From Flavobacteriales bacterium (GTDB lineage Bacteria; Bacteroidota; Bacteroidia; Flavobacteriales_D; Sanyastnellaceae): a DNA stretch of 64,000 nt. Of this stretch, positions 1-64,000 are shown piece by piece. A program made the position numbers and the translations under genes. Location: assembly GCA_022447625.1 (NCBI GenBank), contig JAKVAX010000005.1, positions 62,001 through 126,000 of the forward strand, written 5' to 3'. The notes beneath the pieces are model-generated. The model was not told the DNA's origin. It saw only the letters and a list, made by a program, of their open reading frames with translations, and did no database searches. Numbering within the stretch: the stretch's first letter is position 1; every line of letters begins with the position of its first letter.

Positions 1-584
1 TCGAGAATATGAACTGCGGGTGCGTCTGAATTCAGAACATACAAACGCTGCATTCCGGCATCGTGAGAAACAATTTCTGCTGATCCTGATTCGTCCACGA
101 GAAATGAACTCACGTAATTCAGTTGAATATCGCCGTTTTTTTCAACTACAATCTCTTCTGACTCCTGAATAAACAAAGTGATTGTATTGTTGTCACCAAT
201 AAATGCACTCAGCGCTCCTGTAATCCTCAAAGTCAGAAAATCTTCGATTACAGTATCGTCATTTTCAGAGATGTTGAGAGGGAAGGAGAATGGGCCAATA
301 TGACCTTGAGGAATAGTGAAGGTTGTTCCTTCGAAATCATAGTCTTCGTCTTCTACAGCTGAACTAATGCTGAGGGCTTCAATCGTGAATTGAGCATCTG
401 TTTCGAGTGCTCCAAAGATGTCAACCGAAATCAAAACTGTTTCGGCGTTTTCATTTACATTTCTGAAATCTTCACTAAACGAGATGGTCGGAAGAACTTC
501 TTCTCCAAAGTTTTGAGAGGATGCCTTTAGCGTTGAAAGGCAGGTCATAGCCAAGGCAATAACTGACAGAGCTAGGAACTTCAT
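1..584 (-). CDS. Secreted choice-of-anchor I-type protein, 3' part outside the window
   Basis: Reading leftward from an ATG at 584-582 there is an open frame of about 194 codons running off the window edge. It begins with a signal peptide (MKFLALSVIALAMTCLSTL, then an S-Q cleavage-like site). Residues about 30-140 look like a Calx-beta type extracellular domain with acidic E-N-D-D-T and E-D-F-L-T-L-R-I segments. From about residue 165 a segment with 'AEIVSHDAGMQRLYVLNSD' matches the start of the choice-of-anchor I beta-propeller family (consensus AEIvayD...RLfVvN). Such proteins are usually exported by the type IX system, but the sorting domain would lie outside the window. The family call rests on this short match, so it is moderate. 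Confidence 0.7.
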   Translation of the reverse strand, partial: MKFLALSVIALAMTCLSTLKASSQNFGEEVLPTISFSEDFRNVNENAETVLISVDIFGALETDAQFTIEALSISSAVEDEDYDFEGTTFTIPQGHIGPFSFPLNISENDDTVIEDFLTLRITGALSAFIGDNNTITLFIQESEEIVVEKNGDIQLNYVSSFLVDESGSAEIVSHDAGMQRLYVLNSDAPAVHIL

Positions 585-898
585 GGTATAGTCTTTTGGT
601 GCAGTAAACATATTGTCAGTCTGCATGGTCAACGTTGCTCTGAGGTTATGAAAATGTAATGCTGAGTAACCTTCTGGTTGCCATACGCATCCTACAAAGG
701 ATGGGGCTTTCAGGAGATTTGTCATGAATGCTGGTTAAGTGAATGTTATGAACTTCTCCGCGATACACGTAACATTCGTGGGTGCTTCATCCGTTATGGT
801 CATATACTGTGGATAACCTGCGGCACAACAATTGTAATTTCACCTGTATATCTGCTCTGGAAAGCTGAATTTTGAATCAATACACCCAACTCAAGCAT
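585..898. other. Intergenic region between divergent genes
   Basis: This 314-base gap lies between two divergent signal-peptide genes, so it should hold both promoters. The 65-codon open frame inside it (678-875) has no family features and I do not call it a gene. An inverted repeat GAATGTTA / TAACATTC (741-748 and 770-777, 21-base loop) is the only structure I see; its role is unknown. Confidence 0.5.
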
Positions 899-7361
<6,463 letters not shown>

Positions 7362-8093
7362 TCAATTAAAAGTCTTCTCACTTCCTTTCAACAAACGTTG
7401 AAGCTCTTTGAATTCTGAAGGATTCATGTGACGATATTTCCCGACGGGAACATCCAACTTGATGTTCATGATTCGTACTCGTTTCAGTGTACGAACACGA
7501 TAGCCGAGGTATTCACACATACGACGAATCTGACGGTTCAATCCTTGAGTAAGGATGATACGGAACTTATCTTTCCCTAATTGTTCCACCCGACACTGTC
7601 GTGTGATTTGACCGAGAACCGGAACACCGTTTGACATTTCTTGAACGAACTTGCGGTCGATCGGACGATTCACAGTCACGACATATTCTTTCTCGTGGTT
7701 GTTACGTGCACGAAGAATCTTATTGACGATATCACCGTCGTTGGTCAATAGAATCAAGCCTTCACTCGGTTTATCTAGACGTCCGATAGGGAATATACGC
7801 TCCGGATAACCGATGAAATCGATGATGTTATCTTTTTCGACACGTGTATCAGTAGTACATACGATGCCTACTGGTTTGTGGAATACGAGGTAAACGTTCT
7901 TTTTGGTTTTCGGTCGGTGAATCACCTCGCCATCTACTGTGATTTCATCGTCTTCGCCCACTTTGGTACCAAGTTCAGGAATACGTCCATTGATCATAAT
8001 ACGTCCTTGGTCTATTAGCTTGTCGGCTGCTCGACGAGAACAATATCCGATCTCACTTAAATACTTATTGATCCTGACTTTTTCGTCGCTCAT
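7362..8093 (-). CDS. rluF: 23S rRNA pseudouridine synthase, RluF/RluB-like
   Basis: It isomerises a uridine of 23S rRNA to pseudouridine. An N-terminal S4 RNA-binding domain (VRINKYLSEIGYCSRRAADK, residues about 5-60) is followed by the RsuA/RluB catalytic domain. The catalytic Asp lies in the motif PIGRLDKPSEGLILLTNDGD, and a later GLNRQIRRMCEYLGY motif is typical of the family. I start at ATG 8093 because it begins the S4 domain exactly; the frame extends three codons to a TTG. The stop codon abuts the fadH stop with no spacer, so the two genes converge. RluF versus RluB specificity cannot be decided from sequence inspection alone. Confidence 0.92.
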   Translation of the reverse strand: MSDEKVRINKYLSEIGYCSRRAADKLIDQGRIMINGRIPELGTKVGEDDEITVDGEVIHRPKTKKNVYLVFHKPVGIVCTTDTRVEKDNIIDFIGYPERIFPIGRLDKPSEGLILLTNDGDIVNKILRARNNHEKEYVVTVNRPIDRKFVQEMSNGVPVLGQITRQCRVEQLGKDKFRIILTQGLNRQIRRMCEYLGYRVRTLKRVRIMNIKLDVPVGKYRHMNPSEFKELQRLLKGSEKTFN

Positions 8094-8099
8094 AGCGCC

Positions 8100-8129
8100 C
8101 AAAGGTAAGCCATTCTATATTCAGGCAAA
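8100..8129 (-). promoter_or_regulatory. Bacteroidota-type promoter for the RluF-like gene
   Basis: On the minus strand TTTG (8129-8126) and TACCTTTG (8107-8100) are separated by 18 bases. This fits the Bacteroidota housekeeping consensus TTTG-N18/19-TAnnTTTG. The box ends only 7 bases before the ATG at 8093, implying an extremely short leader. The same TACCTTTG box lies just upstream of plsC (9310-9317), arginase (31216-31223) and TauE (49461-49468). Confidence 0.7.
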
Positions 8130-8366
8130 CAGAGTTTTCCAAGGAATGATAAAGGGTAAGACGAATACCCAAATCGCAAAGAAAATGGCCAGAGCCCTTG
8201 GGTAAGGATACTTCGTATTGAAGGCGGGTAGTGCGACAAGTATGAGCCACAGCCCCTTGTAAATTAATTGAATCACCAATACCGTAGAGAAAGTCACTGG
8301 ACGAATGGCACCGGCGATAGATACGAGGGCAATGGCAATCCATAATGCACCAACTAAGCGGCTCAA
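8121..8366 (-). CDS. Small multi-pass membrane protein, start uncertain
   Basis: The frame from TTG 8366 gives 81 residues with three hydrophobic helices (IAIALVSIAGA, VLVIQLIYKGLWLILVALPA, IFFAIWVFVLPFIIPW). The same frame is open back to 8501, just after a TAG. That stretch encodes a further plausible membrane helix (CLIILFILNIFVAG) and a loop, about 45 more residues, but contains no ATG, GTG or TTG. Either translation starts at TTG 8366 and the upstream part is dead, or a start codon has been lost or altered. Family not recognised. Confidence 0.5.
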   Translation of the reverse strand: MSRLVGALWIAIALVSIAGAIRPVTFSTVLVIQLIYKGLWLILVALPAFNTKYPYPRALAIFFAIWVFVLPFIIPWKTLFA

Positions 8367-8578
8367 CTCACTCGGTGGATAGGCATTTGAGAAAAATCGA
8401 AGTGCAGCTGATTTAGGCGAAGATAGTGCAGAAACCCCGGCAGATCCGGCAACAAAAATATTCAGAATGAATAAGATGATGAGGCAAGCGTGACAAAACA
8501 GCTATGATTTCGAACTGTTCGCGCCAAAGGCCAGAATGACAGTATTTTAAGTTTAGTGGTCGAGAGCTGGTCTACGAA

Positions 8579-9304
8579 TCAATCCTCTTGGTGGTCATGT
8601 GACATGGCAATGACACGACGTCGGGCCTCGTTTGCCAAATCTTCAACTGACATCTCAGGGAAGTCAGAAGGACTGAAAGCTTCTCCAATAGACAGTTCGA
8701 TGTTTCCGCGTTTAGCGAAAAAAGAACCTGGAGGAAGTAGAGCATTTGCACCACTGATGGCTACAGGTATAATAGGAATGTTCCCTTCTTTTGCGATAAT
8801 AAATGACCCCCGACGGAACATCTTGACGCTGCCATCTTTTGAACGTGTTCCTTCGGGATAAGTCAAGACATGCTTGCCTTGTTTGATCCTTTCAGCCGCT
8901 TGAGCCATGCTTTCCATAGCTCGATCTTTATTCTTACGGTCAATGTAGATCTGGTCGGTAGCTGTGATGTACCATCCAACTACCGGTGTTTTTTTCAGTT
9001 CCTGCTTTGCGATGAAATTTAAATTCATGGGAATCTTCATAACACAAGCAGGAATATCTAGGAAGCTCCCGTGGTTGCAAACAAAAATGGAAGGTGTATC
9101 TGGATCAATGTTCTCAAGCCCCTCACGCTTGACCTTGATGCCCATCAACCAAAAGATAACAGGAGCCCACATTTTTCCAGGTACAAAAGACAGTGTCAAT
9201 TCACGGGCTCGGAAGATGATGGAGAGAATCATTCCAGTTAATCCAGAGATGAAGGTCCAGAGAAATACGAAAGGGTATATCAGTATGAGGGCAAGAATGC
9301 GCAT
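8579..9304 (-). CDS. plsC: 1-acyl-sn-glycerol-3-phosphate acyltransferase
   Basis: PlsC acylates lysophosphatidic acid to phosphatidic acid at the inner face of the cytoplasmic membrane. An N-terminal membrane segment (ILALILIYPFVFLWTFISGL) precedes the acyltransferase domain. The catalytic box NHGSFLDIP (NHxxxxD) is near residue 75, an IYIDRKNKD block follows, and YPEGTRS is the glycerophosphate-binding motif near residue 148. The length of 241 aa is normal. The ATG at 9304 lies five bases after a TACCTTTG promoter box (9310-9317). An intergenic gap of about 210 bases separates it from the small membrane gene downstream. Confidence 0.93.
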   Translation of the reverse strand: MRILALILIYPFVFLWTFISGLTGMILSIIFRARELTLSFVPGKMWAPVIFWLMGIKVKREGLENIDPDTPSIFVCNHGSFLDIPACVMKIPMNLNFIAKQELKKTPVVGWYITATDQIYIDRKNKDRAMESMAQAAERIKQGKHVLTYPEGTRSKDGSVKMFRRGSFIIAKEGNIPIIPVAISGANALLPPGSFFAKRGNIELSIGEAFSPSDFPEMSVEDLANEARRRVIAMSHDHQED

Positions 9305-9337
9305 GGTAGCAAAGGTAAACGAATTCGGTCCTTGACC

Positions 9338-9940
9338 TTAGAGATTAAGTAATCGCAGAAATTCATGCTCATCAAGTTCTACAAGCTGACCAGACTCCAA
9401 ACCTTCTACGCCAATACCCTCCATAGATTCACGAACGAGTCTAAGGGTGGGGAAGCCCACTGCAGCGGTCATTTTTCTTACTTGACGGTTCTTACCTTCT
9501 TTGAGCTGAAGTCGCATCCAAGAGGTTGGAATGTTGGCACGAAAGCGAATAGGAGGGTTCCGATCTGGGAGATTCGGTTCTTGAATTTTTTCGGCTAACG
9601 CCGGAAGTGAGACGTAACGTGTTTTCTTATGCTTCAACGCCATGGGAACCTGTATCCGTTCAATAGCATCATCGGTAATTTCGCCTTCAACTTGAACCAA
9701 ATAACTCCTGACATGACGATTTCGAGGATCTAGAATCTGATTCGTTAGGCTGCGGTTGTTTGTCAACAGCAACAAGCCTTCTGAATCGCTATCAAGCCTG
9801 CCTATTGGGTAAACGTCTTGTGGGAGATTTAAGAAGCTTCCTAATCCTTTCTTGTTGCCTTCATCAGAAAACTGCGACAGAATATTGAACGGCTTGTAAA
9901 GTTTGTAGTAAGAATACACAGTGATGATTTTGTTGGGCAA
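9338..9940 (-). CDS. rluE: 23S rRNA pseudouridine synthase, RluE-like
   Basis: This single-domain enzyme lacks the S4 domain, like RluE. It opens with YYKLYKPFNILSQFSDE and carries the catalytic Asp in PIGRLDSDSEGLLLLTNN. It ends with the conserved LKEGKNRQVRKMTAAVGFPTLRLVR block. The frame opens at TTG 9940 (200 aa); GTG 9919 (193 aa) would place the start closer to the conserved YYKLYKPF and may be the real one. No ATG is available. Together with the RluF-like gene it shows that two 23S modification genes flank plsC. Confidence 0.88.
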   Translation of the reverse strand: MPNKIITVYSYYKLYKPFNILSQFSDEGNKKGLGSFLNLPQDVYPIGRLDSDSEGLLLLTNNRSLTNQILDPRNRHVRSYLVQVEGEITDDAIERIQVPMALKHKKTRYVSLPALAEKIQEPNLPDRNPPIRFRANIPTSWMRLQLKEGKNRQVRKMTAAVGFPTLRLVRESMEGIGVEGLESGQLVELDEHEFLRLLNL

Positions 9941-9948
9941 GCTAAATA

Positions 9949-9977
9949 AAAAACGCCCGGCGTAACCCGGGCGTTTT
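9949..9977 (-). terminator. Rho-independent terminator
   Basis: A perfect 10-base stem (9951-9960 with 9967-9976) has a six-base loop and a T-rich tail on the minus strand. It lies just past the stop of the decayed secreted-protein gene (9981) and before the RluE-like gene. Confidence 0.85.
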
Positions 9978-9980
9978 GAA

Positions 9981-12900
9981 CTATCGTTTCGTGATTCGAC
10001 GATTCAAACACACTGAACCATCTTCATGGCATATGCGCAATGTGTAGAGTCCACGAGCAAGCTTGCTTGTGTTGACGTCAAGCTTGGTTGTTTGGAAAGC
10101 CTCTTGATGTACCAGCTTTCCAGAGTTGTCAATGATCTGTAGGTTGAAGCGACCCTGTTGTTCCATGGAGATATGGAGCAGTCCGTCGTTCGGATTAGGG
10201 TAGACCTGGATATTCCATAGGTATGATTCCTCAATACCTGAATACACAATGAAGTCTTCATCTGACATGTCGATACATCCGAACTCATTGGTGACCTCAA
10301 TAGCGTAATTGCCGTCTTCTAGCACCTCGTAGGTGGCTGAAGTAGCACCATCAATCATTTCGTTGTTCAAGTACCATTGGTAGTTGATGCCCGCATCTCC
10401 ATCATAGGTCAACAGGTTGCCGTTGGCCATGAATGACGCCACCGGTTCTGGATGAAGGAATAAAGACACTTGATCTGTAGCTACACACCCAAATTCAGAC
10501 GTGGCGGCGACGCTGTATTCCGATTCCGCGCTAGCGATAATATCTAGAAAAGCGCCCATGTCTTGATCATCCCATTGAAGATCTCCTTCTCCTGTGGCAA
10601 GGAAAGTGACAGGCTCTTCAGGACAAACAGTTTGGTCCAGTCCAGCATCAACAGCAGGTCTAGGATGAATCGTAATGACAGAGCTATACTCCGCCTCACA
10701 TAACGGATTCACGGCCATCAGTCCGATGTTGATGTCTCCTGGTTCTTCAGGCATGATGAAATATGTCGACTCCACACCGTTGGTCTGGCCGTCTTGATAC
10801 CAATAATAATCTTCGATGTATTGACCGGTGCTATTGAACTGGATCAATTGATCTTCACATTGGGTATCAGAAGCCAGTTCATAGGCAGCGAGTTCGTCGG
10901 TACATTCATAGATCGTATGCCAAGTGGTGTTGGTCACGATTGGTGGGTTGCCATCAAAGAAGATGTAGGCCGTATTATTGATTACATCTCCCGGCTCAAC
11001 ATCTTCACGAGGTTTGATACGATATACTACGTATCCATGACTTTCTTCTTCACAACAAGTGCTGTCAGGTAGCTGAATGTCTGCAAAGTTGAATTCGATG
11101 GCACCATCAGGCTTTATACAAGTGGTGAAGTCGTGCGATCCAAAAGCAGGGTAGAAGGTATCAAGGTCAAGGTGCTCAATATCAAGCGTATCTCGAATGA
11201 TCACATCTCCTGCAGGGAAGTTTCCGGTATTCTGAAAACGAATACGGTATTCCATTTCATTTTCTGGAAGAATGAAGTGGTGTTCTTCGGTGTACCCTTC
11301 AAACTCAGTGTACTTATCGTTCGGGTCATATGCACAAACAACTTCTGGGTAGAGTGTCCAGGTGTTGTTGTAGTATTCGATGCCTTCGTCATTAAATAAG
11401 ACGATGTTCAGGTCTATAGGGAAGGTGACTCCAATGTAATCAACCCCAGGTCCAATGATATGACATTGATAGAGTTCGTCTTGCCCTGCTTCTTGATTGT
11501 TAAACTCCCATATGACTTCTCCAGGATTAATGGTAGTAGGGTCAACTGTGTTGCCACCCATCGGAACAGCTTGAAGCACAGGGTCAAATGAAACTGTAAC
11601 AAATCCGTTCAAAGGGACACCCCCAGAATTCATCACCCAAACACCAGGGTCAAATCCATCATCGCAATGAATATCTTGAAGCCAAATACAACAAGGACCA
11701 TTAAACCAGAAGCTTTCTTCCCCAAGCCATTCAAGGCCGAAGAACCCAGTATTAACGTCACAGTCGTTGATGCTGAAGGTGATTTCTTCACCCGTTGAAA
11801 TTGACCACCCCTCATCCAAATTTTGAATGGAGAAAGTGTAGGTTCCGTGGGTAGATCTTGAAAAGTCACAAAACCATTTTCATTAGTGAACCCAATCCAC
11901 CCTAGCTCATTGATGATGACCTGGGTATTAATCATAGTTGGTTCATTAGCCCAAAAACCACCCCAGCCATCAAATCCACCGTCAAAATCGCCATCACCAT
12001 CAAAATCTTGATATACTAAGATGGTCAATTCGCCATTGTACTCACAATGCTCATTTCCTTCAACCTCGCAAGGAGAAATTGCATAGTAGTTACACGTATT
12101 TTCGTCAGTACAAGTAGGGTAGATACAGTCAACAATGTTATCTGGTTCTTCAAGGAAATTGCACGCTTCAGGATCCATGCAACCACAACTACCCGCAATA
12201 CAAGATCCGTCGTCAATAACAGCAGCTGAGTCGTAATTACAAGCGGTTACATCCATACATCCTAAGGGTGCATCTACGTAATAGGTTAGTTCAGAAAGAT
12301 CGTTACCTCCAACGACGAATTGAAAGGCACTCGAATTACCTAAGTCTAAGAAGTAATAAAAGACAGGATCTTCGAAGCCAAGGTTGTGCAGACCATAAGG
12401 GACGTCTTCGAAAGTAAATACCCCTTCGCTATTAGTGCTTGTAGTTTCTCCTAACGGATCTAACGTAAATGAAAAGTCTGCCATTGGCTGTCCATTCGCA
12501 TTGTTGATAAGAGTAACAGTCACATCGTAAGTACATACCGATATGTTGTCACAGCCCTCAGATCTGCCATAATTAGAAGCTTCAGGGTCAGTACATGTAC
12601 AATCATAGCAGCACCACGAATCGTCAGCTGAATTCGGAAGGTAATTACATGCCTCTTCATCATCACATGAAACCTGACCGATGTACACCGTTTGTGACAG
12701 GGTACCCATAGGTTGTTCAAACCCAGTCAGGAAGCCATCTCCTTCACATGCGAGTGTGTGAACATAGTCTACCCGGCCATTTACGAGATCTCCTCCGATA
12801 AACACCTGAATATTCAGGTTGATTGAAATTGTACCGTCGGTAGTGAACTGTCCGAGAAGAACTCGGTTGTTCGGTCCAGTTGGCAACGCAGAAGGCGAAG

Positions 12901-13364
12901 TCGGTAAAGTAAACCACGCACCGTCATTAATGATTAAGCTCTGACCTTCTGTATTTCCAACACTGCCCGTCCAAGGATCAGAAGGGATTGTTGAAGCTTG
13001 TCCAATATAATTGGCACCAGGGTGCATTGAATCTAAGACACCTATAGTGACCCAAGAATCGAGCTCCAAGGTCGGGAATATGGGGTAAAATACTGGATTG
13101 ATTCCGGCGGGGTTAATACCTCCGAGTACGTCATTGTAAAAAGTTGTTGTGGTTGAAACATCCAAACCGTGACAATCCTCAGTTGCGAATACGGCCGAGA
13201 CGATGTCTGAAGGACTACTAAATTCAGCATATACTCTGTAGATGCTTGTGCCGTCTGGTAATTACAGGAAGGTGGGCTCATGTGTTTCAATCACCACCTG
13301 GTTTAACTGAGCTTCAGTACAGAACGCACTAAGCACAGCGATTAGGGTAGGGCAGCTTTTTCAT
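9981..13364 (-). pseudogene. Decayed type IX-secreted surface protein (two frameshifts, one stop)
   Basis: The parts form one secreted protein read from ATG 13364. The signal peptide (MKKLP + TLIAVLSAFCTEAQ) requires a one-base frame change around 13350. An in-frame TAA follows at 13264-13262 after EPTFL, and the frame resumes as LPDGTSIYRVYAEF. It stays open until a second break near 11845, where CCCACGGAACC needs one more G to join '...FQDLPT' to 'GTYTFSIQNLDEGW'. Modules in order: N-terminal beta domain; cysteine-rich repeats of the CMDxxACNY type (about 12660-12060); a Cna-B-like stretch; a DUF7619-like repeat domain (about 11350-10920); Ig/PKD-like segments; and a type A sorting domain ending CLNRRITKR. 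Three lesions suggest a pseudogene, unless they are base errors. It carries the 13-mer at 10524. Confidence 0.85.
10524..10536 (-). repeat. CGCTARCGCGGAA 13-mer, copy 2
   Basis: Sense copy in the decayed secreted-protein gene, register ASAE. Confidence 0.9.
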
Positions 13365-13571
13365 ATGAGTTTTGGTTTAAGTCCTGAACTTAATCAATAT
13401 CTCATTGAATACAACTGTATTTAAACGCTGATATTCAGTGCTTTACGATTTGTTCGCTCCGCATTCAATTTTTGGTACAAGGTGCAAATCCCTTTGCTCG
13501 AAACTTTCAGGTATTCATAGTGTTTAACGTTTCAATTAACTCCTTAAATAAAACCTTCAAATTAAGCGGAG

Positions 13572-15896
13572 ATGAATACTACGCTTATTCGTTGGAAGCA
13601 AAGCGCAATGATCGCTTTTCTTTCGTTGATGGGACTTTTAGCATTCACTCCGAATCTTACGGCACAATACTGTGAATCAGACGGAGGCGACGGCTACCCA
13701 AACATCGAATCAATTACATTTGGTGATATTTACAACTATTCAGGTGACAACGATGGTTACGGTGACTTCACCGACCTCAGTACGAATCTAGAATTAGATT
13801 CGTACAATGACATTGTACTCAACCCTGGGGGCCCTTGGTGGATCCGTTTCCGTTGGACAGCTTGGATCGATTACGATCAGAATGGTACGTTCGACGATGA
13901 TGAATTGGTGGTTCACCAATCAGGTTATGAAAATGAGTATGCGTCTGTATACGTGCCTGACGATGCATTAGGCGGGGCTACGCGTCTGCGCATCTCAATG
14001 GATACCTACCACTTCCAAGGACCTTGTGCTCACTTTGATTACGGAGAAGTTGAAGATTACACGGTTAACATCAACGGAGGTTGTGAAACATTCGCAGGAA
14101 CATTGACGGCTGTTGAATCTATGGTGTGTTCAAACGGCATGAATACCATCTCAGCTACTCCGAATGGCGACATTGAAATTCCTGAAGGATACTCTTCAGT
14201 GTTCGTCTTAACACAAGGAGAGGGACTGGTCATCGTAAACGCTGGAGCAGAGCCTTCATTCGAAGTGTCTGAACCAGGGCTTTACACGATCCACACACTT
14301 GTATACGATACTGAGACCTTAGATCTAGGAATCATTCAACTCGGTATAACCACTGGATTCGATGTGTTTGGTTTGATCGCTCCAGGAGGAGGATCTATCT
14401 GCGCTGATCTTGACGTAGCGGGTGCGCCAATCATGGTACAGAACCCTGACGCCGGAACATTGTCTGGTGGCGGTGAAGCTTGTGCAGTCGGAGGAGCGGC
14501 TACATTAACGGCGACTCCAAACGGAGATGCGAATGTGCCTTCAGGCTACTCAACAGTCTACGTACTGACACAAGGTGATGGTCTGACGATCATTAACGCT
14601 GGCGCGGAACCTTCGTTCGACGTGACTGAAGCAGGAAACTACACGATCCACACATTAGTTTACAACCCTGAGACTCTTGATCTCGGAATCGTAGAGTTAG
14701 GCGTAACCACAGGATTCGATGTAAATGGATTATTAGTTCAAGGTGGCGGAGCGATCTGTGCTTCTCTTGACGTTCCGGGTGCTCCTTTCTCAGTTGTAGA
14801 ATGTGCATGCGTTGCAGATGCTGGAAGCTTGGTCGCTGATGCTTCAACTGTATGATCTAGCGGAGTAACTACAATTAGCGCTTCAATAAATCAGATGCCG
14901 TTCATCCCAGAAGGATACGCACAAGTGTATGTGTTGACTCAAGGCGACGGACTCGTAATTGTAAACGCAGGTGCTGAGCCATCGTTCGAAGTAGAAGGTG
15001 GTGGCCTTTACACTGTTCACTCATTGGTATTTGATCCGACAACGCTTGATTTAGGCATCGTTGAACTGGGAGTAACCACCGGTTTTGACGTGAACGGACT
15101 GCTCATCCAAGGAGGTGGAGAAATCTGCGCTTCGCTCGACGTAGCAGGTGCACCTATAGTCATTGAAAACCCAAGTGCAGGAACGCTTTACCCAGAAAAC
15201 TTCTTGAACTGTTTGAGCGATGAACCAACTGTACTCACAGCAGTAGCTGATGGCAATGCGATTGTTCCCGAAGGATATGAGCTGCTTTATGTATTGACAA
15301 ACGCATACAACTTGACCATCCTCGACGTGAATTCAGAACCAACATTCGAGGTGACACAATTCGGATTCTACCGAATCCACACTTTAGTGTACAATTCTGA
15401 AACACTGAACCTTGGGGTGGTTGAGCTTGGAGTAACAACTGGCTTTGATGTTAACGACCTACTTACCCAAGATGGAGGAGAGGTTTGCGGTTCTCTAGAC
15501 GTATATGGAGCACTGTTGATTGCGGTTGATCAATGGATCTGCGATTTCCTATGGCAGTTCTTCCGTGGAGAAGTTCCAACTGATCCGCGTGTGATCGAGC
15601 AGATCATAGCGGAATACGACTTGCAAAATGGACCAGCAGATCTAGTTGAAATGAATGTATACCCGAATCCAACGGTAGGTGACGTCACGCTTCAAGTGGA
15701 TGCTGCCTCAACGACAAACGCCCAGCTAGAGATATATGATGTCACTGGACGCGTAGTGAAATCGATGCAAACGCTTCAGTTCGCTGAAGGTTTGAATAAT
15801 TTAGAGCTAGACCTGTCTCCACTAGAGACTGGAAACTATGTGATCCGTTTGATCACCTCTAACAGAGCCCTGACAATTTCCTTTGTTAAGGAATAA
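13572..15896 (+). pseudogene. Secreted GEVED-domain repeat protein with internal TGA
   Basis: The frame starts at ATG 13572 with a signal peptide (hydrophobic IAFLSLMGLLAFTPNLTAQ). A GEVED domain follows (ending DYGEVEDYTV, about residue 165). Then come four copies of an about 110-residue repeat built on PEGYxxVYVLTQGDGL, NAGAEPSFEV, YTIHTLVY and LGVTTGFDVNGL, and finally a type A sorting domain from about 15650 (VYPNPTVGDVTLQV). TGA at 14853-14855 interrupts repeat 3 and the frame continues unchanged after it. In the sister repeats this position is Cys (MVCSNGM, EACAVGG, LNCLSDE), so TGY has become TGA. The downstream half has no signal peptide of its own. Probably a nonsense mutation or base error; intact otherwise. 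Confidence 0.85.
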
Positions 15897-15921
15897 GATT
15901 GTTTGGATTGTAAGGAGGAGA

Positions 15922-15953
15922 GGGCCCGTCAGATTGCGGGTCCTTTCTTTTTT
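15922..15953 (+). terminator. Rho-independent terminator
   Basis: The stem GGGCCCG (15922-15928) pairs with CGGGTCC (15937-15943), with one G-T pair, and is followed by a T-rich run. It ends the GEVED gene and lies against the stop codon of the convergent outer-membrane barrel gene. Confidence 0.85.
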
Positions 15954-17022
15954 AAAACGCTTCACCTACAGTGAAGTAGAACTGTGTGCTTCCAGGACCT
16001 GCAGCCACGTCAAATCGCACATTTATGTTCTTTTCAGGGTCAAGTAGGAATCGAATACCAGCTCCGCTAGTATTTCTCAAGTTGGCAATTGACCAATAGT
16101 TCGGGCTTCGATCAACGATTCCGGCAGAGAAGAATGCTACCGCTCCCCATCTACGCCAAATCTTGGCTCTCAACTCTGTTTGATAGAGTACACCTGATTT
16201 ATCTCGAAAACGTCCTTCGTAATACCCTCGCATGCGTTTTGTACCACCAAGCATGGTCATCATGTAGAAGGGAGTGTCTCCGGTGGTTACGTCCACAAAG
16301 ATTTGATTCGCCCAGAGAACCGGTTTCGCAACCTTGTTATAGATACGCGCATCTACACGGTATCGATGAAATCGGAAGTCTCCTGTGCTATGTTGGGTGA
16401 CAAGCTCGAGGTAACTACCACGACTAGGATTGTAAACGTTGTCACGATAATCTCCGAAGATGATAAAGCCCGGGTCAAGGGTCAGACCTCCTTCAGCTCC
16501 GTTAATTCTCCCTGAAGCCAGTGCTCCTTCGTCTTCAAATTCAGTGAAGGTCCAGTCTTCAATCCAGGCACGTGCACCTAAGCTCCATCCTCCGCGATTC
16601 GTTTTCAGTACTTGCCTTAAATAGTTCACTCGAATTCTTGTGAAATCAACTCCGTATCGCTCTTCCGCGTTAGCGTCATCATTACCTACACCGTAGAAGA
16701 AGTAGTTGTATTTGTAATAACCCACTTCGCCAAAGGCGTAATTCTGTCGTTCACCCCACCAGAGTTTGTAGGGTAAATAATACAACTGCTGTCGTTCTTG
16801 AGTAATGGCAAAACCGCCTTGCAGTTGGCTAGGAGGGGAGATGGTGTCTGACTTGTCGAGGTAAAAGTTGTAAATGAGCGCGGCTCCCACACCAATCCTG
16901 GTTTCAGGCGTCCAAAACGCCACTGGGATAGGGAAGAATGTGTTCTTTCTCGCCTCTGGATCAGACTGACCAGAAGAAATCAAAGGCAGAGCCAGGAGAA
17001 GAAAAAGTAGAATTCGGCGCAA
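15952..17022 (-). CDS. Omp85-type outer-membrane beta-barrel (D15/surface antigen C-terminal domain only)
   Basis: A signal peptide (ILLFLLLALPLISSGQ) is followed directly by a BamA-like 16-strand barrel sequence. Alternating aromatic strands appear throughout (NYAFGEVGYYKYNYFFYGVG, GTKRMRGYYEGRFRDKS with the R-G-xx-E-G-RFRD motif of strand L6, GAGIRFLLDPEKNINVRFD). The chain ends in Phe (FTVGEAF), as expected of a Bam-inserted barrel. No POTRA domains are present, so it is a stand-alone barrel of about 340 residues. The start is TTG 17022 because no ATG precedes the signal peptide. It carries the 13-mer at 16663. Confidence 0.85.
   Translation of the reverse strand: MRRILLFLLLALPLISSGQSDPEARKNTFFPIPVAFWTPETRIGVGAALIYNFYLDKSDTISPPSQLQGGFAITQERQQLYYLPYKLWWGERQNYAFGEVGYYKYNYFFYGVGNDDANAEERYGVDFTRIRVNYLRQVLKTNRGGWSLGARAWIEDWTFTEFEDEGALASGRINGAEGGLTLDPGFIIFGDYRDNVYNPSRGSYLELVTQHSTGDFRFHRYRVDARIYNKVAKPVLWANQIFVDVTTGDTPFYMMTMLGGTKRMRGYYEGRFRDKSGVLYQTELRAKIWRRWGAVAFFSAGIVDRSPNYWSIANLRNTSGAGIRFLLDPEKNINVRFDVAAGPGSTQFYFTVGEAF
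16663..16675 (-). repeat. CGCTARCGCGGAA 13-mer, copy 3 (A variant)
   Basis: Sense copy in the Omp85-type barrel gene, CGCTAACGCGGAA, register ANAE. Confidence 0.9.
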
Positions 17023-17041
17023 GTCGTAAGGTCTTCTAGAA

Positions 17042-17070
17042 CAAAGGTAAGCCCATTATTGACTATTCAA
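17042..17070 (-). promoter_or_regulatory. Bacteroidota-type promoter for the Omp85-like gene
   Basis: On the minus strand TTG (17070-17068) and TACCTTTG (17049-17042) are separated by 18 bases, matching the Bacteroidota sigma consensus. The box lies 20 bases before the TTG start codon and overlaps the end of the DUF547 gene region. Confidence 0.65.
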
Positions 17071-17805
17071 GTTCCAGTCGTACTCCTTGAATGAGATCTT
17101 TGTATCAGCAGTGATCTGAACTACGCTGAACTGATTAATGTACTCCCAGAGCTCCATTTCCCTGGTGAAGTCGCCTTTGAACCACTTAAATATTCGGCTC
17201 AGTTCAGCACGCTCAGTGGTTATTGTATTGCGAGAAGGGTCATTGATGAAATCACGCGCAGCTTGATCTAACTGAACGTTCAAGACCTCGCTACTAAATG
17301 AATGATTCAATAGTTTCGGACAGCTCACACTAGCACAGTTGATCGCGAAATGAATACGCGGGTCGTCCCATTGTTTGCGCAGAATATCGTGTTCGATGTT
17401 ATTCAGATCGTAGTCCTGTCCTTCGATCATAATAAACCGGATATCCCAAGGGGTATTGATTTTATATAATGACCCACCCAAATCTTTGATGCTCTCCGTG
17501 GGATATTTGCGAATGATTAATCGGACTGTAAATGCGTTATAAGCATTGATCCAATAAGCTTTTTGCTCTGTGATACTCCATTTCTGATTGGGGTGATGGG
17601 TTTCCACTAGATCCAAGTAGGAATTGAGTAATAGGCTATCTGCAATGAACCCCTCATAATTGACCCATCCATCTTCAGAGACATGCTTCTCTACCAGGCT
17701 GTTCCATCGGTCATGACGGAAGGGAGAAGTGTCTGAATGGACTTGACCTACACCGCAGCCAAGCAAAATGTAACCAAGGAATAGAAGTGCAGAGATTCTA
17801 AGCAT
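17056..17805 (-). CDS. DUF547 lipoprotein
   Basis: I start at ATG 17805, which opens a lipoprotein signal (MLRISALLFLGYILLGC, lipidated Cys at residue 17); the frame could run 18 codons further. The rest is a DUF547 domain with its hallmarks: W-x-N-x-Y-N-A-F-T (KAYWINAYNAFTVRLI), the D-L-N-N-I-E-H motif, and DPRIHFAINCASVSCPKLL with the conserved Cys pair. DUF547 has a papain/transglutaminase-like fold, but no activity is established. It is divergent from the glycosyltransferase that begins at 17877. Confidence 0.9.
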   Translation of the reverse strand: MLRISALLFLGYILLGCGVGQVHSDTSPFRHDRWNSLVEKHVSEDGWVNYEGFIADSLLLNSYLDLVETHHPNQKWSITEQKAYWINAYNAFTVRLIIRKYPTESIKDLGGSLYKINTPWDIRFIMIEGQDYDLNNIEHDILRKQWDDPRIHFAINCASVSCPKLLNHSFSSEVLNVQLDQAARDFINDPSRNTITTERAELSRIFKWFKGDFTREMELWEYINQFSVVQITADTKISFKEYDWNLNSQ

Positions 17806-17876
17806 GTGGATGATTTGTCCAAAGATGCGAGGACTTTGTGACAAATTCATCCCAGACATATTGCAAGTTTGGGCAG

Positions 17877-18599
17877 ATGCCTCTACCGAAGATTAGTATC
17901 GTCATACCTACCTTAAATGAAGAGAAGTACATCGGTGTGCTGCTGACTCATTTAGAACAGTCTCCGGCTATTTCAAACTGTGAAGTCATCGTAGTTGATG
18001 CCATGTCGTCAGATCGCACTGCGCAGGTTGTAGCTTCTTTCGTGAATGTGAAATTGATCTCCATCGAAAATGAAGCACAACGATCTCGGGCAATTCAGAT
18101 GAATTTGGGCGCTCAGGCTGCTCAAGCGAACATCCTTTGGTTTGTGCACGCTGACACCTTGCCTCCGCTCACATTCTTTGATGATATTCACAAGGCTGTA
18201 AAATCCGGACATCATCTAGGGGGATATGCTTTCGACTTTCAATCTACCCGTCCTTTATTGAAGTTGAATTCAATGTTCACACGATTCAATAGCATGGTTT
18301 GCAGAGGTGGCGACCAAACGGTCTTCATTCTTCGTGATGCCTTTAATCGTCTTCAAGGTTTTTCAGAGAGTCATTGCATTATGGAGGAGTATGATCTTTT
18401 CGCTCGCGCGGAATCGATCGGTATTCACTACCACAGATTACCTGGGAGCGTCAAGGTGAGTCCGCGCAAATACAAAGCAAACAGCTACCTACAAGTTCAG
18501 CGCGCGAACTATCAAGCCTATAAAATGTGGAAGGAGGGAGCGGCACCAGAATTAATCAAGGAACGCTATTTCAGCCTCTTAAAACACCCGAAAGACTGA
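17877..18599 (+). CDS. Family 2 glycosyltransferase (TIGR04283-like)
   Basis: ATG 17877 gives MPLPKISIVIPTLNEEKYIG, the normal GT2 opening; an in-frame GTG lies 13 codons upstream. The GT-A fold motifs are IVIPTLNEE (nucleotide binding), VIVVDAMSSDRT, and the metal-binding HADTLPP. QRSRAIQMNLGAQAA is typical of the TIGR04283 subfamily, which often sits in arsenosugar or rSAM-associated clusters elsewhere. No such partner is seen here, so the sugar acceptor is unknown. A one-mismatch copy of the 13-mer lies at 18401 (encoding FARAES). Confidence 0.85.
   Translation: MPLPKISIVIPTLNEEKYIGVLLTHLEQSPAISNCEVIVVDAMSSDRTAQVVASFVNVKLISIENEAQRSRAIQMNLGAQAAQANILWFVHADTLPPLTFFDDIHKAVKSGHHLGGYAFDFQSTRPLLKLNSMFTRFNSMVCRGGDQTVFILRDAFNRLQGFSESHCIMEEYDLFARAESIGIHYHRLPGSVKVSPRKYKANSYLQVQRANYQAYKMWKEGAAPELIKERYFSLLKHPKD
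18401..18413 (+). repeat. 13-mer near-copy with one mismatch
   Basis: CGCTCGCGCGGAA in the GT2 glycosyltransferase; A to C at position 5; register ARAE. Confidence 0.6.
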
Positions 18600-18687
18600 A
18601 AAATTGTGGCGAGCGTACCGAACTTCGTTTTAAATGGTCAACTTAGTGCCTGTTTTGAGTGTATCTTTCTACCAACAAAAAAACACT

Positions 18688-19038
18688 ATGGAATCATTAG
18701 ATCAAATTGTAGAACCACCAAGTCAAGATGAGAAAACGGTGGCGCTTCTAGCACACATTGGAACCCTCCTTGGTACATGGATTGTACCTCTAGTTATCTG
18801 GCTAGTAAAGAAAGATGAAAGCGACTTTATCGCACGTCATGCGAAAGAGTCATTGAACTTTCAAATCAGTATGGTGATCTATTCTGTGGTGTGCTTCGTT
18901 CTTTGGTTTATTTTCATTGGTATTCTGTTGTGGTTTGCACTTATTGTAGTAGCGCTGGTCTTCGTGATTCTTGCAACCGTTGCAGCATCAAATGGTAAGG
19001 ATTACAAATATCCGCTGACTATTCGCTTTATCTCATAA
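18688..19038 (+). CDS. DUF4870 small membrane protein
   Basis: ATG 18688 starts MESLDQIVEPPSQDEKTVA; the frame runs 18 codons further upstream but lacks family sequence there. It contains the DUF4870 pattern: LLAHIGTLLGTWIVPLVIWLVKKDE, HAKESLNFQISMVIY, then two more hydrophobic helices. The likely topology is three to four membrane helices in 116 residues. Function of the family is unknown. A strong terminator follows at 19061. Confidence 0.88.
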   Translation: MESLDQIVEPPSQDEKTVALLAHIGTLLGTWIVPLVIWLVKKDESDFIARHAKESLNFQISMVIYSVVCFVLWFIFIGILLWFALIVVALVFVILATVAASNGKDYKYPLTIRFIS

Positions 19039-19060
19039 TTGAGATCTCTAGATAAAAAGA

Positions 19061-19085
19061 AAGGCGCCTTATGGGCGCCTTTTTT
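19061..19085 (+). terminator. Rho-independent terminator
   Basis: AAGGCGCC (19061-19068) and GGCGCCTT (19074-19081) form a perfect stem with a five-base loop, followed by six T on the plus strand. It ends the DUF4870 gene; the preceding A-run could let it also serve the convergent 46-residue gene. Confidence 0.9.
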
Positions 19086-19224
19086 AATTACATCCAAAAA
19101 GGTCTATTCCAAAATAGATCAATAACAACCAGCCTATTCCTTTCAATAGAAAGAACAGAAAGGCCCAGATTCCAATCCGCTTGATCCAAGCAATAATTCC
19201 CTTCTTGTTATTCTCTTCAGTCAT
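19084..19224 (-). CDS. Small single-helix membrane protein (46 aa)
   Basis: A short frame from ATG 19224 to TAA 19086-19084 encodes 46 residues. It starts MTEENNKKGIIAWIKRIGIW and continues into one hydrophobic helix (AFLFFLLKGIGWLLLIYFGI), ending DLFGCN. Charge distribution (basic before the helix) and its position 27 bases after the TolB-like gene in the same direction support a real gene, probably co-transcribed with it. Its stop overlaps the terminator of the convergent DUF4870 gene. Proteins of this form are common in Bacteroidota; function unknown. Confidence 0.7.
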   Translation of the reverse strand: MTEENNKKGIIAWIKRIGIWAFLFFLLKGIGWLLLIYFGIDLFGCN

Positions 19225-19225
19225 A

Positions 19226-19241
19226 CTTAAGCCATAGGCCA
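19226..19241. repeat. Intergenic repeat CTTAAGCCATAGGCCA, copy 1
   Basis: This 16-base sequence is identical to 45626-45641. It fills the gap between the TolB-like stop (19252) and the next start (19224), within a low-complexity TAAGCC/AGGCC tract. Confidence 0.75.
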
Positions 19242-19251
19242 TAAGCCTGGT

Positions 19252-20418
19252 TTAGTCAACCCATTCAGCTAAGAAAAGGTTCGTTGAACGGGTGCGTCCG
19301 TTGTTTCTGTTACTTCCGAAAACCAAGTACTTCCCGTCATTCGAAAACATCGGGAAACTATCAAACGCACTATCGAATGTCACTTGCTCTAGTCCTGTTC
19401 CGTCAAGATTGATCATGAACAAGTTGAATGGGAAGCCGCGTTCGCTCATGTGGTTGGATGAGAACAAGATCTTTTCACCGCTCGGGTGGAAGAAAGGCGC
19501 CCAATTCGCATTTCCTAACTCAGTGATCTGGCGGGCATCACTTCCATCTGCATTGGCTACAAAAAGCTCCATGTTCGTTGGCTCAACCAATCCTTCTGAT
19601 AGTAGGCCTTTGTACTTTTTAACTTCTTCAGTTGTCGTCGGACGACTAGCGCGCCATACGATCTTACTTCCATCAGGTGAAAAGAATGCTCCACCATCGT
19701 AGCCTAGTTCATTTGTGACCTGCATTACTTCAGTTCCGTCAACGTTCATCACGTAGAGCTCAAGGTCACCACTACGTGTACTGGTAAACACGATTTTATC
19801 TCCAATAGGAGAGAGTGTTGCCTCAGCATCGTAACCTGGGGTGTCAGTGTATTGGCTAACGATGTTTCCTTCAAGGTCAGCAATAAAGATGTCATAGCTA
19901 TCGTAGATAGGCCATACGTAACGTCCTTCTTTGCGTTCTGGCACTGGAGGACATTCGTCATCGCCCAAGTGCGTAGAAGCGTAGATAATTGTGGTGTCTC
20001 CAGGCATGAAGTAGGCACATGTTGTGCGTCCAAGACTAGTCGAAACCATCGCAGGAGGGATGCGATCAGGAGTTCGATCTGCAAGATTCATCACGTAGAT
20101 CTGATCACAATTCGTTCCCCAGGCTGGGGTGTTCGCCTGGAATACCAACGATTGATCATCAAAGCTCCAGTATGCTTCCGCATTATCACCACCATAGGTT
20201 AACTGACGTACATTCTTGAGATGAACCTCTTCATCGTAATGCACTCGCTCTTCTTCCTCGGCCTCCATTCCATGATGTCCATGGTACTCCCCTTGATGCG
20301 TTTCATGTGGGTTGACTTCTTCCACTTGAGCTGTAGTTTCTTCTGTCGAAGTTGGGTTTCCATTATTGCAGGCAGTTACGAACAATACCAGTGCAAATAA
20401 GCCGAATAGCTTTTTCAT
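19252..20418 (-). CDS. TolB-like beta-propeller lipoprotein with His-rich linker
   Basis: The signal peptide MKKLFGLFALVLFVTAC has a lipobox Cys at residue 17. Residues about 35-70 form an acidic, histidine-rich linker (HETHQGEYHGHHGMEAEEEE), which could bind metal ions. The rest has at least five WD40-like/PD40 propeller blades, with the repeating signature 'DGxxIVFxSxRxGxxELYVMNxDG' (for example GDKIVFTSTRSGDLELYVMN and GKYLVFGSNRNN). The family often acts as a substrate-binding or sensor propeller at the outer membrane; no catalytic domain is attached. It is divergent from the M28 peptidase. Confidence 0.88.
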   Translation of the reverse strand: MKKLFGLFALVLFVTACNNGNPTSTEETTAQVEEVNPHETHQGEYHGHHGMEAEEEERVHYDEEVHLKNVRQLTYGGDNAEAYWSFDDQSLVFQANTPAWGTNCDQIYVMNLADRTPDRIPPAMVSTSLGRTTCAYFMPGDTTIIYASTHLGDDECPPVPERKEGRYVWPIYDSYDIFIADLEGNIVSQYTDTPGYDAEATLSPIGDKIVFTSTRSGDLELYVMNVDGTEVMQVTNELGYDGGAFFSPDGSKIVWRASRPTTTEEVKKYKGLLSEGLVEPTNMELFVANADGSDARQITELGNANWAPFFHPSGEKILFSSNHMSERGFPFNLFMINLDGTGLEQVTFDSAFDSFPMFSNDGKYLVFGSNRNNGRTRSTNLFLAEWVD

Positions 20419-20479
20419 ATCGCGCTTCCTCCTTAGTTTCGTGCGAAGGTAACAATTGACCTCCTCAACAGTTTCAAAA

Positions 20480-21787
20480 ATGATTAGAATACCTCAATTG
20501 AGTGAGACCTTGGCTTTGCGTACCGCTGTCATCTTTTCGGCGCTAGCCTTGATCATATCATGGTTTCCTTCATGCTCACCAGTCAGGGATGAACACGGAA
20601 GAGATATCGCCGAACTACAATCAGTTATTGAGTTCATGGCATGTGATTCACTAGAAGGAAGAGGCACAGGAACCGAAGGAGAAACGAAGGCAGCGGCATA
20701 TGTTGCATCTCGATTCGAAGAGTTGGGACTAAAGCCATACGGTGATAGCAGCAGCTTCTTTCAAGCATTTTCATTTAGACCGCACCCACCAATCCAACGC
20801 CATGGATCAGGTGATTCAACAAGTATCGGAATGGCACTTGTGCAGAATCTAACAGGGAATAACGTGATTGGAATGTTGGATAATGGTGCGTCAGAAACAA
20901 TCATCATTGGTGCCCACCATGATCACCTCGGTCTGGGAGATGAGAACTCACTTTTTATTGGTGATTCAGAAATCCACAACGGGGCGGATGACAACGCTTC
21001 AGGAGTTTCCGCTTTGATCCTGCTAGCGCAACGTTTAAGTGCACAACCATTGAATTACAATGTGCTGTTCATGTCGTTCAGTGGAGAGGAGAAAGGGCTT
21101 TACGGATCAAATCATTTTGTAGATAACCCAACCATAGACCTGAATACGGTCAACTACATGATCAATATGGATATGGTCGGACGCATGAAAGAAGACAGTT
21201 CATTAGCGGTATACGGAACAGGCACATCACCCGTTTGGAATGATCTAGTGAATCAAGTGAATATTGATGGTCTTGCCCTCGTTTTCCATGAATCAGGTGT
21301 TGGGCCGTCTGATCATACGAGCTTTTACCTTGCTGACATGCCAGTACTTCATTTCTTCACGGGCCAACATGAAGACTACCACAAGCCGACGGATGATCCA
21401 GAAAAGATTAATTATGAAGGCATACTAATGGTCGCTGATTTCATAGAGAGAATTGTGTTGGAATTGGATGATGAAGTAAAACTAGAGTTCACGAAAACCA
21501 AAGACCAATCAAAAAACGATTCTCCTCGCTTTAATGTGACGCTAGGCGTTGTTCCTGATTATATGTTTGATGGCGAAGGAATGCGTATCGATGGTGTTTC
21601 TGAAGATCGTCCGGCTTTCAACGCTGGTATCATCAAAGGGGATGTTGTTACCCAAATGGGTGACCACGCAGTGACCGATATGAATACATACATGGAGGGT
21701 CTCGGTATTTTTGAAGAAGGAGATACTACAGTTGTTAAGGTCTTGCGCGAAGGAACGGAAAAGTCTTTTGATGTGATCTGGGACTAA
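20480..21787 (+). CDS. M28 zinc aminopeptidase lipoprotein with C-terminal PDZ
   Basis: ATG 20480 is chosen over TTG 20456 because it leads straight into a lipoprotein signal (hydrophobic VIFSALALIISW, lipobox FPSC). The M28 domain shows the zinc-binding set: IIIGAHHDHLG, IHNGADDNASGVSAL, the catalytic FSGEEKGLYGS, NMDMVGRM, and the late His in FFTGQHEDYHKPTDD. A PDZ domain follows (about residues 355-430, GVVPDYMFDGEGMRIDGV...AGIIKGDVVTQMG). It probably trims peptides in the periplasm or at the surface. The stop codon overlaps the next gene's ATG by one base, so translation is likely coupled. Confidence 0.93.
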   Translation: MIRIPQLSETLALRTAVIFSALALIISWFPSCSPVRDEHGRDIAELQSVIEFMACDSLEGRGTGTEGETKAAAYVASRFEELGLKPYGDSSSFFQAFSFRPHPPIQRHGSGDSTSIGMALVQNLTGNNVIGMLDNGASETIIIGAHHDHLGLGDENSLFIGDSEIHNGADDNASGVSALILLAQRLSAQPLNYNVLFMSFSGEEKGLYGSNHFVDNPTIDLNTVNYMINMDMVGRMKEDSSLAVYGTGTSPVWNDLVNQVNIDGLALVFHESGVGPSDHTSFYLADMPVLHFFTGQHEDYHKPTDDPEKINYEGILMVADFIERIVLELDDEVKLEFTKTKDQSKNDSPRFNVTLGVVPDYMFDGEGMRIDGVSEDRPAFNAGIIKGDVVTQMGDHAVTDMNTYMEGLGIFEEGDTTVVKVLREGTEKSFDVIWD

Positions 21788-23139
21788 TGTTTTATTCAAT
21801 CGATCCATACACGCATGAAAGGTGGGCTAGCTACGAACCACACAGTAGCGAAGAGCTTAATAGCATTCTTTCTCGAGCCGACGAAGGAACAGCTGCATGG
21901 CATCGAACTCCATTAAAGCAACGCACAGCGCTTATACGCTCGTTGTCAAGTCTATTACTTGAGAGGAAAAGTTCCTTAGCGACGATGATGACCAAAGAAA
22001 TGGGCAAACCATTTCAACAAGGAGTTGCGGAAGTTGAGAAATGTGCTTGGTTGTGTCGGTATTATGCTGAAGAAGCAGCTACCATGCTGGCAGATGAATC
22101 TATCGATATTGAAGGGCAAGAGACCTACGTGCGCTTTGATCCGCTCGGTGTTGTATTGGGCGTGATGCCATGGAATTACCCTCTCTGGCAAGTCTTCCGT
22201 TTCATCATTCCAGCGTTAACTGCGGGTAATGTATGTATCTTAAAGCATGCATCTAATGTTTTCGCTAGCGCGGAATCGATTATGAATCTATTGGAAGACG
22301 CCGGATTTCCAGATTATGCGCTTCAAACATTGAAAGTCGCAGGTGCTTCTATGGAAATCATTGTCAGTGACCCTAGAATCAGCGCGATTACCTTAACTGG
22401 AAGTGAGAAGGCGGGAGCCAATGTAGCCATGCTTGCAGGAAAACATATCAAGCCAAGCCTTTTAGAACTAGGAGGAAGCAATGCATTCATTGTACTTAAT
22501 GACGCCAATCTTGAACGATCGCTCGAAGCGTTTATATCAGGCCGTTTCCAGAATAACGGACAAAGCTGTATCGCTGCTAAACGACTCTTGTTGCAGTCGG
22601 AGATTCATAATTCATTTCTGGAAGCGCTCGTCGCTCGTGTACAACAATTAACCGTAGGTGACCCGAACCAATTAGGTACCGACATTGGCCCAATGGCCCG
22701 TGAAGACTTGGCGATTGAATTGGAACAACAAATGACATCATCCATAGCTCAAGGCGCAGAACTCTTGGTTGGAGGAACGCGCGACAAAGCGTTGTTTGAA
22801 CCTACGGTCTTAGCGAAAGTCACGCCTGAAATGGATGTCTTTAAAGAAGAAACCTTTGGTCCTTTAGCAGCGGTGACGGTTTTTGATACGCTGGATGAAG
22901 CCATCGCCTTGTCGAACAACAGCAAGTTCGGGCTTGGGGTGAGCGTGTTCACAAATGACAAGGAGTCTATCCGTAAGCGCATCTCATCGTTTGCTGAGGG
23001 TGCGGTATTTATCAACGACTTCGTCAAGTCAGACCCTCGTGTTCCATTTGGCGGGGTCAAGATTTCTGGATATGGCCGCGAACTAGGAAGAGATGGCATC
23101 TTAAGTTTTGTGAATCGCAAAGCCGTAGTGATCAAATAA
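21787..23139 (+). CDS. NAD(P)-dependent aldehyde dehydrogenase (succinate-semialdehyde type)
   Basis: This 450-residue class enzyme oxidises an aldehyde to its acid. Key residues are visible: Asn130 in MPWNYPLW, the Glu227 general base in LLELGGSNAFIV, and the nucleophile Cys261 in NNGQSCIAAKR. The end PFGGVKISGYGRELGRDG is standard. The short N-terminus and the MPWNYP sequence resemble the GabD/Sad-type succinate-semialdehyde dehydrogenases, but the substrate is an inference. It overlaps the peptidase stop by one base (TAATG). It carries the 13-mer at 22261 (encoding FASAES). Confidence 0.9.
   Translation: MFYSIDPYTHERWASYEPHSSEELNSILSRADEGTAAWHRTPLKQRTALIRSLSSLLLERKSSLATMMTKEMGKPFQQGVAEVEKCAWLCRYYAEEAATMLADESIDIEGQETYVRFDPLGVVLGVMPWNYPLWQVFRFIIPALTAGNVCILKHASNVFASAESIMNLLEDAGFPDYALQTLKVAGASMEIIVSDPRISAITLTGSEKAGANVAMLAGKHIKPSLLELGGSNAFIVLNDANLERSLEAFISGRFQNNGQSCIAAKRLLLQSEIHNSFLEALVARVQQLTVGDPNQLGTDIGPMAREDLAIELEQQMTSSIAQGAELLVGGTRDKALFEPTVLAKVTPEMDVFKEETFGPLAAVTVFDTLDEAIALSNNSKFGLGVSVFTNDKESIRKRISSFAEGAVFINDFVKSDPRVPFGGVKISGYGRELGRDGILSFVNRKAVVIK
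22263..22275 (+). repeat. CGCTARCGCGGAA 13-mer, copy 4
   Basis: Sense copy in the aldehyde dehydrogenase gene, register ASAE. Confidence 0.9.
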
Positions 23140-23224
23140 TTTCCGATTCGAAACGGATTCATAGTCGTAAGACGCAATTAAAGGATTCTTCCTTCTAGGT
23201 AGTTTTAGCAGCGTTTATTGCATC

Positions 23225-23938
23225 ATGCGAAAACTCCTGTTCATCTTCTTGCTTCTACCAAGTGCGATAACGCATGCTCAAGAATTCGATTACGCTATTG
23301 AAGACCTTCCTCTGGTTGATTGCTATGACTCGAGAGAAATCCCTTACGATCGGATTGACACGGTGGTTCAGCTAGGTCTCTGGTACATACTTCACGTCTG
23401 GAAAGGTGACCAAGACAATGTGTTTTTAGAACATTCAGACGAGGAGAGGACGCGATGGTGCGTGATGTCAGACGATCTATTCGACGACCCATACAACCTT
23501 GATCTTTTTGGAAATACAGTCTTTGATAAAGATGTGGTATTCATTACCCATAAGTACTACTTCAGTAGAAACGGATGGTCAGGAGGGCTGCATGAATCGT
23601 ATACAGAATTGGCCTTATTTGATCGACAAAAAGAGCGTTTCATATTTCATGAAATGATTGAATCGAGCATTGAATGGTGGGGTAATACAACGGAAGAAGA
23701 TGAAGATGGCGACATTTATATCGTTGATAGCGAAACGGAGTATGACTGTTACACTTATCAGCTGCTGATACAAGAGAACGCAATGTGCCTAAGCTTTGTG
23801 CAAGAGGAGTGCTCAGAAGACGCTCTGCCAGTGGGCTACTTTCGATTCAACAAGTCTTTAAGACAGCTAGAGATATGGGAGTTAGATCACGATGAACTTT
23901 TGTTCTATGATGACTGGATCGAGCTCGACTACAACTAA
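23225..23938 (+). CDS. Exported protein of unknown function
   Basis: A signal peptide (MRKLLFIFLLLPSAITHAQ) opens a 237-residue acidic protein. It is rich in Trp, Tyr, Asp and Glu (for example RTRWCVMSDDLFDDPYNLDL) and includes several Cys residues that could form disulfides. I recognise no family. The stop abuts the convergent hypothetical gene with no gap. Confidence 0.75.
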   Translation: MRKLLFIFLLLPSAITHAQEFDYAIEDLPLVDCYDSREIPYDRIDTVVQLGLWYILHVWKGDQDNVFLEHSDEERTRWCVMSDDLFDDPYNLDLFGNTVFDKDVVFITHKYYFSRNGWSGGLHESYTELALFDRQKERFIFHEMIESSIEWWGNTTEEDEDGDIYIVDSETEYDCYTYQLLIQENAMCLSFVQEECSEDALPVGYFRFNKSLRQLEIWELDHDELLFYDDWIELDYN

Positions 23939-25090
23939 TCAATAAGCGCTGTACATCATTGAAAGCAAGCTCTTTTGTTCTGTAGCCTTCAACATGTGCG
24001 AAAAGTCACGTCCGGAAGGAACCGCAGCTTCTTCTGCTTCAGCAGTCAACTCTAAATTACTCAATGACTCATCTGTTATGGTGTACGTTGCAGACAAGGG
24101 CTGGCTGGAATTGCCCATTGTCGTATTGACATTGAAGTCTTCTGTAATCGCAACATCATCATTACTGAGGAAATAGTCACTTGCGTCTGTGCTTTGAATT
24201 AATTCTCCCTCTTCATCGTCAACCCTATCTATTCGTTCTTCAGATTCAGCTGAAATGTCGTTGCTCTCAGCAATCAATCCATCAGCAAGGACTGTACTAC
24301 TATCAAGATTGATATTAGGCTGCACTTTATTGTCATCGCCAAAGGTTGGTGTTGGCTCAGGAGCTAAAGCAACCTCCAAGTCAGCTAATGCCTCTGATTC
24401 AGCTGTGGTGTCATTGTTGAATACCGTTCTATATGACGTGTCTTCTATGTTAACGTTCAAATCATCAACGTTCGGTTCAATTTTCTTTTGCTGCACGTCA
24501 GCAAGAAATTGCTCTTCAGTAACGTCTGATTCCTCAGCTTCTTTTATAATTAGTTCAAGTGTTTCTTGTGATGCTGAATTCGCTTGAAGTTCATTGTCTA
24601 CTTCACTGTTGTCTTCAATAGGAGTAGCTCTGAAGGAAGCGGTGTCAGTGGCTATTCGTTGATCAAGCTGCGTTTCAGTTGTATCAGCTTCAGCAACTAG
24701 CTTCGACTCTTTCGAAGAAGGAGTAAGAATAGCCACGGATAGTATTACTCCTACTAAAGCCGCAAGTTGTAATCCTGGTTGAAGGAACCATTTGCGCTCT
24801 GGAATAACGAGCAAGCTCATCAATCCATTTAAGGTGTACCATGCTGTGCGCTTCCGCTGTTCGCGGAACGCAGCCATGACGGCTTCTTTTGTTGCGGGCC
24901 TACTGCGCAATCCATCATCCGAAGAGACCTTCGACATACTCAATAGCAAGTGGCGCATAGACTCATATTCGTCTTCGTCCTCAATATGTTTGAGTACGAA
25001 TGCCCGTTCATCGACATAGAGCTCGCTGAAGCTTTTGTGCTTCATCAAAGACTCAATATCTTCAGGATCATATGTGTATGAATCATTCAT
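23939..25090 (-). CDS. Probable anti-sigma factor or membrane partner of the ECF sigma factor
   Basis: It starts two bases after the sigma gene ends, so it is co-transcribed with it. Residues about 1-85 are cytoplasmic and charged (MNDSYTYDPEDIESLMKHKS), like an anti-sigma N-terminal domain. One membrane helix follows at about 105-122 (LQLAALVGVILSVAIL). The remaining 260 residues are a very acidic, low-complexity Ser/Thr/Asp/Glu region on the outer side, ending KATEQKSLLSMMYSAY. No zinc-binding anti-sigma motif (HxxxCxxC) is present. The role is inferred from position and topology. Confidence 0.65.
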   Translation of the reverse strand: MNDSYTYDPEDIESLMKHKSFSELYVDERAFVLKHIEDEDEYESMRHLLLSMSKVSSDDGLRSRPATKEAVMAAFREQRKRTAWYTLNGLMSLLVIPERKWFLQPGLQLAALVGVILSVAILTPSSKESKLVAEADTTETQLDQRIATDTASFRATPIEDNSEVDNELQANSASQETLELIIKEAEESDVTEEQFLADVQQKKIEPNVDDLNVNIEDTSYRTVFNNDTTAESEALADLEVALAPEPTPTFGDDNKVQPNINLDSSTVLADGLIAESNDISAESEERIDRVDDEEGELIQSTDASDYFLSNDDVAITEDFNVNTTMGNSSQPLSATYTITDESLSNLELTAEAEEAAVPSGRDFSHMLKATEQKSLLSMMYSAY

Positions 25091-25092
25091 CT

Positions 25093-25683
25093 CTACTCTT
25101 TTAATAAGTGTTCAAACCCTTTCAACGCTTGATTCAAGTGTTTTAAGGTGTAAAACAATCGGGACTTCACGGTTCCCTCACTGCACTCCAGTGCTTCGCT
25201 TATTTCTTTGATTGACATCTCATCGAAATAGCGCAACCTGAAGGTGCTTTGTTTATCTGTGTCCAGTTTCTGAAGGGCTTTTTCTAACTGGTCATGGAAC
25301 GTGGCATGATCAAGATCTTTCTCAGATCTACTTTTCTCCAAGTGCTCTTTTCCATTTTCTAAGACTTCTTTCGCTTTTGACTTTACCTCGGCGTGACGGT
25401 AGGCGTTCTTGCACATGTTGTTGGCTATGCTGAACAACCAAGTCTTAAACGCTCGTTTCCCGTCGAAGTTGGCCGCGTTGTGGGCTACTTTGATAAAGAG
25501 TTCTTGTAAGAAGTCTTCAGCCATTTCACGGTCTTTCCAGAGCATTCTCCAGAAGTAATGGAGAAGTTGATCCGAATACCGGTCATACAGCGTGCTAAAG
25601 GCGCGTTCATCATGGCGAGCAGCCTTTTCCATAAGCTGTTCGTCTGTAAGTTCCGTGTATGGTGTTCGGAATAATCTCATCAA
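25093..25683 (-). CDS. ECF-family RNA polymerase sigma factor
   Basis: Region 2 is clear (AFSTLYDRYSDQLLHYFWRM...AEDFLQELFIKVAHN, then FKTWLFSIANNMCKNAYR, the -10 recognition helix). Region 4 carries a helix-turn-helix (LRYFDEMSIKEISEALECSEGTVKSRLFYTLKHL). The 196 aa length is normal for the group. Its ATG overlaps the stop of the upstream TPR gene by four bases, and the downstream gene looks like its membrane regulator. It probably responds to an envelope signal; the target promoters are unknown. Confidence 0.93.
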   Translation of the reverse strand: MMRLFRTPYTELTDEQLMEKAARHDERAFSTLYDRYSDQLLHYFWRMLWKDREMAEDFLQELFIKVAHNAANFDGKRAFKTWLFSIANNMCKNAYRHAEVKSKAKEVLENGKEHLEKSRSEKDLDHATFHDQLEKALQKLDTDKQSTFRLRYFDEMSIKEISEALECSEGTVKSRLFYTLKHLNQALKGFEHLLKE

Positions 25684-26747
25684 GGCTCAAGGCGCTGTAA
25701 AACGTCTTCTTTAGCTGGCAAATGCTCAGCAATGGCTCTAATCTTTGATTCAATGTCTGCTTGCCTGTCCAGTGGCCCTACACGTTCGCAGTACTCGTGC
25801 ATGTAGAATAGGAACGGGAGGTAATTAACGCTGACCTTCGATTTCTCAGGTATGGCCCCTACATCAATGGTTGAGAGAAACTTCTGAGCCAAACCGTCAT
25901 AGCCAATCGGGTCATTTTTGGTAATACTGAATCCAGCTAATTGATAGTCGTGATCTATAGTTAACCATTCATTCGGAAGTGTTAGTCCGAAGTGAACACT
26001 TCTGTTTGTTGACTTGATAAGCTGTTCAGCAGATACTCGTCGTTTACCAGATAGCTTGTCTACATCAACACCAGTGTTCGCTGAGATCTTTGCTCTGAAG
26101 TCTTCATTGACGCAGAGATCAAGCGGAATGACAAAAACATCTTTTCGTAGCCCAAATAAGTACTGAGTAATCAGAATAGGATAGGTGTCATCGCTTCCAT
26201 TGGTTACCAATGCTGCATTCTCAGGAAGCATCATAAGTACGTCTCGCGCATAGGTCAATAGATCAGAACCATATTTCCCTGATTGATGGAGGATAGACAA
26301 GTGCGTCCCTAGTTCCTGATCGTCGGAATTGGCCAAGTAATGAGCAACCATGAGTTCTCGCACTTCTGTACTCAAGGGGGAAATTCGTTGAGCTTCTTTC
26401 AATGCAGGTAAGGCCTCAGGGTCATAGTCACTTTCCAAATAGTAGAGTACATTTCCAGCGTAGCTGTTTGGCACGTTCGTATAAGCTGCAGTCGCCACTT
26501 CATTCAGTGCTTTTGCTTCTCCAGAAGAGACTTCTTTCGTAGGTCCATTCCACGCATCTTCTCGAAGATTCATGTAGAGGCTATACCAAGCCAGATCATT
26601 CTTCGGTTGACTTTCGAGCACTGACTGAAGCTGACTCGTGCTCATAGACTGGTAGTCTACCTGCGTAACACGCAAGGAAATCTGTCCTGCGCAAACCAAC
26701 GTCAGGAGAGGGAAAACGAGTGTCAGGATGATCTTTTTGTTTCGCAT
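25680..26747 (-). CDS. Exported TPR-like protein, first gene of the sigma operon
   Basis: ATG 26747 opens a signal peptide (KKIILTLVFPLLTLVCAGQ); the frame continues six codons upstream. The protein has TPR-like helical pairs (LAWYSLYMNLREDAW, NSYAGNVLYYLESDYDPEALPALKEAQRISP). It also has a 'VTNGSDDTYPILITQYLFGLRKDVFV' stretch like the soluble part of DUF2723 mannosyltransferase-like proteins (N-G-D-x-D-T-Y). It overlaps the sigma factor start by four bases, so it may supply the signal or simply share the transcript. Function unknown. Confidence 0.75.
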   Translation of the reverse strand: MRNKKIILTLVFPLLTLVCAGQISLRVTQVDYQSMSTSQLQSVLESQPKNDLAWYSLYMNLREDAWNGPTKEVSSGEAKALNEVATAAYTNVPNSYAGNVLYYLESDYDPEALPALKEAQRISPLSTEVRELMVAHYLANSDDQELGTHLSILHQSGKYGSDLLTYARDVLMMLPENAALVTNGSDDTYPILITQYLFGLRKDVFVIPLDLCVNEDFRAKISANTGVDVDKLSGKRRVSAEQLIKSTNRSVHFGLTLPNEWLTIDHDYQLAGFSITKNDPIGYDGLAQKFLSTIDVGAIPEKSKVSVNYLPFLFYMHEYCERVGPLDRQADIESKIRAIAEHLPAKEDVLQRLEP

Positions 26748-26836
26748 ATTCAAGTGTCTGTACACCTAACTTTCAAAGAGGTTCAAACAATTTAGTGATA
26801 AGTAACTTCCATCTGGCGTTTCGCCCGTGGTTTGAC

Positions 26837-26844
26837 TAATTTTG
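26837..26844 (+). promoter_or_regulatory. Bacteroidota -7 box TAATTTTG
   Basis: TAATTTTG fits TAnnTTTG and lies four bases before the ATG of the DUF493 gene (26849). No clear TTTG is found 18-19 bases upstream, so the call is tentative. Confidence 0.45.
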
Positions 26845-26848
26845 CATT

Positions 26849-27130
26849 ATGTCTGAAGAAGAGAAAGCGCGCATAGATGCGCTAAGAAAGCAATTGGATG
26901 CGGAACATCAGTGGCCGTCGATGTATATGTTCAAATTCGTACTTCCGAATGATGATACGAAGATTAAGCAACTGCATGAGATATTCGGTGAATCAGCCGA
27001 ATTTCGTTCAAGACTGAGTAAGAAAGGTAATTACACCAGTTTTACCATTCGTTCCGTGATGTTGAACGCAGACCAGATCTTTGATCTTTATTCTAAGGCC
27101 TCTCGTATTGAAGGCATCATTTCGTTGTAA
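26849..27130 (+). CDS. DUF493 (YbeD-like) small protein
   Basis: This 93-residue ferredoxin-like fold protein has the DUF493 layout: PSMYMFKFVLPNDDTKIKQL, then FRSRLSKKGNYTSFTIRSVM with the conserved S-K-x-G-x-Y-xS-x-T pattern, then DLYSKASRIEGIISL. Family members are thought to be small ACT-like regulators, but no role is established. It lies three bases before the next gene in the same direction. Confidence 0.9.
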   Translation: MSEEEKARIDALRKQLDAEHQWPSMYMFKFVLPNDDTKIKQLHEIFGESAEFRSRLSKKGNYTSFTIRSVMLNADQIFDLYSKASRIEGIISL

Positions 27131-27133
27131 TTC

Positions 27134-27502
27134 ATGGATACAAGTCTCGAAACGCTAAGGAACGCTCTACTACTCGCATTGATTGTGATGCTGGTGTATA
27201 TCCTGTACAAACGCCTTGTCAAGAAAATGGGTGAAAAGGAAGCATCTGACGCCTATGCCCACATCGTTTCTCAAAAGCGGGACGGAAGTACGATCAGTCT
27301 TCAGATTGAAGTTCCAACCACAGATACGCTTAAGGTAATCGTGACTAATGCGGCTGGAGAAGAGGTTAAAGTTGCTTCAGACGCCACCGTTGATGCAGGC
27401 GAACATCACGTAGACGTGAACATAGCCGATTTAGAAGAGGGTAAGTATAGCTTGATACTTACCACATCAAATCACCGCCAAGAAAGACCTTTCTCGATCT
27501 AA
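27134..27502 (+). CDS. Single-helix membrane protein with small extracytoplasmic beta domain
   Basis: The N-terminal helix (ALLLALIVMLVYILYKRL, residues 11-28) is followed by a basic stretch and a beta-rich domain of about 75 residues. This domain (TTDTLKVIVTNAAGEEVKV...GKYSLILTTSNHRQERPF) is reminiscent of a sorting-domain fold but is placed after a membrane helix. No family recognised. It is co-directional with the DUF493 gene. Confidence 0.7.
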   Translation: MDTSLETLRNALLLALIVMLVYILYKRLVKKMGEKEASDAYAHIVSQKRDGSTISLQIEVPTTDTLKVIVTNAAGEEVKVASDATVDAGEHHVDVNIADLEEGKYSLILTTSNHRQERPFSI

Positions 27503-29293
27503 TTACATACGCTCAGGCATATCTACTCCGAGTAGATTCATACAGTCACGAATTACTTCTCCTGTTTGTTGTGAAATGGCCAAACGCAAAGAACGCAAAC
27601 CTTCATTCTCTTCTTTGAGAATAGGAGAGGCTTGGTAAAATGAACTGTACTCCTTTACGAGGTCATAAACGTAGTTCGCAATCTGAGATGGGTCATACGA
27701 CTTCGCGGCATCTTCTAGAACGCTAGGGAATTCATAGATCTTACGGATCAATGCCCGTTCCGCGCTAGCGATTTCAACGTCATCAGCAATAGAAGCAGAA
27801 ACACCTGCCTCGGCAGCCTTGCGAAGCAAAGCCAGCGTACGGACATAGTTGAACTGGATGAAAGGTCCGGTATTACCAAAGAAGTCGATAGACTCTTTCG
27901 GATCGAACATCATCTTTTTCTTAGGATCTACCTTTAATAAGTAGTATTTCAACGCTCCGTAACCAATCTTCTTGTATAATCCTGCGCGCTCTTCTTCAGA
28001 GATTCCGTCCAGTTTACCTTGCTCTTCGGCAATTTCTTGAGCGGTCGCAGCCATTTCAGCTAGAAGGTCATCAGCATCAACTACCGTTCCTTCACGAGAC
28101 TTCATTTTACCTTCCGGAAGCTCAACCATTCCGTAGCTCAAGTGGAAGTTGTCTTTGGCATTTTCGAAGCCAAGCTTACCTAGAATGAGGAACAGCACCT
28201 TGAAGTGGTACTCTTGCTCATTTCCAACAGTGTAGATCTGGTACTTTAGTTCTGGGAACTCATTGAAACGAAGAATAGCCGTACCGATATCTTGTGTCAT
28301 GTAAACCGCGGTACCGTCTTTTCTCAAGACGAGCTTTTCATCTAGGCCGTCATCAGTGAGGTCAACCCAAACGGAACCATCTTCACGCTTGTAGAAGAAC
28401 CCTTCTTCCACGCCACGCATGACTTCCTCTTTACCTGTAAGGTAAGTGTTTGACTCGTAGTACAGCTTATCAAAGGAAACACCCATTTCATGGTATGTGA
28501 CGTCAAATCCGCTGTATACCCAGCTATTCATCTTTTCCCAAAGCGCAGTTACTTCAGGATCCTTCTGCTCCCACTTACGGAGCATTTCCTGTGCCTCGAA
28601 TAGGATAGGGGCTTCAGCTTTCGCTTCCTCTTCAGACTTACCCTGTTCAATTAGTTCCTTTATTTCCTGCTTGTAATAATGGTCGAACATAACATAGTAC
28701 TTCCCAACAAGCTTATCTCCCTTCAGTCCTGATGACTCTGGCGTTTCCCCTTCACCAAATTTTACCCAAGCCACCATCGACTTGCAAATATGGATACCAC
28801 GGTCGTTGATGATTTGAACCTTTACGACGTCGTGACCATTCGCTTCCAGAATCCTCGCTACGGAATAACCCAGGAAATTATTTCGAAGGTGTCCTAAGTG
28901 AAGAGGTTTATTGGTGTTCGGTGATGAGTATTCCACCATGACTTGTCCACGACTGCTTTTTGGAGCGTAGCCGAAGTGCTCTTCAGCAAATGCATCTTGA
29001 AGAAATCCTTTCCAGTAAGCCTCACTTACCACGAGGTTCAAGAACCCCTTCACCACATTAAAGCCCTCAACTTCAGGTGTGTTGGCCACCAACCAATCAC
29101 CGATCATTGCCCCAGCCTTCTCAGGGCTTGTCTTCGCCAAGCGCACAAGTGGGAAAACGACTAAGGTCACATCTCCTTCAAAGTCTTTACGTGTCTTTTG
29201 AAGCTGAATGTGTTGCGCTTCTGGCTCAGCGCCGAATAAATCTTTCGCTGCACTTACAACAGCAGTAGATAATATTGAGTCTAGGTATTTCAT
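27503..29293 (-). CDS. argS: Arginyl-tRNA synthetase
   Basis: A class I synthetase that charges tRNA-Arg. The signature HLGH lies at residues 132-135 (NKPLHLGHLRNNF). The KMSKS-loop equivalent is MKSREGTVVDADD, and the C-terminal anticodon-binding domain (FIQFNYVRTLALLRKA) ends at VDMPERM. The length of 596 aa is normal. It lies three bases after the citrulline hydrolase-like gene, making it the last gene of an arginine operon. It carries the 13-mer at 27758 (encoding IASAER). Confidence 0.97.
   Translation of the reverse strand: MKYLDSILSTAVVSAAKDLFGAEPEAQHIQLQKTRKDFEGDVTLVVFPLVRLAKTSPEKAGAMIGDWLVANTPEVEGFNVVKGFLNLVVSEAYWKGFLQDAFAEEHFGYAPKSSRGQVMVEYSSPNTNKPLHLGHLRNNFLGYSVARILEANGHDVVKVQIINDRGIHICKSMVAWVKFGEGETPESSGLKGDKLVGKYYVMFDHYYKQEIKELIEQGKSEEEAKAEAPILFEAQEMLRKWEQKDPEVTALWEKMNSWVYSGFDVTYHEMGVSFDKLYYESNTYLTGKEEVMRGVEEGFFYKREDGSVWVDLTDDGLDEKLVLRKDGTAVYMTQDIGTAILRFNEFPELKYQIYTVGNEQEYHFKVLFLILGKLGFENAKDNFHLSYGMVELPEGKMKSREGTVVDADDLLAEMAATAQEIAEEQGKLDGISEEERAGLYKKIGYGALKYYLLKVDPKKKMMFDPKESIDFFGNTGPFIQFNYVRTLALLRKAAEAGVSASIADDVEIASAERALIRKIYEFPSVLEDAAKSYDPSQIANYVYDLVKEYSSFYQASPILKEENEGLRSLRLAISQQTGEVIRDCMNLLGVDMPERM
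27758..27770 (-). repeat. CGCTARCGCGGAA 13-mer, copy 5
   Basis: Sense copy in argS, register ASAE. Confidence 0.9.
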
Positions 29294-29296
29294 GGC

Positions 29297-30211
29297 TTAG
29301 ATTTTTGGGAGGAAGACTTCACACATCATACATCTCACGCTCCCACCACCGAGCGCTTCGATGGTTGGAATCGGAGCGTCAATGATCTCAGCATGGGTTG
29401 CAATGCGTTGTGATTGTTCTTGGTTCAAGCTTGCTTTTGCTTGGCTACTCATGACACAAATTTTCTTTCCGTCTTCATTTAAGACTTCGAGCGCATTGCC
29501 CGCAAATGAATTCATCTGGTCAAGACTGATGTCAATGACATCATGACCATTCTCTTTCAGGCTGTCAATCACCATACTTCTTTCTTCTGCATCCTCAATG
29601 ACACTAGAACAAAGAATAGCATAGCTCGAACCGATAGACATCAATACGTTGGTATGATAGATCGGAGCTCCATGTGCCGAGGCATGGAAGACAACTCCTT
29701 CGAAGCCTAACGCTTCACAGAATCGCTCTACAGCTAGTCGGTCAGTACGTTCACTGATGGCAGCGTATGCCTTGTTATGCTGACGGTCAAGGACAAGACT
29801 TCCAGTTCCTTCGAGAAACTTCTGATGCTCTTCAAATTCAGTAAAGTCGAGTACTTCGCGTGCTTCTACACCAAATTCATTCCCCACGTAATCAATTATA
29901 TCCTCACGACGTTCACGACGTCGGTTCTTAGCCTTCATAGGGTAGAGGGCAACCACTCCGTCGTTGTGGAAACTAATCCAGTTGTTCGGGAACAACGCGT
30001 CAGGGATGTCTTTTTCACCATCAGCCTCGACAACAGCCACATGTACGCCCATGGTACGAAGGGTTTCTACGAGTTGGTCGAATTCAAAAAGAGCTTTCCC
30101 GTTCGCATCTTCGACGGAAAGATTTCGTTGGAATGTGTTATCCAAAGTCTCTTCGTTCTTTCGGAATCCATCCGGACGGATCATCAGGATGTTGTTGGTC
30201 GATTGGCGCAT
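29297..30211 (-). CDS. ctlX: Citrulline hydrolase-like protein (CtlX family, guanidino-modifying fold)
   Basis: It belongs to the arginine deiminase/amidinotransferase beta/alpha-propeller superfamily. Visible motifs are LFPNNWISFH (substrate-binding FPxNW), EGTGSLVLDR, the catalytic His region HTNVLMSIG, and the nucleophile Cys in GGSVRCMMCE near the C-terminus. The CtlX subfamily converts citrulline to ornithine and is proposed from the overall arrangement; a dimethylarginine or arginine substrate is possible. It sits five bases after arginase and three before argS, so an arginine-pathway role is well supported. Confidence 0.85.
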   Translation of the reverse strand: MRQSTNNILMIRPDGFRKNEETLDNTFQRNLSVEDANGKALFEFDQLVETLRTMGVHVAVVEADGEKDIPDALFPNNWISFHNDGVVALYPMKAKNRRRERREDIIDYVGNEFGVEAREVLDFTEFEEHQKFLEGTGSLVLDRQHNKAYAAISERTDRLAVERFCEALGFEGVVFHASAHGAPIYHTNVLMSIGSSYAILCSSVIEDAEERSMVIDSLKENGHDVIDISLDQMNSFAGNALEVLNEDGKKICVMSSQAKASLNQEQSQRIATHAEIIDAPIPTIEALGGGSVRCMMCEVFLPKI

Positions 30212-30216
30212 GACGT

Positions 30217-31179
30217 TTAGCCGCTGATCTTTTGTTGAATGAACTCAATCGTTTGTTCAAGAATTTCGAATGACACTTCGGCCATCTTATTCTTTTTTTC
30301 GTCTAGCGTAGGGTTGATTTCCACCATTTCGAAACATACTACTGGGAGACGTTCAATCAATAGTTTAATCAACATTGCTGATTCTTGGGGAGTGAAACCG
30401 TTGTCAACTGGAGTTCCTGTTCCATGGCTCACAATTTCTGGATCCATCGAGTCTACATCAAAAGAGACGTACACCAAGTCACAGTTACCTAGGCGCATAC
30501 ATGCATCGTTCACCGCTTCACTGATTGAACGGGAACGGACTTCATCTACTGTGAAGTTTCTAATGCCCTTGCGGGCGATCAGTGCATCTTCTTCAGCCTC
30601 CGTATCTCGTACACCGAAGAAAACGAGATCTTCGTGTCGGAACTTCGGGGAGATACCCCACAGATTCTTAATCTCAGACCACTCATTCATCGTAGCCTCC
30701 TTGGGATCATTCTTGCGCTCCTCCAAGTTGTCTTCGCCTAATACAATTGCCAAGGGCATTCCATGCACGTTTCCAGAAGGGGTGGTGTATGGGGTATGAA
30801 GATCAGCGTGAGCATCAATCCAGATTACCCCAATGCGTTGGTCTGGATGAATCATTTTCAATCCGCTAATTGTTCCTGCGGCAACAGAGTGGTCAGCACC
30901 AATGATTACGGGGAAGTTCCCTCGTTCTTCAATTGCTTTGAGAAGTTCACCTGTTTGTCTGAATACATCTGTAATCCCGGCAATGCGGTGTGCATGTGGG
31001 GTGGGGTCAGCTTCATACAACGCTGCGTTGTTGACCTCCACCGTATGGGTGTCATAACGGTTCAGTAGGTCATTCTCTTTGTTCCATCCAGCGACTTTGA
31101 GTGCGTCGAAGCCTAAACTACTACCGCGTGTACCAGCGCCTAATTCAGATGGATTATTGATGATCTCGATCTTTGTCAT
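30217..31179 (-). CDS. rocF: Arginase
   Basis: It hydrolyses arginine to ornithine and urea with two Mn ions. Metal ligands are visible in GADHSVAAG, DAHADLHTP and SFDVDSMDPEIV; HGTGTPVDNGFT and VEINPTLDEKKN are also typical. ATG 31179 (MTKIEIINNPSELGAGTRGS) is chosen over the frame's earlier start 13 codons upstream because homology begins there. A TACCTTTG promoter box lies at 31216-31223. It is the first gene of the arginase - citrulline hydrolase - argS operon. Confidence 0.95.
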   Translation of the reverse strand: MTKIEIINNPSELGAGTRGSSLGFDALKVAGWNKENDLLNRYDTHTVEVNNAALYEADPTPHAHRIAGITDVFRQTGELLKAIEERGNFPVIIGADHSVAAGTISGLKMIHPDQRIGVIWIDAHADLHTPYTTPSGNVHGMPLAIVLGEDNLEERKNDPKEATMNEWSEIKNLWGISPKFRHEDLVFFGVRDTEAEEDALIARKGIRNFTVDEVRSRSISEAVNDACMRLGNCDLVYVSFDVDSMDPEIVSHGTGTPVDNGFTPQESAMLIKLLIERLPVVCFEMVEINPTLDEKKNKMAEVSFEILEQTIEFIQQKISG

Positions 31180-31328
31180 ACTCACAAGACGTGCAGGAAT
31201 TAGCTGAAAGTACGGCAAAGGTACTCATCCAAGGTTATCCATATAAGGGAATAGAATAACTTTCCGACCGAAAGTTGTTAACGCTTGGCTAGACTCACCA
31301 TATTGCGTTGACTACGAACGGACTAATC

Positions 31329-32024
31329 ATGAAATCATTTACACCACTCTTTTGGTTGTTCATTGCAATCATTGGCATCGGACTAACCTCCTGCGACACT
31401 GCTCAGAAGAAAGACCAAGGCATCATTTTCTATGATGTTAGTTTTCCATTTCTTGAGAACAGCGTATTGAAGAACGTTTTCCCAGCGGAGATGAAACTAA
31501 CCTTCAAAGACAATAACGTCAAAGCAGATCTTCAGTCCCTCGGAGGGATCGTAGCCTCTGGATTTATGGCTGATGGAAACGAGCGCACGTATTGCCAAGT
31601 ATTCAAAAGCTATCAAGAACATTACAAGGTCGAGTTAGACGCTTCTGGAGTAGATGCGTACAATGCTGAACAAGTAGGAGTGAGACTTGAGCCAACCGAT
31701 CAAAAAGAAACCGTTGCAGGTTACGAGTGTGATGTGACAATCGCACATTTCCTAACAGACTCCGTTCCACCAATTACGCTGTACCACACACAAGAGATTG
31801 ATGTAGAAGACCCGAACTGGTTTACGCAATACAAGGAAATCGATGGAGTACTTCTCGGATATGAGATCGAACAGTTTGGTATGCGCATGCGACTTCTTGC
31901 ACGTCAAGTAAGTTTCACAAGCAATCCAGACGAGCAGTTCGAATTCGGCCCGCAATACAACTTGATCAATACGAATCAGATGAAAGAAAAGATCCAAGCA
32001 CTCCTTGAAGAGTACATGGATTGA
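31329..32024 (+). CDS. Lipoprotein of unknown function (DUF4412-like)
   Basis: ATG 31329 gives a lipoprotein signal (MKSFTPLFWLFIAIIGIGLTSC). The mature 210 residues are beta-rich and include KETVAGYECDVTIAHF, a motif of proteins in the DUF4412/GLPGLI group that bind at the envelope. The last codon abuts the convergent lipoprotein stop. The family assignment is tentative. Confidence 0.72.
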   Translation: MKSFTPLFWLFIAIIGIGLTSCDTAQKKDQGIIFYDVSFPFLENSVLKNVFPAEMKLTFKDNNVKADLQSLGGIVASGFMADGNERTYCQVFKSYQEHYKVELDASGVDAYNAEQVGVRLEPTDQKETVAGYECDVTIAHFLTDSVPPITLYHTQEIDVEDPNWFTQYKEIDGVLLGYEIEQFGMRMRLLARQVSFTSNPDEQFEFGPQYNLINTNQMKEKIQALLEEYMD

Positions 32025-32702
32025 TCATCTTTTTAGATCAGACTCCCACTTACGCAGGGAGAAAACAGCGTCGTACCCAAGTAGATTTCCTAGGTATCGA
32101 CTTTGTGAGTATTGGTCGTTGACAAACTTAAAGTCAAGACTTCCTTCCTCGGTAATGGCAAAGAACTTCGCTTCACCTTCAATTTCGTATCGCTTTGCGC
32201 CTTCATTGTACTTATATCTTCCTTCTCCATATTGAGAACGAATCATAGGTTCCAATTGCTCAGGATTCGCTGAGTATACATCGCCTACATATACCTCATG
32301 TTCAATGTCAGCGATGATGAGCGAGATCAAACGAGTTGAGTCAGGCGTGAGGGGAGAAGCAAACTTGATGTCAAAAGACTTGGTGACATTGTAGAATCCT
32401 TGGTCATAATACTCCTGCATCATCTTCACCGTCTCATTTCTCAACGAGTCATCGAAAACATCACCTTGGTATACGTAGTCTAGGTATTCTGCAAATCGGC
32501 CATCCGACATCGTGTCAAAATAGTGCCCCATATTCTCCTTGATTGCGGCGATTTCTTCGTCTGACACTTCAATTTGACTTTGCACAGGATCAACCTTAAC
32601 CGGCTTATCGGGGGCGTTTCCAGAATCATTCTTAGGGTCATCACATCCAGTAAATGCTGCAAGTGACGCAGCCATCAGAAGTAGAAAAAGGGGTAGTCGC
32701 AT
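32025..32702 (-). CDS. Lipoprotein of unknown function
   Basis: The signal peptide MRLPLFLLLMAASLAAFTGC is followed by a short acidic linker and about 190 residues. A helical start (EEIAAIKENMGHYFDTMSDG) leads into a beta-rich NTF2-like stretch with YEIEGEAKFFAITEEGSLDFKF. The fold could be NTF2/SnoaL-like, but I cannot confirm this. It converges on the lipoprotein at 31329 with no gap. Confidence 0.72.
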   Translation of the reverse strand: MRLPLFLLLMAASLAAFTGCDDPKNDSGNAPDKPVKVDPVQSQIEVSDEEIAAIKENMGHYFDTMSDGRFAEYLDYVYQGDVFDDSLRNETVKMMQEYYDQGFYNVTKSFDIKFASPLTPDSTRLISLIIADIEHEVYVGDVYSANPEQLEPMIRSQYGEGRYKYNEGAKRYEIEGEAKFFAITEEGSLDFKFVNDQYSQSRYLGNLLGYDAVFSLRKWESDLKR

Positions 32703-32800
32703 GGGGTAAGAATATGTTTCTCAACTATACCGCGCAAGATAATGAAAGGTTTCTATGAACCTTTTCAAAAGAAGCGTGTACGGCATGATAAATCCAAACT

Positions 32801-33640
32801 ATGTCAACATCAATTCTCTCATTGGTGAAGAAACATCCGATCCTTAAAGATCCTCGATTGTTTCAAATCACAGCCTTGTCTAGCTTCCTTGCCTATGGCA
32901 TTTTTAACCTAGACTGGATCACTGATCTCCCTCGTATCTTTACCATTCTTTCAGCGGGCTTAATTGCCCAGCTATTCTTCATGGCAGGCTTAAAACTCCC
33001 GTTTGGTTCATGGAAAAGCGGCGCCATTACCTCATTGGGACTATGCCTTCTCTTTCAAAGCTCAACTCCGCTGATGTGGATTCTTGCTCCGGTGTTAGGC
33101 ATCTCATCAAAGTACTTCATCCGAACCAAAGGGAAACACTTATTTAACCCAGCCAATCTCGGTGTAATCCTTCCCATCGTTCTCTTTGGAGATGCTTGGA
33201 TCTCACCCGGACAATGGGGTAGTAGTGCCATGCTACTATTCTTCTTTAGCAGCGCAGCGCTCATGGTGCTTTTTAGAGTGGGTCGCATCGACACAAGTTT
33301 GACTTTTCTATTGACCATTCTGGTCCTAGAGTACTTCCGAAGCGTGGTATACCTAGGTTGGGAGTTCGATTGGCTGTTTCATAAGATGTCGAACGGCAGC
33401 CTGTTACTCTTTGCCTTCTTCATGATCACCGACCCTAGAACGACCCCAAACGCCTCAGGCGCAAGGATTTTATGGGCTGTAGGGATTGGTGTGCTGTCAT
33501 TCGTTTTGACCTCTTGGTTTTATCTGCACACCGCACCTATGTGGGCGCTCTTCTTCGCTGCTCCAGCCATGGTTATTCTCGACAAGATCTTTAAAGCAAA
33601 CGTTTTCCAGTGGACTTCTATCAAGCCACTCCAATCATAA
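32801..33640 (+). CDS. RnfD/NqrB-like membrane protein
   Basis: This 279-residue protein has about nine hydrophobic helices and the family landmarks FNPANLGVILPIVL (phosphoflavin-loop region of the RnfD/NqrB group) and FAFFMITDPRTTPNASGARI. In RnfD the residue modified by FMN is a Thr in S(T)AT; that motif is not evident here, so it may not carry flavin. No other rnf genes lie nearby. It is followed after 24 bases by the DUF2330 gene; this pair recurs in other bacteria as I recall, and its role is unknown. Confidence 0.82.
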   Translation: MSTSILSLVKKHPILKDPRLFQITALSSFLAYGIFNLDWITDLPRIFTILSAGLIAQLFFMAGLKLPFGSWKSGAITSLGLCLLFQSSTPLMWILAPVLGISSKYFIRTKGKHLFNPANLGVILPIVLFGDAWISPGQWGSSAMLLFFFSSAALMVLFRVGRIDTSLTFLLTILVLEYFRSVVYLGWEFDWLFHKMSNGSLLLFAFFMITDPRTTPNASGARILWAVGIGVLSFVLTSWFYLHTAPMWALFFAAPAMVILDKIFKANVFQWTSIKPLQS

Positions 33641-33664
33641 ATCACACTGAACAAAATCTGAATT

Positions 33665-35116
33665 ATGAAATCACTTAAGTTATTCATACTCGCTTGCGCG
33701 GCCTTGCTCTCTGGTATCCAGGTAAATGCATTTTGTGGGTTCTACGTAGCTCGAGCCGATGCCAAACTATTCAACAACAAGTCTGAGGTAATCCTCGTCC
33801 GGAACGGCGATAAAACTACCGTGACGATGTCTAACGACTTCCAAGGTGATGTCAAAGACTTCGCTATGGTCGTTCCTGTGCCAACTGTCCTTAAAGAGAA
33901 TGATATTAAGGTCGTAGACAAATCAATCTTCGAGAAACTCAATGAGTACTCTGCACCACGATTGGTGGAGTATTATGATTCGCCTCCATGCCCGGTTGAA
34001 ATCGTCACTGAAGATTATGAGGTGTCCGTCATGTTAGACCAGAACTGGCCTACTTCCGCAAATTTGACAATGAGCGTAGCTGACGAATTCAATTATAGAG
34101 TGAACGTAGAAGCTCGCTATGAAGTCGGTGAATACGAAATCCTCATTCTATCAGCAGAAGAGTCAGATGGACTTCGTCGTTGGCTTACGGATCACGATTA
34201 CAAAATCCCTGAAAACGCCGATGAAGTATTAGATCCGTACATCAAGTCAAACATGAAGTTCTTTGTGGTAAAAGTTAATCTCCACAAACTTTCAGGTTCT
34301 GCATTCGAAGAGCTTTCACCGATTCAGTTGACCTACAACTCTGATCGCTTTATGCTTCCAATCCGCTTAGGTATGGCTAATGCGAAAGGGCCACAAGACA
34401 TGATTGTATACACATTCACCAATCAAGGAAGAGTAGAATGTACGAACTACCGAACGGTTGAACTACCAAGCAATCGTAATATTCCGTTGTTCGTAGAGCC
34501 TCAGTTTGGCGACTTCTACAAAGCCCTCTACGAAAAGAGCTGGAAGCAGGAAGGACGCAACTCAGTATTCCTAGAGTATGCTTGGGATGTAAGCCCGCAG
34601 CAAAGTGTGAAATGTGATCCATGTGTTGGACCACCACCGATTGCCAACGACTTAGTCAAAGCAGGAGTGGACTGGCTAAAAAATGGGTGGCAAGGAACTG
34701 CTTACTTCACACGTATGCACGTTCGCTATGAACGCGACAAATTCCCGCAGGACCTGCAGTTTCAGACAACCACTAACAAGGAACGTTACCAGTGTAGATA
34801 CATTCTAACACATCCTGCAAGTGGAGACATGAGCTGTGAAGAGGGGCAGAAGTACCTCAAAGAACTTGAACAACGAAGAAAGCGTGAACTAGATGAACTA
34901 GCCGCACTAACAGGCTGGGGAGTCAAGAACGGGAATAGCTATATCAAAGAGTTTAACAATCGATTGGAAGACTATGAGTTCTCACCAGTGATGACTCAAG
35001 AAGAAGACCGTGGAGGTATATGGACCCTTCTTCTGTCTTTCCTTGGCATATCTACCCTGATCATGGTGATCGCTCGTGCTGGGAAGAAACGAAAGTTGCA
35101 GTCATTACCAGCATAA
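33665..35116 (+). CDS. DUF2330 membrane-anchored protein
   Basis: A signal peptide (LFILACAALLSGIQVNAF) is followed directly by FCGFYVARADAKLFNNKSEV, the characteristic DUF2330 opening. Further family marks are VVPVPTVLKENDIKVVD and the Cys-containing VKCDPCVGPPP segment. One C-terminal helix (LLLSFLGISTLIMVIARAG) with a basic tail anchors the protein. Six or more Cys residues are predicted outside the cytoplasm. It is co-directional with the RnfD-like gene, suggesting an electron-transfer or redox partner, which is inference. Confidence 0.85.
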   Translation: MKSLKLFILACAALLSGIQVNAFCGFYVARADAKLFNNKSEVILVRNGDKTTVTMSNDFQGDVKDFAMVVPVPTVLKENDIKVVDKSIFEKLNEYSAPRLVEYYDSPPCPVEIVTEDYEVSVMLDQNWPTSANLTMSVADEFNYRVNVEARYEVGEYEILILSAEESDGLRRWLTDHDYKIPENADEVLDPYIKSNMKFFVVKVNLHKLSGSAFEELSPIQLTYNSDRFMLPIRLGMANAKGPQDMIVYTFTNQGRVECTNYRTVELPSNRNIPLFVEPQFGDFYKALYEKSWKQEGRNSVFLEYAWDVSPQQSVKCDPCVGPPPIANDLVKAGVDWLKNGWQGTAYFTRMHVRYERDKFPQDLQFQTTTNKERYQCRYILTHPASGDMSCEEGQKYLKELEQRRKRELDELAALTGWGVKNGNSYIKEFNNRLEDYEFSPVMTQEEDRGGIWTLLLSFLGISTLIMVIARAGKKRKLQSLPA

Positions 35117-35120
35117 GAAA

Positions 35121-35144
35121 AGGAGGCCAAGGCCTCCTTTTTTT
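35121..35144 (+). terminator. Rho-independent terminator
   Basis: AGGAGGCC (35121-35128) and GGCCTCCT (35131-35138) pair perfectly with a two-base spacer (a slightly larger loop in practice), and a T-run follows. It ends the RnfD/DUF2330 pair. Confidence 0.9.
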
Positions 35145-35162
35145 ATTCTCTTTTCGTCAGTC

Positions 35163-38100
35163 TTAATCACATAGCTGGCCGTATGCACCTAGCAATGAGA
35201 GTAAGTCTCCAGTGGATACAATACCATCGCCATTGATGTCTTCTGCACAAGTCACGTTTCCGCCTTCAGTATACAGACAGAAGCCATCATCAAAGGTCGC
35301 ATTCGGGTTGTAGTTCCAAGCATTCTCATCTGTACACCCGGTGATGTCACAATCACTTTCCACAGTTACTATAACAAAGTCGTCAGCTGTACATCCATTG
35401 ACATCGGTTATTGTAACCGTGTAAGTGGTAGTAGTTGTTGGTGAAGCGTTCGGACTAGAGCTACCAGCATCTGACAAACCTGCGCTCGGTGACCAAGCAT
35501 AACTAACTCCACCTGAGGCTTGCAACACAGTAGTTTCTCCTACACAAATGGTTACATCATTCCCTGCAGAGGCTACTGGTGCGCTTATATTGAATCCGAA
35601 GTTACTTTGATCGGTAAACACAGGTGAAGTACTGTCGTAAACGCGGATTAACGCTTCCGCGCTAGCGTTATTAGGAACAGTCCATACATACTGCTGATCA
35701 AGCGTGTAGAAATTGCTGACGATGTTATTCCACGACACACCGTTATCTAGAGAATAGTCTATCGTGAACTCATCACTAGTATTCACAGCATTCCAGTCAA
35801 TAACAACCTGATTACAAGCAGCAAACGACTCTCCACCCAATGGGTAGTTCAAGTTGACCAGCCCTTGTTGAACACCACTCACTTCGAAGAGGTCATCAGA
35901 AATATCACTCTTACAGTTATCGATGTTATCTGTCACGCGAATCAAGTAGTTCGTTGAAAGTTGACCTGGAACAACCCAGCTGTAGCTCTCATTCGGGATG
36001 TAAACATTGAATGCGATGTTATTCCAAGAAACACCACCATCTACAGAATAGTCGATATCATAGAATTCTGAAGCTCCTTCATTGAGCCAGGTGATGTCGA
36101 TGTTTTGGCCAACACCAAGGACTTCACCACCGTTTGGTCCAGTAATCGTAATTGCAGGCGCAATCGTGAAAGTATCGTCACTTTCATCTACTTGAAGTGT
36201 GTTGTAACGGTTTTCAACTCGCACCAAGGTAGCTGGAGATGGGGCGCTTGGCAAAATCCAATCAAAGCTATGCGTGACACCTGGAGAGTAGTAGTTCGAA
36301 TTCAAGCTCGTCCAACTGTTTCCATTGTCAGTACTGTAATAGATTCTGAAGTAGGCTGATGTACCCACGCTGGTCCAAGTCACCGTAGTTTCTGTACACA
36401 CGCGCCAATCTTGAATTCCATTGTCTCCGTTCGGTGAAGTGACAATAATCGCCTCACGAATTTCAAAGGTCTCATCAGACACATCCGTCTCAGAAGGATT
36501 GTCAATACTCGTAATACGGATCAGGCATTCGGTCGAAATCACTTCAGGAACCAACCATGAGTACGAACCGTCATTTACTTCCGCAGCACTAATCGTCTGC
36601 CAGCTCGCTCCATTGTCTTCCGACAATTCAATCAAGACAAATGACGAATTGTAGTATTCATCGGTCCATGTAATGTTCACTGTTTGATACTGACCAAAGA
36701 CCTGAGAGGTGTTCGGGTAGGTAACCTGAGGCTCTGGCTGTTCAATGCTGAAGGTGGCGTCGGATTCGTCAACACGACATGCGGCATTGTAGTAATCGAC
36801 AATCCTCACCAAACACTCGCTTGAAGGTGTGTTTGGCACGTTCCAGTTATAGAGTCCATCACTATTCTCAAAATCATCGATGTAATCCCAAGTAACACCA
36901 TTGTCTAGCGATAAATAGATCTGCACATAATTGACAGGCGAAATCGATGCCCATGTGATTTGATGTATCGTACCACTAATCAGAGTTTCACCACCATTTG
37001 GTGAAGTGACAATGATATCGTTGTTCGGACTTAACGTAAACGGCGTGTCCGATTCATCAAAGATGTACGACCATGTATTGTCTTCAACGCGAACCATTAC
37101 CGGTCCACTTACCGGTGGGTAAACCCAGTTGTAAAAAGTTCCTGTTTGGTTGCTGGCGATGGTTGTCCACGAAGCACCGTTGTCTACTGAGTATTGAATA
37201 CGGAAACGGTTGTTGAATGTACCGCCACTCGTCCATGTAATGTTGAAGGCTTCACATTGCGTTTCTACTTCACCACCTGTTGGGTAAGTTATTTCAATGA
37301 ATGGTGGACGTACTGCAAAGTTGAATGGTGAGATTCCTTCAACCATGCTTCCTACTTCGCTAACGCGGAATAGGCAGACCTCTGAATACTCTTCAGCGAA
37401 TGTCACTACGTAGCTTCCGTCGTCTTCTGTTGCGGCAATGATGTTCGTCCATGAAGCGCCATTGTCATCAGAGAAATCGATAGATACGAAAGGTGAGGTG
37501 AGGTATTCACTGTTCCAGTTTAGGTTATATCCTTTGTTTGGGTAGTATACCTGGTTTTCAATAGCACCAATGTTCGTGATCTCAATGACAGGAGTTGGAG
37601 GTGCAATCGTAAAGATCGCATCCGACACATCGAATCGGCAATTGCCGTTGTAGTAGTCCTCAATGCGAATCAAACACTGCGTTGACGGGTTGTTCGGAAC
37701 ATTCCAGTTGAAGTTACCATCACTGTTCTCAAAGTCATCAATCAAGAGCCATGAAGCCCCATTGTCAATCGAGTAGTAAAGCTCCACGTAGTTTACTGGA
37801 GATACCGACGCCCAGTTAATGGTCACATTGGTTCCTACTTCTAGCGTTTCACCGCCGTTAGGCGATGTGATGATGATATCTGTATTCGGGCTTAGCGTGA
37901 ACGGCGTATCACTTTCATCAAAGATGTACGACCACGTATTGTCTTCAACACGAACCATTACCGGCCCACTCACTGGCGGGTAAACCCAGTTGTAAGAAGT
38001 TCCCGTTTGGTTGCTAGCGATGGTTGTCCATGAAGCACCGTTGTCTACTGAGTACTGAATGCGGAAACGGTTGTTGAATGTACCTCCACTTGTCCAAGTA

Positions 38101-39935
38101 ATATTGAAGGCTTCACATTGAGTTTCCACATCACCGCCCGTTGGGTAAGTTATTTCAATGAATGGTGGACGTACGGCAAAGTTGTAAGGTGAGATTCCTT
38201 CAACCATGCTTCCTACTTCGCTAACGCGGAATAGGCAGGTCTCTGAATATTCTTCAGCGAAAGTCACAACGTAGCTTCCGTCGTCTTCAGTAGCCGCAAT
38301 GATGTTCGTCCAAGAAGCGCCATTGTCATCAGAGAAATCGATGGATACGAAAGGAGAGGTGAGGTATTCACTGTTCCAGTTCAAGTTGTAGCCTTTGTTT
38401 GGATAATAGACTTGATTCTCAAATGCTCCAATATTGGTGATCTCAATGATCGGCGTTGGAGGAACAATGGTAAACACGGCGTCTGATACATCGTAACGAC
38501 AGTTGCCATTGTAATAATCCTCGATACGGATTAGGCATTCCGTAGACGGCGTATTCGGCACGTTCCAGTTGAAGTTACCATCACTATTCTCGAAGTCATC
38601 AATTAAGAGCCAAGAAACACCGTTGTCGATAGAGTAGTAGAGCTCCACATAGTTCACTGGAGAGACTGACGCCCAAGTTATCGTGTGGTTTGTGCCTACC
38701 TGAATGTTCTCTCCGCCATTCGGTGAAGTAATGATAATGTCACCATGTGGAGCAAGGGTAAAGGGTGCATCGCTATCATCAAAGAGTGCTGCATTGTTGT
38801 TGTCTTCAACCCGGATTAAAGCTGGACCTTCAATTGGAGGGTAAACCCAGTTGTAGCTACTCCCTAATTGATTGCTAGCAATGGTTGTCCAAGACGCGCC
38901 ATTGTCTTCAGAGTATAGAATGCGGAATCGGTTGTTGAATGACCCACCGCTATTCCAGGTGATGGTGAACTGCTCGCATTGCGTTTCAATCTCACCGCCG
39001 TTAGGGTAGGTGACATCAATGAACGGCGCTGCAACAGAGAAGTTGTCACTTACATCAAAGGTGCTCGGATTTGCTAAGTCTGTAATACGAATGAGGTAAT
39101 CATCAGAGATGACATTCGGAGCGGTCCAAGTGTACAAGCCATCGTCTTCTGTGATGCTAGCGATGATTTGCCAGCTGGCTCCATTGTCATTGCTAAACTC
39201 AATTTGCACTTGATCTGAGACGACATACTCGGACGTCCACGTAATGTTGTATTGCTTGGTGGCGTAATAGGTTTGTCCAGCATAAGGACTAGTAATCGTA
39301 ATCGTTGGCGTGGCTGGGATGATCTCTAAGAGGTTGTCACTCTTGTCTGATTTACATGCCTCGTAGTAGTCGGTAATTTGAACGAGAACGTTCGCCGATG
39401 GAGTATTGGGCACGTTCCAGTTGAACGAGCCATTGGTGTTGTAGAAGAAGTCATCGATGTAGCTCCAAGTATTTCCACCATCGAGGGAGTATTCAAGGAT
39501 GTAGTAATTGCTCGTATTTGCTGCTACCCATGTGATGTTCACATTGTCACCGCCTTGAATGGTTTCATTTCCATTCGGATAAGTGAGCAGGAGAGGAGCT
39601 GCCAACGAGAAGTTCAGGTTGCTAACGTCTTCGATGGCATTGTTGTTTGAGTCTTGTACTCGAATCAAAACGTTGGTTGACTGGATATTCGGAACCGTCC
39701 AGACATACTCGCCATCGGTCGTATTGTAGAAAGTGGCAATCGACGTCCAGTTCACCCCACCATTGATCGAGTAATCAATGCTGTAGAAGTTCGAAGTTCC
39801 TGAATCGTTCCACGTGATTGTTTGGGTGGTACACCCTTGCCAAACTTCACCGCCGTTTGGTGAAGTAATGGTAATTGTTTGCGCGCACAACACTGCGTTG
39901 GCGAACAAGGCCAAGAGAAGTAGAAAGTGTTTCAT
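35163..39935 (-). CDS. Giant secreted protein of tandem Ser/Thr-rich Ig-like domains with Ca-binding end
   Basis: A signal peptide (HFLLLLALFANAVLCAQ) leads into about 15 copies of an about 95-residue Ig-like domain of the Kre9/KNH type. Each copy runs from ITSPNGGE through W.. to YSIDNGASWT and ends with NVPNTPS...LIRIxDxxx..DxSDxxFTI. The domains are arranged as three larger units of about 287 residues, two of which are nearly identical. Then a PKD-like domain appears (GNDVTICVGETTVL), then CTDENAWNYNPNATFDDG, and a final EF-hand/dockerin-like DINGDGIVSTGDLLSLLGAYG. No standard type A sorting domain is visible at the end. It is probably a surface adhesin or stalk. The 13-mer is present at 35655, 37356 and 38217. 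Confidence 0.9.
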   Translation of the reverse strand: MKHFLLLLALFANAVLCAQTITITSPNGGEVWQGCTTQTITWNDSGTSNFYSIDYSINGGVNWTSIATFYNTTDGEYVWTVPNIQSTNVLIRVQDSNNNAIEDVSNLNFSLAAPLLLTYPNGNETIQGGDNVNITWVAANTSNYYILEYSLDGGNTWSYIDDFFYNTNGSFNWNVPNTPSANVLVQITDYYEACKSDKSDNLLEIIPATPTITITSPYAGQTYYATKQYNITWTSEYVVSDQVQIEFSNDNGASWQIIASITEDDGLYTWTAPNVISDDYLIRITDLANPSTFDVSDNFSVAAPFIDVTYPNGGEIETQCEQFTITWNSGGSFNNRFRILYSEDNGASWTTIASNQLGSSYNWVYPPIEGPALIRVEDNNNAALFDDSDAPFTLAPHGDIIITSPNGGENIQVGTNHTITWASVSPVNYVELYYSIDNGVSWLLIDDFENSDGNFNWNVPNTPSTECLIRIEDYYNGNCRYDVSDAVFTIVPPTPIIEITNIGAFENQVYYPNKGYNLNWNSEYLTSPFVSIDFSDDNGASWTNIIAATEDDGSYVVTFAEEYSETCLFRVSEVGSMVEGISPYNFAVRPPFIEITYPTGGDVETQCEAFNITWTSGGTFNNRFRIQYSVDNGASWTTIASNQTGTSYNWVYPPVSGPVMVRVEDNTWSYIFDESDTPFTLSPNTDIIITSPNGGETLEVGTNVTINWASVSPVNYVELYYSIDNGASWLLIDDFENSDGNFNWNVPNNPSTQCLIRIEDYYNGNCRFDVSDAIFTIAPPTPVIEITNIGAIENQVYYPNKGYNLNWNSEYLTSPFVSIDFSDDNGASWTNIIAATEDDGSYVVTFAEEYSEVCLFRVSEVGSMVEGISPFNFAVRPPFIEITYPTGGEVETQCEAFNITWTSGGTFNNRFRIQYSVDNGASWTTIASNQTGTFYNWVYPPVSGPVMVRVEDNTWSYIFDESDTPFTLSPNNDIIVTSPNGGETLISGTIHQITWASISPVNYVQIYLSLDNGVTWDYIDDFENSDGLYNWNVPNTPSSECLVRIVDYYNAACRVDESDATFSIEQPEPQVTYPNTSQVFGQYQTVNITWTDEYYNSSFVLIELSEDNGASWQTISAAEVNDGSYSWLVPEVISTECLIRITSIDNPSETDVSDETFEIREAIIVTSPNGDNGIQDWRVCTETTVTWTSVGTSAYFRIYYSTDNGNSWTSLNSNYYSPGVTHSFDWILPSAPSPATLVRVENRYNTLQVDESDDTFTIAPAITITGPNGGEVLGVGQNIDITWLNEGASEFYDIDYSVDGGVSWNNIAFNVYIPNESYSWVVPGQLSTNYLIRVTDNIDNCKSDISDDLFEVSGVQQGLVNLNYPLGGESFAACNQVVIDWNAVNTSDEFTIDYSLDNGVSWNNIVSNFYTLDQQYVWTVPNNASAEALIRVYDSTSPVFTDQSNFGFNISAPVASAGNDVTICVGETTVLQASGGVSYAWSPSAGLSDAGSSSPNASPTTTTTYTVTITDVNGCTADDFVIVTVESDCDITGCTDENAWNYNPNATFDDGFCLYTEGGNVTCAEDINGDGIVSTGDLLSLLGAYGQLCD
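35655..35667 (-). repeat. CGCTARCGCGGAA 13-mer, copy 6
   Basis: Sense copy in the giant secreted gene, register ASAE (NASAEAL); here flanked by AACGCT...AGCGTT. Confidence 0.9.
37014..37874 (-). repeat. 861-base tandem duplication within the giant secreted gene, unit 1
   Basis: This unit and the next (37875-38732) align base for base at an offset of 861 and encode nearly identical three-domain blocks. Differences are scattered synonymous changes and a few amino-acid changes. A third, more diverged block lies upstream in the protein. The high identity indicates a recent internal duplication or gene conversion. Confidence 0.85.
37358..37370 (+). repeat. CGCTARCGCGGAA 13-mer, copy 7 (A variant)
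   Basis: Antisense to the giant secreted gene; coding register is FRVSE. Confidence 0.9.
37875..38732 (-). repeat. 861-base tandem duplication within the giant secreted gene, unit 2
   Basis: Second copy, boundary set by the GATATC landmark at 37875 (37014 in unit 1). It carries its own copy of the 13-mer at 38217, in the same place as the copy at 37356, so those two are not independent occurrences. Confidence 0.85.
38219..38231 (+). repeat. CGCTARCGCGGAA 13-mer, copy 8 (A variant)
   Basis: Same place as copy 7 in the second 861-base duplicate, so not independent of it. Confidence 0.9.
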
Positions 39936-39995
39936 TGGTTATCAGTCTCCCACAAAAATAGGAAATGAGAACCGGCGAAAATGTTAAAGGACTGA

Positions 39996-40601
39996 CTAGT
40001 TCGGGAAGATACCATCGATGACTTGTTGTTCCTGTTCGACGATAAGTCTAGAGAAGCGTAACATATTGAACAAGCTGCTCTCCTGCCGTTCCGCGTTAGC
40101 GAGTTTAACGAACTGATACTTCTGCTCATTTGAAAGATTCAACGAGAGCAGAATACGTGGGACATACCTGAACTCATCTTTGTCGAGGACAGCCGCTTTT
40201 GGACCCAAGGCATTACGAAGCTGCTTCAACTCAGCCATCGTCTCATTTTTGGCTGGCCAGTGGTCATATTGAGAAATCATGCGCACTTCACCGCTAGGGT
40301 ATAGCTTGGCAGGATCTTTCTCGCGGTATTCAGCAATGCGAAAAACGCCCGTACATTCCACAAGGATGTCACTTTCGCCTCCCGGATATTGCTTCGTAAT
40401 CTGCACCAGTCTGACTTCCGCACCATAGATCATTCCATCGTCAGTGCTAGAATATGGGATGCCAAAGGTAATTCCCATTGACTCTACGTCACGGATAAGC
40501 TCTCGGTACCGTTCTTCGAAGATGTGTAATGCCGTTTGCTCTCCTGGCAGAAGCATGATCTTCAGTGGGAAGAGAGGTAGATATGTTGCTGAGGAACTCA
40601 C
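39996..40601 (-). CDS. Lon N-terminal-like (LON substrate-binding) domain protein
   Basis: This stand-alone LON domain of 201 aa begins LPLFPLKIMLLPGEQTALHIFEERYRELI, the classic Lon substrate-binding opening, and includes FGIPYSSTDDGMIYGAEVRLVQI. No AAA+ ATPase or protease domain is present, as in other single-domain homologues of unknown function. The start codon is GTG 40601. It carries the 13-mer at 40089 (encoding LANAER). Confidence 0.9.
   Translation of the reverse strand: MSSSATYLPLFPLKIMLLPGEQTALHIFEERYRELIRDVESMGITFGIPYSSTDDGMIYGAEVRLVQITKQYPGGESDILVECTGVFRIAEYREKDPAKLYPSGEVRMISQYDHWPAKNETMAELKQLRNALGPKAAVLDKDEFRYVPRILLSLNLSNEQKYQFVKLANAERQESSLFNMLRFSRLIVEQEQQVIDGIFPN
40089..40101 (-). 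repeat. CGCTARCGCGGAA 13-mer, copy 9 (A variant)
   Basis: Sense copy in the Lon-N domain gene, register ANAE. Confidence 0.9.
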
Positions 40602-40780
40602 GATATATCAACAATACAAGAAGGAACAGGTTTCCCCGAAAGAATAAGAATAGCTTCTATTAACATACGAGGCATGAAAGCTTGATGTGACGGTAAAATC
40701 CGAGTTTCTTTAAAAGTTGTTAATTTGTAAATCTACGCTTACAGTAGGAACAACCGATAACTTACAAACTGACCTTAGTC

Positions 40781-41215
40781 ATGGCCGTAAAAAGTAGGGA
40801 CACCGAAATGCACGACATGGTAACTCGCAAGAATTATTTGAGAGTGGCTTCGCTAGTAGCGTTGGCCTTTGTAGGTGGTTTATTTGTTTTGCAGAGTTGC
40901 AAGCAAGAAACCCTAGATCTTTCACAAAACTTCTATCCAGGACTCACTGCTCAGGAGAAATGTCAATTCAGTTTTTACAACTGGCATGACACGCATCAAG
41001 TTGATTTCTCGTTGAACTGCGAGGAACAAGGAATGGTCACACTCCGTGCAGTGAATCAAGAGATCTTGTTTAGAGCATTTTTAGAGAAAGGCATTGATCA
41101 AGACCTGTCGATCATGGTGCCAACAGAACTTGATCGTGTGCTGATTGAGTACGGAGAACGAGTAGAATATCTTTCACTCGTAAATGGCGACATTGCCCAA
41201 TTCTTTGAGGAATAA
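40781..41215 (+). CDS. Small lipoprotein of unknown function
   Basis: ATG 40781 gives 144 residues, but a start at codon 13 (ATG 40817) would place the basic NYLR and hydrophobic VASLVALAFVGGLFVLQSC better as a lipoprotein signal; the lipid Cys is in LQSC. The mature part contains two further Cys (EEKCQFSF, SLNCEEQG) that may form a disulfide. No family recognised. Confidence 0.7.
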   Translation: MAVKSRDTEMHDMVTRKNYLRVASLVALAFVGGLFVLQSCKQETLDLSQNFYPGLTAQEKCQFSFYNWHDTHQVDFSLNCEEQGMVTLRAVNQEILFRAFLEKGIDQDLSIMVPTELDRVLIEYGERVEYLSLVNGDIAQFFEE

Positions 41216-41235
41216 TTAAAATCATACGATATCGA

Positions 41236-41265
41236 AAAAGGGACCCCGTTTGGAGTCCCTTTTTT
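41236..41265 (+). terminator. Rho-independent terminator
   Basis: GGGACCCC pairs with GGAGTCCC (41240-41247 with 41252-41259, one mismatch), with A-run before and T-run after. It lies between convergent genes and can act on both strands. Confidence 0.8.
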
Positions 41266-41284
41266 ATTTCGAGTCAGTGTTGAC

Positions 41285-42745
41285 TTAGTAATAGATGTTA
41301 CGACGAACCTTGGCTACATACTTCGCCAGGCGAATTACCTGCTTCGTGTAACCAAATTCGTTGTCGTACCAAGTGTAAAGAACAACGTTCTTACCACCTG
41401 GGTGAACGATCGTTGCTGGTGCATCAAACACAGCGCAACACTCGTTGCCAATGATGTCGTTTGAAACGAGCTCCTTGTTGATAGAGTAGTAAATCTGGTT
41501 GACTAAATCTCCATCAAGTGCCGCAGAACGTAGTGAGTTTTGAACGTCTTCAAGCGTCGTTTCAGCATTCAGACGAAGGTTCATGATGGCCAACGATCCG
41601 TTTGGCGTTGGTACACGTACTGCGTTCGCAGTCAGCTTGTTTGCGAGACCAGGAATGACCTTTGTTACGGCTTTTCCAGCTCCTGTTTCAGTGATAACCA
41701 TATTCACAGCAGCGCTGCGTCCACGACGTTCTTTCTTGTGGAAGTTATCCAGCAAGTTCTGGTCGTTAGTGTATGCGTGTACCGTTTCAATGTGTCCATC
41801 TTCGATTCCGAAATTATCATCAATCACTTTAAGGATTGGGCTGATTGCATTCGTAGTACAAGATGCCGCAGAGTAAATATCTGTGTTGTCGATATCAAGG
41901 TCGCGGTGGTTGATTCCGTAAACGATGTTCGGAATACCTTTTCCTGGGGCAGTAAGAATCACTTTAGAGATTCCTTCCGCTTTCATATGTAGACCAAGCG
42001 CATCCGCATCTCGGAAAGCACCAGTATTGTCGATAAGTAGGGCATCGTTGATACCGTACTTTGTGTAATCAATAGTTGCTGGGTCAGACGCTCCAATCAC
42101 TTGGATGCGCTGTCCGTTTGCAATGATTGTCTGTGAATCAAAGTCTACAGAAACAGTTCCTCCGAAACGTCCGTGTACTGAATCATTCTCAAGTAGAGCG
42201 GCACGTTTCGCAAGGCTTTTCTCATCAACTGAACGAAGAACGATCGCACGAAGACGGAGTTGCTGTCCTTTTCCAGCTTGTTTGACTAACTCGCGTGCAG
42301 CAAGACGACCAATGCGTCCGAATCCGAACAATACAACGTCACGTGGTTCAAGTGGGGCAGCTCCGTCAGAGATGAAGTTGTTCAACTTGCTTTCCAAGAA
42401 GTCTTCTAGACTCTTGAAACGATCACGTTCAGCTAGCCATTCGCTAGCAAGTTTGCCCACATCAATCTTGGCAGGAGCGAGGTCCATCTCGTAAAGGGTG
42501 CGTGCAATGTCAGCCGTGTCAAAAATACTGATTGGCTTGCCCACCACTTCACCAGCGTACTGGTGCAGGCGAAGGATCTCTGATACATTCGTATCTACCA
42601 AATGATTGCGGAAAATGACAAGTTCAATAGACTTGTCGAAAAGCAGCTTGCCGATGGAATTAAGCAGATCAACCGCGGCTTTCTCTTGGTTCACGTAAAC
42701 TTCCAGTTCATTGCTGTAAGTTTCTTTGAGTGCAGTGCTTGCCAT
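41285..42745 (-). CDS. gap: Glyceraldehyde-3-phosphate dehydrogenase, long form
   Basis: It oxidises glyceraldehyde-3-phosphate with NAD in glycolysis. The catalytic core starts at about residue 136 with the nucleotide-binding GFGRIG (141-146). The nucleophile Cys296 lies in SAASCTTNA; HAYTNDQNLLDN and WYDNEFGYT are standard. An N-terminal extension of about 135 residues, absent in the classic 330-residue enzyme, is shared by Bacteroidota long-form homologues and has no known role. A TACCTTTG box lies upstream at 42792-42799. This is a housekeeping gene, and it carries no 13-mer. Confidence 0.95.
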   Translation of the reverse strand: MASTALKETYSNELEVYVNQEKAAVDLLNSIGKLLFDKSIELVIFRNHLVDTNVSEILRLHQYAGEVVGKPISIFDTADIARTLYEMDLAPAKIDVGKLASEWLAERDRFKSLEDFLESKLNNFISDGAAPLEPRDVVLFGFGRIGRLAARELVKQAGKGQQLRLRAIVLRSVDEKSLAKRAALLENDSVHGRFGGTVSVDFDSQTIIANGQRIQVIGASDPATIDYTKYGINDALLIDNTGAFRDADALGLHMKAEGISKVILTAPGKGIPNIVYGINHRDLDIDNTDIYSAASCTTNAISPILKVIDDNFGIEDGHIETVHAYTNDQNLLDNFHKKERRGRSAAVNMVITETGAGKAVTKVIPGLANKLTANAVRVPTPNGSLAIMNLRLNAETTLEDVQNSLRSAALDGDLVNQIYYSINKELVSNDIIGNECCAVFDAPATIVHPGGKNVVLYTWYDNEFGYTKQVIRLAKYVAKVRRNIYY

Positions 42746-42791
42746 TATTAAAATGTATGGTGAATGATTGATTCCCAGTTAAAAATCGCCG

Positions 42792-42799
42792 CAAAGGTA
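42792..42799 (-). promoter_or_regulatory. Bacteroidota -7 box for gap
   Basis: The minus-strand TACCTTTG lies 46 bases before the ATG of gap (42745). No good TTTG is found at the expected -33 spacing, so the assignment is tentative. Confidence 0.5.
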
Positions 42800-42827
42800 G
42801 TTACTTGCTTTGACATAGACATATTAA

Positions 42828-42859
42828 ACAAAAAAGAGCCACCTCAGTTGAGATGGCTC
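42828..42859 (-). terminator. Rho-independent terminator of the HtrA gene
   Basis: On the minus strand GAGCCATCTC pairs with GAGGTGGCTC (42859-42850 with 42845-42836, one G-U pair) around a four-base loop, and a T-rich run follows. It ends the HtrA gene. Confidence 0.85.
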
Positions 42860-42906
42860 CTGTTTTTCAGTTTAAGCCGAAGCTTTTATAGAGAGACCGA
42901 TTTCAG

Positions 42907-44349
42907 TTACATCCCGAAACCGTAGTATGCCTTTTGTCCGTTAGGGTAAACCCCCTCAATAAGCACGCCACCAGACTTGTCTGTCAATACATCAATCAAG
43001 TCATCTGTGTTGTATACTTTTTTGCCATCGATCTTGGTCACAATGAAGCCGTTCTTTACTCCACTGTCGCGTAGTTTCCCTCGGCCAACGTCAGAAATAA
43101 CTGCGCCTCCATGAATCTCAAGTTCAGCCTTTTGACCATCGCTTACTTCTTCAAATGAAGCACCTAAGACCTGCATGGTTTCAACTTCTGGGGCATCTCT
43201 AAGCTGAGTGTTTCCGTCTTTGTTACGAAGGGTCACAGCGACGCGCTCTATTTGTCCGTCGCGCCATACAGCTAATCCCACTTCATCACCAGGACGGTAG
43301 CGAGAGATTTGCTCTTGCAATTCTGGCACTGTCTTCACGCCGCTTGATCCTACCTTAAGAATAACATCCCCTGGCTCAATACCTGCATCAGCCGCTGCAC
43401 CTGACGCCACGAGATCTGAAACGTAAACACCCTCAATCTTATCTAGGCCAGTAGCTTTTGCCAATTCTTGATTCACCTCGGTGATGCGAACCCCGATGAA
43501 GGCACGTTGAACAACACCAAACTCTTTCAAGTCTGCTGCTACTTTGCTCACAATCGAACTTGGTACCGCAAATGAGTATCCACTATAACTACCAGTGCGT
43601 GAGGCAATCGCCGTATTGATTCCAACAAGCTCACCATTGGTGTTCACCAAGGCACCACCAGAGTTGCCAGGGTTCACTGCCGCATCGGTTTGAATAAATG
43701 ATTCAATAGGGAAGATCTCACGATTCGCATCTCCCTGAAGAAGGTTGATGTTTCTTGCCTTCGCAGATACAATACCTGCGGTTACGGTAGAAGTGAGGTC
43801 GAATGGATTTCCAACGGCCAGTACCCATTGTCCAATGCGTACGTTATCGCTGTTACCAAAAGTTACACTTGGCAGCCGTTCAGCGTTGACCTTGATTAAT
43901 GCGATATCCGTTCCTGGATCAGCGCCAATCACTTCAGCGTCATACACTTTATTGTCGTTTAGGCTCACTGTAATCTTTTGAGCTCCCTCGATAACGTGAT
44001 TGTTTGTCACAATGTATCCGTCATCTGAAATGATGACACCTGAACCGCTTCCGCGTTGAATCTGCGTTTCATTGTTTTCGTAGCCGAAGAAATCGAACCA
44101 TGGGTTGTAAACGCCATCTACTTCTGCCTCTGTCTTCACATGCACGACAGCATTCACTGTTTTCTCTGCTGCATGGGTGAAATCCAATACTTCCGTTGAA
44201 GCGGGTAGGTTGCTATATGCGACTGGGGCTGGTTCAACTGCCGTTTCGATTATGGTGACAGGCTGCGTATCACTGAAAACATGCATCGCTCCCGCAGCGA
44301 TCAATCCACCTGCCAATGCAATTGCTAATGTTCCGAAAAATCTTTTCAT
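42907..44349 (-). CDS. degP: HtrA/DegP-type periplasmic serine protease
   Basis: The N-terminal helix (FFGTLAIALAGGLIAAG) acts as a signal or membrane anchor. The trypsin-like triad is clear: His118 (TNNHVIEGA), Asp148 (GTDIALI), Ser230 (NPGNSGGALV). Two PDZ domains follow, the first at about 285-375 (GVYVSDLVASGAAADAGI...GDVILKVG) and the second over the last 90 residues. The role is envelope quality control. It is divergent from the 2H phosphoesterase gene at 44466. Confidence 0.95.
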   Translation of the reverse strand: MKRFFGTLAIALAGGLIAAGAMHVFSDTQPVTIIETAVEPAPVAYSNLPASTEVLDFTHAAEKTVNAVVHVKTEAEVDGVYNPWFDFFGYENNETQIQRGSGSGVIISDDGYIVTNNHVIEGAQKITVSLNDNKVYDAEVIGADPGTDIALIKVNAERLPSVTFGNSDNVRIGQWVLAVGNPFDLTSTVTAGIVSAKARNINLLQGDANREIFPIESFIQTDAAVNPGNSGGALVNTNGELVGINTAIASRTGSYSGYSFAVPSSIVSKVAADLKEFGVVQRAFIGVRITEVNQELAKATGLDKIEGVYVSDLVASGAAADAGIEPGDVILKVGSSGVKTVPELQEQISRYRPGDEVGLAVWRDGQIERVAVTLRNKDGNTQLRDAPEVETMQVLGASFEEVSDGQKAELEIHGGAVISDVGRGKLRDSGVKNGFIVTKIDGKKVYNTDDLIDVLTDKSGGVLIEGVYPNGQKAYYGFGM

Positions 44350-44465
44350 AAAATCTATCTGAGTGTCTCATAGGTTTAACTCAAATTTAGGGCCAGAGAT
44401 TGTCAAGATGCCAGTAGAAGGCGTCTAAAAAGTGTTAACCGAGTTATTAAAATCAGCCAAAACCA

Positions 44466-45017
44466 ATGAGTAAAGCACTAAATGCGTACGATCGGATTGG
44501 GATAGCGTTAGTTCCGGCTTATTCATCTGATGAAGAGAAATTGAATACCTTCCTAGGTTCACAATCAAATGGTGGTCAGTCTTGGTATGATTCTGATGAG
44601 GCATCACCTCATATTACACTGGCTATGCTACACTTACCCATTGCTCATCGTAAGCCGTTTTTCGCTAGCGCGGAAGAGCTCGCACGCCAGGTGCAAGTCA
44701 AGTTTACAGGATATTCCATCCTCATGAGAGAAGAGCTGGACACCGTCACTTGGTTGAATACTGAACCGTCGATACAACTCACGGAACTTCACCAACACAG
44801 CATGGAAATCAGACAACAATTCCATGACCCCAACGCGAAAGACGACGGAACGTCATGCTTTCAATGGGTTTCTCATTTTATAGAACATGCCTACGAAAAC
44901 TGGCACCCTCACATTACGTTAGGTGTTCACAAAAACGCACCTGAAGAAATTCCAGATTCAATGGTCATGACTGTGCGTATCAGTCGATTGGGTGATCGAT
45001 GTACCTTCCTAAAGTAG
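44466..45017 (+). CDS. 2H phosphoesterase family protein (2'-5' RNA ligase-like)
   Basis: Two H-x-T/S motifs define the family: PHITLAML near residue 45 and HPHITLGVH near residue 155, on a 183-residue protein. Family members hydrolyse 2',3'-cyclic or linear 2'-5' phosphodiesters in RNA or nucleotides. The substrate cannot be told here. It carries the 13-mer at 44661 (encoding FASAEE). The stop is followed immediately by a low-complexity TAG-rich intergenic tract. Confidence 0.85.
   Translation: MSKALNAYDRIGIALVPAYSSDEEKLNTFLGSQSNGGQSWYDSDEASPHITLAMLHLPIAHRKPFFASAEELARQVQVKFTGYSILMREELDTVTWLNTEPSIQLTELHQHSMEIRQQFHDPNAKDDGTSCFQWVSHFIEHAYENWHPHITLGVHKNAPEEIPDSMVMTVRISRLGDRCTFLK
44663..44675 (+). 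repeat. CGCTARCGCGGAA 13-mer, copy 10
   Basis: Sense copy in the 2H phosphoesterase gene, register ASAE. Confidence 0.9.
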
Positions 45018-45065
45018 GGATGGACGGTCTAGGGACGAGGGTCTAGAGTCTAGGGTTAGGTGCTC
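45018..45065. repeat. Low-complexity GTCTAGGG-type tract after a stop codon
   Basis: The tract contains four near-copies of GTCTAG(GG/AG) (GGTCTAGGGA, GGTCTAGAGTCTAGGGTTAGG) and begins directly at the 2H phosphoesterase stop. It resembles degenerate short-word intergenic repeats of Bacteroidota. Function unknown. Confidence 0.6.
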
Positions 45066-45106
45066 TTGAATTACACTGATACATTTTGACAAAGCATGGA
45101 ACATAG

Positions 45107-45607
45107 TCACACTCCTCGTTCTCTTGCCATTTCCCTTTTTATCTCTCGGTTCATGAATACTGCTAGAATTGCTGCCATGAATATTCCTGTAGCCAAAAAG
45201 AGAATATTCAATAAGGGAATCATGGTGCCAACGAAAGTTATTCCAAGGGTTAGCGCACAGATTTTGAAACCGTTTCCAGCTTTCTTTTCATAGTTCTTCC
45301 CAGCCCATTTGCCCATATATTTCATCAAGACTGCTCCGATGCAAATTGAAAGAAGTAGAGATGCGCTTTTCAAAACGAAATCATCCTTATCTCCACCTAT
45401 TCGCAGTGGAATATCCTCCGTATGAAACAGACACAATCCTACCAATAAGAGAAGTAATGGTATACAGATCAATAGGATGAATCCGATCAAGATGTATTTC
45501 TTAGCAGTCTTCTGAACTATTTCTTTGCTCACCGTTATATGTTTCCATATTGAATAATCAAGCTCGATGATTTTCTGGCCAACAACAAATAGGCAACAGA
45601 CCCACAT
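45107..45607 (-). CDS. Four-helix membrane protein of unknown function
   Basis: ATG 45607 opens a 166-residue protein with four predicted hydrophobic helices (for example YILIGFILLICIPLLLLLVGLCLF, SLLLSICIGAVLMKYMG, IPLLNILFLATGIFMAAILAV). The first 40 residues are less typical and an internal start is possible. Low-complexity intergenic repeats lie near both ends (45018-45065 and 45608-45645), so it might be an inserted unit. No family recognised. Confidence 0.6.
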   Translation of the reverse strand: MWVCCLFVVGQKIIELDYSIWKHITVSKEIVQKTAKKYILIGFILLICIPLLLLLVGLCLFHTEDIPLRIGGDKDDFVLKSASLLLSICIGAVLMKYMGKWAGKNYEKKAGNGFKICALTLGITFVGTMIPLLNILFLATGIFMAAILAVFMNREIKREMARERGV

Positions 45608-45645
45608 AAGCCTTAGACCTTAGGCCTTAAGCCATAGGCCAAAGG
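45608..45645. repeat. Intergenic AGGCCTTAAGCC tract, copy 2 of CTTAAGCCATAGGCCA
   Basis: Positions 45626-45641 repeat the 16-base sequence found at 19226-19241. The tract starts directly after the bestrophin-like stop codon (45646) and is built of TAAGCC/TAGGCC words. In both copies it is immediately 3' of a minus-strand stop. Confidence 0.75.
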
Positions 45646-46650
45646 CTACATAAGTATATCATTCTTCGCTTCAATCGCTGGTGGTAAATCATGCTCTCCC
45701 AACATTTCGCGCAGATCAATCTCAATTGTTCGACACAGCGAAAGCATTGGGATGTCGTTTGCCATACCTTGGAAAGGATTCTCTGAGTAGTCGGCTACGA
45801 GTTCCATCATGATATACACCCAGCCTATGAGTACAGAGATCGGGATGGCCAACCAAGCCGTCCAGCCATCGGTTGATAGTTGCTGAAGTTCTGGCATCAT
45901 GGAGAAAGGGAAGAGGGCAATGAAAATCCCGACGAAGTAGCGACTCATGTTGGCGTACTGACGTGGGAATGGGAATTTCTTAATTCGCTCATTCTTTCCT
46001 TGGAGGGTGTAGAAGCTCTTCAAAATATTCACCATTTCCATGTGGCGGAAGTCATCGATTAGTCCTTGTTGACGGAGTTCACGTAGGTCTCTTGACTGCT
46101 CATTGATGATTTGAGTAGCCGTGTTCTTGTATTCAATCAGTCGGTTGTGTTCTTCTCGTGGAAGGAATTCACGCAGCCCAACTTTAGTAACTTCATCGTC
46201 AACCAAACCAACCCCGAAACGCTTTTGGTAACGGCGTGCGTATTTCCCAACGGAACCTCGCTGATTCGCATGTTCCCAATTGGTAACTACAAGCAATTGG
46301 CTTCTATGCGCGTACAGCCAACCAATGTGGCGATAGATCAATCGCTTCTTGATGTCGTAAATCTGTTCTTCGGTGATCTTTCCTTCAGCGAATAGGTCGG
46401 TCACATAGCCATCAACCATCATCCCCCAAGTACGACTATCATTCACAATGCCGCCCCAGATCTTGCGCGCCTCCCACATTCGATCATAGGCCTGGTTATT
46501 CTTAAAACCAACATAAAAAGCAACAGCAGTACCAATCACAGATACCGGTAACCACGGCAGTTTGATGGTAATGAGTTCATGGAAATAAGCGGTAGAAATA
46601 CCTCCCATCAATACGGTAAGCCATACTATATGATGTCCTGACCAGCTCAA
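45646..46650 (-). CDS. Bestrophin-like (UPF0187) chloride channel family protein
   Basis: The family landmark GFKNNQAYDRMWEARKIWGGIVNDSR is present near residue 47, with helices before it and two more about residues 225-275. Bacterial bestrophins form pentameric ion channels in the membrane. The annotated start is TTG 46650, but the same frame continues upstream with plausible residues (ITKSISPRKL) and no ATG, GTG or TTG, so the N-terminus is uncertain. No functional partner is adjacent. Confidence 0.85.
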   Translation of the reverse strand: MSWSGHHIVWLTVLMGGISTAYFHELITIKLPWLPVSVIGTAVAFYVGFKNNQAYDRMWEARKIWGGIVNDSRTWGMMVDGYVTDLFAEGKITEEQIYDIKKRLIYRHIGWLYAHRSQLLVVTNWEHANQRGSVGKYARRYQKRFGVGLVDDEVTKVGLREFLPREEHNRLIEYKNTATQIINEQSRDLRELRQQGLIDDFRHMEMVNILKSFYTLQGKNERIKKFPFPRQYANMSRYFVGIFIALFPFSMMPELQQLSTDGWTAWLAIPISVLIGWVYIMMELVADYSENPFQGMANDIPMLSLCRTIEIDLREMLGEHDLPPAIEAKNDILM

Positions 46651-47186
46651 CAGCTTTCGAGGACTGATACTTTTGGTTATCAGTATAGTTTGAGTCTTAG
46701 CTCAAAGATGGAAATTTCCGCTGAACGGTTAAGGTGGATCATGGAATATCGTGTATCAGTACAAAATAGCCTCTCACGACCAAAATAGCCTCTCACGACC
46801 AACATAAACCATCTCTACCAACAGCTCAACGCTTCAGCTCCTAAGATTTTAGCGGATTCAAAAGTAGGATCAGGTATGATGAGACCTAGTCTTTCGAGTG
46901 CTGTTACACTGTGTTCAGCAAGTTCCACGAACTCATTGGGCATCAAGAAGTAGCTCCCGATGAAACCACCGATGATTCAATGAAAAGTACACTATTCCAT
47001 GTATTGCCTTTCCAGTCAATTTTGAAGTAGTCATGGAGCTTCCAGCGCCTCCCATTGCACCTAGAGTTGTGAAGTCACTTGACACACCAGACCTTTACCT
47101 TGAGTACAATGAGATGTTCATTGTCAGGGTAATGAATGGCCCGGCAACACACCAGGGTCAAAGCTCAAACAGATATTCAATGATGC
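46651..47186. other. Gene-poor gap with a 19-base tandem repeat and possible gene remnants
   Basis: About 536 bases without a convincing gene. The 19-base unit CAAAATAGCCTCTCACGAC occurs twice in direct tandem (46762-46780, 46781-46799). Downstream are two short coding-like frames: a 42-residue minus-strand frame (46815-46943, MPNEFVELAEHSVTALERLG) and a 56-residue plus-strand frame (47033-47203, MELPAPPIAPRVVKSLD) that overlaps the next gene's end. Both lack start context and family, and stops interrupt longer frames. They may be remnants of a lost gene. Confidence 0.45.
46762..46799. repeat. 19-base direct tandem repeat (two copies)
   Basis: Two identical adjacent copies of CAAAATAGCCTCTCACGAC, with no further copies nearby. 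It lies just upstream of the bestrophin-like gene on the minus strand. Confidence 0.9.
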
Positions 47187-48599
47187 TTATTTACCTGAAT
47201 TAGGACAAACAAATTCAGATGTTGAAATATCCGTTTCGGCGATAGCCTTGAAGCCACCAGCTACATTGATCAACTTATGATACCCACGAGCCTTCAGAAT
47301 AGAAGCGTAGATCACTGATCGATAACCTCCGGCACAGTGAACGTAGAGTTCTTGTTCTGGATCTACCTCTTTGAAATTCTCGTTAATGTAATCAAGTGGC
47401 AGGTTCTTTGCCCCATCAATATGCTCTGCTTCGAATTCGCTTTTCTTACGTACATCTAACACGTGCGTTTCACCTTCATTGATCTTGTCGGCGAGTTCTT
47501 GTGCTGATATAGTTGGAATCACCTCAGTATCTTTTTCAGCATCTTTCCAAGCCTGAATACCACCTTTTAGGTAACCAAGAGTATTGTCATAACCCACACG
47601 AGATAAGCGTGTTACCACTTCCTCTTCACGTCCTTCTTCGGCAAGGAATACAATCGGCTGTGACAGGTCCGGAATCATCGCACCCACCCAAGGGGCGAAG
47701 TTCCCATCAATTCCAATGAATATAGAATTCGGGACGTGTGCCTCAACGAATTCATGTTCGCTACGTGTATCTAAAACGAGAGCGCCTTCGTGATTTGCAA
47801 TGGCTTCAAACGTGGCAGCATCTAAGGCTACCTTCCCACGCTTCAGCACTTTGTCGATCGATTGGTATCCTGCCTTATTCATCTTCACGTTCGCTGCGAA
47901 GTACCCAGGAGGTGGGAGAATGCCATCAGTTACTTCAGCGATGAATTGGTCACGCGTCATATCAGCGCGCAGTGCGTAGTTCGTTGCCTTTTGATTCCCC
48001 AGAGTATCCCATGTTTGAGAGCTCATATTCTTTCCACAAGCTGAACCAGCGCCGTGTGCAGGGTATACCAATACTTTATCAGGTAATGGCATAATCTTGT
48101 GGCGAAGACTATCAAACAGCGTTCCCGCAAGATCTTCAGTCGTCATGCCCGTAGCACCTTGAGCGAGGTCAGGACGACCTACATCACCGATGAAAAGCGT
48201 ATCTCCACTGAAAAGAGCGTGAGGCTCCTTATTTTCATCTAACAACAGGTAGCACGATGACTCCATGGTATGCCCAGGAGTGTGAAGTACCTTGATGATC
48301 AATTTCCCGAGCTTGAACTCTTCGCCATCTGTAGCTTCGTGCTTATCATATTCAGTAGTTGCGTTCGGACCAAATACAATCTTAGCTCCTGTTTTCTGAG
48401 CTAGATCTAAGTGTCCAGACACAAAATCTGCATGGAAGTGTGTTTCAAAAATATACTTGATCTGCGCACTACGGTCTGCAGCCTTTTCCATGTACGGCTG
48501 AGTTTCGCGCAAGGGATCAATGATTGCCGCCTCACCATCTGACTCAATGTAGTATGCGCCTTGCGCAAGGCAACCTGTATAAATCTGTTCTAATTTCAT
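47187..48599 (-). CDS. Persulfide dioxygenase-like metallo-hydrolase fused to rhodanese domains
   Basis: The N-terminal domain (about residues 1-240) is an ETHE1-like metallo-beta-lactamase fold. Its metal ligands show in THFHADFVSGH, HTPGHTMESS and SGDTLFIGDVGRPD. ETHE1 oxidises glutathione persulfide to sulfite. Two rhodanese domains follow. The first has lost its active Cys (residues about 260-350, HEFVEAHVPNSIFI). The second keeps it (YVHCAGGYRS, loop near residue 430). Such fusions process sulfane sulfur from sulfide. The TauE permease lies 44 bases upstream in the same operon and may export the product sulfite. Confidence 0.92.
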   Translation of the reverse strand: MKLEQIYTGCLAQGAYYIESDGEAAIIDPLRETQPYMEKAADRSAQIKYIFETHFHADFVSGHLDLAQKTGAKIVFGPNATTEYDKHEATDGEEFKLGKLIIKVLHTPGHTMESSCYLLLDENKEPHALFSGDTLFIGDVGRPDLAQGATGMTTEDLAGTLFDSLRHKIMPLPDKVLVYPAHGAGSACGKNMSSQTWDTLGNQKATNYALRADMTRDQFIAEVTDGILPPPGYFAANVKMNKAGYQSIDKVLKRGKVALDAATFEAIANHEGALVLDTRSEHEFVEAHVPNSIFIGIDGNFAPWVGAMIPDLSQPIVFLAEEGREEEVVTRLSRVGYDNTLGYLKGGIQAWKDAEKDTEVIPTISAQELADKINEGETHVLDVRKKSEFEAEHIDGAKNLPLDYINENFKEVDPEQELYVHCAGGYRSVIYASILKARGYHKLINVAGGFKAIAETDISTSEFVCPNSGK

Positions 48600-48643
48600 A
48601 ATGCGAAATTACTTCAGTTATGAATTGGTATTACGTGCTACTA

Positions 48644-49444
48644 CTAGCTTATTTCTTTAAAAAGTATAAATACGCCCATTACCAAAACAAACCAGCCAAA
48701 CGACTTCTTCAGTTTATAGCCTGGAATTGAGCGAGACATTCTGTTTCCTATGAATATTCCTGCTATCGCTAGCGCGGAAATGATCAGAAGCAATGCCCAG
48801 TCCAATTCAAGACGTTGAGCGTCTCCAATAAAACCGAACAATGACTTTGCTGCAATGATCAATAGGGAAGTACCCACCGCTTTCTTCATAGAGAGCTTAC
48901 TAAGCTTAACCAACGCTGGGATAATTAAGAAACCACCTCCAGCGCCAACTAAACCTGTGAGAACGCCCACAACAATGCCTTCAAGCAGGATCAAGAGGTA
49001 GTTGTATTTCAACTCTTCTTCTTTTTGGTTTACGTCTACCTTTCGTCCTTTGATCATGCTAACGCTTGCAACCACCATTAACAAAGCAAACAAGCCCATT
49101 ATCAGTAAGCGCTTAGATAGCTCAAAGTCGCCCAAATCAATTGTTTCTGGTATGGCTGGAACAAGGTTGTGGCGTGTGAAATACACCGAAATGATTGCCG
49201 GAATTCTGAAAACAAAGAAAGTGCGCAGGTCTACAAGGCCTTCTCTATATTTCTGAACTCCTCCAATAAGTGCGGTACTACCAACGATGAACAAAGAATA
49301 GGCAGGAGCATGTTCAGATGCCTCCGTTCCGAAAAGGTAGACCAAGATAGGAACAGTCAGAATTGAGCCTCCGCCACCGATGAGTCCGAGAGACAGGCCT
49401 ACAGCGAGTGCGCCAATATATCCAAGTATTTCAAGTAGTTCCAT
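48644..49444 (-). CDS. TauE/SafE family sulfite/anion exporter
   Basis: This 266-residue membrane protein has about eight helices and two TauE repeat halves, each with the glycine-rich core (GLIGGGGSILTVP near residue 20, GLVGAGGGFLIIPALV near 165). It starts at ATG 49444, and a TACCTTTG box lies at 49461-49468. Being directly before the persulfide dioxygenase-rhodanese gene suggests it exports sulfite or a related sulfur anion. It carries the 13-mer at 48765, read there in a different codon register (SALA). Confidence 0.9.
   Translation of the reverse strand: MELLEILGYIGALAVGLSLGLIGGGGSILTVPILVYLFGTEASEHAPAYSLFIVGSTALIGGVQKYREGLVDLRTFFVFRIPAIISVYFTRHNLVPAIPETIDLGDFELSKRLLIMGLFALLMVVASVSMIKGRKVDVNQKEEELKYNYLLILLEGIVVGVLTGLVGAGGGFLIIPALVKLSKLSMKKAVGTSLLIIAAKSLFGFIGDAQRLELDWALLLIISALAIAGIFIGNRMSRSIPGYKLKKSFGWFVLVMGVFILFKEIS
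48767..48779 (+). repeat. CGCTARCGCGGAA 13-mer, copy 11
   Basis: Antisense to the TauE gene; coding register TCC GCG CTA GCG (SALA), unlike all other copies. Confidence 0.9.
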
Positions 49445-49589
49445 AGAGTCAATTGCGATGCAAAGGTAGATTCAAAGATGCGGAATTGAAGTGACTTGAT
49501 TCACATGCGCTGATTTTCCCAAGAATTTAACTTCATAGTGCCCCCTTGAATCGTTCAATGTCTTGTGACCACTTTCTTACCTTCGCAAG

Positions 49590-49823
49590 ATGAAAGTGAT
49601 CGCATTTGGCATAGCGAAAGAGATAATAGGTCAACAATACCTAAATTTGGAGGAAGCACCTTCCAATGTGCTTGAGTTGAAGAAACATTTGCTCGAGCAT
49701 TATCCTGAATTCATGGAGCTGGCTTCATTACGGATTGCTGTAAACGAGGCCTATGCGGAAGATGGTCACCCGTTGAATGAATCAGACGAAATAGTCATCA
49801 TACCGCCCGTTAGTGGAGGATAA
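49590..49823 (+). CDS. moaD: Molybdopterin synthase sulfur-carrier subunit
   Basis: A 77-residue ubiquitin-like protein ending in the essential Gly-Gly (IIPPVSGG), whose thiocarboxylate donates sulfur to precursor Z. It lies in frame just before moaE, whose GTG start overlaps moaD's end by 11 bases. It is the first gene of the plus-strand half of the molybdenum-cofactor cluster. Confidence 0.95.
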   Translation: MKVIAFGIAKEIIGQQYLNLEEAPSNVLELKKHLLEHYPEFMELASLRIAVNEAYAEDGHPLNESDEIVIIPPVSGG

Positions 49824-50241
49824 GCATATCCATATCAGTTTAGGTTTCGAGCCACTATCCACCCAGGAATGCCGAATGTTGGTACAGGACCCAGCTTGTG
49901 GCGGTCAAGTGGTATTTGCCGGAGCTGTTCGTAATCACACCGGCGATCGTAAGGTGCTTTACCTTGACTTCGAGTCGTACGAACCGATGGCGAAGAAAGT
50001 CATGCAAGAAATTTGCAATCATGCGTTGGAGAAGTGGCCTATCCGCCATGCCGTATGTCACCATCGCTTGGGCAAGCTTGAAATTAGTGAACTCGCTGTT
50101 GTCATAGCCGTTTCATCGCCACACCGAAAAGCAGCATTTGAAGCCTGCGAGTTCATTATCGACGAACTCAAGAAGAAAGTCCCAATCTGGAAAAAAGAGA
50201 TCTTTAAAGGAGGGGAGGAATGGGTTTCTGCTAGACCTTGA
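49813..50241 (+). CDS. moaE: Molybdopterin synthase catalytic subunit
   Basis: The MoaE fold shows FAGAVRNHTGDRKVLYLDFESYEPMA, the HHRLGKLEI loop and the Lys-rich active site VPIWKKEIFKGGEEWV. The start is GTG 49813, overlapping moaD. It abuts the convergent mobA stop with no spacer. It joins two sulfur atoms to precursor Z together with MoaD. Confidence 0.95.
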   Translation: MEDKHIHISLGFEPLSTQECRMLVQDPACGGQVVFAGAVRNHTGDRKVLYLDFESYEPMAKKVMQEICNHALEKWPIRHAVCHHRLGKLEISELAVVIAVSSPHRKAAFEACEFIIDELKKKVPIWKKEIFKGGEEWVSARP

Positions 50242-51348
50242 TCAGAGCAAACCCTTCACTTCTTCTAAATCATCAGGAGTGTTGAGGTTGAACAGTTTGT
50301 CTGCTCTCGTTGACGTGACCAATTGAATATCGTTGTTGATAAGCACTTTACGCGGACAACTATACCCTTGACTCAACCAATAAAGTAGTTGTTCGTAGGC
50401 GCGAGGCTCCCAAATGGTGCACAATGGATCTGGAAAGCCTGTGACCGGATTTAGAAATGCCGTAGCTAATCGTGAAGTATTTCGCTGCTCAATCAACTCT
50501 TGAATGAACGCTTCATCAACCATCGGTAAATCAGCTGCTACAACTAACCACGCTTGATTCGGGTGCTTTCTGAATGCAGAGAGAATAGCTCCAAAAGGAC
50601 CGAGATCTAGGAAGCTGTCTTCAATGGTTTGGTAAGACGTTTCGAATTGCTGATCGGCCCGCTTACTGAGGTATACCGTTTCCGCGCTAGCGTTGATCAA
50701 ATCAGTCATGTAAGCGAATTGAGGCTTTCCGTGAAGGTTCAACAATGTTTTGTCTTGGCCCATTCTTTGGCTCTTACCCCCAGCTAGCACCAGTCCGAGA
50801 AGGGCAGGGGGTTGATGCCGTTCACTGATATATGCGGCAATCTCTTGAGCATTCTTTATGAACTTGGCATCCGAAGGGAGTTGTGATTGAATGTCTTCGG
50901 GCAAACTTTCAGATTTGTCAATGACCAAGACCGTAGATGCTAACTGAGCAGCGCGTTTACGCACGCTTTTTTCTTTAGCTGGATGATAGAACAAGACCGT
51001 TCTCTTGGCCTCAAAATGATTGGAGTTGATGATCGCAGCATCAATCGATCTGTCAATGGTCTTGCGCTGATGATCATCGTTAATGGAATGATGCCGGGAG
51101 TAGAATCCTTCTTGTAACGAGACCTCCATGGCCAAAACAGGATTCCTTCTATTGGAATATTCAGGATTATCAAATGCTGCGTGATCAGCATCAACATAGC
51201 CGATACGCAACGAGGGGAGTAGACCTGCGACTTCAGTCGCCAAATCTGCGATTGCACCACAAGGTGCTCCGTAGATACCTAAATCAAAGGCTGAAAAATC
51301 ATCCACTTGCAGACGTTCTAGCTTCGCGTGTTTGTTATGCTTCTTCAC
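50242..51348 (-). CDS. mobA: MobA-like molybdenum cofactor guanylyltransferase with N-terminal domain
   Basis: The C-terminal 190 residues form the nucleotidyltransferase: LVLAGGKSQRMGQDK (nucleotide loop) and VVAADLPMVD (metal-binding). MobA attaches GMP to the cofactor. The N-terminal 180 residues contain a degenerate P-loop-like GIYGAPCGA and DAAIINSNH, suggesting a MobB-like domain fused in front, though the Walker A is not intact. It carries the 13-mer at 50680 (encoding NASAET). It ends the minus-strand half of the cluster. Confidence 0.85.
   Translation of the reverse strand: MKKHNKHAKLERLQVDDFSAFDLGIYGAPCGAIADLATEVAGLLPSLRIGYVDADHAAFDNPEYSNRRNPVLAMEVSLQEGFYSRHHSINDDHQRKTIDRSIDAAIINSNHFEAKRTVLFYHPAKEKSVRKRAAQLASTVLVIDKSESLPEDIQSQLPSDAKFIKNAQEIAAYISERHQPPALLGLVLAGGKSQRMGQDKTLLNLHGKPQFAYMTDLINASAETVYLSKRADQQFETSYQTIEDSFLDLGPFGAILSAFRKHPNQAWLVVAADLPMVDEAFIQELIEQRNTSRLATAFLNPVTGFPDPLCTIWEPRAYEQLLYWLSQGYSCPRKVLINNDIQLVTSTRADKLFNLNTPDDLEEVKGLL
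50680..50692 (-). repeat. CGCTARCGCGGAA 13-mer, copy 12
   Basis: Sense copy in mobA, register ASAE. Confidence 0.9.
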
Positions 51349-51814
51349 GGTGAAATGTACGTTTACCTCCGGTTTTACTCATTAATTCACAGGCCGTTAT
51401 GCGAATGTCATGCGATAGTGCTTTACACATGTCGTAGACAGTTAAGGCACAGATGTTGGCAGCTGTTAATGCCTCCATTTCAACGCCTGTTTTACTGTGA
51501 ACTTCACATTGAACATAAATATGAAGAGAAGGGGCATGTTCTTTAAATGAGATTTCGCAAGAATCTAACGGCAAGGTGTGACACAGTGGGATCAATTCAT
51601 CAACTCGCTTGCTTGCCTGAATCCCAGCAATTTTAGCAGTGTGAAGAATGGGGCCTTTCTTACCACTGAACCCATCTTCTTTGAGCCTATCCCATACATC
51701 TTGCGGGAAAGTGACAATGCATCTTGCTACAGCGGTTCGGCGGGTCACTTCTTTGTGCCCGACATTCACCATATGCGCTTCGCCATCTTTGATGTGACTT
51801 AACTTCTCTTCCAT
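51335..51814 (-). CDS. moaC: Cyclic pyranopterin monophosphate synthase
   Basis: MoaC finishes precursor Z formation with MoaA. The family marks are AHMVNVGHKEVTRRTAVA, GIQASKRVDELIPLCHTLPL, the Glu-rich GVEMEALTAANICALTVYDM, and the C-terminal KTGGK. It overlaps mobA by 14 bases and moeA by 16 bases. Confidence 0.96.
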   Translation of the reverse strand: MEEKLSHIKDGEAHMVNVGHKEVTRRTAVARCIVTFPQDVWDRLKEDGFSGKKGPILHTAKIAGIQASKRVDELIPLCHTLPLDSCEISFKEHAPSLHIYVQCEVHSKTGVEMEALTAANICALTVYDMCKALSHDIRITACELMSKTGGKRTFHREEA

Positions 51815-52992
51815 GGGATATATGTTTGAATGCTGCCTTTTTCAAAGGTAGATTCAGTATCAGCTAATACCACGAAACCGTTGGTGCCGATTAAACCGGC
51901 ATAATCACCAGACCCTTTGGTCTTCAGTGAAGCAGCGGTGAGTCTTCCTTCTTTGTTATCGACCTTCACAGGACAGAAAAATGTCATTGAAGGCGTGAAT
52001 TCGATGGGGGCTTCGAGTGCTACTTTTTGATTCGACGGTTGATGAATATTCTTTAAATATATGTCTCGAACATAAAGGGCAGCGTTCATCGCGGTAGACA
52101 CAGGGTTTCCGGGCAATCCGAACACAGTGACCTTGTCGTTTCTTCCGAACCATAAAGGTTTGCCGGGTCTTTGCTTGACCTTGTGAAACAGTTGAGTGAC
52201 GCCATGTTCTTGTAGTAGCTTTGGAAGAAGATCTCGTTTCCCCATCGAAACACCACCACTAAAAATCAATGCGTCGTGTTCATACAGAGCACCTTCGAGC
52301 CAATTGCTAATGGTAGCTGCTTCATCAATCAAGTGTTCTTGGTGAATGTCTACTGGAATGCCTTCCAAAAGTACTCTCACCGTGACATCATTACTTCTGC
52401 GTATCTGATGGCTTAGGGGAGTTTGATCAACTGGAACCAATTCATCTCCCGTGCTTACCACTGCAATTTTTGGAATTGCCGCTACGTCTACTTCAGATTG
52501 ACCAACACTCGCTAAAGAGGTCATCAAAGGCATATCTATTCTGCTGCCTGCCTTTGCAAGTAGTGCGCCTTTCTGACGATCATTTCCTTGGCGGTGAATG
52601 TTCATCCATTGGGTTACCGGCTTTTGTTCGCTAACGCGGAATTGCTCACCCTTCTGAATCAACCACTCGTAGGGGATGACAATGTCACACCCTTTAGGTA
52701 GCATAGCTCCCGTAGCCGTCTCTACACAGGTGAATTCTCCAATACGTTCTATTTGGGCTTGTCCGGCGAACTGCTCTGATTCTTTAGTGTATAATCGTAT
52801 CCCGCTCTGCCAATCATTCCATGACAATGCGATACCGTCCATCATAACGCGGTCAAAAGGAGGGAAGTCACGATCGGCGATCAGGTCTTCCATCAAGATT
52901 TTTCCAAATGCTTGATTTAAGTGCACAGTCTCGGCTTTCAACTGGTAGCAGTTGGCTTCAATAATTGATATTGCCTCTTTGTAAGTAATCAT
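51799..52992 (-). CDS. moeA: Molybdopterin molybdotransferase
   Basis: MoeA inserts molybdate into molybdopterin. The four-domain chain (397 aa) shows FPPFDRVMMDGIAL near residue 43, ATGAMLPKGCDIVI, STGDELVPVDQTP near 192, the FSGGVSMGKRD loop and FGLPGNPVSTAMNA. It overlaps moaC by 16 bases and moaA by four. It carries the 13-mer at 52627, in the register that encodes FRVSE. Confidence 0.96.
   Translation of the reverse strand: MITYKEAISIIEANCYQLKAETVHLNQAFGKILMEDLIADRDFPPFDRVMMDGIALSWNDWQSGIRLYTKESEQFAGQAQIERIGEFTCVETATGAMLPKGCDIVIPYEWLIQKGEQFRVSEQKPVTQWMNIHRQGNDRQKGALLAKAGSRIDMPLMTSLASVGQSEVDVAAIPKIAVVSTGDELVPVDQTPLSHQIRRSNDVTVRVLLEGIPVDIHQEHLIDEAATISNWLEGALYEHDALIFSGGVSMGKRDLLPKLLQEHGVTQLFHKVKQRPGKPLWFGRNDKVTVFGLPGNPVSTAMNAALYVRDIYLKNIHQPSNQKVALEAPIEFTPSMTFFCPVKVDNKEGRLTAASLKTKGSGDYAGLIGTNGFVVLADTESTFEKGSIQTYIPWKRS
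52629..52641 (+). repeat. CGCTARCGCGGAA 13-mer, copy 13 (A variant)
   Basis: Antisense to moeA; coding register FRVSE. Confidence 0.9.
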
Positions 52993-53975
52993 CCTCCAAT
53001 GGTTGCCATCGATGCGTGATGAATGCCTGAATTGATCATACTCTGTTCGGCTGTGAAGCCATCTTTTGGTTTGAATGCCACGATCGAAGCAATTCGATCA
53101 GCGATCAAGGCATCAGACGCACCTGATCTGAACATATCAAAAAGAGAGGTGTCAGCAGCGCCGTATAAGCATGTCTGAATATCTCCACGTGGCCCAATAC
53201 GCAAACGATTACATGTCCCACAGAAAGTTCTGCTTGCCGCAGCAATGATTCCGATTTCGCCTTTATGACCTTTGATTTGGAATCTTTGAGTCGTATCTCC
53301 TGGATTCATTGGAATTGAATTCAATTCAAAGTGATCTTCAATGTGAGATTTTATGACGTGATGGTTCCATGTATTTTTTGGTTGTCTTCCTGTTCCATTG
53401 AACGGCATTTCTTCAATAAAACGCACACTCACGTCGTGTTCTTTAGTGTACGCAACAAAAGACAAGATATCGTCGGTGTTGACTTCCGACATGACCACAG
53501 CATTGATTTTCGCTTGTATCCTTGAAGACTCAAGTGCATTGAGCGTACTCAAAACCCGCGGAAGTTCATCACGTTTGGTAATTAGGCGGAACTTATCTCT
53601 GCTTAAGCTATCTAGACTGAGGTTAATACTTTTGAAACCAAAGGATTCAAGTTCCTTTATGTGAGGCTCGGTAAGAACACCATTGGTTGTCATATGAAGA
53701 GATTCAAAAAGGCTTTCATCAGAAATCGCGCACAGTAATTTCATTAAGTCATTTCGAACGAAGGGTTCACCTCCTGTTATTCTCAGTTTTGAGATTCCGA
53801 GTTGGCTTGAAATCCTTAAGAGTCGCATAATTTCCTCATAGGAAAGTAAATGAGCCTTAGGGAGAAAATTAGTGAACTTCTCAGGTAGACAGTAATGGCA
53901 CCGAAGATTGCAGCGGTCGGTCACCGCCAATCTCAAGTAGTTAATACATCGGCCAAATTTGTCTTTTAGAACCAT
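52989..53975 (-). CDS. moaA: GTP 3',8-cyclase
   Basis: A radical-SAM enzyme that starts molybdenum-cofactor synthesis. The first 4Fe-4S cluster is bound by Cys22-Cys26-Cys29 (DRCNLRCHYCLPEKF), the second by the C-terminal CGTCNRLRIG...C. The chain ends with the conserved Gly-Gly (MATIGG). It overlaps moeA by four bases and the DUF7009-like gene by one. Confidence 0.97.
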   Translation of the reverse strand: MVLKDKFGRCINYLRLAVTDRCNLRCHYCLPEKFTNFLPKAHLLSYEEIMRLLRISSQLGISKLRITGGEPFVRNDLMKLLCAISDESLFESLHMTTNGVLTEPHIKELESFGFKSINLSLDSLSRDKFRLITKRDELPRVLSTLNALESSRIQAKINAVVMSEVNTDDILSFVAYTKEHDVSVRFIEEMPFNGTGRQPKNTWNHHVIKSHIEDHFELNSIPMNPGDTTQRFQIKGHKGEIGIIAAASRTFCGTCNRLRIGPRGDIQTCLYGAADTSLFDMFRSGASDALIADRIASIVAFKPKDGFTAEQSMINSGIHHASMATIGG

Positions 53976-54334
53976 TAATGACTTGCCTTCGGATTCGGAT
54001 AGTTGTCTGTCTCATCTTCATTTGGACGAGATGTCAGGCAGGTAAAATCCTTTTCAATCGTTATTCGAAGGTCGCCATTTTCGGTGGGAAGCGTTGAGTA
54101 AATTCCAACATCTTCACTTGTAGCCCAGGATTTCAATTGATCGTCTTGGGTAAAAATGTAAAGCGTATTATGTTTCAATTCGACCTTCGAAATATCAGAA
54201 GCAGCCAGCTGATAGCTAAATGAAGCGCCTTGAAGAGAAGTGGATTCTTTTACAATACCACCTTCAGCCAAAGTTGCCACCTCCGATTGAAGCAAGCGAA
54301 GTCGGATCGAATTTCCTTTGATCCTTAGTTTCAT
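53975..54334 (-). CDS. Small partner of the molybdenum-cofactor cluster (DUF7009-like)
   Basis: A 119-residue beta-rich protein opening MKLRIKGNSIRLRLLQSEVA, a pattern I associate with DUF7009, which often sits in Moco clusters; this recollection is not tested. It overlaps moaA by one base, so it belongs to the operon. No catalytic motif is seen. Confidence 0.65.
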   Translation of the reverse strand: MKLRIKGNSIRLRLLQSEVATLAEGGIVKESTSLQGASFSYQLAASDISKVELKHNTLYIFTQDDQLKSWATSEDVGIYSTLPTENGDLRITIEKDFTCLTSRPNEDETDNYPNPKASH

Positions 54335-55293
54335 TATTTCTTAAGACCAATCTCTGCTAGACGTTCATCAAGATATTCTCCAGCGCTGATTGGCTTGAAG
54401 TTCGGCTCTTGTCCGGCCTCAACACAATTTGCTAGGCAATCCAAGCGCATTTCAGAACGAGGGTGAAGGAAGAAAGGAATGGAGAAACGTGAAGTATTCC
54501 ACTTTTCACGCGGTGGGTTCACCACACGGTGCGTTGTAGAACGTAGTTTCCCATTTGTTAGACGTTGCAGCATATCTCCTACATTGACCACAATATGGTC
54601 TGGAAGTGCGGTAACGTCCTTCCACTCTCCTTGCTTATTCAACACTTGAAGTCCTTCAGCACTAGCGCCGATAAGAAGGGTGATCAAGTTGATATCCTCA
54701 TGTTGCCCAGCACGGACTGCTGATTTAGGCTCAGAAGTGATAGGAGGGTAGTGGATTGGTCGAAGAATGCTATTCCCGTTATGAATCTTATTGTCGAAGT
54801 AATTCTCGTTAAGTTCTAGGAAAATGGCAATAGCGCGAAGCATTTCACGCCCTGTAGCTTCAAACTGCTCGTATGCCTGGCGACCTGAAGTGTTGAACCC
54901 AGGAACTTCGTCTACAATCACATTATCAGGATACTGCGACTTGATAGGGTCATTGTCACTCACTTCTTGTCCGAAATGCCAGAATTCCTTAAGGTCTCCT
55001 GCATTGCTGTCTTTAGCGTGTTCTTTACCAAAGCTGGTGTACCCGCGCTGACCTGCCAATCCTTCGATCTCGTATTTTTCTTTCACATCATCAGACAGGG
55101 CAAAGAACTTAGGTACTTCTTGATAAAGGGTCTTCACCAGTTCATCGCCCACCAAGTGATTTTTTACAGCAACGAAGCCAATGTTTTGGTATGCTTCACC
55201 AAGTTCTTGAACGAATTTCGCTTTTCTATCGGCGTCACCGCTGAGGAAATCAGCAAGATCGACGCTAGGGATACCCATTACGTAGTCTTTCAT
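54334..55293 (-). CDS. 2OG-Fe(II) oxygenase, isopenicillin N synthase-like
   Basis: The jelly-roll oxygenase shows the metal triad in AGQHEDINLITLL (HxD) and STTHRVVNPP (distal His), with RFSIPFF for 2-oxoglutarate binding. The N-terminal domain (IPSVDLADFLSG, GFVAVKNHLV) fits the DIOX_N family. It meets the small Moco partner at one shared base, so it may be co-transcribed with the Moco operon, but its substrate is unknown. Codons GGCGCTAGTGCTGAAGG here encode GASAEG without the 13-mer. Confidence 0.9.
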   Translation of the reverse strand: MKDYVMGIPSVDLADFLSGDADRKAKFVQELGEAYQNIGFVAVKNHLVGDELVKTLYQEVPKFFALSDDVKEKYEIEGLAGQRGYTSFGKEHAKDSNAGDLKEFWHFGQEVSDNDPIKSQYPDNVIVDEVPGFNTSGRQAYEQFEATGREMLRAIAIFLELNENYFDNKIHNGNSILRPIHYPPITSEPKSAVRAGQHEDINLITLLIGASAEGLQVLNKQGEWKDVTALPDHIVVNVGDMLQRLTNGKLRSTTHRVVNPPREKWNTSRFSIPFFLHPRSEMRLDCLANCVEAGQEPNFKPISAGEYLDERLAEIGLKK

Positions 55294-55348
55294 GTCAAAA
55301 GAATTATGTTCCGAAGGTACAAATGTAAATGGTGATATTCAGTGTCTC

Positions 55349-56515
55349 TCAATAATTGCGGATGATATCTATCAGCTCCGTGGTGGCTGCCTTCCAAGAA
55401 TAATTGTCTTCAACGAATCGTCTACCATTTTGTCCTAGCTCTGAACGTTCTGGTGCAGAGTGAAGTAAACGGACAATAGCCGCTGCTTGATCATAAGGGT
55501 TACCTGCAACGAATACTTGCTTCTCATCAATAGCATGCAACGCATTGTTGGCAAGCGAACTGGTTACACACGGAATGCCCATAGACATGGCTTCAAGCAG
55601 CTTGTTTTGGAGGCCCGTTCCAATGCGCATAGGGGCCGCGAAAACCTGTCCGCTGGCGTATGCTTCACGAATATCATCGACCCATCCTGTGACCTTTACA
55701 TCTTTGCTTTGAAGTGCTTTAACACGGCTATTCGGACGCGCTCCAGCAATAAGTAATCTTGCTTGAGGGAACTCTTCTTTCACCATAGGAAGAATGCGAG
55801 TGGCTAACTCTACAGCAGTATCTACATTCGGTGGATAAGACATGTTTCCAGTGAAAACCATGTCGAACTCTTTGTTCACTTTCTTGGGTGTGAAAAACTC
55901 TATATCAACGCCATTCGGCACTACCTTGATCTGTTTTCGATGAGGGTGATAAATGAGTTTTTGGTCTTGTTCGGAGATAATAGTGTGATGCTCGAAGTAG
56001 TCGAAAATGAGGTTTTCGTACTTTACCAACTTCCGTGCTTCCAAATGCCAGATAGGACGTAAGTACCATTTACTGGTCTTAGATTGACGCTCCATCCCTT
56101 TGTTGAAGGCATCCATGTAGTCCAGGGTTTTTGGAATGTGGTGGATGTGCTTCACGTATTCAGTCACACGAATAAGCTGACAATAGAGGTGATCTGGCTT
56201 GATCTCATTGATTAACTCGTGAACTCGTCTACGCGCCTTTCGCTGTAAGAAATAGTGGCATTGAAACGGACGAGTACTCACCGTAGCAAATGCCATGCGG
56301 AATAAAATCTTCCATTTCGGAAGAGGAATGACTTCTACACGATGACAAATCGTCTTTAAGTGATCAATGGCTTCTTGAGACGTATTATCAGCGTCTAGGC
56401 AGCAGAGTGTCACCTTAAAGTGCTGGGATAGCTGTCGAATCTGATGATAGATTCGAAGCTTATCTCCTTTTTCTAGAGGATAGGGTACACGGCTGCTTAA
56501 GACAAATACATTCAT
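55349..56515 (-). CDS. Family 4 glycosyltransferase
   Basis: The opening SSRVPYPLEKGDKLRIYHQI is typical of GT4 enzymes of surface-polysaccharide or PEP-CTERM/Xrt-associated systems. The GT-B core has NGVDIEFFTPK, VFTGNMSYPPNVDTA and the nucleotide-sugar loop GTGLQNKLLEAMSMGIPCV. The sugar and acceptor are unknown. It overlaps the next glycosyltransferase by four bases and probably works with it. Confidence 0.88.
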   Translation of the reverse strand: MNVFVLSSRVPYPLEKGDKLRIYHQIRQLSQHFKVTLCCLDADNTSQEAIDHLKTICHRVEVIPLPKWKILFRMAFATVSTRPFQCHYFLQRKARRRVHELINEIKPDHLYCQLIRVTEYVKHIHHIPKTLDYMDAFNKGMERQSKTSKWYLRPIWHLEARKLVKYENLIFDYFEHHTIISEQDQKLIYHPHRKQIKVVPNGVDIEFFTPKKVNKEFDMVFTGNMSYPPNVDTAVELATRILPMVKEEFPQARLLIAGARPNSRVKALQSKDVKVTGWVDDIREAYASGQVFAAPMRIGTGLQNKLLEAMSMGIPCVTSSLANNALHAIDEKQVFVAGNPYDQAAAIVRLLHSAPERSELGQNGRRFVEDNYSWKAATTELIDIIRNY

Positions 56516-57717
56516 CGTTCTGAATCCACACTTTTGTAGAATTGAATAAGGTTGTCTATAATCACCCCGTTGTCGAAGAGTTTGGACGCCAGGTTACGAG
56601 CTTCATGTCCCATTTGCTTGATTCGTTCAGGAGCATCAACTAATCTTGAAATGGCCGTCGCGAAGGTTTCCGCTTCGTCTCCGATGGCCAAGTGTTGGTT
56701 TGGTATTGCATCAATTCCTTCAGCACCAACTGATGTCGAGACAATGGCTTTTCCCATCGCCATACCTTCGATGATCTTTACGCGAATACCTCCGGCAGAT
56801 AGGAGGGGGACAATCATAATCGAGTGTGCCGCCATAAAGTCTTTCGCCGATTCGACTTCGCCATGGATGACCACGTTTTTGTACGAAGTACCTAAAAGAT
56901 CATCTGTCAATCCTCGTCCTGCTAGGTGAACCTCTAGGTCAGGGAACTTCATGTTAAGTAGAGGCCAAATATCTTCCAAGAACCACAACATGGCTTCGAG
57001 GTTTGGTCGCCAATCCATGGCCCCAATATGAAACAGGGTGACTTTTTCCTTTCTGTGTGGTGAGAAAGGATATTGGTTTGTGTCAATCCCGAATGGAATC
57101 GTCAGTAGAGGTCGTTCAAAACCCAAAGAAGCATATTTCTCTTCGTCCTCAGCTGAAATCGCTGCAATGCCATCTACATGATGAATCACGCTGAGCTCAT
57201 AGTCTTTCAGTCTCTTGCTCAAGTATTTCAGGTAGGCCTTTTTGGCTGGGTTTCGCGTACCTTCAGCTATACGCTCCCATATGATGTATTCGAGGTTGTG
57301 CGAACGTAAGACGATAGGCGCCTTACTATGTCTCCTGATTGTTCCGATATACGGGGTCATGAAAAGACTTTCGAGGTGAATGATATCGAACTTCTTTCTT
57401 CGGAGTAGATTCGCTAGACGAATATCAAGGTCTGGCGAGAAGAAACGGCTGACATTGTACGAATCTTGAGTAATCAAGCTCGAGAATGCATCTACGATAT
57501 TTACCTTAGTATCAACGAAAACGCCTTCGATGTCGGTCTGGTCGATATACTCTTTCGATATCTTGTCAAGCTCCAGATCATGCTTGTGGGTGTAGATCGT
57601 GATCAACTTGAGTTCGTGGCCTTGACTTAAGAGACCGCGCGAAATATTATTCATGGCAATACAGCCGCCGTCTTTCGGAGGGAAGGGTGGTTTATTGCAC
57701 AGTTGCAGAATCCGCAT
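56512..57717 (-). CDS. Family 4 glycosyltransferase
   Basis: It opens MRILQLCNKPPFPPKDGGCIA with the glycine-rich N-terminal loop. HIGAMDWRPNLEAM and the C-terminal GGIRVKIIEGMAMGKAIVST bind the nucleotide sugar. It overlaps the LptF/G gene by 26 bases upstream and the other GT4 by four downstream. The three genes likely share a transcript for envelope glycan or LPS assembly. Confidence 0.9.
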   Translation of the reverse strand: MRILQLCNKPPFPPKDGGCIAMNNISRGLLSQGHELKLITIYTHKHDLELDKISKEYIDQTDIEGVFVDTKVNIVDAFSSLITQDSYNVSRFFSPDLDIRLANLLRRKKFDIIHLESLFMTPYIGTIRRHSKAPIVLRSHNLEYIIWERIAEGTRNPAKKAYLKYLSKRLKDYELSVIHHVDGIAAISAEDEEKYASLGFERPLLTIPFGIDTNQYPFSPHRKEKVTLFHIGAMDWRPNLEAMLWFLEDIWPLLNMKFPDLEVHLAGRGLTDDLLGTSYKNVVIHGEVESAKDFMAAHSIMIVPLLSAGGIRVKIIEGMAMGKAIVSTSVGAEGIDAIPNQHLAIGDEAETFATAISRLVDAPERIKQMGHEARNLASKLFDNGVIIDNLIQFYKSVDSER

Positions 57718-59233
57718 TCTTGTTTCGCTTGAAGATCTTCTTAAACCAGTTCAGATAAGAGTCTACATTCATGATCGTAGAGTCTGTAGCGGCTTTGTAG
57801 GTTAGGAAAACACTCATTGGGAAGAGTATTACCGAACTGATCCACATTCCAACTACAGGGATCAAAGACCCTGATCGAACCATTCGTTCGCCAAAGATGG
57901 TGAGTATGTAGTAAACTAGAAAGAGAATGATAGCTACAACCGTTGGTAGACCGAGGCCTCCCTTACGAATAATAGCGCCTAAAGGCGCACCAATAAAGAA
58001 GAGCACCACACAAGAAAAAGCAAGGAAGAACTTCCGATGCCATTCGATCTCGTGCTTGTTGGCCAATTTTCGTTTGCTGTTTATATCGTCGAGCACATTG
58101 TTGATGCTCTTCTGGAAGCTTCTACTTGTTTCAATAGCCTGGTTCACCGCTCGGCGTTGTTGCGCATAGGAAAGACTGGCGAACATTCCCTTACGGGCTG
58201 GTAGGGCGGCAGGGTTCGTACTTTCAGCTATGGCGACTATTGAAGTATCTGATGCTAAACTGTCGCGAGCAATGGCGACTTGCTCAACTTCGAGGCGATT
58301 GCTAGGCAAGTACTGTACCAGTGAATCACGACGGAAGAGCATTGTTCGTAGTCCGTAACGCTCTAAGTCATCTTGTTTGCGCTGAATATTGACTTCTATA
58401 GAGTCTACAGCGTCTTCGAGTTGATTTATAGTCATCATCTCGTAGGCATTCTTGAAAAGATCTTCATCTGCCTTATTGAAGCTAAGTGATGAAAGATCAA
58501 TACGCATGATCTGCTTTTCAAATTGATTGGCTACGTGGGGGTATTGACGATCACTGGTCTTACGCTGTGACTCCATTTGTTCATCGTAGGAGTAGCCGTC
58601 TTCAAGTGTGACGAGTAGATAACGCTTGTCTTCTGTTTGCTTCATGTAACCTCGCTGAGCGCGGATGACTGTTCGGCTACCTTCAGACGATTCACGGTGA
58701 TCATAGATCAGAACATCCGTGAGTTCATCTGTTTTAGGGTCTTTTCTTCCCACTCGAATGGAGAAGCCGTCGATTCCATTGTAGAAGACACCATCGCTGA
58801 GATTGAGTGCTGGCTTCTGTTTCGTAACACTGTAAAGTAAGGTTCGGAACTTCAAGTTGGCAATGGGCCAAACATTGTTCGAGAAGTAGAAAGCACTTAC
58901 TGCAACAACGACAATAGCTATGGTCAGTGGACGAAGAATTCGAACAAGCGACTGTCCTGCAGACTTCATTGCGGTGAGCTCGTAGTGTTCAGCCAGCGCA
59001 CCCATGGTCATGATTGAAGACATAAGGATAGCAAGAGGAAGTGCCATGTTCACCAATCGCGCTGAAGCATATATCATCAGCTCCAGAATAACTGTGCCTT
59101 CCAAACCTTTACCCATAAGGTCATCGGCGTACACCCATAAGAATTGCATGTCGAGGATGAACAACGCAATAATGAATGTGACCACGAATGGGCCGATAAA
59201 GGTTTTTAAGAGGAGGAGGGCTAGTTTATTCAA
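57692..59233 (-). CDS. LptF/LptG (YjgP/YjgQ) permease
   Basis: It belongs to the membrane subunits of the LptBFGC complex that extract lipopolysaccharide from the inner membrane. Three helices lie at each end (NKLALLLLKTFIGPFVVTFIIALFI... and a C-terminal set with FFIGAPLGAIIRKGGLG). A periplasmic beta-jellyroll of about 200 residues lies between, here enlarged by a charged coiled region (about 265-350). Bacteroidota often encode F and G separately; which one this is cannot be said. Confidence 0.9.
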   Translation of the reverse strand: MNKLALLLLKTFIGPFVVTFIIALFILDMQFLWVYADDLMGKGLEGTVILELMIYASARLVNMALPLAILMSSIMTMGALAEHYELTAMKSAGQSLVRILRPLTIAIVVVAVSAFYFSNNVWPIANLKFRTLLYSVTKQKPALNLSDGVFYNGIDGFSIRVGRKDPKTDELTDVLIYDHRESSEGSRTVIRAQRGYMKQTEDKRYLLVTLEDGYSYDEQMESQRKTSDRQYPHVANQFEKQIMRIDLSSLSFNKADEDLFKNAYEMMTINQLEDAVDSIEVNIQRKQDDLERYGLRTMLFRRDSLVQYLPSNRLEVEQVAIARDSLASDTSIVAIAESTNPAALPARKGMFASLSYAQQRRAVNQAIETSRSFQKSINNVLDDINSKRKLANKHEIEWHRKFFLAFSCVVLFFIGAPLGAIIRKGGLGLPTVVAIILFLVYYILTIFGERMVRSGSLIPVVGMWISSVILFPMSVFLTYKAATDSTIMNVDSYLNWFKKIFKRNKNADSATVQ

Positions 59234-59360
59234 AGCGATCCTTTGGACAAATTAACGAAAGAAATCCCCACATCTTGTGCAGAATAAAGGAGAGATATAC
59301 CAGGTTATCTGGCTATCAGTTGATTTCGCTAATTTGCTGCCCGTAACCAAAAACAACATC

Positions 59361-61409
59361 ATGAAGAACCTATGGGGATTGTTGGTCCTCGCGCTTTTCC
59401 TTGCCGCATGCGGTGGAGGTGGGCAAGAGCCAGCAACAGATGACAGTCAAGCAGCTACAGACTCATCAATGACAATGGACGCAGACGACGACTTCGAATG
59501 GCAGACTGAGCAGTTTGCTGACTTGAAGATTATTCGTTACCAGATTCCTGGTTGGGACAAGCTCTCACTCGATCAAAAGAAGCTCGTTTATTACCTGACG
59601 CAAGCAGGTTTGAGCGGGCGTGATATTATGTACGATCAGAACTACCGTCACAACCTTGAGATCCGTAAGGCTCTTGAGAATATCTACATTAACTATGCTG
59701 GAGATAAGACGTCTGATGACTGGAAGAATTTTGAGGTCTATTTAAAGCGTATTTGGTTCTCTAATGGTATCCACCATCACTACGCGAATACGAAGCACAC
59801 TCCTGAATTCTCTCAGGAATACTTTTCGGCGCTAGTGTCAGAAACGAACACTACGCTTTCAGAAGAAGCAATGACGGCTATGTTCGACGCCTCTGTCGAT
59901 GCAAAGAAAGTAGAACAGGATCCAAACAAAGGATTGGTAGAATCATCTGCTGTTAACTTCTACGCTCCTGATGTCACTACTGAAGAAGCAAAGGCATATT
60001 TCGCCTCAATCACTGACCCTGATGATCGCGCACCGATTTCTATCGGATTGAACTCGCGTTTGATTAAGAACGCCGCCGGAGAAGTAGTAGAAGACGTGTA
60101 CAAAGTAGGTGGACTATACGGACCAGCATTGGAGAAAGTGATTTACTGGTTGGGCATGGCAGAAAGTGTTGCTGAGAATGACAAGCAAGCTGCTGCACTG
60201 CGTAACTTGATTGAATACTACGAAACTGGTGATCTTCGCAAGTGGGACGTCTACAACATCAACTGGGTACAAGATACCGAAGGCGATATTGACTACATCA
60301 ATGGCTTCGTTGAAGTATACAATGACCCACTAGGATACACTGGTTCATACGAAACGGTAGTACAGATCAAAGATTTCGCTGCTTCAGATCGTATGTCAGT
60401 ATTGATGAACAACGCACAGTACTTCGAAACAAACTCACCGATCATGGACGAGCACAAGAAAGAAGAAGTTGTTGGAATCACTTACAACGTTGTGAATGTA
60501 GCAGGGGAAGCAGGGGATGCATCTCCTTCGACTCCAATTGGGGTAAACCTACCAAACGCCAACTGGATTCGTGTGAAGCACGGTTCGAAATCAGTAAGCC
60601 TTGGAAACATTGTAAATGCGTACGACAAGGCATCTGGTTCAGGAATGCTTGACGAGTTCGCTCACGATGCAGAAGAAATTGAACGCGCTAAGGCAAACTC
60701 TGAGCTTGCGGGTAAACTTCATACTGCAATGCACGAGGTGATCGGACATGCTTCAGGCAAACTTGAAGAAAGTGTGGGTACACCAAACCAGACATTGCTC
60801 GAGCACTCTTCTACAATTGAAGAAGGCCGCGCAGACTTGGTAGCTCTCTACTACTTGCTGGATCCTAAAATGGTTGAACTTGGTTTGATGGAAAGCCTTG
60901 AAGTAGGTATGGCAGAATACGATGGTTACATCCGAAATGGAATGTTGACACAGCTTCGCCGCCTTGAGCTAGGTGCTGATATTGAGGAAGCACACATGCG
61001 TAACCGTGCTTGGGTTTCAAATTGGGTTTACGAGAAAGGTATGGCTGACAGCGTAATCGTGAAGGTGATTCGCGATGGTAAGCACTTCTACGATATTCAA
61101 GACTACGATAAGCTACGTGTGCTCTTCGGAGATCTCTTAAAAGAAGTTCAGCGCATTAAGTCTAAGGGAGATTACGAAGCAGCGAAGGAACTCGTTGAGG
61201 GTTACGGAGTGAAGGTGGATCAAGATGTTCACACAGAAGTACTTGAGCGTACCGAGAAACTCGGAATCGCTCCTTACGGTGGTTTCATCAACCCAGTACT
61301 TCAACCAGTGACGGATGCCCAAGGAAACATCACAGATATTGAAGTGGTTTACCCCGATGACTTTGTTCAGCAGATGTTATTCTACTCAACTGAGTACGGA
61401 CATCTCTAA
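59361..61409 (+). CDS. Dipeptidyl peptidase III-family lipoprotein
   Basis: A zinc peptidase of family M49 that releases dipeptides. The start at ATG 59361 opens a lipoprotein signal (MKNLWGLLVLALFLAAC); the frame runs 28 codons further upstream without family sequence. The zinc motif HEVIGH (458-463) is the M49 form HExxGH, and EEGRADL supplies the third ligand. The 682-residue length fits the family. The surface or periplasmic location of this usually cytosolic family follows the Bacteroidota lipoprotein pattern. Confidence 0.93.
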   Translation: MKNLWGLLVLALFLAACGGGGQEPATDDSQAATDSSMTMDADDDFEWQTEQFADLKIIRYQIPGWDKLSLDQKKLVYYLTQAGLSGRDIMYDQNYRHNLEIRKALENIYINYAGDKTSDDWKNFEVYLKRIWFSNGIHHHYANTKHTPEFSQEYFSALVSETNTTLSEEAMTAMFDASVDAKKVEQDPNKGLVESSAVNFYAPDVTTEEAKAYFASITDPDDRAPISIGLNSRLIKNAAGEVVEDVYKVGGLYGPALEKVIYWLGMAESVAENDKQAAALRNLIEYYETGDLRKWDVYNINWVQDTEGDIDYINGFVEVYNDPLGYTGSYETVVQIKDFAASDRMSVLMNNAQYFETNSPIMDEHKKEEVVGITYNVVNVAGEAGDASPSTPIGVNLPNANWIRVKHGSKSVSLGNIVNAYDKASGSGMLDEFAHDAEEIERAKANSELAGKLHTAMHEVIGHASGKLEESVGTPNQTLLEHSSTIEEGRADLVALYYLLDPKMVELGLMESLEVGMAEYDGYIRNGMLTQLRRLELGADIEEAHMRNRAWVSNWVYEKGMADSVIVKVIRDGKHFYDIQDYDKLRVLFGDLLKEVQRIKSKGDYEAAKELVEGYGVKVDQDVHTEVLERTEKLGIAPYGGFINPVLQPVTDAQGNITDIEVVYPDDFVQQMLFYSTEYGHL

Positions 61410-61430
61410 ATAGAAATGAGATTATTGGAA

Positions 61431-61462
61431 AAGGCTGTCTGCTAAGGATAGCCTTTTTTTTG
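61431..61462 (+). terminator. Rho-independent terminator
   Basis: AAAGGCTGTC (61431-61440) pairs with GATAGCCTTT (61448-61457) with one wobble, and eight T follow. It ends the DPP III gene. Confidence 0.85.
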
Positions 61463-61555
61463 TGGAAGCTTTTCAACTTTATTGGCGAGCTTCGTTCTTG
61501 AACCCTCGAAAAAAGGGCTACTTTTACGCGAAGCCTGCAATTTTCCTTAGAAACC

Positions 61556-61822
61556 ATGGAAGATCTACACCTACGGAAATTAAGACTGATTGAATTCATT
61601 TTGCAAGAGCACAATGAAGAGTCAATCGAACGACTAGAAGAGTTGACTTATCGCATTTCATACGATGAAGACAGCAAGACAAAAGTGATTGGTTTTAGAC
61701 CGAATGGTGTAGCAGTTATTAAGAGCGATTTCCTCGCTGACATTATTGAAACAATGAAAAGTGTCAAAGAAGGAAGTTTCATTACGCTCGAAGAATTGGA
61801 TAAAAGATCAGAAAACTGGTAA
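61556..61822 (+). CDS. Orphan antitoxin-like small protein
   Basis: An 88-residue acidic protein. The first 40 residues are helical (LRLIEFILQEHNEESIERLEEL), and the C-terminus VKEGSFITLEELDKRSENW matches the tail seen in Bacteroidota type II antitoxins (xTxExLxxxSENW). No toxin gene follows or precedes it; the next frame starts three bases later and is a secreted protein. It may therefore be an orphan or a regulator that has lost its toxin. The functional call is weak. Confidence 0.6.
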   Translation: MEDLHLRKLRLIEFILQEHNEESIERLEELTYRISYDEDSKTKVIGFRPNGVAVIKSDFLADIIETMKSVKEGSFITLEELDKRSENW

Positions 61823-61825
61823 TCA

Positions 61826-63250
61826 ATGAAGAGATTTTTACTCGCTGCACTTTCTTGTGCTTTTCTTTCCACTGCCTCAGCTCAGACACCTTGTGTTGAT
61901 GGAGAAGCAGATGGTTATCCTTGTCTAAACACAAGCCTTTGGTCTGTGATGGACCTCGCGGATCTCGGTGGAGGTCAAAACGGAAACGATTGTTGGGGGT
62001 GGGTTAGCCCAGACGGACGAGAATTTGCCTTGATGGGTAAAGACAATGGAACAGCATTCGTTGAGATTACTGATCCGGCCAATCCCGTTCTTATTGGAAC
62101 ATTGGCAACGCATACAACGAATAGCCTTTGGCGAGACATTAAGGTATATGAAAACCATGCCTACATCGTGTCTGAAGCACCTGGCCACGGTATGCAGGTG
62201 TTCAACCTGATGCAGCTAACTTCAGCAGTAGATGTGCCAGTAATTTTTGAAGCGACTACTCACTACGACAGCTTCGGAAATAGTCACAACATCGTTATCA
62301 ACGAAGAAACAGGCTACGCATACGCAGTTGGAACGAGTACCTTTGGTGGTGGTTTACACATTATAGACATCTCAGATCCATTAAACCTTGTTTTGGTTGG
62401 TGAGTTCGCAGAAGACGGGTACACTCACGATGCGCAGGTGGTTATTTATGATGGTCCTGACGGGGCATACTCTGGTAAGGAAATTGCCTTTGCATACAAC
62501 GAAGACAATATTGCCATCGTTGATGTTACCGATAAGACGGATTGCCAGCTAATCTCTTCGGTATCGTATGACCTTATTGGTTACACACATCAAGGGTGGC
62601 TGACTGAAGATCATCGTTTCATGCTCGTAGATGACGAGTTGGATGAGAGTGATTTCGAAATCAATACGAGAACTTACATCTACAACGTAGAAGACCTCAC
62701 AAACCCAATTGAATTGGGTTGGTTTGAGAGCGATATTGAATCTGCTGACCACAACCAGTATACCTTGAATGGTCTTGCATACCAGTCAAACTACATGGGT
62801 GGACTTCGCATCCTAGACCTCTCAGACGTAGAGAATGGGAACTTGGAAGAAGTAGCGTACTTCGACACAAACCCTGAGTCAAACGGAAACTTTTTCTGGG
62901 GATCATGGAGCAACTACCCATACCTCCCAAGTCAGAATATCATAGTGAGCACATTCTCACACATGTTCGTTGTCCGATTGGAGAATATTGTATCTACACC
63001 TTCTATAAACCCAACAGAAGAGTTGACGGTATACCCAAATCCTGCCTCAGATCAAATGAGTATCGAATGGGAAGGAGGGAAGCTTGAGTCATTGAGCTTG
63101 ATTAACTCTCTCGGACAAACCGTTCGTACGTTGCCAGAACTTAATGCAGCTTCAGGACGTATGACCATCGAACTGGGGGATCTTCCTTCAGGAATGTATA
63201 TTCTTCAGAACGCGAGTGGATCAATCACTCAGCGTGTGATTAAACAATAA
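61826..63250 (+). CDS. Type IX-secreted choice-of-anchor B protein (LVIVD repeats)
   Basis: A signal peptide (LLAALSCAFLSTASAQ) precedes a propeller of LVIVD-type repeats (for example GRDIAL-like FVEITDPANPVLIGTL, HIIDISDPLNLVLVG, IAIVDVTDKTDCQL). A type A sorting domain follows from about residue 385 (LTVYPNPASDQMSIEWEGG...GMYILQ). The family is choice-of-anchor B (TIGR04312). It is the first of two tandem paralogues, four bases apart. Confidence 0.92.
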   Translation: MKRFLLAALSCAFLSTASAQTPCVDGEADGYPCLNTSLWSVMDLADLGGGQNGNDCWGWVSPDGREFALMGKDNGTAFVEITDPANPVLIGTLATHTTNSLWRDIKVYENHAYIVSEAPGHGMQVFNLMQLTSAVDVPVIFEATTHYDSFGNSHNIVINEETGYAYAVGTSTFGGGLHIIDISDPLNLVLVGEFAEDGYTHDAQVVIYDGPDGAYSGKEIAFAYNEDNIAIVDVTDKTDCQLISSVSYDLIGYTHQGWLTEDHRFMLVDDELDESDFEINTRTYIYNVEDLTNPIELGWFESDIESADHNQYTLNGLAYQSNYMGGLRILDLSDVENGNLEEVAYFDTNPESNGNFFWGSWSNYPYLPSQNIIVSTFSHMFVVRLENIVSTPSINPTEELTVYPNPASDQMSIEWEGGKLESLSLINSLGQTVRTLPELNAASGRMTIELGDLPSGMYILQNASGSITQRVIKQ

Positions 63251-63254
63251 GAAG

Positions 63255-64000
63255 ATGAAAAGAAGCGTTCTATTCGCTCTAATGAGTGTTTTCACTTTTG
63301 GTGGAATCAATGCTCAAACCCTTTGTGAAACTGGATTCGCAGGTGAATTCCCATGTGAAAACGTTGACATGTGGGCTTTCTTGTCTCTTGATGAACTAGG
63401 TGGCGCAGCCAATCTCAACGACATATGGGGATGGGAAGACATTGCTAGCGGTCGCGAATTTGCTGTGGTGTGCAAGTCGAACGGAACGGCCTTCGTTGAA
63501 GTGACTGATCCAGCGAACCCTATTTATCTGGGAAGCTTGCCGACGCATACACAGAATAGCCTCTGGCGTGATGCTAAAGTATTCCAAAACCATGCTTTCA
63601 TCGTTTCAGAAGCGCAAGATCACGGAATGCAGGTGTTCGATTTGACACAACTTCTTTCGGTAACTGATCCTCCAGTTGATTTCACTGAGACGGCTCATTA
63701 TGACGGACATGGGCGTGCACACAACATCGTGATGAATGAAGAAACTGGATATGCCTACAGCGTAGGTACTAGCTCATTCGATGGCGGACTTTTCATTATT
63801 GATGTCAATGATCCGGTGAACCCAGTAATCGCAGGTGACTTTGCTGAAGACGGCTACACACACGACGCTCAAATCGTGAACTACACAGGGCCTGACAAAG
63901 ATTACTGTGGACGTGAGATTTGCTTCGCATGTAATGAGAATACGTTGACGATTGTTGATGTGACAGACAAAGAAGATTGTCAACTGCTAGCTGCAGAAGG
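63255..64000 (+). CDS. Second choice-of-anchor B paralogue, cut at the window end
   Basis: The frame starts at ATG 63255 (signal peptide MKRSVLFALMSVFTFGGINAQ) and stays open to the window end, 248 codons. It aligns along its length with the preceding gene (SLWRDAKVFQNHAFIVSEAQ, GTAFVEVTDPANPIYLGSL), with moderate divergence, so it is a tandem duplicate rather than a recent copy. The C-terminal sorting domain would lie outside the window. Confidence 0.9.
   Translation, partial: MKRSVLFALMSVFTFGGINAQTLCETGFAGEFPCENVDMWAFLSLDELGGAANLNDIWGWEDIASGREFAVVCKSNGTAFVEVTDPANPIYLGSLPTHTQNSLWRDAKVFQNHAFIVSEAQDHGMQVFDLTQLLSVTDPPVDFTETAHYDGHGRAHNIVMNEETGYAYSVGTSSFDGGLFIIDVNDPVNPVIAGDFAEDGYTHDAQIVNYTGPDKDYCGREICFACNENTLTIVDVTDKEDCQLLAAE

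Follow-up and report, generated by a model that had tools for sequence, protein, structure and literature searches.

Sequences in which genes are broken in one genome and intact in a close relative have been described for Vibrio fischeri ES114. When that strain was resequenced, 75 of 82 suspect loci were reported to hold an error, mostly a frameshift (PMC2330054). The locus described here is similar in that a gene broken in one sequence is intact in a close relative. It differs from the ES114 case in that the relative, G002, is another species of the genus (hereafter the sister species) and not a conspecific strain. A second parallel is provided by Belinky et al. (2021), whose account concerns stop codons inside genes with dN/dS well below 1, as is the case here; they kept stops found in at least two genomes in order to reduce sequencing errors (PMC7918605), whereas the stop in our gene is known from one genome.

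The gene itself resembles type A cargo of the type IX secretion system, which is recognized by the sorting domain TIGR04183/PF18962: it has a signal peptide (identified by eye), a GEVED domain, repeats and the sorting domain. Unlike such cargo, its signal peptide is separated from its sorting domain by a TGA codon as the sequence stands. The position of this codon also recalls the recoding of UGA as selenocysteine in place of cysteine, for which a UGA in the place of a conserved cysteine is typical; unlike selenocysteine systems, however, the genome has no SelB or tRNA-Sec scoring above the cut-off, and no unusual RNA structure follows the codon.

Architecture of the interrupted gene

The window, by which we mean the whole stretch of 64,000 nucleotides that was analysed, comprises bases 62001–126000 of contig C45 in a draft genome (G000) of 3.9 Mb in 76 contigs. 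The original prediction, made from the letters of the window, was that the frame 13572–15896 is open save for one TGA. Translation bears this out: the frame is 775 codons long, its single internal stop is the TGA at 14853–14855, which corresponds to C45:76853–76855, and its terminal codon is TAA. The features of the gene are listed here in window coordinates.

13572–15896, + strand: secreted repeat protein gene, interrupted; its orthologue in the sister species encodes an intact protein of 1250 residues
13572–13667, + strand: Sec signal peptide of approximately 32 residues, identified by eye from the translation
13854–14069, + strand: GEVED domain (PF20009), residues 95–166, Pfam match with E 7e-17
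14094–14432, + strand: repeat 1, residues 175–287; first cysteine TGT at 14127–14129, second cysteine at 14400
14442–14789, + strand: repeat 2, residues 291–406; first cysteine TGT at 14481–14483, second cysteine at 14757
14814–15158, + strand: repeat 3, residues 415–529, which holds the TGA; second cysteine at 15126 intact
14853–14855, + strand: TGA at the first-cysteine site of repeat 3; TGT in the sister species; next base T (+4U)
15168–15515, + strand: repeat 4, residues 533–648; first cysteine TGT at 15210–15212, second cysteine at 15486
15657–15869, + strand: C-terminal sorting domain for type IX secretion (PF18962/TIGR04183), found with Pfam and NCBIfam

The Pfam and NCBIfam matches put the GEVED domain upstream and the type IX sorting domain downstream of the TGA, so that the second half does retain a sorting domain, as had been proposed. 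According to Pfam, PF18962 covers residues 255–325 of a 333-residue ORF that starts at 14895, downstream of the TGA; this ORF has no signal peptide by eye. The occurrence of TIGR04183/PF18962 at the C terminus, in the part past the TGA, identifies the gene as one for type A type IX cargo. A scan for promoters and terminators contributed nothing to the interpretation.

The repeat family and its relatives

The repeat unit is approximately 119 residues long and has two cysteine positions, and the gene holds four copies. It had been noted that the other three repeats have cysteine, encoded by TGT or TGC, at the exact position of the TGA. A cysteine codon is indeed present in all three, although the wording was slightly loose, since all are TGT and the spacing between the two cysteines differs, at 91 residues in the odd-numbered repeats and 92 in the even-numbered ones. 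With a repeat HMM we collected 19 copies across G000, the sister species and two further genomes (G001 and G016). All 19 have the second cysteine and 18 the first, the exception being the repeat with the TGA; in four of these 18, the first cysteine sits one alignment column earlier. On these counts the first cysteine is a conserved feature of the repeat, and the two cysteines are likely to pair within each repeat.

No convincing family was found for the repeat in Pfam or NCBIfam (one NCBIfam porin model matched at E 0.001, far below its cut-off), nor did a sequence search yield a convincing relative of solved structure (best E 0.39). Structure prediction gave mostly β strands for a single repeat, with a pLDDT of 73, and a pLDDT of 42 for two repeats. 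When the single-repeat model was compared with the PDB, the predicted fold gave weak Ig/FnIII-like matches only; the best had E 0.016, and none reached 0.001.

A sequence search of 60 genomes, including the window's own, gave a match in at least 58 of them; among the matches listed, most span the sorting domain only. A scan of genome contigs identified six loci, every one matched through the sorting domain only, in a set that may leave out near records of the window's own genome. The full orthologue is found in the sister species, which is represented by a single contig: its uninterrupted frame encodes 1250 residues, eight repeats among them, and runs through the site of the TGA with no gene boundary there. 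The orthologous codon is TGT, which supports the claim that a single TGY-to-TGA change suffices to account for the stop. Contig C45 and the sister genome are mostly collinear, largely at 89–93% identity, with several gaps and poorer stretches.

The difference between four repeats in G000 and eight in the sister species reflects either a real contraction or a collapse in assembly. A two-repeat unit occurs in three copies in the sister species (86–99% nucleotide identity) and in one copy in G000; the regions concerned are window 14082–14801 and C1:1637039–1640791 of the sister genome. Another tandem array, at window 36787–39028, aligns to several overlapping places in the sister genome, which seems to have more copies of it.

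Constraint on either side of the TGA

In comparison with the sister species, the 408 codons before the TGA have a dN/dS of 0.061 and the 346 codons after it one of 0.067; the median for C45 is 0.044 (155 gene pairs, a further two of the 157 pairs having no defined value). The downstream differences number 14, 8 and 83 at codon positions 1, 2 and 3 respectively (83 of 105 at third positions), and include 22 nonsynonymous changes, compared to 20.5 expected without relaxation. Assuming equal branch lengths and neutrality afterwards, any relaxed period occupies at most approximately 8% of the G000 branch. From this pattern of substitution, the part after the TGA looks as if it is still coding. The linker and sorting domain together have a dN/dS of 0.161 and the sorting domain alone 0.211, both higher than the rest of the gene; the latter value is slightly above the range of 0.026–0.186 for six other sorting domains on C45. 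We do not take this as decay, yet it counts towards slight relaxation.

Because dN/dS is equal on either side of the TGA, any real stop must be very recent, and on the whole the stop appears to be either very recent or not real. An established or old pseudogene is ruled out by the two ratios (0.067 against 0.061) and by the presence of a single lesion in 775 codons. The original interpretation finds partial support: dN/dS excludes long-standing decay and is compatible with a recent, real one. The gene has the marks of a recent nonsense allele, namely a single lesion, an intact orthologue and no relaxation as yet, but a base error passes the same test, which therefore does not discriminate between the two.

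The adjoining cargo gene

The gene next to the interrupted one is also broken.

9981–13364, − strand: divergent type IX cargo gene (DUF7619, sorting domain), homologue of an intact 1259-codon frame in the sister species

In this neighbour the frame of the signal peptide is lost, a TAA follows, and there is a second frame change near 11.85 kb. Its C-terminal 617 codons have a dN/dS of 0.087, and its lesions therefore look recent, which is equally compatible with base errors. Its counterparts in the sister species are two intact tandem paralogues, with open frames of 1396 and 1259 codons. In G001 (locus L030) and G016 (locus L031), sequence related to the N-terminal part of the neighbour (28–37% identity) occurs together with the repeats of the TGA gene within single large proteins, the open frame in G001 being 3333 codons long. 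This association suggests that the two families are related in use. A joint recent decay of the locus is possible, and further base errors are likewise possible.

Lesions across the assembly

We surveyed contigs C45, C23 and C12 (917 of 3907 kb) against the matching parts of the sister genome in both directions. For predicted genes of at least 130 codons, tblastn of the other genome was used to find mid-gene stops and frame changes; a coding test was applied (differences mainly at third positions), and gene ends were left out. A mid-gene lesion was flagged in 21 of 620 testable genes in G000 and in 7 of 623 in the reverse direction (Fisher p 0.007). By contig, the flagged genes are 7 of 204 on C12, 10 of 242 on C23 and 4 of 174 on C45 for G000, and 3 of 206, 1 of 243 and 3 of 174 respectively for the sister species.

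The cases were then curated, in both directions by our own judgement. We dropped from the 21 forward cases an old pseudogene with nine stops, the gene at C45:168362–168737 (two stops and a frame change), an ORF of doubtful status with its stop at codon 28, and a duplicate query that hit a place already counted. The curated G000 set contains 17 isolated stops in 14 genes (eight TAA, six TAG and three TGA, the TGA in the window included) and three genes with an isolated frameshift. Two of the seven reverse cases were judged real by eye (the genes at C45 4176–5198 and 204632–205609); four others are N-terminal and resemble start extensions, and the last, a frame change, affects a 158-residue ORF of doubtful status. 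After curation, genes with isolated stops number 14 against 2 (p 0.002). If the doubtful 158-residue ORF is kept, the comparison is 17 against 3 for all lesions (p 0.001) and 14 against 3 for genes with stops (p 0.007). Frameshifts are undercounted, since the broken neighbour in the window escapes flagging.

Only one of the 17 isolated stops is a certain transition, and one more is ambiguous, whereas the transition bias measured at 110,246 fourfold sites would predict 35% (p 0.006, rising to 0.03 when the ambiguous case is counted). Uniform random error predicts 18% transitions, which the data do not reject. Six of the 17 stops need an assumed, unseen earlier step, and for the 11 one-step stops alone the deficit of transitions is weak (p 0.06). 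At the rate found in the survey, 0.05 stops are expected per 775-codon gene and 1.2 per 64-kb window, so that one such stop here is ordinary.

Three isolated lesions are the most telling, the first two in genes presumed indispensable. The sole alaS falls into two pieces at a one-base frameshift (C23:246858), and a search of the genome for the alaS family found these two halves and no further copy. The gene between murC and ftsA, which is the position of ftsQ, has a TAA after 174 codons (C23:147385), and its remaining 81 residues are in frame and closely match the sister species; this gene has no match in NCBIfam or Pfam and is named from its position alone. A helicase gene similar to pcrA/uvrD, at C23:263910, has a frameshift in a run of C, with the longer piece 99.5% identical to the orthologue; its best NCBIfam match is pcrA, below the cut-off. 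Both alaS and ftsQ would be expected to be essential. A real disabling mutation in a single-copy alaS would be surprising; no viable cell ought to have its alaS split, and a stop in the gene at the ftsQ position is hardly to be expected. Given that lesions are found in the only alaS and in the gene at the ftsQ position, the assembly very probably contains base errors.

Origin of the TGA codon

We consider that the TGA is probably, though by no means certainly, a wrong base in the draft assembly. It appears to belong to the error class of this assembly, the base being judged here by its class. We favour this reading because isolated lesions hit presumably indispensable genes of the same assembly; in addition, the equality of dN/dS on both sides of the TGA is as an error predicts. 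The shortage of transitions among the isolated stops also speaks for errors, though it is weak for the one-step stops alone. The original prediction had offered recent decay, readthrough or a wrong base: of these it is the wrong base that comes out best, recent decay being possible and readthrough fitting poorly. If the base is wrong, the gene would most likely be as it is in the sister species, encoding one intact secreted protein exported by the type IX system. This protein would consist of a signal peptide, the GEVED domain, several two-cysteine repeats in tandem and, at its C terminus, the signal for type IX export.

Several observations argue against an error. The surest cases of error, in alaS and the pcrA-like gene, are frameshifts rather than substitutions, and the stop at the ftsQ position is the only stop in a likely essential gene. 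If all 17 stops are errors, the implied rate of approximately 5 substitutions per 10,000 bases is high. Moreover, a real null is plausible in a gene of this kind, and the neighbour is broken too.

These last points bear on the main alternative, which we regard as a serious but less probable one: that the TGA is a genuine and very recent nonsense mutation, segregating or newly fixed. Such a mutation lies one substitution away from the TGT of the sister species, in a gene of a type that is plausibly dispensable. The adjoining cargo gene is broken at several places, and the finding of neighbour-type and repeat sequences in one protein in G001 and G016 means that the two could decay jointly; a clearly old pseudogene (C45:219588–220902, nine stops listed) is present on the same contig. 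The product would be a protein of 427 residues with the signal peptide, the GEVED domain and two repeats, without the sorting domain, and would be periplasmic or degraded. What counts against this alternative is that the downstream part shows no relaxation (22 against 20.5 nonsynonymous changes, and at most approximately 8% of the branch), and that both the excess of genes with isolated stops over the sister species and the split alaS point to the assembly. If the TGA is real, it would represent a null allele of recent origin and ordinary kind in a type IX cargo gene.

It is improbable that the TGA is read through, by leaky decoding of UGA or by a near-cognate tRNA, to give some full-length protein in a low-level or noisy manner. 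The sequence past the TGA is constrained, as this idea needs, and among the three stops UGA is described as the one with the most frequent readthrough (PMC5289835). For in-frame stops in genes with dN/dS below 1, a widespread occurrence in bacteria and frequent readthrough have been argued, although their persistence is said to be limited mostly to the time scale of polymorphism within populations (PMC7918605). Here, the stop is not common to the sister species, which has TGT. The next base is U, which is linked to low readthrough, readthrough being greater when UGA precedes C or A (PMC5289835); the figure cited in that paper for UGA-U was measured in yeast, and what the paper itself finds in bacteria mainly concerns UAA. 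No UCA anticodon, which would read UGA, was found among 33 tRNA matches (ARAGORN on the loci, with 150 of 238 candidates scored in the family search). RF2 is present: prfB scores over the cut-off and is open apart from its usual +1 frameshift site. A TAA listed inside the prfB match sits upstream of the joined part; in G000 and the sister species alike, a short first frame closes with a stop before the second frame, as in a prfB gene that regulates itself by frameshifting. In addition, the isolated stops of G000 comprise all three kinds, and 42 orthologue pairs terminate in TGA in both genomes. The gene thus has neither a conserved stop nor a permissive context, the 33 tRNA matches include no decoder, and with no SelB or tRNA-Sec over the cut-off either, readthrough lacks positive support.

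A recoded genome, in which TGA has ceased to be a stop, is rejected: TGA terminates 48 of 157 genes on C45, and RF2 is retained. Taken together, the lack of a decoder among the tRNA matches and of a SelB over the cut-off, the presence of RF2, the use of TGA as a terminator and the intact codon of the sister species make readthrough or recoding unlikely.

A more elaborate scheme, which we consider very doubtful, is that a real TGA represents an OFF allele of a surface repeat protein in this strain. The UGA would sever the export signal, leaky decoding would yield rare full-length protein, and recombination among the repeats would restore the cysteine. The break would then be reversible.

We attach still less weight to a local misassembly, in which the tandem array collapsed and the TGA was born at a wrong join. 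The sister species has three two-repeat units where G000 has one, the further tandem array on C45 maps to several overlapping places in the sister genome, and G000 is split over 76 contigs, all of which would fit such a collapse. The TGA, however, lies in repeat 3, away from the join of the repeated unit, and repeat 3 matches the unique repeat 7 of the sister species at 89%, compared to at most 66% for any other repeat.

Selenocysteine at the conserved cysteine is the least credible reading and is rejected on selB, tRNA-Sec and RNA fold: the best SelB match scores 190 bits against a cut-off of 242 and the best tRNA-Sec 44.5 against 47 bits (control genomes over the cut-off: 2 of 14 for selB, 5 of 14 for tRNA-Sec), the eight best tRNA-Sec candidates are ordinary Ser, Leu, Trp, His, Tyr and Glu tRNAs, and in folding, the RNA surrounding and following the UGA does not exceed shuffled sequences (z 0.37, −0.29 and 1.11), which gives no sign of a bSECIS hairpin just downstream.

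Other interrupted genes

Our preferred reading, that the TGA is a wrong base, calls for caution with the rest of this genome. Approximately 3% of the tested genes (21 of 620) were flagged with stops or frameshifts, and the sole alaS is among the broken ones; other interrupted genes in the window and the genome should therefore be discounted before decay, recoding or readthrough is proposed for them. An isolated TAG is also found at C12:1668, in a gene with an ATP-cone and a ribonucleotide reductase small subunit (nrdB-like). We did not use it as evidence, because an intact second small-subunit gene is present on contig C56. The old pseudogene dropped from the survey, at C45:219463–221088, has many stops and frame changes (the nine listed stops lie between 219588 and 220902) and is intact in the sister species; it resembles what we take to be a family-9 glycoside hydrolase.
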